Made by a program: the position numbers and the translations under genes. The notes beneath the pieces are model-generated. The model did not search any database and had not been told where the DNA came from. It saw only the letters and a list, made by a program, of their open reading frames with translations. A stretch of DNA of 64,000 nt from Aminobacter anthyllidis (GTDB taxonomy: Bacteria; Pseudomonadota; Alphaproteobacteria; Rhizobiales; Rhizobiaceae): NCBI RefSeq assembly GCF_018555685.1, contig NZ_JAFLWW010000002.1:496001-560000 (forward strand), written 5' to 3'. Positions within the stretch are counted from its first letter, which is position 1. Each line of letters begins with the position of its first letter. Positions 1 to 64,000 of this stretch are shown here, in pieces.

Positions 1-371
1 GCCCTGCCGACCTCGCGGCAATGCACCACCTGGGGTCGGCGCAGCCACATGCCTTCGAGGAAGGTGATGATGACGGCGGGTCGGCCGGCAAGCGTGCCGA
101 TGACATTGCCGTCCTTGCCGTCGACCGGCAGCGGGCAGGACAGGCCCTTGTGGGCGAGATGCTGCATCAGGCCGAGGAAGAACGGCAGGTCCGACTTCTC
201 GACCCGCTTCTCATACAGCGTCAGGATGTACGACCCTGTCGTGGTGTGCAGCAGGAAGTTGGTGTTCTCGGTGCCCTCGGCAATGCCCTTGTAGGACAGA
301 AGCTCGCCGACCGGATAATTGCGCAGGAACGCTTCGAGCTCGCCCTCGCCGACATCGGTATAGACAGCCAT
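1..371 (-). CDS. thrB: Homoserine kinase (kinase-fold type), 3' end outside window
   Basis: The product would phosphorylate homoserine with ATP, the step before threonine synthase. Only the N-terminal 123 residues are present. They read [20 protein letters not shown] and later contain an [10 protein letters not shown] segment, a [15 protein letters not shown] segment and a conserved TFLEG, all typical of the aminoglycoside-phosphotransferase-like homoserine kinase family of alphaproteobacteria rather than the GHMP type. The ATG overlaps the ispH stop in an ATGA junction, which indicates translational coupling. The ispH-thrB order is common in Rhizobiales. The gene runs off the left edge, so its catalytic C-terminal half is unseen. 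Confidence 0.88.
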
Positions 372-1381
372 CAGGCGTTTCCGTTGACGAAGGCCATGTC
401 GGCTGGCGTCAGCTCGACGTCGCGCAATACCCGCATCACCGGAAAGTCCTCCGTCTCGGTCGCCGTGATGGCGAGTTCCACGTTCACCTCGAAGCGCTCG
501 CGGAAGGCGTTGATGATCTCGTCGACGATGATCTCCGGTGCCGAGGCACCCGCCGACAATCCCAACGTAGCGATGCCGCCGATGTCGTTCCACGGGATCT
601 CCGACGCGCGCTGAACCAGCAGCGACATCTTGGCCCCTGCCCGTTCGGCAACTTCCACGAGGCGTCGCGAATTGGACGAGTTGGGCGCACCGACGACCAG
701 GTAGAGGTCGGAACCTGGGGCCGTCTCCTTCACCGCGTCCTGGCGGTTTGTGGTGGCATAACAGATCGATTCGGCGGCTGGCGCCTGCAATGCCGGGAAC
801 TTCTCCTGCAGAGCCTTCAGGATGCCCGCAGTGTCCTCCACCGAGAGCGTCGTCTGGGTGACGAAGCCGAGCGCCTCCGGATCGGCTGGCGTGAAATTCC
901 TTACGTCGGCCTCGGTCTCGATCAGCGTGACGGCACCGTCGTCCAACTGGCCCATGGTCCCGATCACCTCGGGGTGGCCGGCATGACCGATCAGCAGCAC
1001 GTGACGGCCCTTGCGCTGGTGGCGCATGGCCTGTTTGTGCACCTTGGAGACCAGCGGGCAGGTCGCGTCGAGGTAAAAGAGATTGCGTGCCACGGCATCC
1101 GCCGGCACCGACTTCGGCACGCCATGGGCGGAAAACACCACCGGCGCATCCTGGTGTTCGAGCGGGATCTCGCTCAGCTCTTCGATGAAGACCGCACCAA
1201 GGTTCTGCAGCCCTTCTACGACGTAGCGATTGTGCACGATCTCGTGGCGGACGTAGACCGGCGCGCCGTATTTCTTTAGCGCCAGAACGACGATCTGGAT
1301 CGCGCGGTCGACACCTGCGCAAAAGCCGCGCGGCTGGCAGAGCCTGATCGTCAGGGGCGGTTTGGTCAGCGTCTGGAGCAT
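371..1381 (-). CDS. ispH: 4-hydroxy-3-methylbut-2-enyl diphosphate reductase
   Basis: This iron-sulfur enzyme performs the last step of the MEP pathway and releases IPP and DMAPP. The 336-residue protein has the three expected cluster cysteines: Cys21 in [11 protein letters not shown], one in [12 protein letters not shown] and one in the [12 protein letters not shown] segment. It also has the HEIVHN substrate-binding histidine region. Length is normal for the family. It starts a two-gene unit with thrB through an ATGA overlap. The 166 bases upstream hold a rhizobial-type two-stem repeat. Two other MEP genes, dxs and ispE, lie elsewhere in this window. Confidence 0.95.
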
Positions 1382-1442
1382 TTAATCCGGTTCTTCATTC
1401 AGTGCCGAAATGATGTCTGCGCCCCCTTGCTGTCAAGGGAGA

Positions 1443-1540
1443 CTACAGCGCAGCGCGCGCTCTTGGGCGCGCAAAAGACGCTGTAGCACTTTGAAGTTGT
1501 ACATGATCTCGAAAATTGATTCCGATTTTCGAGATCATGC
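1443..1540. repeat. Two-stem intergenic repeat element
   Basis: The element has a first inverted repeat (CTACAGCG at 1443-1450 pairing with CGCTGTAG at 1479-1486, with inner GCGCGC arms). A linker near CACTTTGAAGTTGT follows. A second long stem at 1502-1539 pairs CATGATCTCGAAAAT with ATTTTCGAGATCATG. The same architecture recurs at 13660-13757. I recall similar intergenic repeats being widespread in Mesorhizobium-like genomes. It sits between the end of SURF1 and the start of ispH. Confidence 0.75.
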
Positions 1541-1547
1541 ACAGGCC

Positions 1548-2285
1548 TCATTTGCCTTCGGGACGGCGCAACAGCCAGAAGCCCATGACACCCAAAAGTG
1601 CAGCCGCAAGGCCATACCATGTGACAGCATATTGCAGGTGGTTATTGGGCATATCGACCATGGTGACGCCGCCGACGGGCAAGCCACCCGGGTTTGCCGT
1701 CTTGTCGGCGTCGACGAAGAATGGAAGCACGACGGCGCCGGACGCCAGGCCTGCTGTCGCAGCCATCACATCGCGGTCCTTCCAGTAAAAGACGTTCTTG
1801 ACCGGGTCGTTGTCGGGCACCAGCGAGCCGGGCTTGCCGGCGAGCGGATTGCGCGCCAACCCGGTTATGCTCACCGGCCCCGTCACCTGCCCGACCGGCC
1901 GCTTGGCCGCATCCTTGAAATCGTAGGGAACAAAGCCGCGGTTCACCAGCGCGAAACGGCCGTCGTCCAGCTTCAGCGGCGTGTAGACATAGAAGCCCGA
2001 CTGGCCTTCCCATGTGGCGAAGAAATGCCGCTCGCCTTCATGCGCGAAGGTGCCCGAAAGCTTCACCGGCCAATAATCGACGTCGCCGGTGGCGCGGTAC
2101 TTCACTTCCATTTCGGACAACGGCAGCGGCTGGGACTGCGTACGTTCGGCGATCTGTGCGATCAGCTCCTCTTTCCAATAGAGGCGCTGGACCTGCCAGC
2201 TGCCGAGCGCAATCAAAAGCGCGAATGCAATCGTGCCAAGCACGAGCATCAGCACCTGCCCGGAACGGCGCGCCGGGGCCGTCAT
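1548..2285 (-). CDS. SURF1 family cytochrome c oxidase assembly protein
   Basis: SURF1 proteins help insert heme a into subunit I of aa3-type oxidase. The 245-residue product has the expected plan: an N-terminal membrane helix (about residues 8-30) followed by a GSWQVQRLYWKEELI motif, a periplasmic domain with LVNRGFVPYD, and a C-terminal helix in YAVTWYGLAAALLGVMGF. I chose the ATG at 2285 because AGGAAA lies 7-8 bases upstream. An in-frame ATG at 2303 overlaps the DUF983 stop and would add six residues. It lies beyond the cox terminator, grouped with DUF983 and an L,D-transpeptidase. Confidence 0.92.
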   Translation of the reverse strand: MTAPARRSGQVLMLVLGTIAFALLIALGSWQVQRLYWKEELIAQIAERTQSQPLPLSEMEVKYRATGDVDYWPVKLSGTFAHEGERHFFATWEGQSGFYVYTPLKLDDGRFALVNRGFVPYDFKDAAKRPVGQVTGPVSITGLARNPLAGKPGSLVPDNDPVKNVFYWKDRDVMAATAGLASGAVVLPFFVDADKTANPGGLPVGGVTMVDMPNNHLQYAVTWYGLAAALLGVMGFWLLRRPEGK

Positions 2286-2299
2286 GGTCTTTTCCTGGA

Positions 2300-2686
2300 T
2301 CATTCGCCCTTGTCCAAACGGCCTTCGGCTGCCTTGTTGCGGTACTGCAGCGTTATCAGAACGCCCTTGATGAGGCGTAGGGAGCCGAGGCTGAGAACCA
2401 CGGTCAGCGGAATCCACAACAGCAGATGCAGCCACAGCGGTGGTCCAAAGTTGACCTCGAGCCACAGCGCAAGCCCGACCACCACGAAGCCGATGATCAG
2501 GATGACGAACACCGCCGGCCCGTCGCCAGCGTCCGCAAACGAGTAGTCGAGCCTGCAGACGCCGCACTCTTTGCCTACGGACAGAAGGCCGGAAAACAGC
2601 TTGCCTTCGCCGCAACGCGGACAGCGCCCCTTGAGCCCGGCCGCGATCGGTTCGACCGGCGGCCAGATCGCCTGGTCTTCTCTCAT
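2300..2686 (-). CDS. DUF983 zinc-ribbon membrane protein
   Basis: The 128-residue protein has an N-terminal zinc-ribbon signature, CPRCGEG followed by CGVCRLD, and then two closely spaced membrane helices (VFVILIIGFVVVGLALWL and LHLLLWIPLTVVLSL). DUF983 proteins are often found beside cytochrome oxidase genes in alphaproteobacteria, but their exact role is not established. Its ATG overlaps the stop of the L,D-transpeptidase gene in an ATGA junction, and its stop abuts SURF1, so the three genes are probably co-transcribed and translationally coupled. Confidence 0.88.
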   Translation of the reverse strand: MREDQAIWPPVEPIAAGLKGRCPRCGEGKLFSGLLSVGKECGVCRLDYSFADAGDGPAVFVILIIGFVVVGLALWLEVNFGPPLWLHLLLWIPLTVVLSLGSLRLIKGVLITLQYRNKAAEGRLDKGE

Positions 2687-3174
2687 GGATTTATCTCGAT
2701 GGGAGTGCCGTCTTCGACCATATGCCAGATCTCCGCCATGTCTTCGTCGGTAACGGCGATGCAGCCATTCGTCCAGTCGAACATCTGCATCAGCCAGGAC
2801 CACCAACCATACCCGTTCGGTTGGCCGTGGATCATAATCATTCCGCCTGCCACGACACCTGCCCTCTTTGCCGCAGCGACATCGTCGGCGTTGGGATAGG
2901 AGATGTGGATCGACCGATAGTAGCCACTGCCTGGATTGCGCCAATCGAGCACATAGCGCCCTTCGGGCGTGCGCTCGTCGCCTTCCCTGCCCTTGTGGCC
3001 GACAGGGTTGGCGCCAAGCGCCATGGCGTAGCTGCGAACCACCTTGTCGCCAGACAGCAGTTCCATGCGCCGCTCCGATTTGTCTACCCGCACGAGGTCG
3101 ACGGGGTCAGCGCATGCACCGCCGACGGAAGCGAGAATCGCGATAGCGGGAACAACGAAGCGACTGGTCTGCAT
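2683..3174 (-). CDS. L,D-transpeptidase (YkuD domain), secreted
   Basis: The 163-residue protein has a signal peptide (residues 1-22, ending near GGACA) and a YkuD catalytic domain with an HGQPNGYG segment and the active-site sequence TNGCIAV. Such enzymes form 3-3 crosslinks in peptidoglycan or attach proteins to it, in the periplasm. The substrate here is unknown. The usual HG...SxGC(I/V)R motif has Ala in place of Arg after the cysteine, as in ErfK/YafK-like members. The start at 3174 gives a clean signal peptide. It is coupled to DUF983 and SURF1 and lies just after the cox operon terminator, an unusual setting for a cell-wall enzyme. Confidence 0.9.
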   Translation of the reverse strand: MQTSRFVVPAIAILASVGGACADPVDLVRVDKSERRMELLSGDKVVRSYAMALGANPVGHKGREGDERTPEGRYVLDWRNPGSGYYRSIHISYPNADDVAAAKRAGVVAGGMIMIHGQPNGYGWWSWLMQMFDWTNGCIAVTDEDMAEIWHMVEDGTPIEINP

Positions 3175-3202
3175 GGCGGAGGCTTGCCGCAAGAAAGCGC
3201 CA

Positions 3203-3238
3203 AAAAAGAGAAGGCGGCCGCGTTGCCGCGACCGCCTT
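3203..3238 (-). terminator. Rho-independent terminator of the cox operon
   Basis: Reading on the minus strand just after the coxC stop, AAGGCGG (3232-3238 on the complement) pairs with CCGCCTT, with an inner CGCGGC/GCCGCG extension. The stem is followed by CTCTTTTTT. A GC-rich stem plus a U-run is the standard intrinsic terminator. It separates coxC from the L,D-transpeptidase gene. Confidence 0.85.
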
Positions 3239-3257
3239 GCATCAGAAACCGGAGAGA

Positions 3258-4148
3258 TCAGTGGCCGTGGGCGATGGTGCCGCCAACCGAACCCCAGATG
3301 TAGATCGCGGCGAACAGGAACAGCCACACCACGTCGACGAAGTGCCAGTACCAAGCGGCCGCCTCGAAGCCGAAATGCTGCTTGGGGGTGAAGCTGCCGG
3401 CCATGGCGCGGAACAGGCACACCAGCAGGAAGATCGTGCCGACGATGACATGGAAGCCGTGGAAGCCGGTCGCCATGAAGAACGTCGCGCCGTAGATCGA
3501 GTCCTTGAAGGCGAACGGAGCGTGGATGTACTCGTAGGCCTGTACGAACGAGAACAGGATGCCGAGGCCGACAGTCAGCGCGAGGCCGTTGACCAGGCCC
3601 TTGCGGTCGTTGTGCAGCAGCGCATGGTGCGCCCAGGTCACCGCGGTGCCCGAAAGCAGCAGGATGATGGTGTTGTAGAGCGGCAGGTGGAAAGGATCGA
3701 GGATCTCAATGCCCTTCGGAGGCCAGACGCCGCCGGTGTACTCGGCGCGCATCACCTGGTGCACTTCGTTCGGGAACAGGGCAGCGTCGAAGAACGCCCA
3801 GAACCAGGCAACGAAGAACATCACTTCGGAGGCGATGAACATGATCATGCCGTAGCGCAAGTGCAGCGAGACGACGCGGGTATGATGGCCCTCGTTGCCT
3901 TCCTTGATCGTGTCCGACCACCAGCCGTACATCGTGTAGAGCACGATCAGCAGGCCGATCAGGAATATCCAGTAATTGGCGCCGGCCATGTTGTAGCCGA
4001 AGATCGGGAAGCTGCCGCCCTTGAGATGCTGCATCCAGGCGACGCCGCCGAATGCCATGATGAGCGCGCCCAGCGAGGCGAGGAACGGCCACGGGCTGGG
4101 ATCGATGATGTGATAGTCGTGTTGTGGTTTCGCGTGCGCGTCTGCCAT
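3258..4148 (-). CDS. coxC: Cytochrome c oxidase subunit III
   Basis: This is the seven-helix subunit III of the aa3 oxidase. The 296-residue sequence contains the family segments [29 protein letters not shown], the [12 protein letters not shown] region, and a C-terminal [15 protein letters not shown] chose the start [14 protein letters not shown] at 4148 because it follows the ctaG stop by one base and matches family length. A longer reading would run into ctaG. It is the last gene of the operon before the terminator. Confidence 0.96.
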
Positions 4149-4149
4149 A

Positions 4150-4782
4150 TCAGCCCCCGGCTTTTTCGTCGGAATTAACATTATTCGCTTCGCCGTCAAC
4201 CTTGGGCGCGACAGCTACAGGCTTTTCCCCCGCAATGGGGAAGAAGGTATAGGACAAGGTGATCGTCTTGACGTCCTTCATTTCAGGCAAGTTGACGATT
4301 TCCGGATCAACGAAGAACACCACCGGCATGTCGAGCGTTTCGCCCGGCTTCAGCGTGGTATCGGTGAAGCAGAAGCATTCGACCTTGTTGAAGTATGCGC
4401 CGGCTATCTCAGGTGTGACGTTGAAAGTTGCACGACCCTGGGTAGGCGTATCGAAGGTATTCGTCGCCGTGTAGTGGATTTGCTTCGTCTCGCCGATCTT
4501 GATCTGAACGTCGCGCGCCACGGGCTGGAAGTCCCATGGCAGGCCGCCAGACACATTGGCGTCGAAGCGGACCGTGATCTCGCGATCGAGGATCTTGTCG
4601 GAATACTGCTCGACGCGCTGCGTCGTGCCGCCATAGCCGGTGATCTGGCAGAACATGGCATAGAGCGGCACCGCAGCGTAGGCCATGCCGACCATGCCGC
4701 CAACGAAGGCCACGCACATGCCCGCAACCATCCGGTTGGAGCTCTGCTTCTTCGGATCGACGGTCTGCGTTTGGTTGCTCAT
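4150..4782 (-). CDS. ctaG: Cytochrome c oxidase assembly protein CtaG (Cox11)
   Basis: Cox11/CtaG delivers copper to the CuB site of subunit I. The 210-residue protein has one N-terminal membrane helix (about residues 18-40), the [17 protein letters not shown] segment and the copper-binding CFCF motif in the [15 protein letters not shown] region, all in the periplasmic beta domain. Its ATG overlaps the stop of the small coxF-like gene. The tail after about residue 190 is low-complexity. Confidence 0.95.
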
Positions 4783-4940
4783 AGCGACCGATCCAGTATG
4801 GCCGGGCCGAACTTCGCGATCGTGGCGAGGTAGAAGATGATGACGAGCGCTGCCAGTGCCAGGCCAATGGCCACGTTGCGGCTGCGGCGAGCCTTCTTCT
4901 GCTTGTCGGTGAGCGTCACCAGATCATCGTTCGACATCAT
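4779..4940 (-). CDS. CoxF-like small membrane protein
   Basis: A 53-residue reading frame starts [20 protein letters not shown] and contains one membrane helix ([21 protein letters not shown]). It fills the gap between ctaB and ctaG and overlaps both in 4-base ATGA junctions, which strongly supports translation. Small proteins at this place are called CoxF in some alphaproteobacteria, and their role is thought to be in oxidase assembly. The start has two successive ATGs; the first overlaps the ctaB stop. Confidence 0.8.
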
Positions 4941-5878
4941 GCACCTCCAAGCGCAAACACACGCTCGATGACGCTGTCGGCCAGATAAGCCGCGAAGATC
5001 ACGAACAGATAAAGCAGCGAATAGCCGAAGAGCGCCTTGGCCGGCTTCATGACCCGGTCGCTGTCGGGCATGCGCAACACCTTCCAGGCGTACCAGACGA
5101 AGCCAATGCCGAGCGCGAGCGAAACCACGCCGTAGCCGATGGTCGTGTAGCCGAGCAGCCAGGGTGCCACGCCAACCGGCGCGAGTAACAGCGAATAGGC
5201 AAAAATCTGGCGACGGGTGGACGCTTCACCCGCGACGTTCGGCATCATCGGGATACCGGCACGGGCATAGTCCTCCGACTTGAACAGCGCGAGTGCCCAG
5301 AAGTGCGGCGGCGTCCACAGGAAGGTGATGAGGAAGAGCACGACGCTCTCCAAGCTGACGGAGCCGGTGACGGCAGCCCAGCCGATCATCGGCGGCAGCG
5401 CACCTGCCGCGCCACCGATGACGATGTTCTGCGGCGTCCAGCGCTTGAGCCACATCGTATAGATGACAGCATAAAAGAAGATGGTGAAGGCGAGCAGCGC
5501 CGCGGACAGCCAGTTGACGAGGACGCCGAGCGTCATCACCGAAAGAACCGACAGCACCAGGCCGAAGGTCAGCGCCTCATGCGGGGTCACCTTGCCCGAT
5601 GGCACAGGCCGGTTGACCGTGCGCGTCATGACCGCGTCGATATCGGCGTCGTACCACATGTTGAGCGCGCCCGAAGCGCCGGCGCCGATGGCGATCGCAA
5701 GGATCGCAACGACGGCGAGGAACGGGTTGATGCTGACAGGCGCGGCAACCATGCCGACAAAGGCCGTGAAGACGACCAGCGACATGACGCGCGGCTTCAG
5801 CAGGGCGAAGAAATCGCCCGCCGTCGCTTCCGACATGCGGATGGTTTGTTCTTCAAACCGGTTGTGGACAAGGGCCAT
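4937..5878 (-). CDS. ctaB: Protoheme IX farnesyltransferase
   Basis: CtaB (CyoE) converts heme b to heme o with farnesyl diphosphate, for heme a synthesis. The 313-residue polytopic UbiA-family protein has the prenyl-diphosphate site [20 protein letters not shown] and a second polar loop [17 protein letters not shown]. It lies 75 bases after coxA and is coupled to the CoxF-like gene. It supplies the cofactor of the oxidase encoded around it. Confidence 0.95.
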
Positions 5879-5953
5879 GCGTACTTACGTCCAGTCGTTC
5901 CGTTTGGCCGAAACCGCCGGTCGTACCGGCGGCTTCGTTGTTCAGTCAGTGCC

Positions 5954-7630
<1,677 letters not shown>

Positions 7631-7640
7631 CTACCGTGGC

Positions 7641-8507
7641 TCAGTTGCCAGCGGCCGCGACCTTGGCCGCACCATCCGTCTCGGCCATCAGTGCCTTGTT
7701 GGCACCCGGCAGGTCGGACTTCGCGGCAGCCAGCCACGTATTGTACTGTGCGTCAGTAACGACGCGGATTGCGATCGGCATGTAGGCGTGGTCCTTGCCG
7801 CAAAGCTCGGAGCACTGGCCATAGTAGAGGCCTTCCTTGTCCGCCTTGAACCAGATCTCGTTGATACGGCCTGGCACGGCATCGGTCTTTACGCCGAAGG
7901 CCGGCATGGCGAAGGCATGGATGACGTCGCTGGCGGTGACGAGCACGCGAACCAGCGTGCCGACCGAAACGACAACCTCGTTGTCGACGGCGAGAAGACG
8001 CGGATAGGCTCCCTTGTCTTCCTTGCCGGCGGCGGCACGATCGCCTTCGGCCAGCATGGCCGAGTTGAACGAAAGCGGCTCGGCATTCTGGTACTCGTAG
8101 TCCCAGTTCCACTGGTTGGCGGTCGCCTTGATCGTCAGCTTGGCCTCTTCCGGCGGCGAGTACTGCGCGGTGAGGAGCTGGAAGGACGGAATGGCCAGGA
8201 ACAGCAGGATGACGACCGGACCAACTGTCCAGACGACCTCGATGAGCGTGTTGTGGCTGGTGCGCGAAGGCACCGGATTGGCGCTCGCGCGGAACCGCCA
8301 GATGCAATAGGCCAGCAGGAACAGCACGAAGAGCGTGATCGGGACGATGAACCACAGCGTGTAGTGCTCGAACCAGGTGATCTGTTCCATGATGCCGGTC
8401 GCGGCCGGCTGGAAAGTGGTTTGCCAAGGCGTCGGCTGTGCCGCATAGGCCGCGACGCTGGCAAGGGAAGCAGTCGCCGCGACGGCGCTAGCAAAGATCT
8501 TTCTCAT
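7641..8507 (-). CDS. coxB: Cytochrome c oxidase subunit II
   Basis: Subunit II carries the CuA centre that accepts electrons from cytochrome c. The 288-residue protein has a cleavable signal sequence (about residues 1-22), two membrane helices, the aromatic patch QWNWDYEYQN and the complete CuA motif CSELCGKDHAYMP. The C-terminus is Ala-rich. I chose the ATG at 8507 because it gives a signal peptide; the frame stays open upstream but has no family similarity there. It is the first gene of the cox operon. Confidence 0.97.
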   Translation of the reverse strand: MRKIFASAVAATASLASVAAYAAQPTPWQTTFQPAATGIMEQITWFEHYTLWFIVPITLFVLFLLAYCIWRFRASANPVPSRTSHNTLIEVVWTVGPVVILLFLAIPSFQLLTAQYSPPEEAKLTIKATANQWNWDYEYQNAEPLSFNSAMLAEGDRAAAGKEDKGAYPRLLAVDNEVVVSVGTLVRVLVTASDVIHAFAMPAFGVKTDAVPGRINEIWFKADKEGLYYGQCSELCGKDHAYMPIAIRVVTDAQYNTWLAAAKSDLPGANKALMAETDGAAKVAAAGN

Positions 8508-8889
8508 CGCCCTCTGTATCTCCCATTTCCGTGCGGGCTTGGCCGCAAGGACATCGTGCCGCTCCGGGACGGGAATCCCAGAGACGTTCGGAGGTTCAAA
8601 CCATACTCTCTTTATAACCGCAAGGAAGCAGAGGCCTAACCCGTGCGGCATTTTTGCGCGCAGGCACGGAGGCTGGCGCCGAGACGCGTTTGGCGTTAGT
8701 TGAAGAACGCGCAGGCGTGCGGGGCATTCACCCGCTTTGTGCTGCCATGCCTCGAAAAGGCGTCGCAATTCGGGCCAAATTGGCCTCGAATGTCTGGAAA
8801 ACCTGAGATTGCAGGATGGCGAGAGCGCTGTCTTGTTATTTACTTGCTGCCTGCACGACCTGATAGTCGTGATTCGCAATGGAGCCGTT
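8508..8889. other. Divergent intergenic region between coxB and ialB
   Basis: This 382-base gap should hold the cox operon promoter (minus) and the ialB promoter (plus). The only clear structure I see is a perfect 6-bp inverted repeat, CACGAC at 8854-8859 and GTCGTG at 8866-8871, about 20 bases before the ialB ATG. It could be an operator or a 5'-UTR hairpin. I could not identify a convincing -35/-10 pair or an RNA gene. Confidence 0.5.
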
Positions 8890-9402
8890 ATGAAGTCTGG
8901 GCTTTTCAAAACCGTGGCGAAGATGCTGGTCGCCGCTGCCTGCGTGGTACCCATGCAAGCCGGCGCGCAGCAGAGCGGCACGGTCAAGTCCACTCATGGC
9001 GCGTGGTCGATCATCTGCGACACGCCGGCAGGCGCCACCAACGAACAATGCGTGATGATGCAGAACGTCATCGCCGAGGACCGCCCGGAGATGGGCCTTT
9101 CGGTGGTCATCCTGCGCACCGCCGACAACAAGGCCGAGATCCTGCGCGTGCTGGCGCCGCTCGGCGTGCTGTTGCCCAACGGCCTTGGCCTGAACGTCGA
9201 CCAGAAGGACATCGGCCGCGCCTATTTCGTGCGCTGCTTCCAGGACGGCTGCTATGCCGAGGTGATCCTAGACAAGACGCTGCTCGACACGCTGAAGACT
9301 GGCAAGTCGGCGACCTTCATCGTCTTCCAGACGCCTGAGGAAGGCATCGGCATCCCGGTCGACCTCAACGGCTTCGGCGAAGGTTTCGCCGCGCTACCGT
9401 AA
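8890..9402 (+). CDS. Invasion-associated locus B (IalB) family secreted protein
   Basis: The 170-residue protein has a signal peptide (about residues 1-26, ending AGAQQ) and the IalB domain: an HGAWSIICD segment, two cysteines in the N-terminal half, and RCFQDGCYAEV followed by a GKSATFIVFQTPEEGIGIPV C-terminus. IalB was first described in Bartonella as affecting erythrocyte invasion, but the family is widespread in free-living Rhizobiales, where its role is unknown. The first ATG after the intergenic region is the natural start. It is divergent from the cox operon. Confidence 0.88.
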   Translation: MKSGLFKTVAKMLVAAACVVPMQAGAQQSGTVKSTHGAWSIICDTPAGATNEQCVMMQNVIAEDRPEMGLSVVILRTADNKAEILRVLAPLGVLLPNGLGLNVDQKDIGRAYFVRCFQDGCYAEVILDKTLLDTLKTGKSATFIVFQTPEEGIGIPVDLNGFGEGFAALP

Positions 9403-9489
9403 TCCTTTGGCGCCGGAGACATTGTCCGGAGCCTCCGCGTCGCCTACATCGGGGTGAACACACTCACCTTGCACATGAGGCGACGCGCC

Positions 9490-10902
9490 ATGACCAGCCT
9501 TCTCAGCCAGTTCGACATATCAGAAGAGCGCGTGCGCAAGATTGTCGCCGAGACGATCGAAGGCGCCGATGATGGTGAATTGTTCCTCGAATATAGCGAG
9601 GGCGAAGCGCTGATGTTCGACAATGGCCGGCTGAAGACGGCCAGTTTCAACACCGACCAGGGCTTTGGCCTGCGCTCCGTTGCCGGTGAGGCAACCGGCT
9701 ATGCGCATTCGAGCGACCTGTCCGAACAGGCGCTGCTGCGCGCCTCAGATGCCGTCTCCGCGGTGAAGGGCGGCTATTCCGGTACACTCGCCGCCGCACC
9801 CGCTCGCACCAACACTCACCTCTATGGCGAGGAAAACCCGATTTCCTCGCCCTCGTTCGAGGCGAAGGCCAAGCTTCTGCAGGAAATCGACTCGTGGCTG
9901 CGCGACAAGGACCCGCGCGTCCGTCAGGTAACGGCATCGCTCTCCGCGTCGTGGCAGCATGTCGAGATCCTGCGCGGCGACGGTCAGGTCGTGCGCGACA
10001 TCCGCCCGCTGGTGCGCATGAACGTTTCGGTGATCGTCGGTGACGGCGACCGCCAGGAAAGCGGCTCCTACGGTGCCGGCGGACGCAAGAGCTTTGACGA
10101 ATTCCTGACCGACGACAGCTGGAAGAATGCCGCCAGCGAGGCATTGCGCCAGGCGCTGGTCAATCTCGAAGCCATCCCCGCCCCTGCCGGCACCTTCGAC
10201 ATCGTGCTGTCGTCCGGCTGGCCGGGTGTGATGTTGCATGAAGCCGTCGGCCACGGCCTCGAAGGCGACTTCAACCGCAAGAAGACGTCGGCCTTCGCTG
10301 GCTTGCTGGGCCAGCAGGTCGCAGCCAAGGGCGTCACCGTCGTTGACGACGGCACCATCGCCGAGCGCCGCGGCTCGCTCACCGTCGACGACGAAGGCAC
10401 GCCCAGTGCCCGCAACGTGCTGATCGAGGACGGCAAGCTTGTCGGCTACATGCAGGACCGCCAGAACGCGCGCCTGATGGGCATGAAGGCCACCGGCAAC
10501 GGTCGCCGCGAATCCTACGCACACCAGCCAATGCCGCGCATGACCAACACCTACATGACGGCAGGCGACATGGATCCGGCCGAGATCATCGCCTCGGTCA
10601 AGAACGGCATCTATGCCGTCTCCTTTGGCGGCGGACAGGTCGACATTACCTCGGGCAAGTTCGTCTTCGGCTGCACCGAGGCCTACATGATCGAGGACGG
10701 CAAGGTGACCCAGCCGATCAAGGGCGCGATGCTGATCGGCAACGGCCCGGACGCCATGCATCGCGTCACCATGGTCGGCAACGACATGAAGCTCGACAAT
10801 GGCATCGGCATGTGCGGCAAGGCTGGCCAGGGTGTACCAGTGGGCGTCGGCCAGCCGCATCTCAGGATGAACCAGATGACGGTCGGTGGCACCAGAGTCT
10901 AG
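9490..10902 (+). CDS. tldD: Metalloprotease TldD
   Basis: TldD pairs with TldE/PmbA to degrade unfolded peptides and is known for microcin B17 and CcdA processing. The 470-residue protein has the zinc-binding HEAVGHGLEGD motif near residue 250 and the conserved C-terminal GGGQVDITSGKFVFGC and GNGPDAM segments. I chose the start MTSLLSQFDISEE at 9490; the frame extends 12 residues upstream without family similarity. No tldE is visible nearby. Confidence 0.94.
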   Translation: MTSLLSQFDISEERVRKIVAETIEGADDGELFLEYSEGEALMFDNGRLKTASFNTDQGFGLRSVAGEATGYAHSSDLSEQALLRASDAVSAVKGGYSGTLAAAPARTNTHLYGEENPISSPSFEAKAKLLQEIDSWLRDKDPRVRQVTASLSASWQHVEILRGDGQVVRDIRPLVRMNVSVIVGDGDRQESGSYGAGGRKSFDEFLTDDSWKNAASEALRQALVNLEAIPAPAGTFDIVLSSGWPGVMLHEAVGHGLEGDFNRKKTSAFAGLLGQQVAAKGVTVVDDGTIAERRGSLTVDDEGTPSARNVLIEDGKLVGYMQDRQNARLMGMKATGNGRRESYAHQPMPRMTNTYMTAGDMDPAEIIASVKNGIYAVSFGGGQVDITSGKFVFGCTEAYMIEDGKVTQPIKGAMLIGNGPDAMHRVTMVGNDMKLDNGIGMCGKAGQGVPVGVGQPHLRMNQMTVGGTRV

Positions 10903-10925
10903 GTTTCGCAGGCACCGACGATCGA

Positions 10926-11639
10926 ATGTCGATTTACCGCCCCACCTCGATCGTCGTGCTCACCGGCGCCGGCATCTCGGCCGAATCAGGCGTCGATACC
11001 TTTCGCGACAAGGACGGCATCTGGTCGAAGGTCGACTACCGCGACGTGGCGACGCCAGAAGGCTTCGCCAGTAACCCGGAGCTGGTTCATGAATTCTACA
11101 ACCAGCGCCGGAGCGGACTTGCCGAGGTCGTGCCGAATGCCGCGCATGTGGCACTGGCCAGGCTCGAACGCACCTTCCAAGGCAAGTTCCTGCTCGTCAC
11201 CCAGAATATCGACGACCTGCACGAGCGAGCCGGCTCGCAGCGGCTGATCCACATGCATGGCGAACTGACCAAGGCCCTGTGCGCCCATTGCGGCGCAAGG
11301 CGTCCCTGGCACAGTGCTATGTCGCGGACCTCGCGCTGCCCGTCGTGCCAGGAGATCGGCCAGCTACGGCCTGACGTGGTCTGGTTCGGCGAGATGCCCT
11401 ACCTGATGGAGGAGATCGACGAGGCGCTGGCACATTGCGACCTCTTCGTCTCCATCGGCACCAGCGGCAATGTCTATCCCGCTGCCGGCTTCGTCGAGCA
11501 GGCGCGCCATGCCGGCGCCCGCACGATCGAACTCAATCTGGAACCGTCGGAAGGCTACGATCTCTTCGAGCAGGCCATCCACGGCCGCGCGACAGAAATC
11601 GTTCCCGAGTTCGTCGAGCATCTTCTGGCTGGCCGATAG
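10926..11639 (+). CDS. cobB: Class III sirtuin, NAD-dependent protein deacylase
   Basis: CobB-like enzymes remove acetyl or succinyl groups from lysines using NAD. The 237-residue protein has GAGISAESGVDTFRDKDG, TQNIDDLHERAGS and the catalytic His in HMHGEL. It also has zinc cysteines CAHC and CPSC. The SIGTSGNVYPAAGF segment and C-terminal NLEP are present. Class III enzymes usually carry a YxxR pair for acyl-acid recognition; the FYNQRRSG segment is in the right place. It follows tldD by 23 bases, so co-transcription is likely. Confidence 0.9.
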   Translation: MSIYRPTSIVVLTGAGISAESGVDTFRDKDGIWSKVDYRDVATPEGFASNPELVHEFYNQRRSGLAEVVPNAAHVALARLERTFQGKFLLVTQNIDDLHERAGSQRLIHMHGELTKALCAHCGARRPWHSAMSRTSRCPSCQEIGQLRPDVVWFGEMPYLMEEIDEALAHCDLFVSIGTSGNVYPAAGFVEQARHAGARTIELNLEPSEGYDLFEQAIHGRATEIVPEFVEHLLAGR

Positions 11640-11676
11640 ACGCCTGACTGTCTCGGTCCGCCAGATAGCAGCGCCT

Positions 11677-12918
11677 TCACCGCCGCTTCTTTGGTTTCTC
11701 CAGCAGGGCTACCGCCTCGACATGATGCGACCAGAGAAACTGGTCGATCGGCGTCACGGCCTTCAACGTGTAGCCGCCGTCGATGAGGATGCGCAGGTCA
11801 CGCGCCAGCGTCGCGGGATTGCACGACACGGCCGCAACGTAGGGTACGTCAGAGCGGGCGATCTGCTTGCACTGGTCCTCGGCGCCGGCACGCGGCGGGT
11901 CGAAGGCGATGCCGTCGAAAGCGTTCAGTTCCTTGAAGGTCAGCGGGCGCCGGTCGAGGTCGCGGCGCTCGACGGTGACGCGCTTCAGGCCATTGGCGAA
12001 ACGGAAGCCACGGTCAAGCGCGGCAAGTGCCTGGCCATCGCCCTCCACCGCGTGGACCTCTGAATTGCCAGCCAGCCGCAGCGAGAAGGTACCGCTGCCC
12101 GAATAGAGGTCCGCCACCTTCTTGGCCTTGCGCAGGTGACCGGCAACAAGCGTTGCCATCGCCAGTTCGGCCTCGGCCACGGCCTGGACGAAAGCGCCCG
12201 GCGGTGGCGTCACCGTCGCTGCGCCAAAGGTCAGCATCGGCTTGACCGGTTCGACGATGATCTCGCCGTCGATGGAAAGCCTGGCAATCTTCGACTTGAT
12301 GACGAAATCGGTCGCCGCGCGGCGGATCGCCTCGGTAGGCTTGCCGCAATCGGCGGCGGCGATATCAAAGCCAGACTCGGTCGCCGTGACCAGGAACCTG
12401 AACGGCTTCGAGGTGTTCGCGATGATACCGGCGAGATGCCTCAAGGTGCCGGCCGCCTCGACGATCGATGGCAGCAGCACCGGGCATTCCTCGATGTCGA
12501 CGAGTGTGTGTGAAAACGCCTTGTTGTAACCGAGATGCAGCCCGGTCTCGGTGTTGCGCGCGGTAAAAGCCGCCCGGCGCCGGCTGTGCGGCGGGCAAGC
12601 AATCAGTTCGCCAACCGGGAAATCGATGCCCCTTGCCTTCAGCGCAAGGGCCACCAGCCCGCGCTTCCAGTCGCGATAGGCCAGGTCCTCAAGATGCTGG
12701 ATGGCGCAGCCGCCGCATTCGGTGAAGTGGCGGCAGGTCGGCTCGACACGCTGCGGCGAAGACTCGATCACCGAAATCAGCTGGGCGCGGTCCTTTTCGC
12801 GCGCGGCGGTCACCGTTTCGCCGGGCAGCGCGAACGGAATGAAGATATGCCCGCCATTGGCATCGACGACGCCGTCGCCATGCGCGCCCAGCCGCGCAAT
12901 CTCGAAACGAGTCGTCAT
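11677..12918 (-). CDS. Class I SAM-dependent RNA m5U methyltransferase (RlmD/TrmA family)
   Basis: The enzyme would methylate a uridine in 23S rRNA or tRNA. The 413-residue protein has an N-terminal TRAM-like domain (residues 1-60) and iron-sulfur cysteines in CRHFTECGGCAIQH. It also has the SAM motif DLYSGSGTFSLRLA, FDPPRAGAEDQCKQI and the catalytic Cys in AVSCNPATLARDL. Its ATG overlaps the tlyA stop (ATGA), so the two RNA methyltransferases are co-expressed. The exact target base cannot be told from sequence alone. Confidence 0.9.
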   Translation of the reverse strand: MTTRFEIARLGAHGDGVVDANGGHIFIPFALPGETVTAAREKDRAQLISVIESSPQRVEPTCRHFTECGGCAIQHLEDLAYRDWKRGLVALALKARGIDFPVGELIACPPHSRRRAAFTARNTETGLHLGYNKAFSHTLVDIEECPVLLPSIVEAAGTLRHLAGIIANTSKPFRFLVTATESGFDIAAADCGKPTEAIRRAATDFVIKSKIARLSIDGEIIVEPVKPMLTFGAATVTPPPGAFVQAVAEAELAMATLVAGHLRKAKKVADLYSGSGTFSLRLAGNSEVHAVEGDGQALAALDRGFRFANGLKRVTVERRDLDRRPLTFKELNAFDGIAFDPPRAGAEDQCKQIARSDVPYVAAVSCNPATLARDLRILIDGGYTLKAVTPIDQFLWSHHVEAVALLEKPKKRR

Positions 12919-13781
12919 TGGTCTTTCACTCCACCGAGCAGATATTCTAGGTTGCCGTCGCCGCCTTCGAGCGGCGACGGACAGATGCCGAGCGCGCGCC
13001 AGCCCGGAACGGAGTCGAGCCAAAGGCGCAGTTCTTCAGCCATGCGCGGGCCGTCTTCAGAATTCTTGAGCAGGCCGCCCTTGCCGATCGCCTCGCGGCC
13101 GGCTTCGAACTGCGGCTTGACCAGAAAGACGCCCTTGGTGCCCGGCGCTGCCAGATCGAGTGCATTGGGCAAGGCCAGGCGCAGCGAGATGAAGCTGACA
13201 TCCGAGACCAGGAAATCTGGCGTCCGTCCGCCAAGATCGTCTGATGTCAGGTTGCGGGCGTTGAGCCCTTCCAGGCAAGTCACGCGCGGGTCGGCCCGCA
13301 ACCTGCCGACCAGCTGGCCGTGGCCGACATCGATCGCCACGACATGCGCCGCGCCACGTTCAAGCAGAACCTGCGTGAAGCCGCCAGTCGACGCGCCGAT
13401 GTCGAGCGCGTGGCTGCCAGCAGGATCGAAGCCGAAATGGTCGAGGCCCGCAATCAGCTTGAGGGCTGCGCGCGATACGTAAGCCTGCGCCGGATCGTCG
13501 ACAGCGATCGCGACGCTGGCCGCAACGGTTTGCCCGGGCTTCTTCGCCGGTTGGCCGTCAACGGTCACGGCACCACGCGCCACAGCGTCGCGAGCCCGCG
13601 AGCGGCTGGCAAAGAAACCGCGGCTGACGAGCAATTCGTCGAGCCGCAGGCTGGTCCCAGAGCGCTGCGCGTCCGGTTGGACGCGCAAAGGCGCTCCAGC
13701 TTCTTGAATCTGCGCATCGTGCTTTCCGAAAATCGATTTTGATTTTCGGGCCGATGCGCGGGCTTGCCTTGATATTTCCAT
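12915..13781 (-). CDS. tlyA: TlyA family rRNA (cytidine-2'-O)-methyltransferase
   Basis: TlyA methylates cytidines in 16S and 23S rRNA. An S4 RNA-binding domain begins at LRLDELLVSRGFFASRSRA, and an FtsJ-like domain has ALDIGASTGGFTQVLLERGA, SDVSFISLRLAL and LVKPQFEAG. The true start is unclear: the codons just before the S4 domain lie inside an intergenic repeat element (13660-13757). I list the upstream ATG at 13781, which gives 288 residues. A TTG near 13691 inside the repeat is an alternative. dxs lies 50 bases upstream on the same strand, and the RNA methyltransferase gene follows with an ATGA overlap. Confidence 0.88.
   Translation of the reverse strand: MEISRQARASARKSKSIFGKHDAQIQEAGAPLRVQPDAQRSGTSLRLDELLVSRGFFASRSRARDAVARGAVTVDGQPAKKPGQTVAASVAIAVDDPAQAYVSRAALKLIAGLDHFGFDPAGSHALDIGASTGGFTQVLLERGAAHVVAIDVGHGQLVGRLRADPRVTCLEGLNARNLTSDDLGGRTPDFLVSDVSFISLRLALPNALDLAAPGTKGVFLVKPQFEAGREAIGKGGLLKNSEDGPRMAEELRLWLDSVPGWRALGICPSPLEGGDGNLEYLLGGVKDQ
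13660..13757. repeat. Two-stem repeat element overlapping the 5' end of tlyA
   Basis: This is a second copy of the element at 1443-1540. The first stem pairs AGCGC-GCGCGTCC with GGACGCGC-GCGCT (13661-13695), a linker contains TTCTTGAATCTGC, and the second stem at 13714-13757 pairs GCATCG-CCGAAAATC with GATTTTCGG-CGATGC. In the tlyA frame it encodes SARKSKSIF to QRSGTS, directly before the S4 domain. Confidence 0.75.
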
Positions 13782-13831
13782 GGCTTTCAATGGCGAATGC
13801 GCGCCTGCAAGGCAAGCGCTCACTCAAAGGC

Positions 13832-15745
13832 TCAGGCGCGGGCGGCTTGGGCCGGCTTGCCGAGCGCTGCGAAGACGGTGCGCACGATGCCGCTCGAATC
13901 GAGGCCGGCGTCGATGTACATCTTGTCGGGATTGGCATGGTCGACGAAGCTGTCGGGCAACGTCAGCGGGCGCACCTTGAGGCCGTTGTCGAGCAGGCCG
14001 TTGCGGGCGAGGAAGTCGAGCACCTGGCTGGAGAAGCCACCGACCGAACCTTCCTCGACCATGACCAGCACCTCGTGCGAGCGGGCCAGGCGGCGGATCA
14101 GGTCCGCGTCGAGCGGCTTGGCGAAGCGCGCGTCGGCGACAGTGGTCGACAGGCCCGCAGCACCGAGTTCCTCGGCGGCGAGCAGGCAATCCTTGAGGCG
14201 GGTGCCGAACGACAACAGCGCCACCTTGGTGCCTTCCTTGACGATCCGGCCCTTGCCGATCTCCAGCACCTGCCCGCGCTCGGGCATGTCGACACCAACG
14301 CCATTGCCCCGGGGATAGCGGAAGGAGATCGGGCCCTCGTCGAACTCGGCGGCCGTACGCACCATGTGGCGCAATTCGGCCTCGTCGGCGGCGGCCATGA
14401 CGACGAAGTCCGGCAGCGAGGCGAGATAGGCGGTGTCGAAGGCGCCGCAATGGGTCGGCCCGTCGGCGCCGACGAAGCCGGCGCGGTCGATGGGGAAGCG
14501 CACTGGCAGCTTCTGGATCGCCACGTCGTGCACGACCTGGTCGTAGGCGCGCTGCAGAAAGGTCGAGTAGATCGCCACGAACGGCTTGAAGCCCTCGGTC
14601 GCGAGGCCCGCCGCGAAAGTCACAGCATGCTGCTCGGCAATCGCCACATCGAAGGTTCGCGACGGAAATGCCTGGCCGAACAGGTCGAGGCCGGTGCCCG
14701 AAGGCATCGCGGCGGTAACGGCGATGATCCTGTCGTCCTCGCGCGCTTCCTGGATCAGGCTCTCGGCGAAGACCCTGGTGTAGGCCGGCGCATTGGCCGG
14801 AGCCTTGGCCTGCGCGCCGGTGATAACGTCGAACTTGTTGACGCCGTGATACTTGTCGGCGGCGGCTTCGGCGGGCGCGTAACCCTTGCCCTTCTGGGTG
14901 ACCACATGGATCAGCACCGGCCCGGTGCCGTTATCGCGGACATTCTTCAGCACCGGAATCAAATGCTCGAGATTGTGTCCGTCGATTGGGCCGATGTGGA
15001 AGAAGCCCATCTCCTCGAACAGCGTGCCACCTGTCACAAAGCCGCGCGCATGCTCGACGGCGCGGGTGATCGCCCGGTCGACGCGGCGGCCGAGATAGGA
15101 GGTCAGCTTCTTGCCGAGTTCGCGCACGCCGGCATAGGTGCGGCCCGAGGCGAGGCGCGCCAGATAGGCGCTCATCGCGCCCGCCGGCGGGGCGATCGAC
15201 ATGTCGTTGTCGTTGAGGATGACGATCAGCCGCGCATCGAGAGCGCCGGCATTGTTCATCGCCTCGTAGGCCATGCCGGCCGACATCGCGCCGTCACCGA
15301 TGACCGAGATGACATGGTTCTTGCCGCCCTGGAGATCGCGTGCAACCGCCATGCCGAGACCGGCGGAGATCGACGTCGACGAATGCGCGGTGCCGAACGG
15401 GTCGTATTCGCTCTCGCCGCGCTTGGTGAAGCCCGAGAGACCACCCTCCTGGCGCAGCGTGCGCATGCGGTCGCGGCGGCCGGTCAGGATCTTGTGCGGG
15501 TAGGCCTGGTGGCCGACATCCCAGATAATGCGGTCGTCTGGCGTGTCGAAGACGTAATGCAACGCCACCGTCAGCTCGACGACGCCGAGGCCCGCGCCAA
15601 GATGGCCGCCGGTCTGCGACACCACGTCGATCAGTTCGGCGCGCAATTCGCTGGCGAGCTGCGGCAGCTGGGCTTCGTCCAGCGCGCGGAGGTCGGCCGG
15701 CAGGCTGACCTTGTCGAGCAATGGCGTTTGGGGTTTCGCGTTCAT
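13832..15745 (-). CDS. dxs: 1-deoxy-D-xylulose-5-phosphate synthase
   Basis: Dxs condenses pyruvate with glyceraldehyde-3-phosphate, using thiamine diphosphate, and controls flux into the MEP pathway. The 637-residue protein has [33 protein letters not shown], the ThDP motif [18 protein letters not shown] and the transketolase-type [18 protein letters not shown]. The ATG at 15745 is preferred; one in-frame TTG lies directly upstream. tlyA follows on the same strand. The plus strand opposite this gene is also open over a long distance, but that is a GC-driven shadow. Confidence 0.97.
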
Positions 15746-15817
15746 CAATCCGCACCAGTTGAACTTCGGCAGATACGGCCACGGGCTTTGAAAGTAAATG
15801 CGTGGAGGTGCCGCGCC

Positions 15818-16738
15818 TCAGCCCTCGGGCAGCGGGATGAACTCCTCCTCGTCGCCAGGAACGATCTCGAAGCGGCCGGTCTTCCATTCGTTTTTGGCCT
15901 GCTCGATGCGCTCCTTGGAAGACGAAACGAAGTTCCACCAGATGTAGCGCTTCGATCCAAGCGAGGCGCCACCAAACAGCATGAAATGCGCGCCGGCTTC
16001 AGACGACACGACGATCTCGTCGCCGGGCTTGAACACCAGAAGCCGCTCTATCGGGAAGCGATCGCCAAGGATGTCGATTTCGCCGCCAAGCGTGTAGATG
16101 GCGCGCTCTTCGGCATCGGCCGGAATCTTGATCCTGGCGCCGGGCGCGAGCGAAATGTCGGCGTAGAGCGTATCCGAAGCCGCTCGCACCGGCGAACGCA
16201 AGCCCTTGAAATCGCCGATGATGAGGCGACCGCTGACACCGTCGGCGGCAAATTCGGGCAGATCGGCGCTGGCCGTATTCTCAAACAGCGGCGCCACCTC
16301 TTCCTTGCCATCGGGCAGCGCCAGCCAGGTCTGCAGCCCGGACACCGACATCGGCGCGCCGCGCAGCTCTTCAGGCGTGCGCTCGGAATGCACGATGCCC
16401 CGGCCCGCCGTCATCAGGTTCACGTCGCCGGGCGCGATGACCATCTCGGTGCCGAGCGAATCCCGGTGTCGTATCTTGCCGTCGAACAGGTAGGTGACCG
16501 TCGCAAGGCCTATATGCGGGTGCGGACGCACGTCGAGCGCATGGCCGGCACGCAGGATCGCCGGGCCCATCCGGTCGAAGAAGATGAACGGCCCGACAAG
16601 CCGGCGTTTCGCCGTCGGCAATGCCCGGCGCACCTGGAAGCCGTCGATGTCCTTGGCGTTGGGGATGACCATCAACTCCAGCTGGTCGCAGGAAAAGGCA
16701 TCGCCTGGCGTCGGATCTTCGGCTGGAAAGAAGCTCAT
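15818..16738 (-). CDS. Pirin family protein
   Basis: Pirins are bicupin metal-binding proteins; some have quercetinase activity and others act in transcription or metabolism. The 306-residue product has the N-terminal cupin metal site residues in RPHPHIGLATVTYLFDG and GRGIVHSER, giving His, His, His and Glu. The RIFPIERLLVF-type C-terminal cupin and the late WWNFVSSSKERIEQAK segment match the family. The ATG at 16738 is clear. It lies 72 bases upstream of dxs on the same strand. Confidence 0.9.
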   Translation of the reverse strand: MSFFPAEDPTPGDAFSCDQLELMVIPNAKDIDGFQVRRALPTAKRRLVGPFIFFDRMGPAILRAGHALDVRPHPHIGLATVTYLFDGKIRHRDSLGTEMVIAPGDVNLMTAGRGIVHSERTPEELRGAPMSVSGLQTWLALPDGKEEVAPLFENTASADLPEFAADGVSGRLIIGDFKGLRSPVRAASDTLYADISLAPGARIKIPADAEERAIYTLGGEIDILGDRFPIERLLVFKPGDEIVVSSEAGAHFMLFGGASLGSKRYIWWNFVSSSKERIEQAKNEWKTGRFEIVPGDEEEFIPLPEG

Positions 16739-16777
16739 GGTTGCATCCTGGAGTGATTGGAACGCAGTCGTCCGCGC

Positions 16778-17044
16778 TCAGGCAAATCTCAGCGCCGAGC
16801 GTGCCTTCGCCTTGACGGCCTCTTCCTCGCGGTTGCGCGGGTGCTGGTGCGTTTCCATCGAATGCAGCAATTCGTGCGCCGCTTCGGCGATACTGTCCAC
16901 CGCGCGGTTGAACGCTTCTTCGTTTTTCTTGGAGGGTTTTGTCGATCCGCTCAGCTTGCGGACGAACTGAAGTGCTGCGTCGCGGATCTCGTCATGCGTC
17001 GCCGGCGGATCGAAGTTGAACAATGTCTTGATGTTGCGGCACAT
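16778..17044 (-). CDS. DUF2277 domain protein
   Basis: The 88-residue protein begins MCRNIKTLFNFDPPATHDEI, the hallmark of the DUF2277 family, and continues with ALQFVRKLSGSTKPSKKNEE. This family is of unknown function and is sometimes annotated near 5-formyltetrahydrofolate or nucleotide genes. The start at 17044 matches the conserved N-terminus; an upstream in-frame non-ATG start adds four residues. It stands 39 bases before pirin on the same strand. Confidence 0.85.
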   Translation of the reverse strand: MCRNIKTLFNFDPPATHDEIRDAALQFVRKLSGSTKPSKKNEEAFNRAVDSIAEAAHELLHSMETHQHPRNREEEAVKAKARSALRFA

Positions 17045-17130
17045 CGCCTGCTCCACGGGTTTTCACCATCCCATAACTGGGCGCAACGTGCGGCGAGGTC
17101 AAGCCGTTCGGCCGCCAGGATGCCTGGGCA

Positions 17131-17502
17131 TCATCCAAAGACCAAGGTGCCGGCGCCGACGAGCAAGGCGCCGTAGGTGCCGACCATGCCAGGGGCGCTC
17201 AACGGCGTCCTGCCCGTCATGATCCCGGCGAAATGAAGGCTCCGACCGGCAATGAGCAGACCGGCGATTGTCCACAGCATCGCCACCGGTGCCTGGCGGT
17301 ATTCCGCCAGTCCGAGAAGAATGAGGACGAGCGGCACATATTCGATGAAGTTGCCCTGGGCGCGTATCCGCCGCATCAGGACGACATCCTCGCTGTAACC
17401 CATCTTAACCCCGACCTTCTTGCGTCGCAGGCTCACAGCAATACTCAAGGCGACCAGGGCCACAGCCGCGAGCGCGGCAATCGTCGATGTGATCGGCAGC
17501 AT
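17131..17502 (-). CDS. MAPEG family membrane protein
   Basis: The 123-residue protein has four predicted membrane helices and the MAPEG signature RIRAQGNFIEYVPLVLILLGLAEY in the middle, followed by GRSLHFAGI. Members include microsomal glutathione S-transferase-like enzymes; bacterial ones mostly lack a defined substrate. It is divergently transcribed from an HxlR regulator, with a palindrome between them, so it is a likely regulatory target. Confidence 0.88.
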   Translation of the reverse strand: MLPITSTIAALAAVALVALSIAVSLRRKKVGVKMGYSEDVVLMRRIRAQGNFIEYVPLVLILLGLAEYRQAPVAMLWTIAGLLIAGRSLHFAGIMTGRTPLSAPGMVGTYGALLVGAGTLVFG

Positions 17503-17550
17503 GGCTTTGTTCTCCCAACTGAACCTTGCCCAGTCAGCTAATCATTTCTT

Positions 17551-17567
17551 ACTTGCATTTTGCAAGT
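17551..17567. promoter_or_regulatory. Perfect palindrome, candidate HxlR operator
   Basis: ACTTGCATTTTGCAAGT is a perfect inverted repeat with 7-base arms and a 3-base centre. It lies 20 bases before the HxlR-family ATG (17588) and about 50 bases before the MAPEG ATG (17502), the usual place for an autoregulatory divergent operator. Binding is inferred. Confidence 0.7.
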
Positions 17568-17587
17568 TAAAAATCCACATTGCCGCC

Positions 17588-17980
17588 ATGACCCAGTTCC
17601 GCTCCGGCTGCCCCATCGCCTCGGCACTCGACATCATCGGCGACAAGTGGTCGCTCGTCATCATTCGTTCGATGGTGGTGGGGGCGACGAGCTATTCGGA
17701 TTTGCTGTCGACGCCGGAGAAAATCTCGACCAACATTTTGGCCGAAAGGCTGCGCCGGCTTGAGGATGCCGGCCTCATCCGGCAGTCCCAGCCACGCCAG
17801 GGCTCGATCCGTGGCGCCTACGCGCTGACCACCAAGGGTGCAGCGCTCATCCCTGTCGTGCAGGAACTCGCCCGCTGGGGCGAAACCCAGATACCGGATC
17901 GCTGGACGCCGCCGGAACGTTTCTACGCGGCGCGGCCCAGCGATTTTGCAGCCCGCGACAGCTATCCCGCCGCGGACTGA
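17588..17980 (+). CDS. HxlR family transcriptional regulator
   Basis: The 130-residue winged-helix protein has the family core: CPIASALDIIGDKWSLVIIR, FSDLL-like SYSDLLSTPEKISTNILAERL and LRRLEDAGLI. Residue Cys7 (RSGCPI) is at the place where redox-sensing members such as YodB and HypR have a reactive cysteine. The ATG at 17588 fits the family N-terminus. It is divergent from MAPEG, with a perfect palindrome in its leader, so it probably controls both genes and itself. Confidence 0.9.
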   Translation: MTQFRSGCPIASALDIIGDKWSLVIIRSMVVGATSYSDLLSTPEKISTNILAERLRRLEDAGLIRQSQPRQGSIRGAYALTTKGAALIPVVQELARWGETQIPDRWTPPERFYAARPSDFAARDSYPAAD

Positions 17981-17992
17981 CTCCCACATCGA

Positions 17993-18244
17993 TCACTCGC
18001 CGTCGAGCGGTTCCGTACCCATCGGCTTGCCGTCACGCGACAGCCGGATCTTTTCGACCTTGTCTTCGGCCGCCTTCAACAGGCGGTCGCAATGCGCCTT
18101 CAGCGCCTCGCCACGCTCATAGATCTTGATCGACTGGTCGAGCGGCACGTCGCCGCGTTCGAGATCGTCGACGATCTTCTCCAGTGCGGCCAGCGCCTGC
18201 TCGAAGCTCATCGCCTTGATTTCGTCATTGGGCTCAGCGGCCAT
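17993..18244 (-). CDS. xseB: Exodeoxyribonuclease VII small subunit
   Basis: XseB binds XseA to form the single-strand exonuclease VII. The 83-residue sequence has the family core [20 protein letters not shown] followed by [19 protein letters not shown], a long helical hairpin. Length is normal. It starts three bases after the stop of the deacetylase gene upstream, so the two are probably one transcript. xseA is not in this window. Confidence 0.93.
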
Positions 18245-18247
18245 GGT

Positions 18248-19174
18248 TCATCCTTTCATCAGGCGAGAAACGTGGGCGGCCACGGAAAAGGCCAGCCCGT
18301 GGAGGTCATAGCCGCCTTCGAGCAGGCTGACGAGGCGGTTTGACGAATGCCGCGCGGCACTGTCCATCAATTGCCCGGTCGCCCAGTCGAAATCGGCTTC
18401 GGTCAGGTTGATCTCGGCCAACGGGTCGCGGTGATGCGCGTCGAAGCCGGCCGAAATGATGATCAGGTCAGGAGCGAAGCTGTCGAGCGCCGGCAGCACG
18501 CGCGAGCGGAACGCCTCGCGGAAATGGTCGCTGCCGGTATCCGGCGCAAGCGGCGCGTTGACGATGTTGCCGACACCCGTTTCGCTTTTCGCACCCGTGC
18601 CGGGAAACAGCGGCATCTGGTGCGTCGAGCAGTAGAGCACCGACGGGTCGTCCCAGAAGATGTCCTGGGTGCCATTGCCGTGGTGGACGTCCCAGTCGAC
18701 GATCGCCACCCGCTCGGCGCCGTGCGTTCGCTGGGCGTGACGTGCTGCGATCGCCGCATTGTTGAACAGGCAAAAGCCCATCGCCGTCGTCTTTTCGGCA
18801 TGATGCCCGGGCGGGCGCGAGGCGACGAAGACATTATCGGCCTTGCCGGCGAAGACATCGTCGACGGCGGCATTGGCGGCACCGATGGCAGTGAGTGCCG
18901 CCTGCCAGCTTTTCGGGCTCAGCGTGGTGTCGCCATCAATCCTGGCCAGCCCTGCCTCTGGCACCTGCCGGCGAACGCTTTCAACAAAACTCTCGGGGTG
19001 CGCATAGAGAATCGTGCGCTCGTCACCCATCGGCGCTTCGGCGCGATCGAGCATTTCGAAGGCCTCGTCGTCGAGCGCGCGTTCGATGGCGCGCAGCCTG
19101 TCGGGCCGCTCTGGATGCCCAGGCGTCGTCAGGTGTTCGAGGTAGATCGGATGCGTGTAGAGCCGCGTGGTCAT
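18248..19174 (-). CDS. Histone deacetylase family protein (acetylpolyamine amidohydrolase-like)
   Basis: The 308-residue zinc hydrolase has the catalytic His pair in SRPPGHHAEKTTAMGFC, zinc ligands in IVDWDVHHGNGTQDIF and the later SAGFDAHHRDPLA, and the LEGGYDLHGLA active-site Tyr. Bacterial members deacetylate acetylpolyamines or small acetylated metabolites; the substrate here is unknown. It sits directly upstream of xseB. Confidence 0.92.
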   Translation of the reverse strand: MTTRLYTHPIYLEHLTTPGHPERPDRLRAIERALDDEAFEMLDRAEAPMGDERTILYAHPESFVESVRRQVPEAGLARIDGDTTLSPKSWQAALTAIGAANAAVDDVFAGKADNVFVASRPPGHHAEKTTAMGFCLFNNAAIAARHAQRTHGAERVAIVDWDVHHGNGTQDIFWDDPSVLYCSTHQMPLFPGTGAKSETGVGNIVNAPLAPDTGSDHFREAFRSRVLPALDSFAPDLIIISAGFDAHHRDPLAEINLTEADFDWATGQLMDSAARHSSNRLVSLLEGGYDLHGLAFSVAAHVSRLMKG

Positions 19175-19308
19175 CGCCGCACCTTATCAGCAATGGCCGG
19201 CCAGACCACGCATAGCTGTCAAAGCCCTGGGGAAAACGGCAGCCTGGTCATGAACGAAGCCAATGACTGGTTCGGCATAGAGCCGAGGACCGCAGCACCC
19301 GGTAAAGG

Positions 19309-19920
19309 TCAGCTGGCGGGCTTGCGTGCCACAAGCAGGCCTTCCATCAGCGCGCGAAACGCCTTCACCGCCTTTATAGACGTTGCGCCGGGGTCGTCGG
19401 AATTGGCGATCCATTGGGCAGCATAGAGCGAGGCGCCGCTGATCAGCCGCGCCATGGCTTCCGGATCGATGTCGCGGACAACGCCCTCGACCTTCAACGC
19501 GACGAGGTTCGCGGTGATGGCTGAAATACAGGCGTTGGCGTTGGGCCATTGCGCCGGATCGCCGAGCACCGCCGGACCATCGCGCAGGACGATGCGCTGG
19601 ATTTCCGACTCGAGCGCCATTTCAATGTAAGCGATGTTCTCGTCGAGAAAGCCTTGCCAACGCGTCTCTGCCTTGGCCGAGATCTCATTGAGGCGCGCCA
19701 ACATCTCCTGGTCGATCTGGGCGAGCACAGCCTCGAACAGCCCCTTCTTGTCGCCAAAATGGTGATACAGCGCGCCGCGCGTCAACCCGGCCTCGGCGGT
19801 GAAATCGTCCATCGACGCGTTCGCGTACCCCGTCGTCGCAAATGCCCGGCGCGCGGCCGCGATGAGCTTGGCGCGCGTTTCGGCAATCATCTCACTCCGG
19901 GGTTTGTGTGCCGGCTTCAT
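19309..19920 (-). CDS. TetR family transcriptional repressor
   Basis: The 203-residue protein has a TetR N-terminal domain: AAARRAFATTGYANASMDDFTAEAGLTRGALYHHFGDKKGLFEAV (helix-turn-helix at about residues 36-55). Its C-terminal half resembles the TetR_C domains of efflux regulators. It is divergent from two MFS transporters, and three 15-bp palindromes fill the space between them. The simplest model is a ligand-released repressor of the exporters that also represses itself. Confidence 0.92.
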   Translation of the reverse strand: MKPAHKPRSEMIAETRAKLIAAARRAFATTGYANASMDDFTAEAGLTRGALYHHFGDKKGLFEAVLAQIDQEMLARLNEISAKAETRWQGFLDENIAYIEMALESEIQRIVLRDGPAVLGDPAQWPNANACISAITANLVALKVEGVVRDIDPEAMARLISGASLYAAQWIANSDDPGATSIKAVKAFRALMEGLLVARKPAS

Positions 19921-19947
19921 CGCTTTTCCTTGCCACACCGCAACTCA

Positions 19948-19962
19948 CATACGGCGCGTATA
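19948..19962. promoter_or_regulatory. TetR operator copy 1
   Basis: CATACGGCGCGTATA has 6-base arms around a 3-base centre with one mismatch at the right end. It lies about 28 bases before the tetR ATG, so it is well placed for autorepression. It matches the two sites to its right. Confidence 0.75.
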
Positions 19963-19993
19963 TTTTTCTCACCATGGCGTCCATGGTAATTGA

Positions 19994-20008
19994 CATACGC
20001 CTCGTATG
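19994..20008. promoter_or_regulatory. TetR operator copy 2
   Basis: CATACGCCTCGTATG is a perfect palindrome (6-3-6). It overlaps a TTGACA (19990-19995) that could be the -35 box of the rightward MFS promoter, so repressor binding would block polymerase. Confidence 0.8.
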
Positions 20009-20023
20009 CAATTACCTCAATGA

Positions 20024-20038
20024 CATACGCCACGTATG
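20024..20038. promoter_or_regulatory. TetR operator copy 3
   Basis: CATACGCCACGTATG is a perfect palindrome with the same arms as copy 2, 30 bases (about three helical turns) further right and 36 bases before the first MFS ATG. Spacing on one DNA face suggests cooperative binding. Confidence 0.8.
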
Positions 20039-20074
20039 TAAGTGGCGCATCCTCAAGTTTCCAGGAGTGCTTCG

Positions 20075-21295
20075 ATGCACAATCCGTATGGTGAAATCTT
20101 CAGAGTCCCCGGAGCCAAGGGCTTCGCAGCAGCAGCCTTCATCGCCCGCTTGCCAATCGCCATGGCCCCTATCGGTATCGTTGCGATGCTGTCGCAGACG
20201 CACGGTGAATATTGGCTGGCCGGCGCAGTCTCGGCCACCTTCGCCTTGACCAATGCCTTTGCCGCCCCGCAGATATCTCGCAGGATCGATCGGTTCGGCC
20301 AGGCTGCCGTGGCTGTCCCCGCCACGATCATCTCCGTCATCGCCTTTGTCATATTGCTCATCGCAACCCGCTACGACTGGCCGGCCTGGACGCTGTTCGT
20401 CTCGGCTTTCCTGGCGGCGGCCATGCCAAGCGTGCCAGCCATGGTCCGGGCGCGCTGGACCGAAATCTTCCGCGACCGACCAGAACTCAACACTGCCTTC
20501 GCCTTTGAATCGGTCGCCGACGAATTGGTCTATGTTGCCGGCGCCTCGATTTCCGTCGGCCTGAGTGTAGCCTTTTTTCCGGAAGCGGGAATGCTGGCCA
20601 GCACGCTGTTCCTTGCCCTTGGCATGATTGCCTTCATCCTGCAGCGGTCCAGCGAACCCAAGGTCAGGACGCCGGAACTTGCAAGCGGTGGCTCGGCGAT
20701 CATGTTGCGACCCGTTCAGATCATAACGTTGGCGCTCATCTTCGTCGGTGCGATCTTCGCCACCGCCGAGATAAGCGCCGTCGCGATCACCAAGGAGCTC
20801 GGCCAGCCGACCGCCGCCAGCCTCGTCATCGGCGTCTATGCCGCCGGTTCGCTTGTCGTCGGCCTGATCGTCGGAGCGTTGAACCTCAAGGCACCGAAGC
20901 AGCGCCTGCTCGCCATCTCGATCGCCATCGTTGCGCTGACCACGTTGCCCTTGCTGGTCGCCGACACGGTGCCGCTTCTTGCGCTCGCCATTTTCGTCAG
21001 CGGCGTTGCGATCTCTCCCACCTTCATCATGGCCTTCGGCCTGATCGAGCGGCGGGTGCCGGAAGCGATGCTGACCGAAGGCATCACCTGGGTGATGACC
21101 GGTATCGGCATCGGCATGGCGCTAGGTGCCTTCGTGGCAGGCTGGGTGGTCGACAATTTCGGCGCACAGAACGGTTTCTGGGTGTCGGTGGCCGCAGGCG
21201 CGATCTCCTTCCTGGTCGTCCTTCTCGGTCAGAAAGCACTTGCCGGCGAGGACGAAGTCGAGTTGCCGCAAGCAGCACCACAAGCGGCGGAGTGA
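20075..21295 (+). CDS. MFS transporter, first of two tandem paralogs
   Basis: The 406-residue protein has about 12 hydrophobic segments and an MFS layout, with QTHGEYWLAGAVSATFAL in helix 2 and a PQISRRIDRFGQ cytoplasmic loop after it. AGGAG lies 8 bases before the ATG at 20075. The transported compound is unknown; drug or metabolite efflux is inferred from the TetR neighbour. It is about half identical by eye to the next gene and starts with a very similar sequence (MHNPYGEIFRVPGAKGF). Confidence 0.88.
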   Translation: MHNPYGEIFRVPGAKGFAAAAFIARLPIAMAPIGIVAMLSQTHGEYWLAGAVSATFALTNAFAAPQISRRIDRFGQAAVAVPATIISVIAFVILLIATRYDWPAWTLFVSAFLAAAMPSVPAMVRARWTEIFRDRPELNTAFAFESVADELVYVAGASISVGLSVAFFPEAGMLASTLFLALGMIAFILQRSSEPKVRTPELASGGSAIMLRPVQIITLALIFVGAIFATAEISAVAITKELGQPTAASLVIGVYAAGSLVVGLIVGALNLKAPKQRLLAISIAIVALTTLPLLVADTVPLLALAIFVSGVAISPTFIMAFGLIERRVPEAMLTEGITWVMTGIGIGMALGAFVAGWVVDNFGAQNGFWVSVAAGAISFLVVLLGQKALAGEDEVELPQAAPQAAE

Positions 21296-21335
21296 GGCAA
21301 CACACACCAGTCAAAACCTCTCCCGTCTGTGCCAA

Positions 21336-21359
21336 CGAGCCGCCTCTTCAGGCGGCTCG
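21336..21359 (+). terminator. Intercistronic hairpin between the two MFS genes
   Basis: CGAGCCGCC and GGCGGCTCG form a perfect 9-bp stem with a 6-base loop. No U-run follows (ACTATATATG), so it may attenuate or stabilise the transcript rather than end it. It could set different expression levels for the two transporters. Confidence 0.55.
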
Positions 21360-21402
21360 ACTATATATGAAATTTCAGATATCTCCCCTCCCGGTGAATC
21401 CA

Positions 21403-22611
21403 ATGCGTAATCCGTACAACGAAATCTTCAAGGCGCCCGGCGCCAAGGCGTTCTCCGCCACCGGCTTCATCGCGCGGCTGCCGCTCGCGATGATCACGCT
21501 CGGCATCGTCACGATGCTGTCGGAAACCCACGGCGAGTATTGGCTTGCGGGCGCGGTAGCGGCGACATTTGCGTTTTCCAACGCGCTGATCGCCCCTCAG
21601 GTGTCGCGCCTAGTCGACCGCTACGGCCAGCGCCGCATCCTCATTCCCGGCACCATCGTCGCCGTTGCGGCGCTGAGCAGCCTGATGCTCGCAACCCGCT
21701 ACGGCGCGCCAAACTGGGCCCTGTTCATGTTTGCCGTCCTCGGCGGCACCATGCCGAGCATGAGCGCTTTCGTGCGCGCACGCTGGACCGAGATCTATCG
21801 CGGCTCGCCGAAGCTGCACACCGCCTTTGCCTTCGAATCCGTCGTCGACGAGGTCATCTTCATGACCGGTCCGATCGTTGCCATCGGCCTCAGCGTCGGC
21901 CTGTTTCCAGAAGCAGGCCCGCTTGTCGCCACGACGCTTCTTGCCGTCGGCAATTTCCTCTTCGCGGCGCAGAAGTCGACGGAGCCGCCGGTCCACGCCC
22001 AGGACAAATCAGGCGGCAAGTCGGTCATCTGGCTCGGCTCGATGCAGATCCTGGTGCTGACGCTGATCGCCATCGGCGCCATCTTCGGCACCGCGGAGGT
22101 AACCGCGGTTGCCTTCGCCGAAGCCCAGGGCAACAAGGCCTCGGCAGGCTTTGCACTGTCGGCCTATGCCGCCGGCTCGCTCATCGCCGGCCTTGCCTTC
22201 GGCGCACTGAAGCTCAAGCTTGCCTTGCCGCGCCAGTTGCTCCTGGCGATCGCCTTGGCGGCACTCACCACCTTCCCGCTGATGATCGTAGGCAGCATCC
22301 CGACGCTGGCGGTGGTGCTGTTCGTCGCCGGCGTCGCCGTCTCGCCGACAATCATCATCTCGATGGCGCTGGTGGAAAAGATCGTTCCGTCGTCCAAGCT
22401 CACCGAGGGCATGACCTGGGCGATCACCGGCATCGGCATCGGCATGGCTGTGGGGTCTTCGGCATCGGGCTGGTTCATCGACAACTTCGGCCCGACCAGC
22501 GGCTTCTTCGTCTCGATGCTCGCCGGCTTCCTCGCCTTGTTGGTCACCCTTGTCGGACAAGGCACCTTCCGGCGTTCGACATCGAGCCTCGTTCCGGCTC
22601 CTGCCGAGTAG
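21403..22611 (+). CDS. MFS transporter, second of two tandem paralogs
   Basis: The 402-residue protein matches the preceding MFS gene along its full length, sharing THGEYWLAGAV, VRARWTEI, AFAFESV and the IGIGMA segment near the C-terminus. I chose the ATG at 21403 (MRNPYNEIFKAPGAKAF) by alignment to its neighbour; an in-frame ATG at 21367 would add 12 residues. This looks like an old gene duplication under one TetR regulator. Whether the two work separately or as a pair is unknown. Confidence 0.88.
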   Translation: MRNPYNEIFKAPGAKAFSATGFIARLPLAMITLGIVTMLSETHGEYWLAGAVAATFAFSNALIAPQVSRLVDRYGQRRILIPGTIVAVAALSSLMLATRYGAPNWALFMFAVLGGTMPSMSAFVRARWTEIYRGSPKLHTAFAFESVVDEVIFMTGPIVAIGLSVGLFPEAGPLVATTLLAVGNFLFAAQKSTEPPVHAQDKSGGKSVIWLGSMQILVLTLIAIGAIFGTAEVTAVAFAEAQGNKASAGFALSAYAAGSLIAGLAFGALKLKLALPRQLLLAIALAALTTFPLMIVGSIPTLAVVLFVAGVAVSPTIIISMALVEKIVPSSKLTEGMTWAITGIGIGMAVGSSASGWFIDNFGPTSGFFVSMLAGFLALLVTLVGQGTFRRSTSSLVPAPAE

Positions 22612-22634
22612 AACGATCCGAATAGAGCGATCAA

Positions 22635-22662
22635 GGCACGGCACGCGAAAGCGGGCCGTGCC
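22635..22662 (+). terminator. Hairpin after the second MFS gene
   Basis: GGCACGGC (22635-22642) pairs with GCCGTGCC (22655-22662) around a 12-base loop. It lies 23 bases after the MFS stop and just before the convergent membrane-protein stop, so it may serve both strands. There is no U-run. Confidence 0.5.
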
Positions 22663-22670
22663 GATTGCGT

Positions 22671-23654
22671 TCAGACGTTCCTGGCAGACCCGTCCCAGCG
22701 CGACGCCTCGCCCGAACCGAAGGCCTTTTCCTTGAGCTCGCGAAACTTCGACGACGCCTCTTCCAGCTTCCGATCCCATTCCGGATTGGGCACCTGGCCT
22801 TCGATGACCTTGAAATAGACCTGCATCAGCGAGGCGACGGCAAAGGGTTCGATCAGTGCCGATTTGAACGCCCAGGCAAAGACGATCGCCAGAACGAAAG
22901 CCCAGCCGCCCAGCTCACCCGGCATGAAGTAGAGAATGGCCCCGGCCGGCGCGAGCATGAACAGGAAGATGAACAGCGACACGACCCAGACAACCAAGGA
23001 CAGCCAGACCGCGTTCTTGACCATGGTCTTGCCGTTCTGGGCGTAGAGCACGACGCCCTGCCGCGCGCTCTGCCATGGCGAGGTGCTGCCGATGCGGATG
23101 TTGTAGCCGAGGATGATCTCGTCGACATAGGTCAGCGACATGCGGACGATGGTGTTGAGGAACCGCACCAGGCCGTCGAGGCCGGGGATCGGCAGGAAGG
23201 CGGCAATGCCGCCGATCAGCCCAGTGATCGTCCGGATCACGCCCTTCACCAGCTGATCGAGGATGAAGAGCAAGCTCGCCTCGGTGAAGCGTTCGGTGAC
23301 GATTTCGCGCGCGTAGGAAATCTGGTTCTGGCCGCCTGGAATCTCGCGCCCGTCGATCAGGTGGACCATGACGGCAATGTGCCCGGCCTTGACGATGTAG
23401 AGAATGTATTCGCGGATCCAGTAGACCGCGACCGACACCACGCCGAAGCCGGCGATGCCGCCCCATAGCGCGAACGAAACCGGGCCGTCAGGGTCCGTTG
23501 CGATATGACCGACGCCGTAGCCGACGCCGGCGCCCGCGCCCATCGCCACGATGTAGGCGAGCGTGATGCCGAAATAGACGACCATGCGCAGCACGATGAA
23601 CGGCCAGGTGCGTGCCATGATCGCCAGGCTCTGGCCTATGCTGAAATCCCACAT
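22671..23654 (-). CDS. Polytopic membrane protein of unknown function
   Basis: The 327-residue protein begins MWDFSIGQSLAIMARTWPF and has about six hydrophobic segments, including a Gly-rich GAGAGVGYGVG stretch and a long LPIPGLDGLVRFL loop region. The C-terminus (about residues 285-327) is soluble and charged, with WDRKLEEASSKFRELKEKAF. I do not recognise the family. It is monocistronic, convergent with the MFS pair and upstream of nothing obvious on its strand. Confidence 0.75.
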   Translation of the reverse strand: MWDFSIGQSLAIMARTWPFIVLRMVVYFGITLAYIVAMGAGAGVGYGVGHIATDPDGPVSFALWGGIAGFGVVSVAVYWIREYILYIVKAGHIAVMVHLIDGREIPGGQNQISYAREIVTERFTEASLLFILDQLVKGVIRTITGLIGGIAAFLPIPGLDGLVRFLNTIVRMSLTYVDEIILGYNIRIGSTSPWQSARQGVVLYAQNGKTMVKNAVWLSLVVWVVSLFIFLFMLAPAGAILYFMPGELGGWAFVLAIVFAWAFKSALIEPFAVASLMQVYFKVIEGQVPNPEWDRKLEEASSKFRELKEKAFGSGEASRWDGSARNV

Positions 23655-23756
23655 ACCCGACTCCCCCCTAAGAGATGGACAGGAGGATGCGCCGCAGCCA
23701 GCGTATGTCAATCACCCCGGAGGCGGGTCAATCACCCCCGTTGTTCGGAGCCGAAA

Positions 23757-24854
23757 TCAGCGGATTTCGGTCTTGGCGATGCGGATGCCGAAGCCCTCTA
23801 GGCCGACATAGTGGCGCTCGCGCGAGGCAATCAGGTTGATCGACGAGATGCCAAGATCCTTGAGTATCTGCGCGCCGAGGCCGATCTGGCGCCATTCGTC
23901 CTCGCGGCGGCGCGCTTCTTCGTGATCCTCGCGCTCCGCTATCGGGCGGTTGCGGCCGAGATTGGACACGCCGACCGAGCCCTCGCGGAGATAGACGATG
24001 ACGCCGCGCTTGCCCTCGCCGAAGGTCTTCATGATGTCGTCGAGGCGGTTGCTGGTACCAAACACGTCGGTCACAACGTCCTCGGTGTGCAGACGTACTG
24101 GCACTTCCTCACCGTCGCGGATGTCGCCGAAGACGATGGCGAGGTGATGCATGACATCCCAGGGCAACGTGTAGGTGATGGCCTTCGCCTTGCCGGCCGG
24201 GGTTTCGATGTCGAAGCTATCGATGCGCTGGATCAGCGTTTCCTGGCGCTGGCGATAGGCGATGAGATCGGCGACCGAAACCTGCAGAAGGCTATTCTTC
24301 TCGGCGAAGGCCGCAACCTGCGGGCCGCGCATGACGGTGCCGTCGTCGTTCACCAGCTCCGAAATCACGCCGACCGGCGGCAGGCCGGCAAGCTTGCACA
24401 GGTCGACAGCGGCTTCGGTATGGCCCGAGCGCATCAGAACGCCGCCCTCGCGGGCGATCAGCGGGAAAATGTGGCCGGGGCGAACGAAATCCGAGCCGCC
24501 GACATTGGGATTGGCGAGATTGCGCACTGTCAGCGTGCGGTCGTCGGCCGAGATGCCGGTCGAGGTGCCGTGCTTGAAGTCGACGCTGACGGTAAAGGCG
24601 GTGGTGTGGGCGGAATCATTGTCGGCGACCATTGGCGCAAGGTTGAGCCGCCTGGCGTCTTCCTTCAGCATCGGCGTGCAGACGATGCCCGAAGTATGCC
24701 GCACGATGAAGGCCATCTTCTCGGCCGTGCAGTGGACCGCGGCAACGATCAGGTCGCCCTCGTTCTCGCGCCCGTCATCGTCCATGACGACCACGATCTC
24801 GCCGCGCTCGAAGGCGCGCAGCGCTTCGACAACTTTCTTCTGATCGTAGGGCAT
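23757..24854 (-). CDS. ribB: 3,4-dihydroxy-2-butanone-4-phosphate synthase with degenerate GTP cyclohydrolase II-like domain
   Basis: The N-terminal RibB domain (residues 1-205) makes the four-carbon riboflavin precursor and has intact VMDDDGRENEGDLI, HGTSTGISADDR and RSGHTEAAVDLCKLAG motifs. The C-terminal part (about 210-365) resembles RibA in layout, ending with a RQIGLGAQILKDLGIS segment. It contains no cysteine at all, so the zinc site and cyclohydrolase activity are absent. I therefore call it RibB with a vestigial RibA-like domain, not a bifunctional RibBA. It lies downstream of aroC on the same strand. Confidence 0.92.
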   Translation of the reverse strand: MPYDQKKVVEALRAFERGEIVVVMDDDGRENEGDLIVAAVHCTAEKMAFIVRHTSGIVCTPMLKEDARRLNLAPMVADNDSAHTTAFTVSVDFKHGTSTGISADDRTLTVRNLANPNVGGSDFVRPGHIFPLIAREGGVLMRSGHTEAAVDLCKLAGLPPVGVISELVNDDGTVMRGPQVAAFAEKNSLLQVSVADLIAYRQRQETLIQRIDSFDIETPAGKAKAITYTLPWDVMHHLAIVFGDIRDGEEVPVRLHTEDVVTDVFGTSNRLDDIMKTFGEGKRGVIVYLREGSVGVSNLGRNRPIAEREDHEEARRREDEWRQIGLGAQILKDLGISSINLIASRERHYVGLEGFGIRIAKTEIR

Positions 24855-24878
24855 GGCGTACTCGCTTGGCTCGTTTTG

Positions 24879-24941
24879 GCGAATAGGGAATAGAGACTAG
24901 CGAATAGAGGGAAACGGCACTATTCGCTACTCGCTATTCGC
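24879..24941. repeat. GCGAATAG direct and inverted repeats
   Basis: Two copies of GCGAATAG plus a GGAATAG on the left face CTATTCGC-CTACTCG-CTATTCGC on the right, making an imperfect inverted repeat that ends at the aroC stop. It fills nearly all of the aroC-ribB gap. In the RNA it could fold into a stem between the two coding regions. Confidence 0.65.
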
Positions 24942-26039
24942 TCATCTTCCCGTCTGTCCGCGATGGCGGAGATAATGGTCGGCGATCGCGCAGGCAACCA
25001 TCGCCTCGCCGATAGGAACCGCACGGATGCCGACGCACGGATCGTGGCGGCCCTTGGTCATCACATCGACGTCCTTGCCGTCCTTGTCGATCGACTTGCG
25101 CGGCGTCAGGATGGAGGAAGTCGGCTTGACGGCAAAACGGGCAATCACGTCCTGTCCGGTCGAGATGCCGCCCAATATGCCGCCGGCATTGTTGGACAGG
25201 AATATTGGCTGACCGTCATTGCCCATGCGCATCTCGTCGGCATTCTCTTCGCCCGATATGCGCGCGGCCTCGAAGCCGTTGCCGATCTCGACGCCCTTGA
25301 CGGCGTTGATCGACATCAGGTTGGAGGCGATGTCCTGGTCGAGCTTGGCATAGATCGGCGCGCCAAGGCCTGCCGGCACGCCCTCGGCTACGATCTCGAT
25401 CACGGCGCCGACCGACGAGCCCGACTTGCGGATGCCGTCGAGATAATCGGCAAAGACCTGGACCGAACCGGCATCAGGCGTGAAGAACGGATTTTCGGCG
25501 CTGCCGATGAAGTCCCAGTCCCAGTTGGCGCGGTCGATCGACTTCACGCCCATCGACACCAGCGCGCCACGCACCACCAGTCCCGGGACGATCTTGCGGG
25601 CAATGGCGCCGGCAGCGACACGCGACGCCGTCTCGCGCGCCGACGAACGGCCGCCGCCGCGATGGTCGCGCAGCCCGTATTTGACGTCATAGGCGTAGTC
25701 AGCATGGCCCGGGCGATATTGCCGCGCGATCTCGCCATAATCCTTGGAGCGCTGGTCGACATTCTCAATCATCATCGAGATCGGTGTACCAGTCGAAATC
25801 AGGGTCTCACCGTCCTCGTCCGTGATGACGCCCGAAAGCACCTTGACCTCGTCGGGCTCGCGGCGCTGGGTGACGAAGCGCGACTGGCCCGGCTTGCGCT
25901 TGTCGAGCTCGTCCTGGATGTCTTTCAGCGTGAAGCGGATACCGGGCGGGCAACCGTCGACAACGCAGCCAAGCGCCGGCCCATGGCTCTCACCCCAGGT
26001 GGTGACGCGAAACAGATGGCCGAAGGTGTTGTGCGACAT
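24942..26039 (-). CDS. aroC: Chorismate synthase
   Basis: AroC makes chorismate from EPSP with reduced FMN, the branch point for aromatic amino acids. The 365-residue protein has the family signatures [18 protein letters not shown], the [18 protein letters not shown] segment and the [19 protein letters not shown] segment, plus a [19 protein letters not shown]-terminus. The ATG at 26039 is the standard start ([16 protein letters not shown]). It may be in one transcript with ribB. Confidence 0.97.
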
Positions 26040-26074
26040 GCGAAGAGCCCTTTCCGGGGTATGGGCGCGTTCTA

Positions 26075-26118
26075 GCGCATGACCTCGAAAAGTAAAATTC
26101 CTTTTCGGACAGGATCGT
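26075..26118. repeat. Degenerate copy of the second-stem repeat
   Basis: GCGCATGACC, CGAAAAG (26086-26092), CTTTTCG (26101-26107) and GGATCG resemble the second stem of the elements at 1443 and 13660, including the terminal CATGA/GGATC. The first stem is absent. It lies just upstream of aroC. Confidence 0.45.
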
Positions 26119-26314
26119 TCGCCGATCCAGGATCATCGGGGCCTTTGCAGCTTTCAATCGGACGCCGTGCGCTCAATTTGCCGTTTTAGCAGTGGTCAAA
26201 CCGTGATCGGAGCCGATTTAGTTTTGACACATTCGGTTGGTTTCTGCTTCCTTCCAACCGCTCGTTAAACATTTTTGCCTCGCCCTTGCGGGGCGCAGAA
26301 AAAAGAGGACGACA

Positions 26315-26563
26315 ATGCGTACCCTTATTGGCGCCGTTGCCGCCGTGCTCATGATGTCAGGCGCTGCGCTGGCCGCCGAGGCCGAAGGTCAGGTCAAGTC
26401 CGTCGACAAGGACAAGGCAACCATCACGCTCTCCAACGGCAAGTCATACAAGCTGCCGGGCGAATTCGATGTCGACAACATCAAGCCGGGCATGGAAATC
26501 CTGCTGGCCTACGACGTGGTCGAAGGCGAGAACCTGATCACCGACATGGAACTGCCGCAGTAA
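26315..26563 (+). CDS. DUF1344 secreted small protein
   Basis: The 82-residue protein has a signal peptide (residues 1-20, ALAAEAEG) and a compact domain with QVKSVDKDKATITLSNGKSY and FDVDNIKPGMEILLAYDV, typical of DUF1344 (OB-like, unknown role, periplasmic). GAGGAC precedes the ATG by 5 bases. It is convergent with the phosphatase gene and lies 19 bases from its stop. Confidence 0.82.
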   Translation: MRTLIGAVAAVLMMSGAALAAEAEGQVKSVDKDKATITLSNGKSYKLPGEFDVDNIKPGMEILLAYDVVEGENLITDMELPQ

Positions 26564-26581
26564 AACGAAAATCCCCGGCCA

Positions 26582-27169
26582 CTAGAGCCAGTCGAGGCGG
26601 CCGTTTTCCACTCTCAGCACGCGGTCTTGGGGTATCTCCAGGGCCGCGGCTTTGTTTTTGGGCAGGTCTTCGACAAGCCTCGAGATGGCGCGCAAGACGC
26701 CACCATGGGTAACGCAGACCGTCGGCCGGGTCACCTCGACGAGCCAGGGCCGGATGCGGCAGGTGAGCATCTCGTAGCTCTCCGCGCCTTCGCCCGGCGG
26801 CACGAACTCCCACTTGTCCTTCAGCCGCGTGTCGCCAGCACCGGGTTCGTGCATCTCGAGCTCGGCGTAGGTAAAACCCTGCCAGTCGCCGAAGTTCACT
26901 TCGACAAGGCGCGGATCGGTCCGATAGGCCATGGGATCGAGCCCCATCGCCACGCGCAAGCGTTCCATCGTCTCGCGGGTGCGCCGCATCGGGCTCGCCA
27001 CGAAGTCGAAAACATCCGGATCAACAACGAGCCCAGCTAGCCGGCGACCGTTGCGGTCGGCCTGTTCGCGCCCCACCGCATCGATGTCGATGTCGGCCTG
27101 CCCCTGCAGGCGCTGCTCGGCGTTCCATGGCGTCTGGCCATGGCGCACGAAATAGATGAGCGGGGTCAT
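26582..27169 (-). CDS. Histidine phosphatase family protein (phosphoglycerate mutase-like)
   Basis: The 195-residue protein has the catalytic RHG motif in YFVRHGQTPWNAEQRLQGQ, the second Arg in SPMRRTRETM, and the second His in VTHGGVLRAI. The family includes cofactor-dependent mutases and many broad phosphatases; a mutase assignment is not supported by length (too short for PGAM1). It begins at ATG 27169; a TTG upstream is less likely. fabI starts 22 bases upstream of its 5' end in the same direction. Confidence 0.88.
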   Translation of the reverse strand: MTPLIYFVRHGQTPWNAEQRLQGQADIDIDAVGREQADRNGRRLAGLVVDPDVFDFVASPMRRTRETMERLRVAMGLDPMAYRTDPRLVEVNFGDWQGFTYAELEMHEPGAGDTRLKDKWEFVPPGEGAESYEMLTCRIRPWLVEVTRPTVCVTHGGVLRAISRLVEDLPKNKAAALEIPQDRVLRVENGRLDWL

Positions 27170-27190
27170 GGCCAAGCTGCGCGGGAGGGG

Positions 27191-28009
27191 TCAGTCCTTG
27201 ACGGCGGCGATGTCCGGCGCATCGACGGCCTTCATGCCGACGACATGGTAGCCGGAATCGACGTGATGCACTTCGCCGGTGACGCCGCGCGACAGATGCG
27301 ACAGGAAGTAGAGCGCGGAATCGCCGACCTCCTCGATCGAAACGGTGCGGCGCAGCGGCGCGTTGTATTCGTTCCACTTCAGGATGTAGCGGAAGTCGTC
27401 GATGCCGGATGCGGCGAGCGTCTTGATCGGACCAGCCGAGATCGCGTTGACGCGGATGTTCTTCGGGCCGAGGTCGACGGCGAGGTACTTCACGCTGGCT
27501 TCCAGTGCCGCCTTGGCAACGCCCATGACGTTGTAGTTCGGCATGACCTTTTCAGCCCCGTAGTAGGTCATGGTCAGCATCGAGCCGCCGTCGGTCATCA
27601 GCTTCTCGGCGCGCTGGGCGACCGCCGTGAACGAATAGACCGAAATGTCCATGGTGCGCAGGAAGTTGCCATGGCTGGTGTCGACGTAGCGGCCGGTCAG
27701 CTCGTCCTTGTCGGAGAAGCCGATGGCGTGGACGACGAAGTCGAGCTTGCCCCACTTCTCTTCCAGCTTGGCGAAGCATGCATCGATTGTCGTCATGTCG
27801 GTGACGTCGCAGTGCCCGCAGACGAAAGCACCGATTTCGGCGGCCAGCGGCTCGACACGCTTCTTCAGCGCATCGCCCTGATAGGTGAAGGCGAGCTCCG
27901 CGCCCTGGTCGGCACATGCCTTGGCAATGCCCCAGGCAATCGATCTGTTGTTGGCGACGCCGAGAATAAGGCCGCGCTTGCCGGCCATCAGGCCCTGTCC
28001 ACCCGCCAT
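27191..28009 (-). CDS. fabI: Enoyl-[acyl-carrier-protein] reductase (NADH)
   Basis: FabI completes each round of fatty acid elongation. The 272-residue short-chain reductase has the cofactor motif GVANNRSIAWGIA and the catalytic triad region YYGAEKVMPNYNVMGVAKAALE, with Tyr and Lys spaced YxxxxxxK. It also has AISAGPIKTLAASGI. I chose ATG 28009 (MAGGQGLMAGKRGLI). An alternative TTG lies 15 bases upstream. The classic triclosan-binding residues look conserved in this segment. The phosphatase gene follows 21 bases later. Confidence 0.95.
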   Translation of the reverse strand: MAGGQGLMAGKRGLILGVANNRSIAWGIAKACADQGAELAFTYQGDALKKRVEPLAAEIGAFVCGHCDVTDMTTIDACFAKLEEKWGKLDFVVHAIGFSDKDELTGRYVDTSHGNFLRTMDISVYSFTAVAQRAEKLMTDGGSMLTMTYYGAEKVMPNYNVMGVAKAALEASVKYLAVDLGPKNIRVNAISAGPIKTLAASGIDDFRYILKWNEYNAPLRRTVSIEEVGDSALYFLSHLSRGVTGEVHHVDSGYHVVGMKAVDAPDIAAVKD

Positions 28010-28123
28010 AAGAGCGCACTCCAATGCATGAATTGTTTCGGAGAGCCTATCGCATAGGCAATCTGCGCCTTCAAGCGTTGATACGCCGACACATCAAGGC
28101 CGGCACATCGCGCCGGCCCGCTT

Positions 28124-29074
28124 TCAGCTCTCGGACTTGCGCAGCAACTCCTCAAGCGCCGCATCGCCGCCTTCGGGCAGCATGACGCGGACATGGACGT
28201 ACAGGTCGCCATGACCGCCTGCCTTTTCGGGCAGGCCGCGTCCCTTGAGGCGCAGGACCTTGTCCGAACTCGACCACTCGGGAACCTTCACCGCCAGCCG
28301 GCCGGTAGGAGTCTCCACTGCCGCCTTGGCGCCGAGCACTGCCTCCTTGAGGCTCACAGGCAGGTCGACATGCAGGTCCCTGCCCTCCAGCCGGTAGCGC
28401 GGATGGCGGCGGAACCTGATCTTGACCAGCGCGTCGCCCGCCCCGCCAAGACCCGCCTCGCCCTGGCCCTTGAGCCTTATCGTCTGGCCGTCCTCGACAT
28501 ACTCAGGCAGTTTCACCGCCATCTTGCGGCCATCGGGGAACATCGCTGTCACCTTTGGCGCGGTCGCCGCTTCCTCGATGGTCACGTCGAGCGTGACATT
28601 GACGTCGGCGCCCGGTTGAGCGCGCTGTGCGCCCGGGCCACCGCCCATGCCTGCGCCGGCAGCAGCACCGGGGCCACGCTGGCCAAAGGAATCACCAAAA
28701 ATCTGGCTGAAGATATCGCCGGCATCGAAGGACCCGCCGCCCGGGCCGCCGGAGCGGAATTCGAAGCGTGAGTTGCCAGGACCAGTCTGCTGGCGGCGGA
28801 AGCCGCCAAATGGGTCGCCCCCGGCGGCACCTTCGAAGCCTTGGAAACGCGCCTTGCCCTCGGCGTCGATTTCGCCGTGGTCGAAAGCCACCTTCTTCTT
28901 CTCGTCGCCAAGAATCTCGTAGGCCTGGTTGGCGGCGGCAAAGCGTTCCTTCGCCTTCGGATCGTCCGGGTTCTGGTCCGGATGGTGCTTCTTGGCGAGC
29001 TTGCGGTAAGCCGCCTTGATGTCCTTGGCCGAGGCGTTCTTGGCAACGCCCAGCACCTCATAGGGGTCGCGCAT
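28124..29074 (-). CDS. DnaJ/CbpA-type co-chaperone without zinc finger
   Basis: The 316-residue protein has an N-terminal J domain with [14 protein letters not shown] (HPD intact), then a Gly/Phe-rich linker ([16 protein letters not shown] through GGGPGAQ), and C-terminal CTD I/II folds with [17 protein letters not shown] and [10 protein letters not shown]. It lacks the four CxxCxGxG repeats of true DnaJ, so it is a CbpA-like class B J protein. It would stimulate Hsp70 ATPase. It lies 114 bases upstream of fabI on the same strand. Confidence 0.93.
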
Positions 29075-29162
29075 GCTTCATTCCACAACAGAGAAAAGGG
29101 TTGGTCCATCCCTATATGCGCCTGGCTAGGAAGAAATTCCAGAGGCGGAAAGCCGCAACCCG

Positions 29163-29627
29163 TCAGGCCGGCTGGAACGACAGCATCTGCCAGGCTCCGG
29201 AACCAGCCGCGCAGACCTCGCCCTTGAACAGGCTTACCCCGTCGAAGCTTTCGCGTGAAACGGCAAATTCGCGGCATAACACGCCACGTTCATTGCTCTC
29301 GACAAGGGCGGTGATCGCGCCGCGCGAACCGGTCTCGGCATTGGCCCAGGGAATCGCCTGGCCTTTCAACTCGGCAACATCGGCGGACGAAACAGCATTG
29401 CGGATCGTCGTCTCGTCCGACAGGCGATTCGCATCGCTGGTCCTGTTGACATCGTCAGGAACCTTGCTGGTCACCAGGCTTCGGTCGACCTCGGCCTTCT
29501 CGAGGCTGAAGCCGCCGGCACCGCAGGCGCTGATCGTCGTCAGGCTAAGCAGCAGCACCAGCTTGAGGGATCGGGACCCGATTTGTGGGAGGCAATGGCC
29601 CTCAAAGGCTTGCGCGAAGCGCGACAA
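29163..29627 (-). CDS. RT0821/Lpp0805-like surface lipoprotein, TTG start
   Basis: The 154-residue protein has an export signal (SRSLKLVLLLSLTTISACG) with a lipobox-like ISAC at about residue 33. The mature part has DETTIRNAVSSADVAELKGQ, WANAETGSRGAIT and a CREFAVSRESFDG stretch, which I recall from the RT0821/Lpp0805 17-kDa surface antigen-like family. No ATG gives this frame. A TTG at 29627 follows GGGAGA by 7 bases and is the best start. It is divergent from pdxH by 42 bases. Confidence 0.72.
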   Translation of the reverse strand: MSRFAQAFEGHCLPQIGSRSLKLVLLLSLTTISACGAGGFSLEKAEVDRSLVTSKVPDDVNRTSDANRLSDETTIRNAVSSADVAELKGQAIPWANAETGSRGAITALVESNERGVLCREFAVSRESFDGVSLFKGEVCAAGSGAWQMLSFQPA

Positions 29628-29669
29628 TAGGCATTCTCCCGGTCGTAAATGGCAGGTCGAGTAAAAGCT

Positions 29670-30287
29670 ATGACGGACACAGAGTTAACAAGCAGTGACT
29701 TCACGGAGGCTGCTGAGCCTTTCCAGCTCTTTGCCTCGTGGCTGAAGGACGCCACGGCCAGCGAGCCGAACGATCCGACCGCACTGGCGCTGGCGACCGT
29801 CGATACCGACGGACTGCCTGACGTACGCATGGTGCTGCTCAAGGGATTCGACGAACATGGCTTCGTCTTCTACACCAATTTCGAAAGCGCCAAGGGCCGC
29901 GAAATCCTCGCAACGATGAAAGCGGCGATGTGTTTCCACTGGAAATCGCTGCGCCGCCAGGTCCGCGTGCGCGGCCCGGTCGAGATCGTCACCGATGCCG
30001 AAGCCGACGAATATTTCGCCTCGCGCCCGCGTGGCAGTCGAATTGGCGCCTGGGCATCCAAGCAGTCGCGCCCGCTGGAAAGCCGCTTCGCGCTGGAAAA
30101 GGCCGTTGCCGAATATACCGCCCGCCATGTCATCGGCGAAATCCCGCGCCCGCCACACTGGTCGGGCTTCCGCATCGTGCCGAGCCAGATCGAGTTCTGG
30201 CACGACCGCCCCTTCCGCCTGCACGACCGCGTCGTCTTCACCCGCGCTGCCGATGGCGGCTGGGACAAGGATCGGCTTTATCCGTGA
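29670..30287 (+). CDS. pdxH: Pyridoxamine 5'-phosphate oxidase
   Basis: PdxH oxidises PNP/PMP to pyridoxal phosphate with FMN. The 205-residue protein has [18 protein letters not shown], the FMN-binding [11 protein letters not shown], and the C-terminal [26 protein letters not shown], ending DRLYP as is usual for the family. I chose ATG 29670; an in-frame ATG at 29649 adds seven residues. It is followed by a long inverted repeat and the convergent enoyl-CoA hydratase. Confidence 0.96.
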
Positions 30288-30290
30288 GTT

Positions 30291-30429
30291 CTTACCCTCC
30301 CCCTTGTGGAGAGGGTCGCGCCGCGAAGCGGAGCGGGGTGGGGGTGACGATGAGGACACCCCCGCCCCGTCTCGCTCGCCTTGCTTCGCAATGCTCGTTC
30401 GCCGACCCTCCCCACAAGGGGAGGGTAAG
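30291..30429. repeat. Long inverted repeat (CCCTCCCC-CTTGTGG class)
   Basis: A left arm (CTTACCCTCCCCCTTGTGG, GAGGGTCG) and a right arm (CGACCCTCCCCACAAGGGGA, GGGTAAG) flank a GC-rich core with its own small hairpins. The arms pair over about 26 bases. It exactly fills the gap between the convergent pdxH and enoyl-CoA hydratase genes. Related elements occur at 62245 and 63646. It has no coding capacity; MITE-like origin is inferred. Confidence 0.8.
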
Positions 30430-30431
30430 CC

Positions 30432-31184
30432 TTAGCCCTTCTTGCGCGACATGAAGGCAACGAGTGCCGCTCGCGCTTCATCCGACTTGAGCCGGGCACG
30501 GAAATGCGCGCCCTCTTCCTTGATGCGTTCGACGAGCGCGGTTCGGTCGCCGCGCATCAGGTCGCGCGCGATCTTCAGCGCTTCCGGCGGCTTGGCCGCG
30601 ATCTCGCTGGCGGCAGCGAGTGCTGCCGCCTCCAGCTCGTCTTCCGCGACGACCTTGTAGATCAGCCCTGCAGCCAGCGCCCGCTCCGCCGGAAAACTCT
30701 CGCCCAGGCCGAGCAAGGCAAAGGCGCCCTGCAGGCCGAGCACCTGCGGCGCAATCAGGCTGGAGCCTGCCTCGGGCACCAGCCCGAGATCGACGAAGGG
30801 CGTGCGGAAGACCGTGCGCGGCGTGGCGAAGGTCAGGTCGCAATGCAGGTTGATCGTCGTTCCAATACCCACCGCGATGCCGTCGACGCCCGAGACCACG
30901 GGCTTTTCGGTCCTGGCCAACGCGAGCAGGAAATCCCATACCTCACCGCCACCCTCGCCGCCCGTGGCGATCGCCATGAAGTCGGCGAGGTCGTTGCCGG
31001 ACGAAAAAGCGCCGGGCACGCCAAGAAAGACATGGCATCGCACTGCTGTGTCCTTGTCGCCGGCGACCAGTGCTGCCGCCATTTCGGCGTACATGGCACG
31101 GGTGATGGCGTTCTTCTTGTCCGGACGGTTCATCCGGATGATCTGCACGGCGCCCTGCCGCTCGATGAGAATGTGGTCGGTCAC
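30432..31184 (-). CDS. Enoyl-CoA hydratase/isomerase family protein
   Basis: The 250-residue crotonase-fold protein has NRPDKKNAITRAMYAEMA, the oxyanion-hole segment AFSSGNDLADF and GVDGIAVGIGTTINLHCDL, LGLVPEAGSSLIAP. The second acidic catalytic residue is at the LVPEAG Glu, as in isomerase-like members. The start is GTG at 31184 behind GAGGAA. The substrate is unknown. It lies 21 bases after the acyl-CoA dehydrogenase stop, forming a two-gene fatty-acyl catabolism unit. Confidence 0.9.
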   Translation of the reverse strand: MTDHILIERQGAVQIIRMNRPDKKNAITRAMYAEMAAALVAGDKDTAVRCHVFLGVPGAFSSGNDLADFMAIATGGEGGGEVWDFLLALARTEKPVVSGVDGIAVGIGTTINLHCDLTFATPRTVFRTPFVDLGLVPEAGSSLIAPQVLGLQGAFALLGLGESFPAERALAAGLIYKVVAEDELEAAALAAASEIAAKPPEALKIARDLMRGDRTALVERIKEEGAHFRARLKSDEARAALVAFMSRKKG

Positions 31185-31205
31185 GTCAGTTCCTCGTCCC
31201 AGATG

Positions 31206-32984
31206 TCACGCCAAAATCAGCGCCGTGGCGGCAGCGGCGAGGCTCGCAGCGCCACCGGTGATGCGGTCCTTTAGTGCCGCCGTCTCGCCGAGCAGGTTCT
31301 CGGCGAAGAACCGGCAAAGCGCGATGCGTCCTGCGTCGCCATCGGCAAGAGCCGCGCGCGCCAGGTAGGCGCCACCAGCGACCAGCGAGAACAGCCTGAG
31401 ATACGGCGTGGCCCCAGCCAGTGCATCGTCCGTTCGGCCGTCGCTAAGCTGCATCTGGAGATGTCGCGTGACGTCTTGAAGATCGTCGAGCGCCTGTTCG
31501 AGAATGAGCGCCGTGCGCCCATACGCCTCGCTGTTCATCGCAGCGACAGCGATGGCTACGCCAGCGAGCTCGCCGATGTAGCCGAAGACATGCTCGCCAT
31601 TGCCGAGCGGCAGCTTGCGGGTGACGAGGTCGATGGCCTGGATGCCGTTGGTGCCCTCATAGATCGGGGCGATACGGGCATCGCGCAGAAGGGCTGCCGC
31701 ACCCGTCTCTTCGATGAACCCCATGCCGCCATGGATCTGCACGCCAAGCGAGGCGACATCGACGCCGACATCGGTGGAGAATGCCTTGGCCAGAGGTGTC
31801 AGCAGATTGGCACGGTCCTGCCAATGGGTCTTGTCCGCACCGGTCGACACGCGCGCCATGTCGATGGCGTGGGCGCAAGAATAGGCGATGGCCCGTGCCG
31901 CCTGGGTCAGCGCCTTCATCGTCAGCAGGTTGCGCTGGACGTCGGGGTGATGGACGATCGGCGCCATGCCCTCGCCCTTGTAAGAAGCCGCCTTGCCCTG
32001 GCGGCGATCATTGGCATAGGCGAGTGCCTTCTGGAACGCGGTTTCGGCAACCGCAACGCCCTGGATGCCGACCAGCAGGCGCGCATTGTTCATCATCGTG
32101 AACATGCAGGCGAGCCCGCGGTTCTCCTCGCCGATCAGCCAGCCAATGGCGCCGGGCTCACGGCCCTTGGTGAAGCCATCGCCATAGATCATCGTGCAGG
32201 TCGGCGAGGCGTGGATGCCTAGCTTTTCCTCGATACCCGAGCAGAACACGTCGTTGCGCGCGCCCGGCGTGCCGTCCTCATTGAGCAGGAACTTCGGCAC
32301 CAAAAACAGCGATATGCCGCGCGTGCCGGCGGGCGCATCGGGCAAGCGCGCCAGCACCAGATGCACGATGTTGTCAGTAAGGTCGTGCTCGCCATAGGTG
32401 ATGAATATCTTCTGGCCGAAGATGCGGTAGGTGCCGTCGCCTGACCTCTCGGCGCGGCTGCGCAACGCCGCCAGATCCGAGCCGGCCTGCGGTTCGGTCA
32501 GGTTCATGGTGCCCATCCACTCGCCGGAGACGAGCTTGGCGAGATAGGCCGACTTCAGATCTTCCGAAGCGTGCTTTTCCAGCGCCTCGACAGCGCCCAT
32601 CGACAGCGTCGGGCCGATGCCGAAGGCCATCGAGGCCGAGTTCCACATTTCCAGCGTCGCCACGCCCATCATCGTCGGCAGGCCCTGCCCGCCATATTCC
32701 TCGGGGCCGTTCAGGCTGTTCCAGCCGCCTTCGGCCCAATGCTTGTAAAGTTCCTTCCAGCCGGGCGGCATGGTGACGGCCGCATCGCGGAGCGTGGCGC
32801 CGGTCTGGTCGCCGACCTTGTAGAGCGGCGCCACCTCTTCACTGGCGAAGCGGCCGGCTTCGCCCAGAATGGCGTCGACGAGATCCTCGCCGAGGTCGCC
32901 GAAGGTGCCGGCGTCGAGTGCCGCCCTGAGGCCCGCGACATGCTTCAACGCAAAGGCAATTTCTTCCACCGGGGCGCGGTACAT
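31206..32984 (-). CDS. Acyl-CoA dehydrogenase (long FadE/DmdC-like type)
   Basis: This FAD enzyme introduces a double bond into acyl-CoA. The 592-residue form is larger than the 380-residue type and has the flavin site MGTMNLTEPQAGSDLAALR, KIFITYGEHD, and the catalytic Glu in IAPIYEGTNGIQAIDLV, plus a C-terminal extension after residue 470. This matches the DmdC-like group, whose substrates include long-chain or methylthio-propionyl-CoA. AGGAGG lies before ATG 32984. It heads the operon with enoyl-CoA hydratase. Confidence 0.92.
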   Translation of the reverse strand: MYRAPVEEIAFALKHVAGLRAALDAGTFGDLGEDLVDAILGEAGRFASEEVAPLYKVGDQTGATLRDAAVTMPPGWKELYKHWAEGGWNSLNGPEEYGGQGLPTMMGVATLEMWNSASMAFGIGPTLSMGAVEALEKHASEDLKSAYLAKLVSGEWMGTMNLTEPQAGSDLAALRSRAERSGDGTYRIFGQKIFITYGEHDLTDNIVHLVLARLPDAPAGTRGISLFLVPKFLLNEDGTPGARNDVFCSGIEEKLGIHASPTCTMIYGDGFTKGREPGAIGWLIGEENRGLACMFTMMNNARLLVGIQGVAVAETAFQKALAYANDRRQGKAASYKGEGMAPIVHHPDVQRNLLTMKALTQAARAIAYSCAHAIDMARVSTGADKTHWQDRANLLTPLAKAFSTDVGVDVASLGVQIHGGMGFIEETGAAALLRDARIAPIYEGTNGIQAIDLVTRKLPLGNGEHVFGYIGELAGVAIAVAAMNSEAYGRTALILEQALDDLQDVTRHLQMQLSDGRTDDALAGATPYLRLFSLVAGGAYLARAALADGDAGRIALCRFFAENLLGETAALKDRITGGAASLAAAATALILA

Positions 32985-33161
32985 GACGCTTCCTCCTGCT
33001 GACCAGACGATCTGCTGTTGCGGCCTCACCACCGCCTGGCACGCACACTAGCCGCCTTCCCGAGCCAAGGGGAAGTGACTTTTTACGTAAACGTCAACTT
33101 TTTGGCGACCCTTTGCACCCAAGCCCCGGCTTGGTAGAACAACGAAATCAACGAGGACAAG

Positions 33162-33377
33162 ATGCTTGCCCGTCCCGACGCCTTCAGCTGCATCGTATGC
33201 GGCCTGCCCTACCGTTCCGAAGGCTTCTGGTATCACGGCGGCAAGATCGAGGATGGCGCCGCCTACTGGACCGATCGCGGCATCCTGTGTTCGCCGAAAT
33301 GTTCGCTTGCCCACTACCGCAAGCGCGAGGCCGACGGCACGCTTCCGACCGAACCCGCGCCCGATCCGTTCGATTAA
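33162..33377 (+). CDS. Small Cys-rich protein, possible zinc ribbon
   Basis: The 71-residue protein begins MLARPDAFSCIVCGLPYRSEG and has a second cysteine pair in RGILCSPKCSLAHYRKRE. Two CxxC/CxxxC knuckles suggest a zinc ribbon of MYM/treble-clef type. I do not recognise the family. GAGGACAAG precedes the ATG by 4 bases. It stands alone between the acyl-CoA dehydrogenase and the GH25-like gene. The acidic/Pro-rich end (EPAPDPFD) is compatible with a small soluble protein. Confidence 0.65.
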   Translation: MLARPDAFSCIVCGLPYRSEGFWYHGGKIEDGAAYWTDRGILCSPKCSLAHYRKREADGTLPTEPAPDPFD

Positions 33378-33449
33378 TGCCTCCATCGGCGGCAAAAGCG
33401 CTCGCTTTCAACCTGAGGGCGGTGGAGACGCATCAGCATTTCCTTAACC

Positions 33450-34655
33450 ATGGCGGTCCACGATCGAATATCGATCACCGAGGATCGCCTTTTGAGGGGA
33501 CTGGCGTCTAGATTTCACCACCTCGCGCTCGCAGCGCTGACCGCCGCTTGGGCATTTCACCTGCCCGCGCCGGCCTTGGCCTCCGACTTCTCCGAGCCAT
33601 GGAAGAAGGCCGACCGAGCGCTCGTCATCGACGCCTACGAATACAACTCCATCGATTGGCAGAAGCTGTCAGGCGACAAGCGTATCGTCGGCTTCATCAA
33701 CAAGGCCTCCGACGGGCTGCCACCGCCCTACTCCTGTTCCGGCGAAGAAACGGCCTACAGGCTGTGCAAGGCACTTTGGAAACGCCATGCGGTCGCCCGC
33801 GAGCTGTTTCACACCCGCAAGGTCGTCGCCAAGGCACTCGGCCTGAAATGGGGCGCCTACCACCTCGCGCGACCCGGCAATCCGATCGAGCAGGCCGAGA
33901 ACTTCCTTGATTTCGCCGAGCCCGGCCCTGACGACCTGATGGCGATCGACATCGAGGAGAACGATCCGACGAAATGGATGTCGCTGGAGGACGCCGAACT
34001 GTTCGTGCGCCATATCTTCCTGCGCACCGGCCGCTACCCGATCCTCTACACCAACGGCACGACCTCCAGGTACATCGCCGACAACCGCTACCGCTACCGG
34101 CTGCTGTCGCGGCTGCCATTGTGGTATGCGCGCTACAAGCCCGAGATCGGCATCCACTTCCCGAAGGGCAACTGGCAAGGCTATTCGCTGTGGCAGTTCT
34201 CCGCCCAGGCCAATTGCGGCGAACGCCGCTGCCCCTACCGCGTCGCCGGTACCCCCAACGACATCGACGTCAATGTCGCGCCGATGGACGCGGACGGGTT
34301 GCGCAAGGTCTGGCCATTCGGCCAGCTGATCGAAACAACCGACGACTTCATGCTCAACGTGCCGGTGCCGATCGCCAGGGATGACGGCCTGAAGGGTGAA
34401 AGCCGCATCACCTATGCCTCGGTCGCCTATCCGGTGCGGCTCGACCTTCTTGCCGAGACGCTGCGCTCAAGCTGGAGCAAGGCCGTGCTCGGCGCGCTGC
34501 CTGCGATCAGGCCGGCACCCAGCCGCTATTTCAACGGCATGGCGGAATTCGTGGCACTCAGGCACGACGAACTGATGCGCGTGGCCAGCCAGAACGCGGC
34601 AAGGCTCGATCCGGTCGCCACCGCCTCGACCGAGAGCGACCGCGCCGAGCGCTAG
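33450..34655 (+). CDS. GH25-like lysozyme/muramidase-fold exported protein
   Basis: The 401-residue protein has an export signal (about residues 20-45, [13 protein letters not shown]) and a GH25-like TIM barrel. The barrel has [15 protein letters not shown] at strand 1, [13 protein letters not shown], the catalytic DxE in [13 protein letters not shown], and [11 protein letters not shown] at the end, followed by PNDIDVNV. The DIE motif fits GH25 catalysis of muramic-acid bonds. The C-terminal 120 residues have no known fold. An N-terminal start earlier than the signal is possible but not favoured. It is convergent with purD, overlapping by 4 bases. Confidence 0.82.
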
Positions 34656-35926
34656 GCCTTTTCGCGCTCGACAGCGCGCCAGCCGATGTCGCGGCGGCAA
34701 AAGCCTTCCGGCCAATCGAGCTTGTCGACAGCCGCATAGGCTTTCTGCTGCGCTTCGCTGACAGTGCGTCCTGTCGCGGTGACGTTCAGCACGCGGCCGC
34801 CATTGGCGACGATCTTGCCGTCCTTGACGGCTGTGCCGGCGTGGAAGACCTGGGCGCCGGCAGCTTCCGCCTCGTCGATGCCCGAGATGACCGAGCCCTT
34901 TTCCGGCGTGCCCGGATAGCCCTTGGCCGCCATCACCACCGTCAGCGCCGCCTCGTCGCGCCAGCGCGCCGAGACATGCGCCAACTGGCCATCGGCGGCG
35001 GCATTGAGGAGCACGAGAAGGTCTTCCTTGAGCCGCATCATCAGCACCTGGCATTCGGGGTCGCCGAAGCGGGTGTTGTATTCGATCAGCTTCGGGCCCT
35101 GGTCGGTCAGCATCAGGCCGGCAAACAGCACGCCCGAGAACGGCGCGCCCATCTCGGCCATGCCGCGCATCGTCGGCTCTATGATCTCGCGCATCGTCTG
35201 TTCGATCAGTTCGGGCGTCATCACCGGTGCTGGCGAATAGGCGCCCATGCCGCCGGTGTTCGGCCCGACATCGCCATCGCCGACGCGCTTGTGATCCTGC
35301 GCCGTGCCGAAGGGCAATGCCGTCTTGCCATCGCAGAGGCAAAAGAAGCTCGCCTCCTCGCCGGTCATGAATTCTTCCACCACGACCGAAGCACCGGCAC
35401 CGCCGAATGCGACATCGAAGCAGCCGTCTACTGCTTCCAGCGCCTCATCAAGCGTCATCGCCACCGTCACGCCCTTGCCGGCGGCGAGGCCATCAGCCTT
35501 GATGACGATCGGCGCGCCCATCTTCTCGATATAGGATCGGGCAGAAGCCGCATCGTCGAAACGGCCATAGGCAGCGGTCGGAATGTCGTAGCGGGCGCAG
35601 AGATCCTTGGTGAAGCCTTTCGAACCCTCGAGCTGGGCAGCCTTGCCGGAAGGGCCGAAGACCCGAATACCAGCCGCGCGGAGGTCGTCGCCGATACCGA
35701 CAACCAGCGGCCCCTCGGGCCCGACAACGACAAGATCGATGCCCTTGTCCTTGCAGAAGGCTGCGACCGCGGCATGGTCGGCAATGTCGAGCGCCACCAG
35801 TTCGGCTTCCTTGGCGATGCCTGGATTGCCTGGCGCGGCATAAAGCCTGGTCAACATCGGTGACGCCGCAAGCTTCCAGGCCAGCGCATGTTCGCGGCCG
35901 CCGGAGCCGATGAGCAGGATGTTCAT
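34652..35926 (-). CDS. purD: Phosphoribosylamine-glycine ligase
   Basis: PurD makes GAR in the second step of purine synthesis. The 424-residue ATP-grasp protein has [38 protein letters not shown], the [15 protein letters not shown] phosphate-binding loop, [15 protein letters not shown] and [18 protein letters not shown] chose ATG 35926; a longer reading lacks similarity. It is divergent from ubiA by 135 bases. Confidence 0.97.
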
Positions 35927-36061
35927 GCGCTTGACCTCTTGCTGATGCTGGACGTGATGCACCCGCTAGTGGCCGAGGCGGTTGAGGTCAAGCTGCAGCA
36001 CAGCCAATCACGGACAAATCGTCCGCTTGACGCCTGCCCACGCCGCTGGCACTCCCATGAC

Positions 36062-37045
36062 ATGGAAACCATCCAATCGAAAGCCGGCCAGGGCCGGGTC
36101 GCCGACGCGCCATCCGGTCACTGGGTCTATCGCGCCTTGCCGCGCAGCCTTTGGCCATATGCACAGCTCGCGCGCTGGGACCGGCCGATCGGCTGGATAC
36201 TCCTGCTCTGGCCGTGCTGGTGGTCGGCGGCGATGGCGGCAAGCGCCTATTCCCGACCCGGCGACAGCCTCTTGTCGCTGCTGCCCTCGCCCTGGTTCCT
36301 GGCACTTTTCCTGATCGGCGCCGTCGCCATGCGTGGGGCCGGCTGCACCTACAACGACATCGTCGACGAGGGCATCGACGCCCAGGTCGAGCGCACGCGC
36401 TCGCGCCCCCTGCCCTCCGGCCAGGTCAGCCGCCGCCAGGCGTGGGTGTTCCTCGTGCTTCAGGCGCTTGTCGGGCTGGTGGTGCTGTTGCAGTTCAACA
36501 GCTTCGCCGTTCTGCTCGGCATCTCGTCGCTGGCGATCGTTGCGATCTACCCGTTCATGAAGCGCATCACCAACTGGCCGCAATTCGTGCTTGGCCTGGC
36601 CTTTTCCTGGGGCGCGCTGATGGGCTGGGCGGCCGAGTTCGGCGACATCGACGGCCCGGCCGTGCTGCTCTATTTCGGTTCGATCATGTGGGTGATCGGC
36701 TACGACACGATCTACGCGCATCAGGACAAGGAAGACGACGCACTTGTCGGCGTGAAGTCGACAGCCCGTTTCTTCGGCGAAAACACCAAGTCATGGCTTG
36801 TCGGGCTTTATGCCGGGGCGCTGATGCTGTTTGCGACGGCCTTTGCCATGGCTCAGGTGCCGATGCCGGCACTCGCCGGCCTTGTCGCCGCCGGCGCGCA
36901 CATGGCGCGCCAGATCGCCACGCTGGACATCGACAACCCCGACCAGTGCCTCAGGCTGTTCAGGTCGAACGGCCAGGTCGGCTGGATCATCTTCATCGGC
37001 CTGATCTGCGGCGGCGCCTGGGTGGCGCTGAAGCCGCTGATCTAG
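36062..37045 (+). CDS. ubiA: 4-hydroxybenzoate polyprenyltransferase
   Basis: UbiA attaches the polyprenyl tail to 4-hydroxybenzoate in ubiquinone synthesis. The 327-residue polytopic protein has the first site GCTYNDIVDEGIDAQVERTR and the second YAHQDKEDDALVGVKSTA, both Asp-rich. The start METIQSK at 36062 is preferred, since upstream sequence lacks family similarity. The prenyl donor would come from the polyprenyl diphosphate synthase at 47.2 kb. It ends one base before the DUF6101 stop on the opposite strand. Confidence 0.95.
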   Translation: METIQSKAGQGRVADAPSGHWVYRALPRSLWPYAQLARWDRPIGWILLLWPCWWSAAMAASAYSRPGDSLLSLLPSPWFLALFLIGAVAMRGAGCTYNDIVDEGIDAQVERTRSRPLPSGQVSRRQAWVFLVLQALVGLVVLLQFNSFAVLLGISSLAIVAIYPFMKRITNWPQFVLGLAFSWGALMGWAAEFGDIDGPAVLLYFGSIMWVIGYDTIYAHQDKEDDALVGVKSTARFFGENTKSWLVGLYAGALMLFATAFAMAQVPMPALAGLVAAGAHMARQIATLDIDNPDQCLRLFRSNGQVGWIIFIGLICGGAWVALKPLI

Positions 37046-37612
37046 TCACGCCCGGGCGATGATCTCCTCGCCGTCGATGACGAGGCGGACACCGAGCGTG
37101 CCCGACTTGCGGCGGGCCAGGAAACGCGGCCTGCGCATCCGTGACACCCGGCCCTTGCGCCGGTCCTGCGCCGGCAGGGTCTTGATCGCCGCACCCAGCG
37201 ACTCATCTAGCGTGCGGGCAACGCCGTCCGCCTCGATCAGCAACATCGGCAGGCTGTAATAGTCGGCCCAGGCGCGCCAGTCGGCGGCAACGTCGTCGAG
37301 ATCGTCGGCAACCAGCAGCGGCACCGACAGCATCGGATCGTTGTGCAGCAATTCCAGCGTCACGGTGACGTTGAGATCCTCGTCTTCCATCGCGCGAGCG
37401 GCAACGCCGCGGAAAGCGCGCGCCGGCAGCGCAATCGTCGCCGGCAGCCCGCTGAGCGCCAGCAGGCGGCGGATCACCGCGCCGCGGTGATCTATGGTGA
37501 AGGTGACGTCGCCAAGGTCGTCACGCGTCGCGTAGCTGACCATCTGCGGCAAGCGGAACGGGTCGAGGCGCATGTTGCGTCCCGCCCAGACTGGCTTCAG
37601 TCCGGTGTTCAT
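37046..37612 (-). CDS. DUF6101 family protein
   Basis: The 188-residue protein starts MNTGLKPVWAGRNMRLDPFR and has an FTIDHRGAVIRRLLALSG segment and VAARAMEDEDLNVTVTLELLH, ending with a basic stretch (RRKGRVSRMRRPRFLARRKS). I recall this as the DUF6101 family seen mainly in Rhizobiales, with no known function. No membrane helix or signal. Its upstream region holds a direct repeat that may be regulatory. Confidence 0.7.
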   Translation of the reverse strand: MNTGLKPVWAGRNMRLDPFRLPQMVSYATRDDLGDVTFTIDHRGAVIRRLLALSGLPATIALPARAFRGVAARAMEDEDLNVTVTLELLHNDPMLSVPLLVADDLDDVAADWRAWADYYSLPMLLIEADGVARTLDESLGAAIKTLPAQDRRKGRVSRMRRPRFLARRKSGTLGVRLVIDGEEIIARA

Positions 37613-37644
37613 GTTGTGCCTTCCTGTTATCTCCTGAGAGCCGG

Positions 37645-37678
37645 TTTCCGGTCTCTCCGGACCAGTTTTTCCGGTCTC
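37645..37678. promoter_or_regulatory. Direct repeat TTTCCGGTCTC upstream of DUF6101
   Basis: TTTCCGGTCTC occurs at 37645-37655 and again at 37668-37678, 23 bases apart (just over two helical turns), with another related CTCTCCGGACC between. It lies 33-66 bases before the DUF6101 start. Such spacing suggests a dimeric activator or repressor site; function is inferred. Confidence 0.5.
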
Positions 37679-37780
37679 GTTAGGAAGGACACTAGCGGGG
37701 TGACCTTACCGCCCCGCTTAAGAAATTGGGTTAAATTTTGCTGATCTCGGCGATGGTTATCGGAATACAACCAGAGACGT

Positions 37781-39211
37781 TCAAATCGTCTTGCCGGGGT
37801 TCATGATACCGGCAGGATCGAAAGCGCTCTTCACCCGGCGCATCAGATCGATGGCGATGGGCGGGGCAGTGGCGATAAGTTCATCGCGCTTGAGCTGGCC
37901 GATGCCATGCTCGGCCGAGATCGAGCCGTTCATGCTGCGCACGACGTCATGCACCGCCTTGTTCATGTCGCGGTAGAGCGCGAGGAAAGCGTCGCTCGCC
38001 ACGCCGACAGGCTGCGAGACATTGTAGTGCAGATTGCCGTCGCCCATGTGGCCGAAGCAGACCACGCGCGCCTCCGGGCAGACGCTCGCCACGGCGGCAG
38101 CGCCTTGGGCGATGAATGCAGGGATGCTGGCGATCGGCACAGAGATGTCGTGCTTGATCGACGCGCCTTCCACCTTCTGCGTTTCCGGCAGCATCTCGCG
38201 CAGGCGCCAGAACTCGTTGGCATGGGCGACGCTTGCGGCAATCGCCGCATCGCCAACCTGCCCCGCCTCCAAGCCAGCCGAAAGAACATCCTCGATCAGC
38301 GTGCGCGCGTCCTCGGCCGAGCGGCCCGACGAGATTTCCATCAGCACCTGCCAGGGCCAGTCGCCTTCCAGCGGCGGCCGGGCATCGGGAATGTGACGCA
38401 TGGCAAATTCCATCGGCAGGTGGCCGATCAGCTCGAACGCCGTCAGCGCGCTGCCGGCAAGATCCTGGGCGCGATCAAACAGCGCCAGTGCTGCCTCGGG
38501 CGAAGACAGCCCGACCCAGGCGACTTCACGGCCCTTGGGCCTTGGATAGAGCTTCAGCACCGCCGCCGTGATGACGCCCAGCGTACCTTCGGCGCCGACG
38601 AACAGGTTCTTCAGGTCGTAGCCGGTGTTGTCCTTCTTCAGCTTGCGCAGGTCGTCGAGCACCTCGCCGGTCGGCAGCACCACCTCGACGCCAAGGCACA
38701 GTTCGCGCGCATTGCCATAGGCAACCACGCCGGTGCCACCGGCATTGGACGACAGGTTGCCGCCGACCTGGCAGGAACCTTGCGACGCCAGCGACAAGGG
38801 ATAGAGCCGGTCGACCTCGTCGGCTGCCTTGTGCAACACGTCGAGCACGACGCCAGCTTCGGCGATGACCGTGTTGGAAACCGGATCGATCTCGCGGATA
38901 CGGTTGAGCCGCGACAGCGACAGCACGATCTGGCCACCCGAGCGGTCAGGCACCTGGCCGCCAACGAGGCCGGTGTTGCCGCCTTGCGGCACAATCGGCG
39001 TACGGGTCTCGGTGGCGAGCTTCATGATCGCGCTCACCTCCTCGACGCTCCCCGGGCGCAGCACCAGCGAGGTTGCACCGGTGAACAGGCCGCGCGGTTC
39101 GTGCACGTAAGGTTCGATGTCGGCTTCCGAGCGAACCGCGTAACGCTCGCCGACAATGGCAGCAAAGCGCTCGGCAAGCGCGGGATCGAGACCGGGGAGA
39201 TTCTGGGTCAT
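37781..39211 (-). CDS. FAD-linked oxidase (D-2-hydroxyglutarate/D-lactate dehydrogenase-like)
   Basis: The 476-residue protein has a PCMH-type FAD domain with PIVPQGGNTGLVGGQVPD and SSNAGGTGVVAYGNAREL. Its C-terminal oxidase domain has FGHMGDGNLHYNVSQP and AEHGIGQLKRDEL, the signature of 2-hydroxyacid dehydrogenases such as D-2-hydroxyglutarate dehydrogenase. I chose ATG 39211, just after the Sua5 stop; a longer frame overlaps Sua5. Substrate cannot be settled from sequence. It appears co-transcribed after sua5. Confidence 0.92.
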   Translation of the reverse strand: MTQNLPGLDPALAERFAAIVGERYAVRSEADIEPYVHEPRGLFTGATSLVLRPGSVEEVSAIMKLATETRTPIVPQGGNTGLVGGQVPDRSGGQIVLSLSRLNRIREIDPVSNTVIAEAGVVLDVLHKAADEVDRLYPLSLASQGSCQVGGNLSSNAGGTGVVAYGNARELCLGVEVVLPTGEVLDDLRKLKKDNTGYDLKNLFVGAEGTLGVITAAVLKLYPRPKGREVAWVGLSSPEAALALFDRAQDLAGSALTAFELIGHLPMEFAMRHIPDARPPLEGDWPWQVLMEISSGRSAEDARTLIEDVLSAGLEAGQVGDAAIAASVAHANEFWRLREMLPETQKVEGASIKHDISVPIASIPAFIAQGAAAVASVCPEARVVCFGHMGDGNLHYNVSQPVGVASDAFLALYRDMNKAVHDVVRSMNGSISAEHGIGQLKRDELIATAPPIAIDLMRRVKSAFDPAGIMNPGKTI

Positions 39212-39227
39212 GTGACGGAAGCTAAAT

Positions 39228-40196
39228 TCAGACGTGAGGATTGTCACGAGGGGCAGCGGCGCGCGCCAGCCTGTCGTTGATGGCTTCGCCGAGCTCGTCG
39301 AACGGTATCGGCTCGACGGCGATCAGCTTGGCGCCACTGCGGTCGAGCGCCTGGAGATGAGCGAAGAGATTTGTCGCGGCCTCGCGCAGGTCGCCTGCCT
39401 CGGACAGATTGAGAAAGGCGTGCGCCTGCTGCCAGCCTTCGGTGCGGCTCGGACCGAAACCGAGCAGTGCCTCTCCCGTCCCGACGCTTTCCGCATTCAG
39501 GCGCATCTGGGCACCGGGGGCATAATGCGAGGCGAGCATGCCAGGCGCTTCAATGCCGGCAGTCATGCCGCGCAGCAGCGGCGCGCCAGTCACGGCTTCG
39601 ATTTCGCCTGCCGGAACACCGCCTGGGCGTAGCAGCCTTACACGGCCATCCTCGACCTTGACGATCGTCGATTCTAGCCCGACCGGCGTTGCGCCGCCGT
39701 CGACGACGAGCGGAATACGCGCGCCAAGATCGCTGGCCACCGCCTCACCACTTGTCGAGCTGATCTTGCCCGAGCTGTTGGCGCTTGGTGCTGCCAGCGG
39801 CCGCCCAAGCCTGGCGATCAAGGTGCCGCCAAAACCCTTGGGCATGCGCAATGCAATCGTGTCGAGCCCGGCCGTCACCAGTGGATGAATGCCCGAACCG
39901 GCACGCAGCGGTACAACCAGCGTCAAAGGGCCGGGCCAGAATTTTTCGGCAAGCGTTCGCGACAGCGGATCGAATACGCCGATGCGCTCGGCCATGGCCA
40001 TGTCGGCGACATGGGCGATCAGCGGGTTGAAGCGCGGGCGGCCCTTGGCCTCGAAGATGCGAGCGACGGCCTCGCCATTGGTGGCGTCGCCGGCCAAGCC
40101 ATAGACGGTCTCCGTCGGAATGGCCACGACCTCGCCGGCGCCGAGCAGCGCCAGTGCCGCGTCCATCGCCTTGTCGGCTGCGATCAGTTCCGCCAC
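39228..40196 (-). CDS. L-threonylcarbamoyladenylate synthase (Sua5/YciO/YrdC type)
   Basis: The enzyme makes threonylcarbamoyl-AMP for tRNA t6A at position 37. The 322-residue form has a YrdC domain (AIPTETVYGLAGDATN, KGRPRFNPLIAHV, LAAPSANSSGKIS) and a C-terminal Sua5 domain beginning near residue 210. I start at GTG 40196 because AAGGAAG lies about 8 bases upstream. The frame extends further but without similarity. It shares a transcript with the FAD oxidase gene. Confidence 0.92.
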   Translation of the reverse strand: MAELIAADKAMDAALALLGAGEVVAIPTETVYGLAGDATNGEAVARIFEAKGRPRFNPLIAHVADMAMAERIGVFDPLSRTLAEKFWPGPLTLVVPLRAGSGIHPLVTAGLDTIALRMPKGFGGTLIARLGRPLAAPSANSSGKISSTSGEAVASDLGARIPLVVDGGATPVGLESTIVKVEDGRVRLLRPGGVPAGEIEAVTGAPLLRGMTAGIEAPGMLASHYAPGAQMRLNAESVGTGEALLGFGPSRTEGWQQAHAFLNLSEAGDLREAATNLFAHLQALDRSGAKLIAVEPIPFDELGEAINDRLARAAAPRDNPHV

Positions 40197-40366
40197 GTCT
40201 AAGCTTCCTTTTGCATGCCCGGTCCCTAACCCGCTCGGCACGACGCGACAAGTGTGCTGCCCGCAAGAATCCAGCATTGCCTAAAATGCGCTGCATCTTC
40301 GCAAGCCGGTTGCAACCGCCCTTCAGATACATTGCGCTTCAAGGTTGATTCAACTCCGAGGGTCAA

Positions 40367-40780
40367 ATGCGCCTGTTTGCTGCGTTTCTAGTTGCCGGCA
40401 TCGCCGTGTCCGGTTCGGTGCACGCGTCCTCGATCGTCATTGTCGAAGGCACTGCGGGCAGCCCGTCATCGGTCAGTGTCGACGCCCCGAAATCGGTCAC
40501 CAGGTCGATCATCGCGCTCGGAGCGCCCTCGGTCGACACCGGCAAAGTGGCGGCGATCGAAACCAAGCCCGCAAGCACCAACCACGAGATGGGACCCGAA
40601 TTGATGGTCATCCGCGGTGGCGAGGTCGGAAGCGTGTCGCCGGAGCCAGCAGCCATCGCCCCCACCCCGGCGGAAGCTGCCCCCGCCCAGCAAGCTGCGG
40701 CCGGCGATCAGGCGCCCTTGCCTGTCACGCCCGACGGGGCCGCGGTCGACCCGGCAAGCGCACCTGTCGAAACCGAATAG
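40367..40780 (+). CDS. Secreted Pro/Ala-rich hypothetical protein
   Basis: The 137-residue protein has a signal peptide (MRLFAAFLVAGIAVSGSVHA) and then a VIVEGTAGSPSSVSV region and a mostly disordered C-terminal half rich in Ala and Pro (EPAAIAPTPAEAAPAQQAAA). I do not recognise the family. It is followed by another small secreted protein on the same strand, 75 bases away. The two may be in one transcript. Confidence 0.6.
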   Translation: MRLFAAFLVAGIAVSGSVHASSIVIVEGTAGSPSSVSVDAPKSVTRSIIALGAPSVDTGKVAAIETKPASTNHEMGPELMVIRGGEVGSVSPEPAAIAPTPAEAAPAQQAAAGDQAPLPVTPDGAAVDPASAPVETE

Positions 40781-40855
40781 CCTGGCTTGACCGTCACGCC
40801 GCCGTTGTGCACCGTCACGGCAACACATCGGCAAATCTGGGCAAGGGCTTGATCC

Positions 40856-41239
40856 ATGAAAACAATTCGCACTATCGCGGCAGCGCTTGTCGCCGCGCTC
40901 GCCATGGGCATGGGCCCTGCACAAGCCGATCAGCTCCTCGGCACCTATGTGGCGCGTATCTCGGAAAAGGACCACCAGGCCAGCGACGGCTATGTGCTCG
41001 ACAGCGCGGCCCAGGTCGTGCGGCAGGATCGCGCCAATGTGCACAAGCACATCCAGACCGACGAGGAAGACGACATCGACGACTGGTTCACCACCAACGC
41101 CAAGCGCGCCCGCTTCGAGCAGTTGCTGAACAAGCCAGGCGCGATGAGCAATTCGACCCGCAGCGCGATCCTACACGGCGAGCCGCTGATCGAGGTCCAG
41201 GTCTACCGCCAGAGCGTCAAGGTTCGCCTGCTCGACTGA
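40856..41239 (+). CDS. Small secreted hypothetical protein
   Basis: The 127-residue protein has a signal peptide (residues 1-24, ending GPAQADQ) and a mature domain with LLGTYVARISEKDHQASDGY and TDEEDDIDDWFTTNAKRARF. I do not recognise it. GCTTGATCC is a weak ribosome site. It is convergent with glyS (stop to stop 34 bases). Confidence 0.65.
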   Translation: MKTIRTIAAALVAALAMGMGPAQADQLLGTYVARISEKDHQASDGYVLDSAAQVVRQDRANVHKHIQTDEEDDIDDWFTTNAKRARFEQLLNKPGAMSNSTRSAILHGEPLIEVQVYRQSVKVRLLD

Positions 41240-41273
41240 CGAAAGCGTCGGGCGGCTTTGCGCCGCCCCTGCA

Positions 41274-43565
41274 TTATCCCGCAATCTTGGAGAAGTCGGC
41301 GACCTGATCGGTCGCCGCGCGGATGCGGGCGAGCAGCGCCAGCCGATTGGCGCGCACGGCGACGTCCTCATCATTGACGAGAACTTTCTCAAAGAATGAA
41401 TCAACCGGTTCACGCAACACGCTAAGCGCGCGCATGGCGGCCGAAAAGTCTTCATTGCGAATCGCTTGGCCGGCTTCGCTGACAGCCTGATTCACCGACG
41501 CGAACAGCGCTTTTTCGGCTTCCTCGCGGAACAGGGCCGGGTCGACGGCTGCCGCAACCGCAGTCCCCTTCTTCTCCTCGGCGGCCAGAATGTTCGCCGC
41601 GCGCTTGGTGCCGGCGAGCAGGTTCTTGCCGTCCTCGGTGTCGAGGAACTTGCCGAGCGCTTCGACCCGGCGGGTGATGGTCAGCAGGTCATCGGCCTCG
41701 GGCGTGATGACAGCGTCGATCAGGTCGTGGCGGGCGCCAAGTTCGCGCAGATAGACCTTGAGGCGGTCATGGAAGAAGGCGATCAGATCGGCCTTGAGCG
41801 GGGCGGCACGGTCGATCGTTTCCTTGCGTAGCTCCGCCTCGTAGGCAGCGAGCGCATTGTCGACATCCTGTTCGCCGTCGACATCGCCGCTGTCGATCGC
41901 TGCCTGCGACGCCTCGAAAGCAGCAAGCTTGCGCTGGACAGAGGCTTCCTCAAGCTGCCGCAGCGCCGCGTCGAACAGCGTCTGCAGCGGCAGCCGGCCG
42001 CGCGCCGACAGGATGATCCTGACGATGCCGAGTGCGGCGCGACGCAGCGCATACGGATCCTTCGAACCCGTCGGCTTTTCGTCGATGGTCCAGAAGCCGA
42101 CAAGCGTGTCGAGCTTGTCGGCGAGCGCCACCGACACCGAAACCGGATCGGCCGGCACGCGGTCGGACGGCCCCTGCGGCTTGTAGTGTTCTTCGATTGC
42201 GGCTGCGACCGACGGGCTCTCGCCCTGCAGCAGCGCATATTTGCGGCCCATCGCGCCTTGCAGTTCGGGGAACTCGCCGACGACTTCGGTCTGCAGGTCG
42301 GCCTTGGCCAGCACCGCCGCGCGGTCGGCCAGCTTCGGCTCGGCGCCGACCAGCGGCGCGATCTCGCGGGCCAGCCCGCGGATGCGCTGGACGCGCTGCC
42401 CTTGCGTTCCGAGCTTGGCGTGGAAGGTCACGCCGAGATGGTCGAGGCGGGCCATGCGCTGGTCGAGCGGCTTGTTGAGGTCGAGGCCGAAGGCTTCAGC
42501 CGACCGCTTCAGCGTGTCGAGGTCTGGCAGGTCGCCCTGGTCGGTGTTCCAGAAGTAGAGCGCGTCCGACAGGCGCGCGCGCACGACCTTGCCGTTGCCA
42601 TGCGCGATCTCCTTGCCGCCGTCCTTGGCCTCGATGTTCGAGGTCAGGATGAAGTGGTTGGACAACGCATCCTCGCTGCCCTGCGGCCGCGTGACGAAAC
42701 ACTTCTGGTTGGCACGGATCGTCAGCCGAATGACTTCGGCGGGGATCTGCAGGAAGGCATCTTCAAACGTGCCCATCAGGACGACCGGCCATTCGACGAG
42801 GCCCGAAACCTCTTCCAGCAGCCCCTCGTCCTCGACAAGGTCGAGCCCGTTGGCGAAGGCGAGATTGCGCGCGTCGGCGGAGATCATCTCCTTGCGGCGC
42901 TCGGCATCGATGACAACCTTCGCCGTCTCGAGCTTTGCGGCATAATCTTCGAAGCGCCTGACCTTGATCGCGTCGGGCGCATGGAAGCGGTGGCCGTAGG
43001 TGACGTTGCCGGAGCGGATGCCATCGACCTCGAAGTCGACGACCACGGGCTCCTCGGTCTCGGGGCCGAAGGTGCAGACGATCGACTGCAGCGGCCGCAC
43101 CCAACGCAGACTGCCCGGCTTGGCCGAGGCCGGGCCCCAGCGCATCGACTTGGGCCAGGGGAAGCTCTTGACGATGGCCGGCACCAGCTCGGCGATGATT
43201 TCTTCCGCCGAACGGCCGGGCTTGGAGATATGGGCAACGTAGAAATCGCCCTTTTTGGGATCGCTATGGACATGCGCCTCGGAAATCGAGTTCAGGCCGG
43301 CGCTGCGCAGGAAGCCCTGGATCGCCGCTTCCGGCGCCTTGGTGCTCGGGCCCTTGCGGTCCTCGTGGATGTCCTTGGAGCGGGCCGTCAGCCCCCTGAT
43401 GTCGAGTGTCAGCCGGCGCGGCGTCCAGTATTCGCGCGCCGCCTCATAGGTGAGACCCGCCTCGACAAGACCGTCGGTCAGCATCTTCTTGAGGTCGCCC
43501 GCCGCCTTGCGCTGCATGCGCGCGGGGATTTCTTCGGAACGCAACTCTAAAAGCAGATCGGGCAT
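41274..43565 (-). CDS. glyS: Glycyl-tRNA synthetase beta subunit
   Basis: GlyS pairs with GlyQ in the alpha2-beta2 bacterial enzyme. The 763-residue protein begins [20 protein letters not shown] and has [32 protein letters not shown] and the HD-like C-terminal region plus an anticodon-binding end. It is 60-70 residues longer than the E. coli subunit because of an acidic insertion near residues 570-590 ([12 protein letters not shown]). It lies 420 bases downstream of glyQ on the same strand; that gap may hold a small ORF on the plus strand. Confidence 0.96.
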
Positions 43566-43765
43566 CGGACGGGCTCACGCGGAAATGGTCCGCGCGGCAT
43601 AGCAACTCAGCTGCCCGCTGTCACCTTCCCGAACGCGATCGGCAAAAATCCATCCGCCTGTCGGGCCGCGGCCTGCGCAATCGTCCTTGGGATGACGATT
43701 TCCATGAACCGGATGCCGCGCTGGAGCGACCCACGCTCAGACAGACACCTATTGGCTCCACGAAG

Positions 43766-43939
43766 ATGAAAACCGCCTCCGCCCTGCTCCAGATCCTCAG
43801 CCTCAGCGCCCTGCTCGCCATGCATGTGGCGGCACCGGCCGAATTCAGGATGCCGGGCGTACGCAAGGCGCTGCAGACGATCAACGGCGAAACGCTACAA
43901 CCCCGCCTGCCGGAAGGGTTGGAACTCGCTGCCGCATGA
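43766..43939 (+). CDS. Possible small exported peptide ORF
   Basis: A 57-codon frame reads MKTASALLQILSLSALLAMH then VAAPAEF, like a short signal peptide, and ends PRLPEGLELAAA. It lies in the glyQ-glyS gap, opposite strand to both. The ribosome site is weak (CACGAAG). The frame is open further upstream, which weakens the start. It may be chance. I list it because it resembles a signal peptide and fills a 420-base gap. Confidence 0.3.
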   Translation: MKTASALLQILSLSALLAMHVAAPAEFRMPGVRKALQTINGETLQPRLPEGLELAAA

Positions 43940-43985
43940 TTGCCGCTTCGCGGCGACCTCCCCCATCGAGGGGTAGGTAAATAGC

Positions 43986-44930
43986 TCAAGCTGCCAAGCC
44001 ACCAGCTTCCGTCAGCAGAAACGCCTCGCCGCAGGCCTTGGACAGGTTGCGGACGCGCAGGATGTAGCTCTGGCGTTCGGTGACGGAGATCACGCCGCGT
44101 GCATCGAGCAGATTGAAGACGTGGCTCGCCTTGATGCACTGGTCGTAGGCCGGGAACACCATCTTGTGCTGGGTAAGATTGCCACCCTCGGCCGGCGCGC
44201 CGGCGTCGAGCAGCGCCTTGCACTCGGCTTCGGCATCCTCGAAATGCTTCAGCAGCATAGCCGTGTTGGCGTGCTCGAAATTGTGCCGCGAATATTCCTG
44301 CTCGGCCTGCAGGAAGACATCGCCATAGGTGACCTTGTCGTCGCCTTCGAGGCCGTTGAAGTTGAGGTCGTAGACGTTGTCGACGCCCTGCACATACATC
44401 GCCAGGCGTTCGAGACCGTAGGTCAGCTCGCCGGCAACAGGCGCGCATTCGATGCCGCAGACCTGCTGGAAATAGGTGAACTGCGACACTTCCATGCCGT
44501 CGCACCAGCACTCCCAGCCAAGGCCCCATGCGCCCAGCGTCGGGCTCTCCCAATCGTCCTCGACGAAGCGGATGTCATGGACCAGCGGATCGATGCCGAT
44601 CGCCTTGAGCGAGCCGAGATAGAGCTCCTGGAGATTCGACGGGTTCGGCTTCAGGATCACCTGATACTGGTAATAATGCTGCAGCCGGTTCGGGTTTTCG
44701 CCGTAGCGGCCATCCTTGGGGCGACGCGAAGGCTGCACATAGGCAGCGTTCCAGCGCTTGGGGCCAAGGGCACGCAATGTCGTTGCCGGGTGAAAGGTAC
44801 CCGCACCCACTTCCATGTCGTAGGGCTGCAGGATGACGCAACCATGCGCGGCCCAGTAATTGTGCAGCGTCAGGATCAGCCCCTGGAATGAGCGGCTGGG
44901 GTGCATGTGGGCGGGCATCTGGTCGGTCAC
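43986..44930 (-). CDS. glyQ: Glycyl-tRNA synthetase alpha subunit
   Basis: GlyQ holds the catalytic class II core. The 314-residue protein has [60 protein letters not shown] and [11 protein letters not shown], all highly conserved. The start may be GTG 44930 ([10 protein letters not shown]) or ATG 44918; I list the longer one. It lies upstream of glyS, with an intergenic stretch and no overlap. Confidence 0.96.
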
Positions 44931-45049
44931 GGGCGAAGCTCGATCATTGGCGCGCCCCGCAAGAAAACGGGGCCAGAGAAGGCCCCGTCCTATTCCGCCC
45001 GATTGTTAGGGTCAAGCTGCGGTGCAAAGACGACCGCCGCGCAACAAGC

Positions 45050-47053
45050 TCACTTGCCCGGCAGCTGAAGTTCCTGGCCCGGCGCCAGCCGCGCGGGATC
45101 GCCACGCAGCTGCGGATTGAGATCGAGGATCTCGCGGTAGCGGTCGCCATTGCCGAGCACGTCATTGGCGATCGACCAAAGCGACTGTCCACGCTGCACC
45201 TTGTAGGCGGCGGGGATCACCTCAGCGGCGGGTTCCACCGCCGGCGTCTCCAGTTCACTCTTCTTCTGGCTGTCCGGCGCGGGAGCCGCCGGCTGGACCG
45301 AGATCGGCTTGGCAGGCGCTTCGAGCGCGGTCGGCTTTTCCGGCAGTTCCGGCAGGCCCTTGGCGAGCTTCTGCTCGACATCGGCCAGGATCTTCGGCTC
45401 CGGCTTCATGTCGCGCGCATGGCTCCACTGGAAGGTCGCCTCGAGCTTGCGCCCGACACGCCAGTAGGCGTCGCCGAGATGGTCGTTCAGCACCGCATCA
45501 TCCGGCTTCAGCGACACCGCGCGCTCAAGCTCGCGGACCGCATCGTCGAACTTGCCAAGGCGATAGTAGGCCCAGCCGAGCGAATCGATGATGTAGCCGT
45601 CGCTCGGGCGCAGGTCGGCAGCCTGCTTGATCATCCCGAGGCCTTCCTCGAGATTCATGTCCATGTCGACCCAGGAGTAGCCGAGATAGTTCAGCACCTG
45701 AGGCTGGTTGGGGAACAGCTTCAGCGCCTCGCGGAAGTTCGGCTCGGCCTTGGGCCATTCCTTCAGCCGCTCATAGGCGATGCCGCGCTGGTAAAAGACG
45801 TTCCAGTTGGCGTTGGTTGGCGTCTTCAGCACGCCGACAGCCTTGTCGTAGATATCGGCAGCGGCACGGTAATTGTCGGTCGCGGCATAGACCCCGCCGA
45901 GCGCGAGATAACCACGCATGTCGTCTGGATTGGCGTCGACAAGCGCCTTGAGATGCTTGATCGCCTCGTCGTGGCGCTTGAGGTCGGCAAGGTTGAGGCC
46001 GAGCTGCAGTTCCGACAGGCGCTTGAGCGGCGAGGCAGCAGGCACGCGGCGGTAAAGCTCGATCGCCTCTTCGCCGTTCTGCTGCTGCTCGGCAATCGCG
46101 GCAAGCTGCACCAGAAGCTCGTCGCTCTCCGGCTTCAGCGCCAGGGCATATTGCAGGTAGAGCCTGACGAACGGCTCGCCGCCGCCCCGGTTGAGCGCGG
46201 TCGACAGGTTGAGCAGGACTTCAGCCGCGCCGTCCTGCGGGTTGGCCACCAGCGGCGGAACCTTCTCGCCCTTGGTGATCTTGTCGCGTAGGGATGCGAT
46301 CGGCAATTTGCCGGGAGCGAACTCGTCGGCCCGGTCGAGAATGGCCAGCGCCTCGGTCTTCTTGCCCGAACGTGCCAGGAAGCCGGCATAGGCTTCGGCT
46401 GCGCGCATCCAGGTCTCGGGTGCCGCGCTGCCGGCGCCGAGGTTATCGATGGTGGCGCGATAGATTTCGCCGGCCTTGTCCTTCAGGCCGGCGGTCTCGG
46501 CGATCATAGCGCTGTGATAGGTCTTGAACAGTTCGTACCATTCGGGTCCTTCGAGCTTGTCGAGGAACTGCAACCCATCATTGCCACGGCCTTCGCCCTG
46601 TTGGGCCCAGGCAGTCATGACGCCGGTGATCAGGCGGTCGAGGTCGGACTCAAGAGCAAGCTTGAGCCATTTCTCCGCGCCTTCATAATCCTTCTTGCGG
46701 AAGGTATCGACGGCCAGCGCCAGCCGCGAGAAGCGCTCGACGTCGGGAACCGTCTTCAGCATCTGGGCATACGGCAGCGACTCGTCGAAACGGCCTTGCG
46801 CGATGAGCGCCAGCATCAGGCTCTGCTGCAGGGCTGCGTCTTCGGGATCGAAGGCCAAGGCGCGCTTGTAGTAGGCGATGGCGCTATCCAGGTCATCGTC
46901 GGCTTCGGCGGTGCGTGCCGCCAGATAGGCGCCGGAAAACGAACTGATCTCGACCGGTTCGGTGATCTGTTTGGCATATCCGGGCTGGGTCAGGGCGGTG
47001 AAGCCCGCCAGAGCCGCCAGGCCCATCAGCCAGATCGCGCGTCGCTGCCGCAT
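45050..47053 (-). CDS. TPR-repeat protein with C-terminal LysM domain
   Basis: The 667-residue exported protein has a signal sequence (WLMGLAALAGFTALTQPGYA) and about 12 TPR-like repeats across residues 40-560 (e.g. DLDSAIAYYKRALAFDPEDAA, DNYRAAADIYDKAVG, FDDAVRELERAVSLKPDDA). A Pro-rich linker follows, then a C-terminal LysM motif (YKVQRGQSLWSIANDVLG... RLAPGQELQLP). LysM would bind peptidoglycan or chitin-like glycans, so the TPR array would be held at the cell wall. The TPR-LysM order is less common. It is upstream of nothing obvious; the next gene in this direction is glyQ. Confidence 0.88.
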   Translation of the reverse strand: MRQRRAIWLMGLAALAGFTALTQPGYAKQITEPVEISSFSGAYLAARTAEADDDLDSAIAYYKRALAFDPEDAALQQSLMLALIAQGRFDESLPYAQMLKTVPDVERFSRLALAVDTFRKKDYEGAEKWLKLALESDLDRLITGVMTAWAQQGEGRGNDGLQFLDKLEGPEWYELFKTYHSAMIAETAGLKDKAGEIYRATIDNLGAGSAAPETWMRAAEAYAGFLARSGKKTEALAILDRADEFAPGKLPIASLRDKITKGEKVPPLVANPQDGAAEVLLNLSTALNRGGGEPFVRLYLQYALALKPESDELLVQLAAIAEQQQNGEEAIELYRRVPAASPLKRLSELQLGLNLADLKRHDEAIKHLKALVDANPDDMRGYLALGGVYAATDNYRAAADIYDKAVGVLKTPTNANWNVFYQRGIAYERLKEWPKAEPNFREALKLFPNQPQVLNYLGYSWVDMDMNLEEGLGMIKQAADLRPSDGYIIDSLGWAYYRLGKFDDAVRELERAVSLKPDDAVLNDHLGDAYWRVGRKLEATFQWSHARDMKPEPKILADVEQKLAKGLPELPEKPTALEAPAKPISVQPAAPAPDSQKKSELETPAVEPAAEVIPAAYKVQRGQSLWSIANDVLGNGDRYREILDLNPQLRGDPARLAPGQELQLPGK

Positions 47054-47232
47054 GAAAATCCTTCCTACCAAGGTCGTACGGTCATCATGACACCGTGTGC
47101 CGGGTCGCAACCGCTTGTCGATGCCAAGCATGGCCTTTTTGGGGTCGCGCTTCAATCCGCACCGGCTTCACAATCCGACAACCGGCTCACGGAATTCACA
47201 AGACAGGCCCGGCCGCGTGGCGAATTCAGCCC

Positions 47233-48249
47233 TCAAACGACGCGGCTGATGCAGAAATCGATGACGTCGAGCAGTGCCGCCTTCTGTGGCGTCTGTTCGA
47301 GCGGTGCCAGTGCGTCGCGGGCGATCTCGCCGAAATGGCTGGCACGGCCGATCGTGTCGGCGATGGCGCCATGGCGCACCATCAGGCCGACGGCCTTTTC
47401 GAGTGCCGCATCATCCGTCGCGCCGTCCTCGATCGCGCTCTTCCAGAAGGCGCGTTCGGCTGACGTGCCACGACGATAGCTCAGGATCACCGGCAGGGTG
47501 ACCTTGCCCTCGCGGAAGTCGTCGCCGACATTCTTGCCGAGGTCCTTGCTCGAGCCGCCATAGTCGAGCGCATCGTCGATGAGCTGGAAGGCAAGGCCGA
47601 GATTCATGCCGTAGGAGCGCAGGGCGGCCTTGTCGTTCTTCGAGGCACCTGCAATGACCGGGCCGACTTCGGCAGCAGCCGAAAAAAGTGCCGCCGTCTT
47701 TGCCTTGATGACGGCGAAATGCTCGTCCTCGGTGGTTTCGAGGTTCTTGGCGGCGGCAAGCTGCATCACCTCGCCCTCGGCGATGATCGAGGCAGCCGAC
47801 GATAGGATGTCGAGCGCTTCCAGCGAACCGACCTCGACCATCATGCGGAACGCCTGGCCAAGCAGGAAATCGCCGACGAGCACGCTCGCCTGGTTGCCCC
47901 AGATGGTGCGCGCCGTCTTCTTGCCACGGCGCAGGTCGCTTTCGTCGACGACATCGTCATGCAGCAACGTTGCCGTGTGCATGAACTCGACCGACGTGGC
48001 GAGCCTGACGTGATGTTCGCCGGAGTAGCCGAACATCTGGGCGGCAGCCAAAGTCAGCATCGGCCGCAGGCGCTTGCCGCCGGAAGAGATGAGGTGGTTG
48101 GCGACCTCCGGGATCATCTCGACATCGGAGCCGGCCTTCGACAGGATCAGCTCGTTGACCCTTGCCATGTCGGCTGCGGTCAGGTCGATCATGTCCTTGA
48201 TCGACGCGGCGTCCCGCTTTCCCTTCTCGATGTTGAGAACGACACCCAA
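47233..48249 (-). CDS. ispB: Polyprenyl diphosphate synthase (ubiquinone side chain)
   Basis: The 338-residue protein has both Asp-rich motifs, HDDVVDESDLRRG and QLIDDALDYGG, and the SSGGKRLRPMLTLAAAQMFG segment, so it makes a long all-trans polyprenyl diphosphate (octa- or decaprenyl). I chose TTG 48249 (MGVVLNIEKGKR) because GGGAG lies 8 bases upstream and it matches the MGVV start of relatives; GTG and TTG codons further up are alternatives. It supplies UbiA, whose gene is in this window. It is divergent from the DUF2007 gene. Confidence 0.93.
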   Translation of the reverse strand: MGVVLNIEKGKRDAASIKDMIDLTAADMARVNELILSKAGSDVEMIPEVANHLISSGGKRLRPMLTLAAAQMFGYSGEHHVRLATSVEFMHTATLLHDDVVDESDLRRGKKTARTIWGNQASVLVGDFLLGQAFRMMVEVGSLEALDILSSAASIIAEGEVMQLAAAKNLETTEDEHFAVIKAKTAALFSAAAEVGPVIAGASKNDKAALRSYGMNLGLAFQLIDDALDYGGSSKDLGKNVGDDFREGKVTLPVILSYRRGTSAERAFWKSAIEDGATDDAALEKAVGLMVRHGAIADTIGRASHFGEIARDALAPLEQTPQKAALLDVIDFCISRVV

Positions 48250-48399
48250 GGCCAACACTCCCAAATTACACAGGCGCGTGGTCGCGCGCGTAGCTCTTAG
48301 GCGATTCTAAGGCGCCATGCACCGTGCCCGCAAGTGGCGAATTGGCGCGGTGCAACACGTGGCGTTTACTTCGCGGCGCCAAACTGCGAATTTCCCCGG

Positions 48400-48624
48400 A
48401 TGATCGAACTCATCCGCACCAATGACGCCGTCATCATCTCCTTCGTGGAATCGCTGCTGCGCGACTCCGGCATCGGCTGCTTCATCGCCGACCAGAACAT
48501 GAGCGTGCTCGACGGTTCGATCGGCATCCTGCCGCGCCGCATCATGATCGACGAGGACGACGCCGACGAAGCGCGGCAGTTGCTGACCGATGCCGGCATC
48601 GAGCACGAAATCCGCCAGAAGTGA
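48400..48624 (+). CDS. DUF2007 small protein
   Basis: The 74-residue protein starts MIELIRTNDAVIISFVESLL and has CFIADQNMSVLDGSIGILPRR and the final DDADEARQLLTDAGIEHE, a close match to the DUF2007 family (putative signal-transducing fold, ferredoxin-like). Its stop codon overlaps the start of the next gene in GTGA, so the two are translated in a coupled way. Confidence 0.85.
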   Translation: MIELIRTNDAVIISFVESLLRDSGIGCFIADQNMSVLDGSIGILPRRIMIDEDDADEARQLLTDAGIEHEIRQK

Positions 48625-49421
48625 CAGACGAGCCCACATCAGCCGCAGATACGGAGCTACCACCGCATACGGTCGATGCGTTCCATCGCGGCGAGTTCTG
48701 GCTGGTCCAGCCCAGGGACACAGGTCACCGTGCCGGCATGGACGCGCTGATGCTCGCCGCCGCCGTGCCGGGCTCGTTTGCCGGCCGGCTCGCCGATTTC
48801 GGCGCCGGTGCCGGTGCCGCGGGCCTTGCCGTCGCTGCGCGCTGCAGGCAGGCCAAGGTGCAACTGGTCGAGCTCACCACGGAGATGGCCCGCTTCGCCG
48901 AGGCCACGCTTGCCCATCCCGGCAATACATCGCTGCGTGATCGCGCCGCCGTGCTCGTCGCCGATGTCGGCCTTTCGGGCAAGGCGCGCACCGAGGCCGG
49001 CCTCACAGACGCCTCGCTCGACTTCGTCATCATGAACCCGCCCTTCAATCCGGCGCATCACCGGCCGACACCGGACGCGCTGAAGCGGCAGGCGCATGTC
49101 ATGGAGGACGGGCTGTTCGAAAGCTGGCTCAGGAGTGCCGCTGCCGTGGTCAAGCCGCGTGGTGGCCTGGCCATCATCGCCCGGCCGGAGCAGCTCGCCG
49201 CGATCCTCTCGGCGCTCGACGGCCGCTTCGGCAAGGCCGAGATCGTGCCGGTGCACCCGCGCGCCGGCGCCGCCGCGATCCGCGTCATCGTGCGGGCCGT
49301 ACGCGCCTCGCGGGCACCGTTGACGCTCTGCCCGCCGCTGGTGCTGCGCGATGCCGGCGACAGCTTCTCGCAACGCGCAGACGACATAAGCAACGGCCGC
49401 GCATCGCTTTTCGGCGATTGA
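48621..49421 (+). CDS. tRNA1(Val) adenine-N6-methyltransferase-like (TrmN6)
   Basis: The 266-residue methyltransferase has a SAM site in LADFGAGAGAAGLAVAARCR, an acidic ligand in VELTTEMARFAE, and the adenine-N6 NPPF motif in FVIMNPPFNPAHHRPT. It is close to the YfiC/TrmN6 group that methylates A37 of tRNA1(Val), but the target here is not proven. The start is GTG 48621 overlapping the DUF2007 stop. Downstream is the S49 peptidase gene. Confidence 0.85.
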   Translation: MTDEPTSAADTELPPHTVDAFHRGEFWLVQPRDTGHRAGMDALMLAAAVPGSFAGRLADFGAGAGAAGLAVAARCRQAKVQLVELTTEMARFAEATLAHPGNTSLRDRAAVLVADVGLSGKARTEAGLTDASLDFVIMNPPFNPAHHRPTPDALKRQAHVMEDGLFESWLRSAAAVVKPRGGLAIIARPEQLAAILSALDGRFGKAEIVPVHPRAGAAAIRVIVRAVRASRAPLTLCPPLVLRDAGDSFSQRADDISNGRASLFGD

Positions 49422-49491
49422 ACAACGCTTGAGCATTGCGGTTGTCGCAGGAATGCATACATCCCGCATGACCAGAGACCGGAGAGACCAA

Positions 49492-50358
49492 GTGAAGAAC
49501 CCGTTCCGCCGCTTGCTGCCGAAATCCATGCGTGGTGGCGAAGTCGTCATCCCCGTCATCAGGCTGCAAGGCGCGATCATGTCGGGCGGCGGCCAGTTTC
49601 GGCCGACCCTTTCGCTGGCAACCACCGCCGGGGTGATCGAAAAGGCGTTCTCGATCTCCAGCGCGCCGGTCGTTGCCATCTCGATCAATTCGCCTGGCGG
49701 CTCGCCAGTGCAGTCGCGGCTGATCTACAAGCGCATTCGCGACCTTGCCGCCGAGAAGAACAAGAAGGTGCTGGTCTTCGTCGAGGACGTCGCTGCCTCC
49801 GGCGGCTACATGATCGCGATCGCCGGCGACGAGATCATCGCCGACCCGTCCTCGATCGTCGGTTCGATCGGCGTGGTGTCGGCATCGTTCGGCTTCACCG
49901 ACCTGATCAAGAAGATCGGCGTCGAGCGCCGCGTCTACACCGCCGGCGAAAACAAGGCGACGCTCGACCCGTTCCAGCCGGAGAAGCCGGAAGACATCGA
50001 GCGGCTGAAGAAGCTGCAGCTCGAAGTGCACGAGACCTTCATCGACATGGTCAAGGAGCGCCGCCGCGGCAAGCTCAAGGACGACCCCGACCTGTTCACC
50101 GGCCTGTTCTGGTCGGGCAAGAAGGGCCTCGAACTCGGGCTCATCGATTCACTCGGCGACATGCGCACCGTGCTCAAGGACCGCTACGGCGCGAAGGCCG
50201 AACTCAAGCTGATCACGGCACCTCGCGGCCTGTTCGGCCGCCGCCTCGGCCTCGGTTCGTCGGCGCTGGGCTTCACGCCCGAGATCGTCGGCGCAGCCGC
50301 CTCGGGCCTGGTGGATGCGGCGGAAGAACGCGCATTGTGGAGCCGGTTCGGCCTTTGA
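49492..50358 (+). CDS. S49 family signal-peptide peptidase-like protease (SppA/SohB type)
   Basis: The 288-residue ClpP-fold protease has INSPGGSPVQSRLIYKRI, the nucleophile Ser in VEDVAASGGYMIA, and a catalytic Lys region in SIGVVSASFGFTDLIKKIGVERR. It would cut membrane or periplasmic peptides. I chose GTG 49492 with GGAGAG 6 bases upstream; the ATGs further up lie in a 70-base gap. There is no strong N-terminal signal helix, so membrane attachment is uncertain. It follows the TrmN6-like gene. Confidence 0.88.
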   Translation: MKNPFRRLLPKSMRGGEVVIPVIRLQGAIMSGGGQFRPTLSLATTAGVIEKAFSISSAPVVAISINSPGGSPVQSRLIYKRIRDLAAEKNKKVLVFVEDVAASGGYMIAIAGDEIIADPSSIVGSIGVVSASFGFTDLIKKIGVERRVYTAGENKATLDPFQPEKPEDIERLKKLQLEVHETFIDMVKERRRGKLKDDPDLFTGLFWSGKKGLELGLIDSLGDMRTVLKDRYGAKAELKLITAPRGLFGRRLGLGSSALGFTPEIVGAAASGLVDAAEERALWSRFGL

Positions 50359-50433
50359 AAAAGCCGAAACGGCGGATTATCATCGGGGATAGCCTCGGCT
50401 GGCCGGAAACGGCACCGAAGGGAGGAGAATGAA

Positions 50434-50619
50434 ATGCCGCAGCTCATCTTTTTCGCGCTTGTCGGCGTGGTCGGCTATATCGGCTACCGCTCCTTCATCA
50501 AGGAAGCCGAGCGGGTGACGGCCAAGGTGCGCCGCAACGAAAAGCAGCGCCAGACCGGTGCCAATGGAACGCTGGTCAAGGACCCGGAGACCGGCGAATA
50601 CCGGCTTGAGAAAGACTGA
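50434..50619 (+). CDS. Small single-pass membrane protein
   Basis: The 61-residue protein has one N-terminal membrane helix ([19 protein letters not shown]) followed by a charged tail ([18 protein letters not shown]) and a [17 protein letters not shown] end that repeats a beta-hairpin-like pattern. GGAGG lies 5 bases before the ATG. I do not recognise the family; conserved small membrane proteins of this form sit before ispE in rhizobia in my memory. The next gene starts 10 bases after its stop. Confidence 0.7.
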
Positions 50620-50629
50620 CATCCAGCCC

Positions 50630-51496
50630 GTGACCTTCAACAGCGTTCCGCTCGCCGAACTCGCCCCGGCCAAGATCAACCTGGCGCTGCACGTCACCGG
50701 GCGTCGCGCCGACGGCTATCACCTGCTTGAAAGCCTCGTCGTCTTCGCCGAGCTCGGCGACCGCATCACCGTTGCGGCGGCGGCGCAGGACAGCTTCGTC
50801 GTCGACGGTCCGTTCGCCGGAGACGTGCCGCGCGACGGCGCCAATCTGGTGCTCAAGGCCCGCGACGCGCTGCGCGCCGCCTTCCCCGAAAACGCGGTCC
50901 AGCCTGTTGCGATCGCGCTCGAAAAGAACCTGCCGATCGCCTCGGGCATCGGCGGCGGCTCGAGCGATGCCGCGGCCACGCTGCGGGCCCTGGCGCGCCT
51001 GTGGCGCATCGCTTGCGACAAGACGGCGCTGGCAAGACTGGCCCTGCCGCTCGGCGCCGACCTGCCGATGTGCCTGGCCGGCCACCCGCTCATTGCCCGC
51101 GGCATCGGCGAGGAGCTCGATCCGGTCAGGCATTTCCCTGCCTTGCCGATGGTGCTGGTCAACCCTGGCGTTGCCGTCGAGACGCCAAGGGTATTCCGGG
51201 CACTGGCCTCGCGTGACAATCCCGTGCTTGCGCCGCTCGACAGCGCGGACACCGTGCTCGACTGGCTGGCGACGAGCCGCAACGACCTCGAGCCTGCGGC
51301 GATGTCGCTTGAGCCGTCGATCGCCGCCGTGCAGGCCGCCCTTCGCCGCTCGGGTGCATCCTTTGCCCGCATGTCCGGTTCGGGCGCCACCTGCTTCGGC
51401 ATCTTCGGCAGCGCTGCTGCGGCTGCGCGCGCTGCCGCGGCAATCTCGGCCGAGCACCCCGGCTGGTTCAGTGCCGCCACCATGACGCGGACCTAG
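50630..51496 (+). CDS. ispE: 4-diphosphocytidyl-2-C-methyl-D-erythritol kinase
   Basis: IspE phosphorylates CDP-ME in the MEP pathway. The 288-residue GHMP kinase has [20 protein letters not shown], the ATP motif [19 protein letters not shown], and the C-terminal [15 protein letters not shown]. The start GTG 50630 fits family length; a TTG about 25 bases upstream is an alternative. It follows the small membrane protein and precedes moaB by 12 bases. Confidence 0.93.
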
Positions 51497-51508
51497 GAGC
51501 CCAAGACA

Positions 51509-52060
51509 ATGGCAAGCGAGCCCCGCCCCTTCGTCCCTGTCCGCATCGCGGTGCTCACCGTCTCCGACAGCCGCACGCTGGCCGACGACAAGTCCGGCCA
51601 GACGCTGGCCGACCGCATCACCGAAGCCGGCCACGTACTGAAGGCGCGCGACATCGTCACCGACGACAAGGACAATATCCGCGACCGCGTCACCGCCTGG
51701 TCGCTCGACGCCGAAATCGACGTGATCATCACCACCGGCGGCACCGGCTTCACCGGCCGCGACGTCACGCCGGATGCGCTGGAGCCGATCTTCGAAAAGC
51801 GCATGGACGGCTTCTCGGCGGTGTTCCACCGCATCTCCTATGACAAGATCGGCACGTCGACGATCCAGTCGCGCGCCACCGGCGGCGTGCTCAACGCCAC
51901 CTTCGTCTTCGTGCTGCCGGGCTCGCCCGGTGCCTGCCGCGACGCCTGGGACGGCATCCTCAAGGCGCAGCTCGACTACCGCCACATGCCGTGCAATTTC
52001 GTGGAGATCATGCCTCGCCTCGACGAGCATCTGAGGCGCGGCGGGCCGAAGCCAGTCTAG
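51509..52060 (+). CDS. moaB: Molybdenum cofactor biosynthesis protein MoaB
   Basis: MoaB/MogA proteins adenylylate molybdopterin or bind it. The 183-residue protein has RIAVLTVSDSRTLADDKSGQ, IITTGGTGFTGRDVTP and the LPGSPGACRDAWDGIL motif. The middle and C-terminal helices are typical of the E. coli MoaB size class. It follows ispE directly, probably on one transcript. Substrate detail (MogA- or MoaB-like) cannot be settled by sequence alone. Confidence 0.92.
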   Translation: MASEPRPFVPVRIAVLTVSDSRTLADDKSGQTLADRITEAGHVLKARDIVTDDKDNIRDRVTAWSLDAEIDVIITTGGTGFTGRDVTPDALEPIFEKRMDGFSAVFHRISYDKIGTSTIQSRATGGVLNATFVFVLPGSPGACRDAWDGILKAQLDYRHMPCNFVEIMPRLDEHLRRGGPKPV

Positions 52061-52062
52061 CT

Positions 52063-52566
52063 TTATCGCTGCGCGACGACGATTTCGGCGTCGAGCGTCT
52101 TCATGGCGAGCCCGCGCGCAATGCCTTCGGCGTTCGCACCGTTGCGGCCCAGAACCGCTGCCTGCTTCCTGGTGATGACCAGCCCCTGCTCCAGCGCGCG
52201 CGGCCTTGATGTCACGCGCTCCCAGAACGGCCGGTTGCTCGCCCGCGAACGGGTGAAGCGCGCCGCCATCGCCAGCCGGCTCATGTGACGCACCGCATCC
52301 TCGGTCCAGCCCTCGGCCAGCCGCGCTCCCGGTTCGAGCAGCAGCAGCCAGTCGCTCTTCGCCTGCGCGATGCCCGCCTGGATGCCACCCTTGGCGAGAT
52401 AGGCGCAGCCGGCATGTTCGGCGACATAGTGGGTCTGGTCGGCCGAACCGAGGTCGCAGACGATCACCTCGCGCACCACGCCCTCGACGGCGCCGCCGAC
52501 CAGCGAGGCCAGCGTGCGCGCCAGCCCCTCCTCGTCGTCCCTGGTCTCGATCAGAACGCTCAGCAT
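52063..52566 (-). CDS. Glycosyltransferase family 2-like protein
   Basis: The 167-residue protein begins MLSVLIETRDDEEGLARTL and has VVREVIVCDLGSADQTHYVAE and GIQAGIAQAKSDWLLLLEPG. This matches the nucleotide-binding half of GT-A family 2, with an ED/DxD-like acidic stretch, but is short for a full transferase (usually over 220). It may be a reduced form or have a non-transferase role. Start is uncertain (ATG 52566 or 52578). It is convergent with moaB, separated by 2 bases. Confidence 0.65.
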   Translation of the reverse strand: MLSVLIETRDDEEGLARTLASLVGGAVEGVVREVIVCDLGSADQTHYVAEHAGCAYLAKGGIQAGIAQAKSDWLLLLEPGARLAEGWTEDAVRHMSRLAMAARFTRSRASNRPFWERVTSRPRALEQGLVITRKQAAVLGRNGANAEGIARGLAMKTLDAEIVVAQR

Positions 52567-52624
52567 ATCTAGCCGCATATCGGAAAGCCGGCCGAAGCGC
52601 CAGCCTCGCCGCCGGAACAACAAA

Positions 52625-52639
52625 GTTCTTGCTTTGTTC
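52625..52639 (+). promoter_or_regulatory. Candidate alphaproteobacterial LexA (SOS) box
   Basis: GTTCTTGCTTTGTTC matches the alphaproteobacterial LexA consensus GTTC-N7-GTTC exactly. It lies 75 bases before the ATG of the radical SAM gene (52714), a normal place for a LexA operator. It is the only such match I noticed. Confidence 0.65.
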
Positions 52640-52713
52640 TCATTTCCAAAATAGGAATAGTTTCATGCCGAACGAATCGACGGGCGGCCTTTTTCCCTTC
52701 GGGAGATAGCGAA

Positions 52714-53868
52714 ATGGAACCCATCGCACGGGCCGATATTGCCGCTTTCAAGGGTGGCGGGGCCGGAATGGCCAACGCCATGATCGAGGAAAGCGGCCTG
52801 CGCATCAATCATGAGCGCCGGCGCGGCCGTGGCGCCGGCGTCAACCCGTCAGGGCGCTACGAGCCGGTCAGCCGCCACGTCTTCGACGACGGCTGGAGCA
52901 CCATAGAGGAGCTGCCGCCGTTCAAGACCGAGGTTCAGGTCGAAAAGCCGCGCACCATCATCACCCGCAACGAGTCGCCCGACATTTCCTTCGACCGTTC
53001 GATCAATCCCTATCGCGGCTGCGAGCATGGCTGCGTCTACTGTTTCGCCCGCCCCACCCACAGCTATATGGGCCTGTCGGCCGGGCTCGACTTCGAATCC
53101 AAGCTGTTCGCCAAGCCCGACGCCGCCCGCCTGCTCGACCGCGAGTTGTCTAAGGATGGCTACCAGCCGCGCACGATCGCCATCGGCACCAACACCGACC
53201 CCTACCAGCCGATCGAAAAGCACTGGCGCATCATGCGCGAGGTGCTTGAGGTGCTCGAAGCACGCAATCATCCCGTCGGCATCGTCACCAAGTCGGCGAT
53301 GGTCACGCGCGACATCGATATCCTCAGCCGCATGGCCGAGAAGGGCCTGGCCAAGGTGGCGCTGTCGGTGACGACGCTCGACCGCATGCTGGCGCGGACG
53401 ATGGAGCCACGGGCAGCTACGCCCACCAAGCGCCTCGAGGCGATCAGGCAGCTCTCCGATGCCGGCATTCCTGTCTCGGTGATGGTGGCGCCGATCATCC
53501 CCGGCCTCACTGACCAGGAGATCGAGCGCATCCTCGACTCGGCGAAGGCCGCAGGTGCAACCAGCGCCGGCTACGTCATCCTGCGCCTGCCGCTGGAGGT
53601 CAGCCCGATCTTCAAGGACTGGCTGCTGCGCCATTATCCCGACAGCTACCGCCACGTGCTGTCGCTGATCCGCTCGATGCGCGACGGCAAGGACTACGAT
53701 TCGGAGTGGGGCAAGCGCATGAAGGGCAAGGGTCCCTATGCCTGGCAGATCGGCCGTCGCTTCGAGATCGCAGCCCAGCGCCTCGGCCTCAATTCGGTGC
53801 GCACGCCGCTCAGGACCGACCTGTTCGAAGCCGGCCCCAAGGACCAGTTGCAGCTGACGCTGCTTTGA
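52714..53868 (+). CDS. Radical SAM protein, PA0069 family (SplB-like)
   Basis: The 384-residue protein has the radical SAM cluster motif CEHGCVYC near residue 105 in [20 protein letters not shown], plus [15 protein letters not shown] and [15 protein letters not shown]. It resembles the PA0069/Rv2578c group, related to spore photoproduct lyase, but its reaction is not known. GGGAGATAG precedes the ATG by 4 bases. A candidate LexA box upstream suggests a DNA damage role. rnhB follows after a hairpin. Confidence 0.9.
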
Positions 53869-53875
53869 ACATTTT

Positions 53876-53897
53876 GGGCGGACAACCTTGTCCGCCC
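53876..53897 (+). terminator. Hairpin between radical SAM gene and rnhB
   Basis: GGGCGGACAA (53876-53885) pairs with TTGTCCGCCC (53888-53897) with a 2-base spacer. It follows the radical SAM stop by 8 bases. No U-run follows, so termination is likely partial or Rho-linked. Confidence 0.55.
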
Positions 53898-54019
53898 GTT
53901 GCAAGAGATCCCGTCCGGCCTCTCCCCGTGGCCAGCTGACGGTGCCTTCCCGAACCGCCGCCCTAATCGGTCGGGAAGGACTTGCGGAGAATCGGGGCCG
54001 ATGCGAGCATCGCCGCACT

Positions 54020-54670
54020 ATGGCTCGCCCGCGTTCCGATTCTCCGCCCCTCTTCGAATTCATCGACAAGCCCGACTTCGCCTTCGAAACGAAGGCGATA
54101 TCAGGTGGCTTGTGGCCCTGCGCGGGGCTCGACGAAGCCGGGCGCGGGCCGCTCGCCGGCCCGGTCGTCGCTGCCGCCGTCGTGCTGGACCCCGGCAACA
54201 TTCCCGCGGGTCTCGACGATTCCAAGCGACTCACCGCCGCCCAGCGCGAGGCGCTGTTCGATGAGGTGCTGTCCAAGGCTCTGGGCGTTGCCGTAGCATC
54301 CGTCTCGGCCGACAGCATCGATCGCAGCGATATCCGCAAGGCGAGCCTGGAAGCGATGCGCCGCGCGCTGGCGGGCCTGCCGATGACCGCCAAATCGGCC
54401 CTTGCCGACGGCCGCGACGTGCCGCCTGGTCTTAGCTGCACCTGCCGCGCCCTGGTCAAGGGCGACCAGCGCTCGCAGTCCATCGCCGCCGCCTCGATCG
54501 TTGCCAAGGTGACGCGCGACCGCATGATGTCGGCCTGCGGCTCGAACGACAATCGCTACGGCTTCGAAGTCCATATGGGCTATGCGACCGCCCGCCACCG
54601 GGCGGCGATCGTCGAGCATGGCGCATCGCTTCGCCTGCACCGCATTTCCTTCGCACCGTTCCGGGACTAG
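54020..54670 (+). CDS. rnhB: Ribonuclease HII
   Basis: RNase HII cuts RNA in RNA-DNA hybrids, including single ribonucleotides in DNA. The 216-residue protein has the family signature [21 protein letters not shown] with Asp and Glu, the [12 protein letters not shown] segment, [17 protein letters not shown] and a [13 protein letters not shown]-type C-terminus. I chose ATG 54020, giving normal length; earlier starts lack similarity. The usual DGxxxP motif is DGRDVPPG. Confidence 0.94.
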
Positions 54671-54690
54671 CCGCGACAGAAACGGCGGGG

Positions 54691-55071
54691 CTAACTCTGC
54701 AGCGTCGCCTGCTTTTCGAACCGGTGCTGAAGTTCGTCGAAGTCCGGTACGAACCAGATCGACTTGCCCTTGTTCGTTTCGCGCACGAAATCGCGAAGCG
54801 CACCGCTGCCGTCAAGCGCCTGCGTGACGTCGCCGACGATGGCGCAGCCGAGGCCATAATTCACGAACTTCTGAAACACCTCGCCGGCGACGCCGGTGCT
54901 CAACTTGAGAAAATCCGGACCGAGCCTCTCCACAGGGATGGCGAGAAAATCCGCTTCGTTCGACCATGCCTCGCTGATGAAGTCATTGGCGTCGGCAGGC
55001 GTGCGTAGCACCGAACCACTCTGGCTGAAGCTGAGCACGCGGGATTTACCGATTTCGACGATCTGGGTCAT
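54691..55071 (-). CDS. DUF4180 domain protein
   Basis: The 126-residue protein has SEAWSNEADFLAIPVERLGPDFLKLSTGVAGEVFQKFVNYG and DGSGALRDFVRETNKGKSIWFV, which match the DUF4180 family (unknown function; predicted alpha/beta fold). No signal or membrane helix. It faces rnhB stop to stop (20 bases). The ATG at 55071 is clear. Nothing nearby suggests a function. Confidence 0.82.
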   Translation of the reverse strand: MTQIVEIGKSRVLSFSQSGSVLRTPADANDFISEAWSNEADFLAIPVERLGPDFLKLSTGVAGEVFQKFVNYGLGCAIVGDVTQALDGSGALRDFVRETNKGKSIWFVPDFDELQHRFEKQATLQS

Positions 55072-55165
55072 ATGAGCCTGCTAGCAGCGGCTGCAGCAAG
55101 GTGCAAGCCGTGCCGGAGCGGCTCCTGCCAGACGAAAGACAATCGACGTTGGCCGTCCTGAAAAC

Positions 55166-55197
55166 AAAAAAGCCGCCGGAAGTTCCAGCGGCTTTTT
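55166..55197. terminator. Bidirectional Rho-independent terminator after atpF
   Basis: AAAAAAGCCGC (55166-55176) pairs with GCGGCTTTTT (55188-55197) around an 11-base loop. The A- and U-rich tails on either side make it work in both directions. It ends the minus-strand atp operon 22 bases after the atpF stop. Confidence 0.88.
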
Positions 55198-55219
55198 CAG
55201 ATCTGCTTGGCTGCCCGAC

Positions 55220-55699
55220 TTAGTTGAGCTTGGCCTTCAGTTCCTGGACCGAGCCCTTGAACAGGTCGGCGTTGGTCTTGGCGTCAGCCTGGCCAGCGAA
55301 GATCTGGCGAGCCGCTTCGACCGCGAGGTCGACGGCGTTGGCGCGAACTTCGTTGACTGCGTCGCGTTCCGCCTGGCCGATCTTCAGCTCGGCAAGAGCA
55401 GTCCGGCGAGCAACGTACTCTTCGGTCTTCTTGTGAGCTTCTTCGGCGAGAAGTCCAGCTTCACGCTTGGCCACCTCGACAATGTCGGCGGCTTCCTTCT
55501 CCGCTTCCTTACGCTTGCGCTGATACTCGGCGAGCAGCTGCTGGGCTTCTTCACGAAGCTTGCGTGCGTCTTCGAGTTCGGCGCGGATGCGTTCGGCGCG
55601 TTCGTCAAGCGACTTCGAGAGCATGCCCGGCACCTTCAGGTACAGGACGACGCCTACGAAAATGACGAGAGCGATTGTGGCCCAGAATGTTGCGTCCAT
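55220..55699 (-). CDS. atpF: ATP synthase Fo subunit b
   Basis: The 159-residue protein has an N-terminal helix (FWATIALVIFVGVVLYL) then KVPGMLSKSLDERAERIRAELEDARKL and a long coiled coil (EEAQQLLAEYQRKRKEAEKEAADIV). It is the peripheral stalk of the Fo. It is paired with a b' gene just upstream, typical of alphaproteobacteria and cyanobacteria. It is the last gene of the operon. Confidence 0.95.
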   Translation of the reverse strand: MDATFWATIALVIFVGVVLYLKVPGMLSKSLDERAERIRAELEDARKLREEAQQLLAEYQRKRKEAEKEAADIVEVAKREAGLLAEEAHKKTEEYVARRTALAELKIGQAERDAVNEVRANAVDLAVEAARQIFAGQADAKTNADLFKGSVQELKAKLN

Positions 55700-55709
55700 G
55701 GCCCCTCTC

Positions 55710-56309
55710 CTACTTGCCTGCTGCCTTGACGGCGGCGGCGATGTCAGCCTTGTCGACCTTGCCGGTACCCAGTGCCTGGACGATCGCCGCAGCGGTGTCC
55801 TCGGCGATGGTTCCCACTTCCTTCATGGCGTTGGCCTTGATGGTAGCGATGCGGGCTTCTGCCGCGGTGAGCTTCTGGTCGAGTCCGGCTTCGACTTCCT
55901 TGCGCTTGGCTGCGGCTTCCGCCTTGGCCTCGTCGCTTGCTTTCTGGCCGATGGCGTTTGCCCTGGCTTTCGCCTCGGCAAGCTCCTGCTCGTATGCGGC
56001 AACCGCCGCATCCGCCTCGGACTTCATCCGGGCAGCCTGGTCGAGGTCCCCGGCGATACGATCGCGGCGCACCTCAAGGATGCCGCCGACACGCGGCAGC
56101 ACGACGTTTTTCAGGAAGAGATAAAACAGGCCGAAAGTGATCGCGAGCCACAACAGCTGCGACGGATAGTTCGACGTATCGAAAGGTGGAAACAGGCCAC
56201 CACCGCCATGCTCCGCACCCGTTTCCGTGTGCGCAGTCGTAGCGTCGGTAGTGTGAGCTTCCCCGGCCGCAGGTGCGACTTCCTCGGCGTAACCCGGCGT
56301 GACAAACAT
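55710..56309 (-). CDS. atpG: ATP synthase Fo subunit b'
   Basis: This second b-type stalk subunit is 199 residues. It has a His/Glu-rich N-terminal region (HTTDATTAHTETGAEHGGGG) before the membrane helix (LLWLAITFGLFYLFL) and then the coiled coil (LDQAARMKSEADAAVAAYEQ). A b plus b' heterodimer is normal for this group. It lies 10 bases before atpF. The long polar N-terminus before the helix is longer than in most relatives. Confidence 0.92.
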   Translation of the reverse strand: MFVTPGYAEEVAPAAGEAHTTDATTAHTETGAEHGGGGLFPPFDTSNYPSQLLWLAITFGLFYLFLKNVVLPRVGGILEVRRDRIAGDLDQAARMKSEADAAVAAYEQELAEAKARANAIGQKASDEAKAEAAAKRKEVEAGLDQKLTAAEARIATIKANAMKEVGTIAEDTAAAIVQALGTGKVDKADIAAAVKAAGK

Positions 56310-56370
56310 CTCTATCCCCTGTCATCCCACCGGCCGCGACACGCGGCCGGTCAATTCGCTTGCGCGGCTC

Positions 56371-56595
56371 TTATGCGAAGAGCAGCAGCAGAGCGACGAG
56401 GAGCGAGAAGATGCCCAGAGCTTCGGTAACGGCGAAGCCGAAAATCAGGCGGCCGAACTGGCCGTCAGCTGCCGACGGGTTGCGCAGGGCGCCCGACAGG
56501 TAGTTACCGAAAATGGTGCCCAGGCCGATGCCTGCGCCGCCCATGCCGAGACAAGCGATGCCTGCGCCGATTGCCTTTGCTGCTTCAACTTCCAT
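56371..56595 (-). CDS. atpE: ATP synthase Fo subunit c
   Basis: The 74-residue hairpin forms the rotor ring. It has two membrane helices, the GIGLGTIFG Gly-rich first helix, the polar loop ALRNPSA and the ion-binding Glu58 in [13 protein letters not shown] Glu here without the Na+ motif (Gln/Ser-Thr pattern) points to H+ coupling. It lies between atpB and b'. Confidence 0.97.
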
Positions 56596-56663
56596 TGTCC
56601 AACTCCTTGTGGATCGAAATTTAGTTACGGTATCCAGGACGGCGGCAAGCCGCCGACGAATTC

Positions 56664-57413
56664 TTAGTGGCCCGGGTGCAGGGCGTCGTTGAGGTACATG
56701 CAGGTCAGCACCGCAAACACGTAGGCCTGCAGGAACGCGACCAGGACTTCCAGGCCGGTGATCGCTACCGTCATGAACAGCGGCAGGATCGAGCCAACCA
56801 CGCCGACGGCGCCGAATGCGCTGAGCGAGGTGACGAAACCAGCAAAAACCTTGAGCGTGATGTGGCCGGCCAGCATGTTGGCGAACAGACGAACCGACAG
56901 GCTGATCGGACGCGACAGGAACGAAATCACTTCGATCAGCACGACCAGCGGCACCAGGATGCCAGGCACGCCATGCGGAACGAAGAGCTTCAGGAACCCG
57001 AAGCCATGCTTCATGAAGCCGTAGACGATGACCGTGCCGATGACCAGCAGCGCCAGCGCGAAGGTGACGATCAGATGGCTGGTGACGGTGAAGAAGTAAG
57101 GGAACAGGCCGATCAGGTTGGCGACGAGCACGAACATGAACAGCGAAAACACCAGCGGGAAGAAGCGCATTCCCTGGGAGCCCGCCGCGTCTCGTAGCAT
57201 CGAGGCGACGAACTCGTAAGACATCTCCGAAACCGACTGCAGGCGGCTCGGCACAAGGCCGCGGCTCGACGTCGTCAGGAACAGGAAGGCGCTGGCGACG
57301 ATCACGGTCGCAACCATGAAGGCGGACGAATTGGTGAAGGAGAAGTCGAGGCCGCCGATCTCGATCGGAATCAATTTCGAGATCTGAAACTGATGAATTG
57401 GATCGTTGGCCAC
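56664..57413 (-). CDS. atpB: ATP synthase Fo subunit a
   Basis: The 249-residue proton channel has five or six helices and the essential Arg in [43 protein letters not shown] and the late [28 protein letters not shown]-like segment are typical. The ATG at 57413 is the normal start ([17 protein letters not shown]). It lies 39 bases after atpI. Confidence 0.97.
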
Positions 57414-57452
57414 GCTGGCCCCCCTTCGCCTAAATTGCGCCTTGCGACGCTG

Positions 57453-57863
57453 CTATTTCTTTTCCGGTTCGTCAGGCCGCTTATCGGGCGGCCGGATGCC
57501 GGCATCAGTAACCATTCCTGCCGAGCGCAGGACATTGAGCACGCCGGCACCGAAGCCGAGCAGCAGAAACACGATCAAGCCCCAAGGCGACGTGCCTGCC
57601 ATCCGATCGATGATCCAACCCAGTCCGACACCAACCGCGATCCCGGCGATGAACTCGCTGGACAGCTTGAGTGCCTGACCGTAGCCGGCCACGCCATTCG
57701 ACCCTGCACTCTTTTCCCCCTCGCGGGCAGTCTGGCGTCTTGTCGCAAGCGTTGCTTCAAGCTGTTGCCGACGGCGCTCGAGTTCGTCGTCGCGGTGTTC
57801 GTTTTCGGCTCGATTTTCAGGCCGGGTGTTTCCAGTTCCGCCTGGGCCCGAAGGCTTGGCCAT
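57453..57863 (-). CDS. atpI: ATP synthase subunit I (AtpI/AtpZ family)
   Basis: The 136-residue protein has a charged N-terminal half (ENEHRDDELERRRQQLEATL) and then two membrane helices in FIAGIAVGVGLGWIIDRM and GLIVFLLLGFGAGVLNVLR. AtpI helps build the c ring or carries Mg2+/Ca2+. I chose ATG 57863 (MAKPSGPGGTG). It is the first gene of this Fo operon. The F1 genes are not in this window, as is common in Rhizobiales, where Fo and F1 are separate. Confidence 0.88.
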   Translation of the reverse strand: MAKPSGPGGTGNTRPENRAENEHRDDELERRRQQLEATLATRRQTAREGEKSAGSNGVAGYGQALKLSSEFIAGIAVGVGLGWIIDRMAGTSPWGLIVFLLLGFGAGVLNVLRSAGMVTDAGIRPPDKRPDEPEKK

Positions 57864-58103
57864 TGCAAACTCCCACCCGGTCCGAGCGTATCCGTTCGTC
57901 CGCTTCAAAGTCGCCGGCAACATAGTTAGAGGGCCCCTGCCCGTCAAGCCACGGGGAGGCCCATCTAGCCAAGTATTTTATGTAAGAAAATCAGCTAGTT
58001 GCCGAAGTGCGACATCCTGCCCGTGGCTCCGGTCCGTGATCGCCTGCCGAATCCGCGCGCAATCTGGCGGCTGGCCGACTCCACGAGCCCTGCCCGGATG
58101 CGA

Positions 58104-59288
58104 TCAGCTCCAGCCGCCGCCATAGGTGCGGTAGAAGATGTGCAGGCCGATCTTGGTCATCTTCTTCATGCCGCGCGCCCAGCCCGGATTGACGTAGTTG
58201 GCGTAATAGTGGGTCGACGACCCGACTTCGGGGATGAAGATCTTGCCGGCGGTAACCGCCATGGCGACGTCCTGCGCGGTCTTGTAATGCGAGGCGCTGG
58301 CAACGCGATCCTTGATGCCGTCGCAGGCGAACGAGAACTGGCAGCGGTTGAACCAGCCGTCGTTCTGGTAGACGACGCCGCAGATGGAGCCGGGATAGGC
58401 CGGGTTGCGCACGCGGTTGAGGATGACCTGGGCGACGGCTGCCTGGCCGCGCAGCGATTCGCCACGCGCTTCGAAATAGACGCCGTTGGCGAGGCAGGTT
58501 TGCTCGGCCTTCGAGAATACGCTCGCCGGCAGCGGGTTGGCCAGCCACCAGTGGTCGCCCATGCCCATCGGCGGGACAAAGCGCCCGTCGGCCTGGTCGT
58601 CGCTGCGCAACAGCGCTTCGAAGGGCGATGCCTTGGCGTAGTCCGGCTCGGCCGGCGCATAGGCGGTGGCCAGGATGTCGGCCTTGTCGTTGTTGACCAG
58701 GGACGCCAGCATCGCCGGCACGCCGGCTGCCGGACGCTTCGGCTCTTTGACGTGGAACGCGGCAGCGATCTCGACTTCCTTGCCCTTGATGTCGGGCTTG
58801 GCGAAAGTCAGCTTGAGGCCGCTGTCGAGTGCGGGACGCAGCAGTGAACTGGTGCGTTCGAATACCGAGCCGGCAGTGAAGTTCTTCGGCGGATTGACCC
58901 GCGAGACGTTGACGATGCGGCCCTTCTTGTCGACGCGGACGATGCGGTCCTCATCCGGCAGGTCGGACGAGCCGAACTTCTTGCCGCGGAACGAGACCGT
59001 GCCGACGCCTGCTATCTTGACGCCCGAGCCGGAGATCGGGCCGGTGATGATGCCATCGACGAAGGGCATTTCGGCGGCATGGACCGAGCCCGCGGCCGAC
59101 TTTTCGACGTAAGAGCTCCAGCGCGCGCTTGGCGCTTCAAGGCCGGAGACGAGGCTGGACATGTCCTGGTAGGCGGCGACGGTGGGAAAGCCGAGCCAGA
59201 TTCCGAGCCCAATGACGGCCGGCGCCAGGAACGAACGTCTGCCCGCGCGGGCAGCAGCAAACCGCCGCTTCACAACTCGTCGATGCAC
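58104..59288 (-). CDS. Cell wall hydrolase (SleB/CwlJ, Hydrolase_2 domain)
   Basis: The 394-residue protein has an N-terminal membrane anchor or signal (FLAPAVIGLGIWLGFPTVAA), a poorly conserved middle and a C-terminal Hydrolase_2 domain with LANGVYFEARGESLRGQAAVAQVIL, NRVRNPAYPGSICGVVYQN and CQFSFACDGIKD. In spore formers SleB cuts cortex; in rhizobia similar proteins act on vegetative peptidoglycan. I chose GTG 59288 with GGAGAG 6 bases upstream. It is monocistronic between atpI and der. Confidence 0.85.
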   Translation of the reverse strand: MHRRVVKRRFAAARAGRRSFLAPAVIGLGIWLGFPTVAAYQDMSSLVSGLEAPSARWSSYVEKSAAGSVHAAEMPFVDGIITGPISGSGVKIAGVGTVSFRGKKFGSSDLPDEDRIVRVDKKGRIVNVSRVNPPKNFTAGSVFERTSSLLRPALDSGLKLTFAKPDIKGKEVEIAAAFHVKEPKRPAAGVPAMLASLVNNDKADILATAYAPAEPDYAKASPFEALLRSDDQADGRFVPPMGMGDHWWLANPLPASVFSKAEQTCLANGVYFEARGESLRGQAAVAQVILNRVRNPAYPGSICGVVYQNDGWFNRCQFSFACDGIKDRVASASHYKTAQDVAMAVTAGKIFIPEVGSSTHYYANYVNPGWARGMKKMTKIGLHIFYRTYGGGWS

Positions 59289-59419
59289 GGAAACTCTCCA
59301 GGACGCAACACACCCTACTGGAGAGGAAAATGATGCATTAACCTTGATGGAGCGTTAACGGTCGCAATGTTGCGGCAATGTGAAAAAGGGCCCGCATGAA
59401 TGCGAGCCCTCTGAACTTC

Positions 59420-60856
59420 TCAGCGTTTCTTCTTGGCGCGTCCGGCGAAAGGATTGTCGGAGGTGCGCAGCGCCATGCGGATCGGCACACCAGGCATGTC
59501 GAAGGACTCGCGCAGGTTGTTGACGAGATAGCGCACATAGGACTGCGGCATCGCATCGGGACGCGAGCACGACAAGACGAAACCCGGAGGCCGTGTCTTG
59601 GCCTGGGTGATGTACTTGATCTTGAGCCGGCGACCAGCGACGGCGGGCGGCGGATGATGGGCAAGGATGCCCTCAAGCCAGCGGTTGAGCTTGCCGGTCG
59701 ACACTCGGCTGTTCCAGACCCGGTGGGTCTTCATCACCGCGTCCATCAGCTTGTCGAGCCCGCGACCGGTCTCGGCCGACATCGGCACCGCCTGCATGCC
59801 GCGCGCCTGCGGCAACAGCCGCTCGGTCTTCTCGCGCAGTTCGGCAAGCGCTTCCTGCGGGTTGTCGATGAGGTCCCACTTATTGAAGGCGATGACCGGC
59901 GCCCTGCCCTCGCGGATGATCAGATCGGCGATCTGCAAATCCTGCTTTTCAAACGGGATCGTCGCGTCGAGCACGATGACGACGATCTCGGCGAAACGGA
60001 TGGCACGCAGGCCGTCCTGCACCGACAGCTTTTCAAGCTTCTCCTGGACGCGAGCCTTGCGGCGCATGCCGGCGGTGTCGAACATCTTGATGCTGCGGCC
60101 ATGCCAGTCCCAGTCGACCGAAATCGAATCGCGGGTAATACCGGCCTCAGGCCCGGTGAGCAGACGCTCTTCGCCGATCAGCGCATTGATCAGCGTCGAC
60201 TTGCCGGCATTGGGGCGGCCAACCACGGCGATCCTGAGCGGCTTGGTCTCGTCATAGGCATGGACATCCTCGGCGTCGGGATCGGCGATGTCCTCGCCAA
60301 TCAGCACGTCGCTTTCGGCAATGTCGTCGTCCTCGTCCTCGTCGTCGGCGAAGACGACTTCCTTGCCGAGCGCTTCGACAACGGCGTCGCGCAGGTCGGG
60401 CATGCCCTGGCCGTGTTCGGCCGAGATCTGCACCGGCTCGCCGATACCGAGTTCCCAGGCCTCGAGCGCGCCGCTCGAGGCACCGCGTGCCTCGGACTTG
60501 TTGGCGACGAGCACCACCGGCTTGCCGGAGCGGCGAACGATCTCGACGAAGGTACGGTCGTCGGGAGTCAGGCCGGCCTTGGCGTCGACCATGAAGAAGA
60601 TGAGATCAGCTTCCTTGATGGCGATCTCGGTCTGCGCCCGCATGCGGCCCTGCAAGGTCGCAGCAGCCGCGTCCTCGAAGCCAGCCGTGTCGATGACGTC
60701 GAAGACGAGATCGTAGAGTTTCGCCGCGTGAACACGGCGGTCGCGCGTCACGCCGGGCGTGTCGTCGACAAGGGCGATCTTCTTTCCAACCAGGCGGTTG
60801 AAAAGGGTGGATTTGCCGACGTTGGGCCGGCCGATTATCGCGATCTTGAAAGCCAT
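59420..60856 (-). CDS. der: Ribosome biogenesis GTPase Der (EngA)
   Basis: Der acts in 50S assembly. The 478-residue protein has two G domains: first [19 protein letters not shown] (8-26) with [10 protein letters not shown] and NKSEA, second [20 protein letters not shown] with DTAGMRRK and NKWDLID. The linker is highly acidic ([13 protein letters not shown]). The C-terminal KH-like domain is present. The ATG at 60856 is standard ([12 protein letters not shown]). It lies 10 bases after the YfgM-like gene. Confidence 0.96.
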
Positions 60857-60866
60857 CGGGCCCGCA

Positions 60867-61532
60867 TCACGTCGCGTTGCCGGAACCGCGGATCAGTTCG
60901 GCCAGGAGGTTGGAGCGCTGACGCGCATTGCGCGGAGCGCCTTCGTCGGAGGAAATCTGCTCGAACAGCTTGAGCGCGTCCGCGAGCTTGCCGTCCTTCC
61001 AGGCGGCAAGGCCGAGCGCCTCGCGAGCCGAATGGCGCAGCGGGTTGGTGTCGTTGGTCAGCGCTTCGACCCGACCCGACACATCGGCGTAAGTGCCATT
61101 GTCGACAAGAAGCAGTGCCGCGCGCAGGCGGGCGACGTCGCGAATGACATTGGGGATCGAGCTGTCGGCGGCCACTTCGTCGAAGCCGGCGATGGCGGCC
61201 TTGAAGTCACCCTTGTCGGCCTGGACGGTGGCGGCGCGCATGCGGGCGAGCAGCGGATAGGCGCCGTAGCCGTCCTTCTCCAGCGCATCGAACGCGGCAA
61301 GAGCTTCGTCGGCCTTGCCGGAGTTGGCAAGCGTCAGCGCCTGCGAGAACTGGTCGCCGGAACTGTTGGCCTTGTTTTCGACCCAGTATTCCCAGGCGAC
61401 GAACAGGCCGGTACCGATGACGATCAGCACGGCGATGACGATGGCTACGGGGCCATAGCTGTCCCACAGGGCCTTCGCCCGTTCATGGCGAATTTCCTCG
61501 TTCACCTCACGAAAGAAACTGTCGTCCGACAT
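60867..61532 (-). CDS. YfgM-like TPR membrane protein
   Basis: The 221-residue protein has one membrane helix near residues 28-50 ([22 protein letters not shown]) and a C-terminal helical repeat domain ([39 protein letters not shown]). It matches the YfgM/DUF2133-type family, which in E. coli sits near bamB-der and links SecYEG with periplasmic chaperones. Here it is also just upstream of der, as expected. I chose ATG 61532; a TTG adds three residues. Confidence 0.88.
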
Positions 61533-61635
61533 ACTATCCAATCACCTCTGCCCCTCGGGGGCCGTTTGAGCCTGCGTTTTAGCGGAATTTTGCCGTCATG
61601 GAAGGGGGCGAGGCGGAAATTCGGTGGGAGAGGTG

Positions 61636-61762
61636 CTCCCCGCCCCGTTTGCGGGGAGAGGGTGGTCCGGAGGACCGGGTGAGGGGCAGAGCCATACTCG
61701 CATCGGTTCGCGCTGCCCCTCATCCGCCTGCCGGCACCTTCTCCCCGTATAGTGACGGGGAG
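61636..61762. repeat. Inverted repeat (CTCCCCG...CGGGGAG class)
   Basis: The left arm (CTCCCCGCCCCGTTTGCGGG, then GAGGGTG and GGTGAGGGGCAG) and right arm (CTGCCCCTCATCCGCCTGCC, then CACCTTCTCCCCG and GACGGGGAG) pair over about 50 bases with mismatches. Each arm has its own small hairpin. It is similar in plan to elements at 30291, 62245 and 63646 but differs in sequence. Confidence 0.75.
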
Positions 61763-61965
61763 AAGGAACGCACTTGTTCACCGCCACGCCCCGTTGCCGG
61801 TCTGGCCATTGTTAGAAGAAGTTCGGGAAGCGGGGCGCGAGGCCTAGCCTTCCGATAGTAATTTATGTGGCGCGAACTCGCGCCCCGCTCGGTGTCTGTC
61901 CCGAGGTTGGCCGGTCACAGCGCCGCTCCATGTACATTCCATGGACAATCGCCGCGGCTTCTCCG

Positions 61966-62002
61966 CATGGTTCGAGGCGGGCTGCGCCCGCACCTCACCA
62001 CG
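61966..62002. repeat. REP-like palindrome
   Basis: CATGGTTCGAGGCGGGC and GCCCGCACCTCACCACG pair imperfectly around a TGC loop. I recall extragenic palindromes of this form (GGTTCGAGGC...CACCTCACC) in Bradyrhizobium- and Mesorhizobium-like genomes. A hairpin RNA is possible but not shown. Confidence 0.6.
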
Positions 62003-62244
62003 CCGACCCGTCGTCGGGCCCTCGGAGCCACGGCTACCGTAGCAGTGGCGGGAGGTCACCGCCGCCCTCCCTGATCCCCGGTGCGCACCAGGTCCCGTAA
62101 GGGCGATGCGGGAAGTGTACGGCAGGTTTTCAGGGCGTGGAAAAGCAGGAGCGGCTATCCACGTGGGTTGGTGACAGATGGTGGCAAGGATGTGGCGGGC
62201 TTTGGAAGTGCCCTACGAAGCCAACCTTCACTGTCGTGATCCTT

Positions 62245-62434
62245 CGCACCCCCCTCTGCCCTGCCGGGCATCTCCCCCACAAGGAGGGAGATTAGTCTCT
62301 TCGCCGGCGGCGCCCATCCTGCAGCGTTGGATAAATCCTGTGAATCCTGCGACGTTGGCTATTGGGCGAGGCGCCGATGCCGGCCTGATCTCCCCTCTTG
62401 TGGGGGAGATGCCCGGCAGGGCAGAGGGGGTGCG
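62245..62434. repeat. Long inverted repeat (CGCACCCCC...GGGGGTGCG class)
   Basis: A left arm at 62245-62292 (CGCACCCCCCTCTGCCCTGC, then CGGGCATCTCCC, CCACAAG and GAGAT) and a right arm at 62388-62434 (ATCTCCCCTCTTGTGGGGGA, then GATGCCCGGCAGGGCAGAG and GGGGGTGCG) pair over about 47 bases. A 95-base core lies between. This is MITE-like: long terminal inverted repeats, no gene. The centre has no recognisable protein. Confidence 0.82.
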
Positions 62435-62618
62435 AATGAGGCGATGACGTGAGCGTGTGAAGGCCCGACAGCAAAAAAGACGCAAAAGCCCCCACGACCG
62501 TGGAAACGCTTTTCTTACTAGCCCAAATGGACGCATAGGCGGCGGAACGCATCCGTGCCACATTTCGGCCTTAACCGGCAGGTGTCGCCAAGCCCACGAA
62601 ATTGCATCGAAGTTCTAC

Positions 62619-63614
62619 ATGTCCAAAGCGTTGCTGAGTATCCTTGTATCCGCGTCGCTGGCTGCCGTGCCGGCGATGGCCGGCCCTGCCCCCAAGGTCG
62701 AGGACGTCAAGAAGCCGCAGATCGTGCTGATCTCGTTCGACGGCGCGCATGACCTCGCGCAGTGGCAGCGCAGCCGCGAGCTTGCGGCGCGTACGGGCGC
62801 GCGGTTCACCTACTTTCTCTCTTGTGTGTTCCTGCTTTCGCGCGAAACGCGCGGTGCATATCACGCGCCCGGAAAATCGGCCGGCAAGTCGAATGTCGGC
62901 TTTGCCATGACAAAAAAGGAGGTTGTCGACCGGCTCGGGCAGATCAACCTAGCCGCGGCCGACGGCCACGACATCGCCAGCCACGCCTGCGGCCATTTCG
63001 ATGGCGGCAAGTGGAGCAAGGCCGAGTGGACCAAGGAGTTCGACGCGTTTTCGACGATCATGCGCGACGCCTACAAGATCAACGGCATTTCGCCGGAGCC
63101 GGATGGCTGGGCGAGGATAGCGGCGTCGGTGAAGGGTTTTCGCGCGCCCTATCTCTCGGACAGCAAGGGGCTGACGGCCGCGCTGCGCGACAAGGGTTTT
63201 GCGTACAATGCCAGCGGCGTGTCGCGCGGGCCGGAAGAACCCAGGCTCGACGGCACGATGATGGATTTTGCCCTGCCGCTGATCCCCGAAGGGCCCTCCG
63301 AGCGGCAGATCATCGCGATGGACTACAATCTGTTCGTCCGCCACTCCGGCGGCGTCGACAAGCCCGAAGAGGCGGCGAAATACGAAAACCGCGCCTATGG
63401 CGCGTTCCGGAAGGCCTTCGACACGCAGTATGCGGGCGGACGCGTTCCGCTGCAGATCGGCTTCCACTTCACGCTGATGAACGACGGCGCCTACTGGCGG
63501 GCGCTGGAGCGCTTTGCCGGCGAGGTGTGCGTGAAGGCGGATGTCGAATGCATCAGCTATGCCGACTATGTGGGGCTGCGCAACGAGGCGGCACCGGTGC
63601 AGACCGGCGGGTGA
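62619..63614 (+). CDS. Polysaccharide deacetylase family protein (NodB-like), secreted
   Basis: The 331-residue protein has a signal peptide (residues 1-21, AVPAMAG) and a NodB homology domain. Motif 1 reads ISFDGAHD in place of the usual TFDDG. Motif 2 is complete (HDIASHACGHFDG, His-x3-His). Motif 3 is FRAPYLSDSKG. A conserved C-terminal GFHFTLMNDGAYW follows. A His pair and an Asp allow metal binding. The substrate is unknown; chitin, peptidoglycan or exopolysaccharide are all possible. I chose ATG 62619 because it gives a clean signal peptide. It is alone between repeat elements. Confidence 0.85.
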   Translation: MSKALLSILVSASLAAVPAMAGPAPKVEDVKKPQIVLISFDGAHDLAQWQRSRELAARTGARFTYFLSCVFLLSRETRGAYHAPGKSAGKSNVGFAMTKKEVVDRLGQINLAAADGHDIASHACGHFDGGKWSKAEWTKEFDAFSTIMRDAYKINGISPEPDGWARIAASVKGFRAPYLSDSKGLTAALRDKGFAYNASGVSRGPEEPRLDGTMMDFALPLIPEGPSERQIIAMDYNLFVRHSGGVDKPEEAAKYENRAYGAFRKAFDTQYAGGRVPLQIGFHFTLMNDGAYWRALERFAGEVCVKADVECISYADYVGLRNEAAPVQTGG

Positions 63615-63645
63615 GCTGCGATTGAACCTTCCAAGGCGGGACGCT

Positions 63646-63785
63646 GACGCCCCCTCCCCCTTGTGGGGAGGGATAGAGGGTGGGGGTACTTGCCAGCTTT
63701 CGGTTGGCGAGGACCTTATGCAAGATGCGGCGGCATATCCGCCTGCAGTACCCCCCATACCCCTCCCCACAAGGGGGAGGGCGTC
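63646..63785. repeat. Long inverted repeat (GACGCCCCC...GGGCGTC class)
   Basis: Left arm GACGCCCCCTCCCCCTTGTG then GGGAGGGAT and GGGTGGGGGTAC; right arm from GTACCCCCCATACCCC to CACAAGGGGGAGGGCGTC. The arms pair over about 38 bases. The CCCTCCCC-TTGTGG core is shared with the element at 30291. It fills the gap between the deacetylase and the BacA-like gene, 20 bases before that gene's stop. Confidence 0.8.
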
Positions 63786-63805
63786 GTCAGCGTTGCATCT
63801 CGCAA

Positions 63806-64000
63806 TCACGCTACCGGCTGATCTTCCGGCTTCAGGCCGCCCTTTTCGCGTTCGAGATAACGCCGGTCGATATCGGGTAGCGCCTCGCCCGATAGTGTAG
63901 CTTCGAAGGCGCGCAGGCGCTTGTAGATCGAGATTAGCTCAACAATCGTCGGCCAGGCGCTGACAAGGTACTGGAATGAAGAGCTGACCTGGCTAAAGGC
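63806..64000 (-). CDS. Peptide antibiotic transporter, BacA/SbmA-like, C-terminal end (5' part outside window)
   Basis: Only the last 64 residues are seen. They read [20 protein letters not shown] then [20 protein letters not shown] and end [15 protein letters not shown]. This matches the C-terminal end of SbmA/BacA family inner membrane transporters in my memory. BacA imports NCR-type peptides and is required for bacteroid survival in legume nodules for Sinorhizobium and Mesorhizobium-type bacteria. The N-terminal helices that would prove it are outside the window. Confidence 0.75.

Follow-up and report, generated by a model that had tools for sequence, protein, structure and literature searches.

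A LexA box conserved across Alphaproteobacteria precedes a PA0069-family radical SAM gene

The PA0069-family radical SAM gene of the analyzed window (the whole 64-kb stretch of DNA) is preceded by an exact LexA box, and the same box stands before the orthologous gene in 226 of the 242 distinct alphaproteobacterial genomes examined. We consider it likely that this box is a LexA operator placed over the −35 element of the gene's promoter, that the gene is induced in the SOS response, and that its product is a lyase-like radical enzyme for a damaged base or nucleotide. According to this model, LexA sitting on the 15-bp operator over the −35 region would block RNA polymerase; upon DNA damage, RecA would trigger LexA self-cleavage, and the gene would be transcribed with the remaining SOS regulon. 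The enzyme, predicted to have a lyase-like fold, would then probably use a 5′-deoxyadenosyl radical to act on the damaged base or nucleotide. Retention of the exact box in so many of the alphaproteobacterial genomes that carry the gene makes its use against DNA damage very probable, as far as genome comparison can tell. The features of the locus are collected in Table 1.

Table 1. Features of the radical SAM locus, in positions of the 64-kb window
Feature	Position	Strand	Basis or remark
Divergent glycosyltransferase-like gene	52063..52623	-	start TTG 52623, or ATG 52578 or 52566
LexA operator (SOS box) GTTCTTGCTTTGTTC	52625..52639	+	exact match; orthologue conservation; matrix score
Putative −35 TTGCTT, inside the box	52629..52634	+	location and preferred letters, 222 distinct upstreams
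Putative −10 TAGGAA, 17 nt past the −35	52652..52657	+	alphaproteobacterial letter preference; inferred
PA0069-family radical SAM protein, 384 aa	52714..53868	+	NF033668, 581.1 bits; PF04055
Radical SAM motif C103-x3-C107-x2-C110 (CEHGCVYC)	53020..53043	+	aligned proteins
Codon of T159, aligned with the lyase catalytic cysteine	53188..53190	+	sequence alignment
9-bp hairpin between the radical SAM and RNase HII genes, no T run	53876..53897	+	folding
RNase HII gene	54020..54670	+	likely ATG 54020; mechanical ORF opens 53888

The first-pass annotation had reported an exact LexA box upstream of the radical SAM gene, and we confirmed its presence: the promoter region contains the GTTC-N7-GTTC operator of the alphaproteobacterial LexA/SOS regulon, with 74 bases between the box and the ATG, and this is the sole exact match in the window. 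A lexA gene is found in the same genome (TIGR00498, 182.3 bits, C1:845618-846328), which comprises 6.7 Mb in 30 contigs. As the annotation had partly anticipated, a match to the bare core is expected by chance: shuffled windows contained a mean of 1.78 matches, with at least one in 80 of 100 shuffles. Genome-wide, 168 exact matches were counted vs 193 for a mirrored control pattern, and requiring a T before the second GTTC left 37 vs 44. The bare core is thus at chance level in both the window and the genome and is no evidence by itself, which is what would be seen if the match were accidental and the gene stood outside LexA control. We find such an accident scarcely credible in view of the orthologues described below. 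When the full site was scored, the box reached 32.6 bits vs 6.0 bits for the next-best place in the window, a figure to be read with caution, since the matrix was derived from orthologous promoters of the same gene in related genomes.

For each genome, 500 bases upstream of the homologous start were compared. Within the order, the exact box preceded the gene in 99 of the 102 genomes counted; 106 had a match, of which G046, G104, G054 and G091 (cut or very weak) were left out and two cut matches, G032 and G037, were kept. Within the family it was found in 48 of 50 genomes, sampled from 95 matching genomes as the 30 best-scoring and 20 picked further down, including the sole genome of the same genus. 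Setting the strands by tblastn, as was done in one count, gave the same result for order and family. A class draw yielded 54 of 65 genomes (from 68 over the cut-off; the own genome was taken out, and G260 and G284 were moved to the phylum group), and the further alphaproteobacteria of a phylum draw yielded 30 of 31. The total of 242 genomes (102 + 50 + 64 + 26) includes the own genome and was reached after dropping six repeats, namely G042 from the class draw and G043, G034, G082, G022 and G117 from the phylum draw.

In 220 of the 226 box-bearing genomes, the box lay on the strand of the gene and at most 350 bases from the anchor. Of the 16 upstreams without an exact box, 14 retained a one-mismatch form. 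Named GTDB loci, a set that overlaps the genome counts, gave the exact box in 75 of 80 cases (best 80 of 595). The 15-letter box on pSymB of S. meliloti is identical to that of the window, and the box before the orthologue in Paracoccus denitrificans reads GTTCTCTAAATGTTC. Among controls, patterns of identical layout built from eleven permuted 4-mers were recovered in 0–7 of the 102 order genomes, and none of 30 moaB upstreams contained the exact box. For recA, which is an established SOS gene, the upstreams contained it in 19 of 30 cases, or in 29 of 30 when up to one mismatch was allowed; one locus each in the recA and moaB sets (L431 and L483) lay at a contig end and was misanchored. Retention of the box before the radical SAM gene at least equals that before recA in this small control set. 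The high conservation before orthologues, set against the permuted patterns and moaB, leads us to reject a chance match as the origin of the box and to regard it as real. Conservation in orthologues was the check that the first-pass annotation had suggested; its proposal of a LexA/SOS operator for this gene withstood the check, and the candidate operator is strongly supported by it.

Outside the Alphaproteobacteria, the type of operator before the gene appears mostly to follow the LexA type of the host group. PMC3323433 gives CTGT-N8-ACAG for most beta- and gammaproteobacterial LexA proteins and GAAC-N4-GTTC for Gram-positive LexA. In 26 non-alphaproteobacterial genomes of the same phylum, the exact CTGT-N8-ACAG motif preceded the gene in 18 and the alphaproteobacterial box in none, and five permuted palindromes gave 0–1; the exact CTGT box was absent before the gene in the other 8 of these 26. 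In the gammaproteobacterium Aeromonas caviae, the box before the gene is of the CTGT-N8-ACAG type and reads CTGTATATATAAACAG, located on a 4.9-Mb record labelled as a plasmid. We also checked four actinobacterial loci for GAAC-N4-GTTC, all with proteins of the sister family Rv2578c (three by score and one by annotation). Exact copies were found near possible starts in Streptomyces and Nonomuraea, and one-mismatch forms only in Arthrobacter and Tsukamurella. The box of the Streptomyces and Nonomuraea members is of the Gram-positive LexA type. The window protein has the Rv2578c family (NF038135) as its second-best match and falls below its cut-off (231.7 bits vs 430). A motif that changes along with the LexA type is a further argument against chance, and SOS control kept while the operator motif changes is strong evidence of function. 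As a separate observation, matches to the actinobacterial relative occur on plasmid records of Bacteroides (15 records) and Parabacteroides (7 records).

Aligning 222 distinct alphaproteobacterial upstreams on the box gave the preferred extended form WWTGTTCTTGNTTTGTTCT. A weak element was apparent 27 bases past the box start, with T in 65% and A in 72% of the upstreams, followed by G, G, A and T at 40–45%. The distance between the TTG in the N7 spacer of the box and this downstream element is 17 nt, matching the spacing of sigma-70-type promoters. We infer from this pattern that the box overlaps a promoter −35, so that bound LexA would block the promoter. A strict E. coli-type promoter scan found no promoter at this locus.

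The box lies in an intergenic region shared with a short, divergently oriented glycosyltransferase-like gene (36 bits to TIGR04283 vs a cut-off of 182), and it could in principle serve mainly that gene, or both genes. A match to the neighbor was found in 55 of the 80 named loci (best 80 of 595), nearly always in divergent orientation, which would fit such an assignment. The box nevertheless stays before the radical SAM gene at loci where the neighbor was not found, such as L405, L386 and L402, making the divergent gene unlikely as its sole target, and the putative embedded −35/−10 pattern faces the radical SAM gene. Taken together, we judge a principal or joint role for the divergent gene very improbable, and the radical SAM gene is kept as the presumed target.

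The protein belongs to the NCBIfam family PA0069, scoring 581.1 bits vs a cut-off of 360 and covering positions 1–348 of the 348-position profile. Among the matches listed, the nearest named records are from Mesorhizobium (85% identity), in a listing that may omit records very close to the window. C103, C107 and C110 of the CX3CX2C iron-sulfur motif are invariant in all 83 aligned proteins. Phage records contributed 14 partial matches at 26–36% identity, none of which covered 80% of the query; these matches (H41–H54, 44–60% of the length) came from gut phages and Acidianus two-tailed viruses.

The relationship to spore photoproduct lyase that had been proposed for this family held for the predicted fold and failed for family membership. 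In the predicted structure, which has the overall fold of the lyase, the nearest solved structure is spore photoproduct lyase (PDB 4fhc to 4rh0), the best structural match by about 4 Z units. The TIGR04070 profile of spore photoproduct lyase gave 19.6 bits vs a cut-off of 400, and the window protein was not among the matches to the lyase family TIGR03886 at E 0.001. A search of profile A1 against solved sequences placed SkfB on top (E 0.00024) and returned no lyase up to E 1, and hhalign runs against two lyase-type proteins, at 12.9% and 87.0%, aligned the C-terminal part only. By these comparisons, the sequence kinship to the lyase is weak.

Besides the predicted fold, the features shared with spore photoproduct lyase are the CX3CX2C motif, the tyrosine before its third cysteine (Y109, invariant in 83 of 83 proteins) and the [ST]-D of the catalytic loop. 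The family differs from it in lacking a cysteine at the catalytic position and in scoring far under the family cut-off. We take C140 of the solved lyase to be its catalytic cysteine. The corresponding position 159, which was located by aligning a single lyase-type sequence (L489, with a TIGR04070 score of 278 bits, itself under 400), is occupied in the 83 proteins by T (51), I (11), A (8), V (5), S (4), G (3) or M (1) and never by cysteine; a fourth invariant cysteine was not found in the alignment either. A full TIGR03886 member, L488 (616 bits), is also without a cysteine at the catalytic position in its alignment. The missing cysteine would thus separate the PA0069 family from the lyase of known structure, though not from all proteins that bear the name.

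The enzyme could alternatively be a true spore photoproduct lyase (an SplB photolyase), which is how PMC3323433 took its splB. The closest solved fold to the predicted one and the invariant Y109 are in line with this assignment; the TIGR04070 score, the absence of cysteine at position 159 and the absence of any fourth invariant cysteine argue against it, and we hold it to be unlikely. The usual lyase label implies a reaction for which the PA0069 enzyme seems unequipped, and "photolyase" should not be read as its function. Since the cysteine that returns hydrogen in the true lyase is absent, the lesion or the radical-quenching route should differ from that of the true lyase. It is also conceivable that an SOS-induced enzyme of this kind acts on a target other than DNA, e.g., a tRNA, a protein or a nucleotide metabolite. 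We give this possibility some, albeit limited, credence: a DNA-acting lyase stands out as the best match to the predicted structure, and the SOS box is near-universal in the alphaproteobacteria examined.

The preferred reading, a lyase-like enzyme under SOS control, can be extended tentatively. The PA0069 family may constitute an unrecognized SOS-induced, light-independent class of DNA repair that uses radical chemistry without a cysteine to reverse or process a lesion other than the spore photoproduct and belongs to the core proteobacterial SOS response, with Rv2578c as an actinobacterial branch retained despite the change of LexA motif. We regard this extension as plausible, if somewhat short of probable. 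Once the lesion is named, the SOS response would gain a light-independent direct-repair or nucleotide-processing step.

LexA control of a splB-type gene is an idea already in print: a 2012 study of species with several chromosomes predicted SOS control of "splB" in alpha- and betaproteobacteria (PMC3323433). There, splB is called a spore photoproduct lyase homologue, a photolyase, and S. meliloti, Agrobacterium, Brucella and Burkholderia are among the species sets with predicted LexA sites. The present case is alike in that a LexA site is predicted for a gene called a lyase homologue. It is unlike it in that the lyase cysteine is absent and the gammaproteobacterium A. caviae carries a box, whereas the splB SOS trait was not seen in the gammaproteobacteria of that study. 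Because just 1 of 121 genomes in the order has the lyase family TIGR03886, the splB of PMC3323433 was most likely a PA0069-family gene. Our data extend this work: they show how widely the box is conserved within the order and class, supply a gammaproteobacterial example identified by species, point to a likely overlap with the promoter, and give evidence that the gene belongs to the PA0069 family, a family without the lyase cysteine.

Related proteins have been placed in SOS networks elsewhere. SplB (COG1533) is listed among documented SOS genes, including those of Bacteroidetes (PMC8565304, 2021), a radical SAM protein appears in Gram-positive and Balneolaeota SOS regulons (PMC7739468), and SplB-like proteins are tied to SOS-related operons (PMC3765255). 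A radical SAM protein thus recurs in Bacteroidetes, Gram-positive and Balneolaeota LexA regulons that use other motifs (PMC8565304, PMC7739468), and the proteins concerned may be PA0069, Rv2578c or another COG1533 branch. The main texts of a Caulobacter SOS study (PMC12700426), a Dinoroseobacter study (PMC6473078) and PMC9578287 mention no splB, radical SAM protein or photoproduct, and PMC1839093 mentions neither splB nor photoproduct. In the open literature searched, "PA0069" was not mentioned together with "radical SAM", nor "Rv2578c" together with "LexA".

The radical SAM gene is flanked upstream by moaB and the divergent glycosyltransferase-like gene. The RNase HII gene that the first-pass annotation had placed after it was found downstream on the same strand, 151 bases from the radical SAM stop to the likely RNase HII ATG. 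This arrangement, downstream and on the same strand, recurs in 58 of the 80 named loci (best 80 of 595) at variable distance, some loci being cut. Folding of 60 nt around the intergenic hairpin gave −24.2 kcal/mol (z −3.44), and a terminator scan did not list this hairpin. With distances that differ between loci and an intervening hairpin that has no T run, RNase HII is at most a possible operon partner in a damage response common to the two genes.

Ranking of own-genome sites with the same matrix covered loci L001–L051 and L187–L204 out of the 168 sites, and the window site came third among those ranked. Other sites of 19–34 bits adjoin genes whose top matches are recA, ssb, ruvC, parE, YifB (the comM gene), imuA (below the cut-off) and two dinB genes. 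Four of the ten top-scoring sites (L050, L048, L037 and L040) have no recognized SOS gene alongside, and the exact site of lexA itself scores only 12.0. The region upstream of lexA (L487, C1:845552-845592) contains an exact box on the minus strand together with one-mismatch copies nearby, and this box is less consensus-like than that of the radical SAM gene.

Several other sites in the genome are worth recording. The top own-genome site (L050, C23:607246-607260; 33.7 bits) has a neighbor that by eye resembles a membrane transporter. At C23:265226-265251, two overlapping exact boxes (L048/L049) have one GTTC in common, and no frame of at least 80 aa is listed directly downstream on the plus strand. 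The site L042 (C12:572015-572029), GTTCTTGTTCTGTTC, precedes a gene weakly matching RNA 2′,3′-cyclic phosphodiesterase (31.3 bits, below the cut-off), which is a possible further SOS member. Finally, some 580 bases separate two LexA-like sites (L194 at C26:351868 and L193 at C26:351286); one precedes ruvC, and the other precedes a small gene of the AbrB/MazE type (AbrB domain, 56 bits), which is perhaps part of a toxin-antitoxin pair within the SOS regulon.
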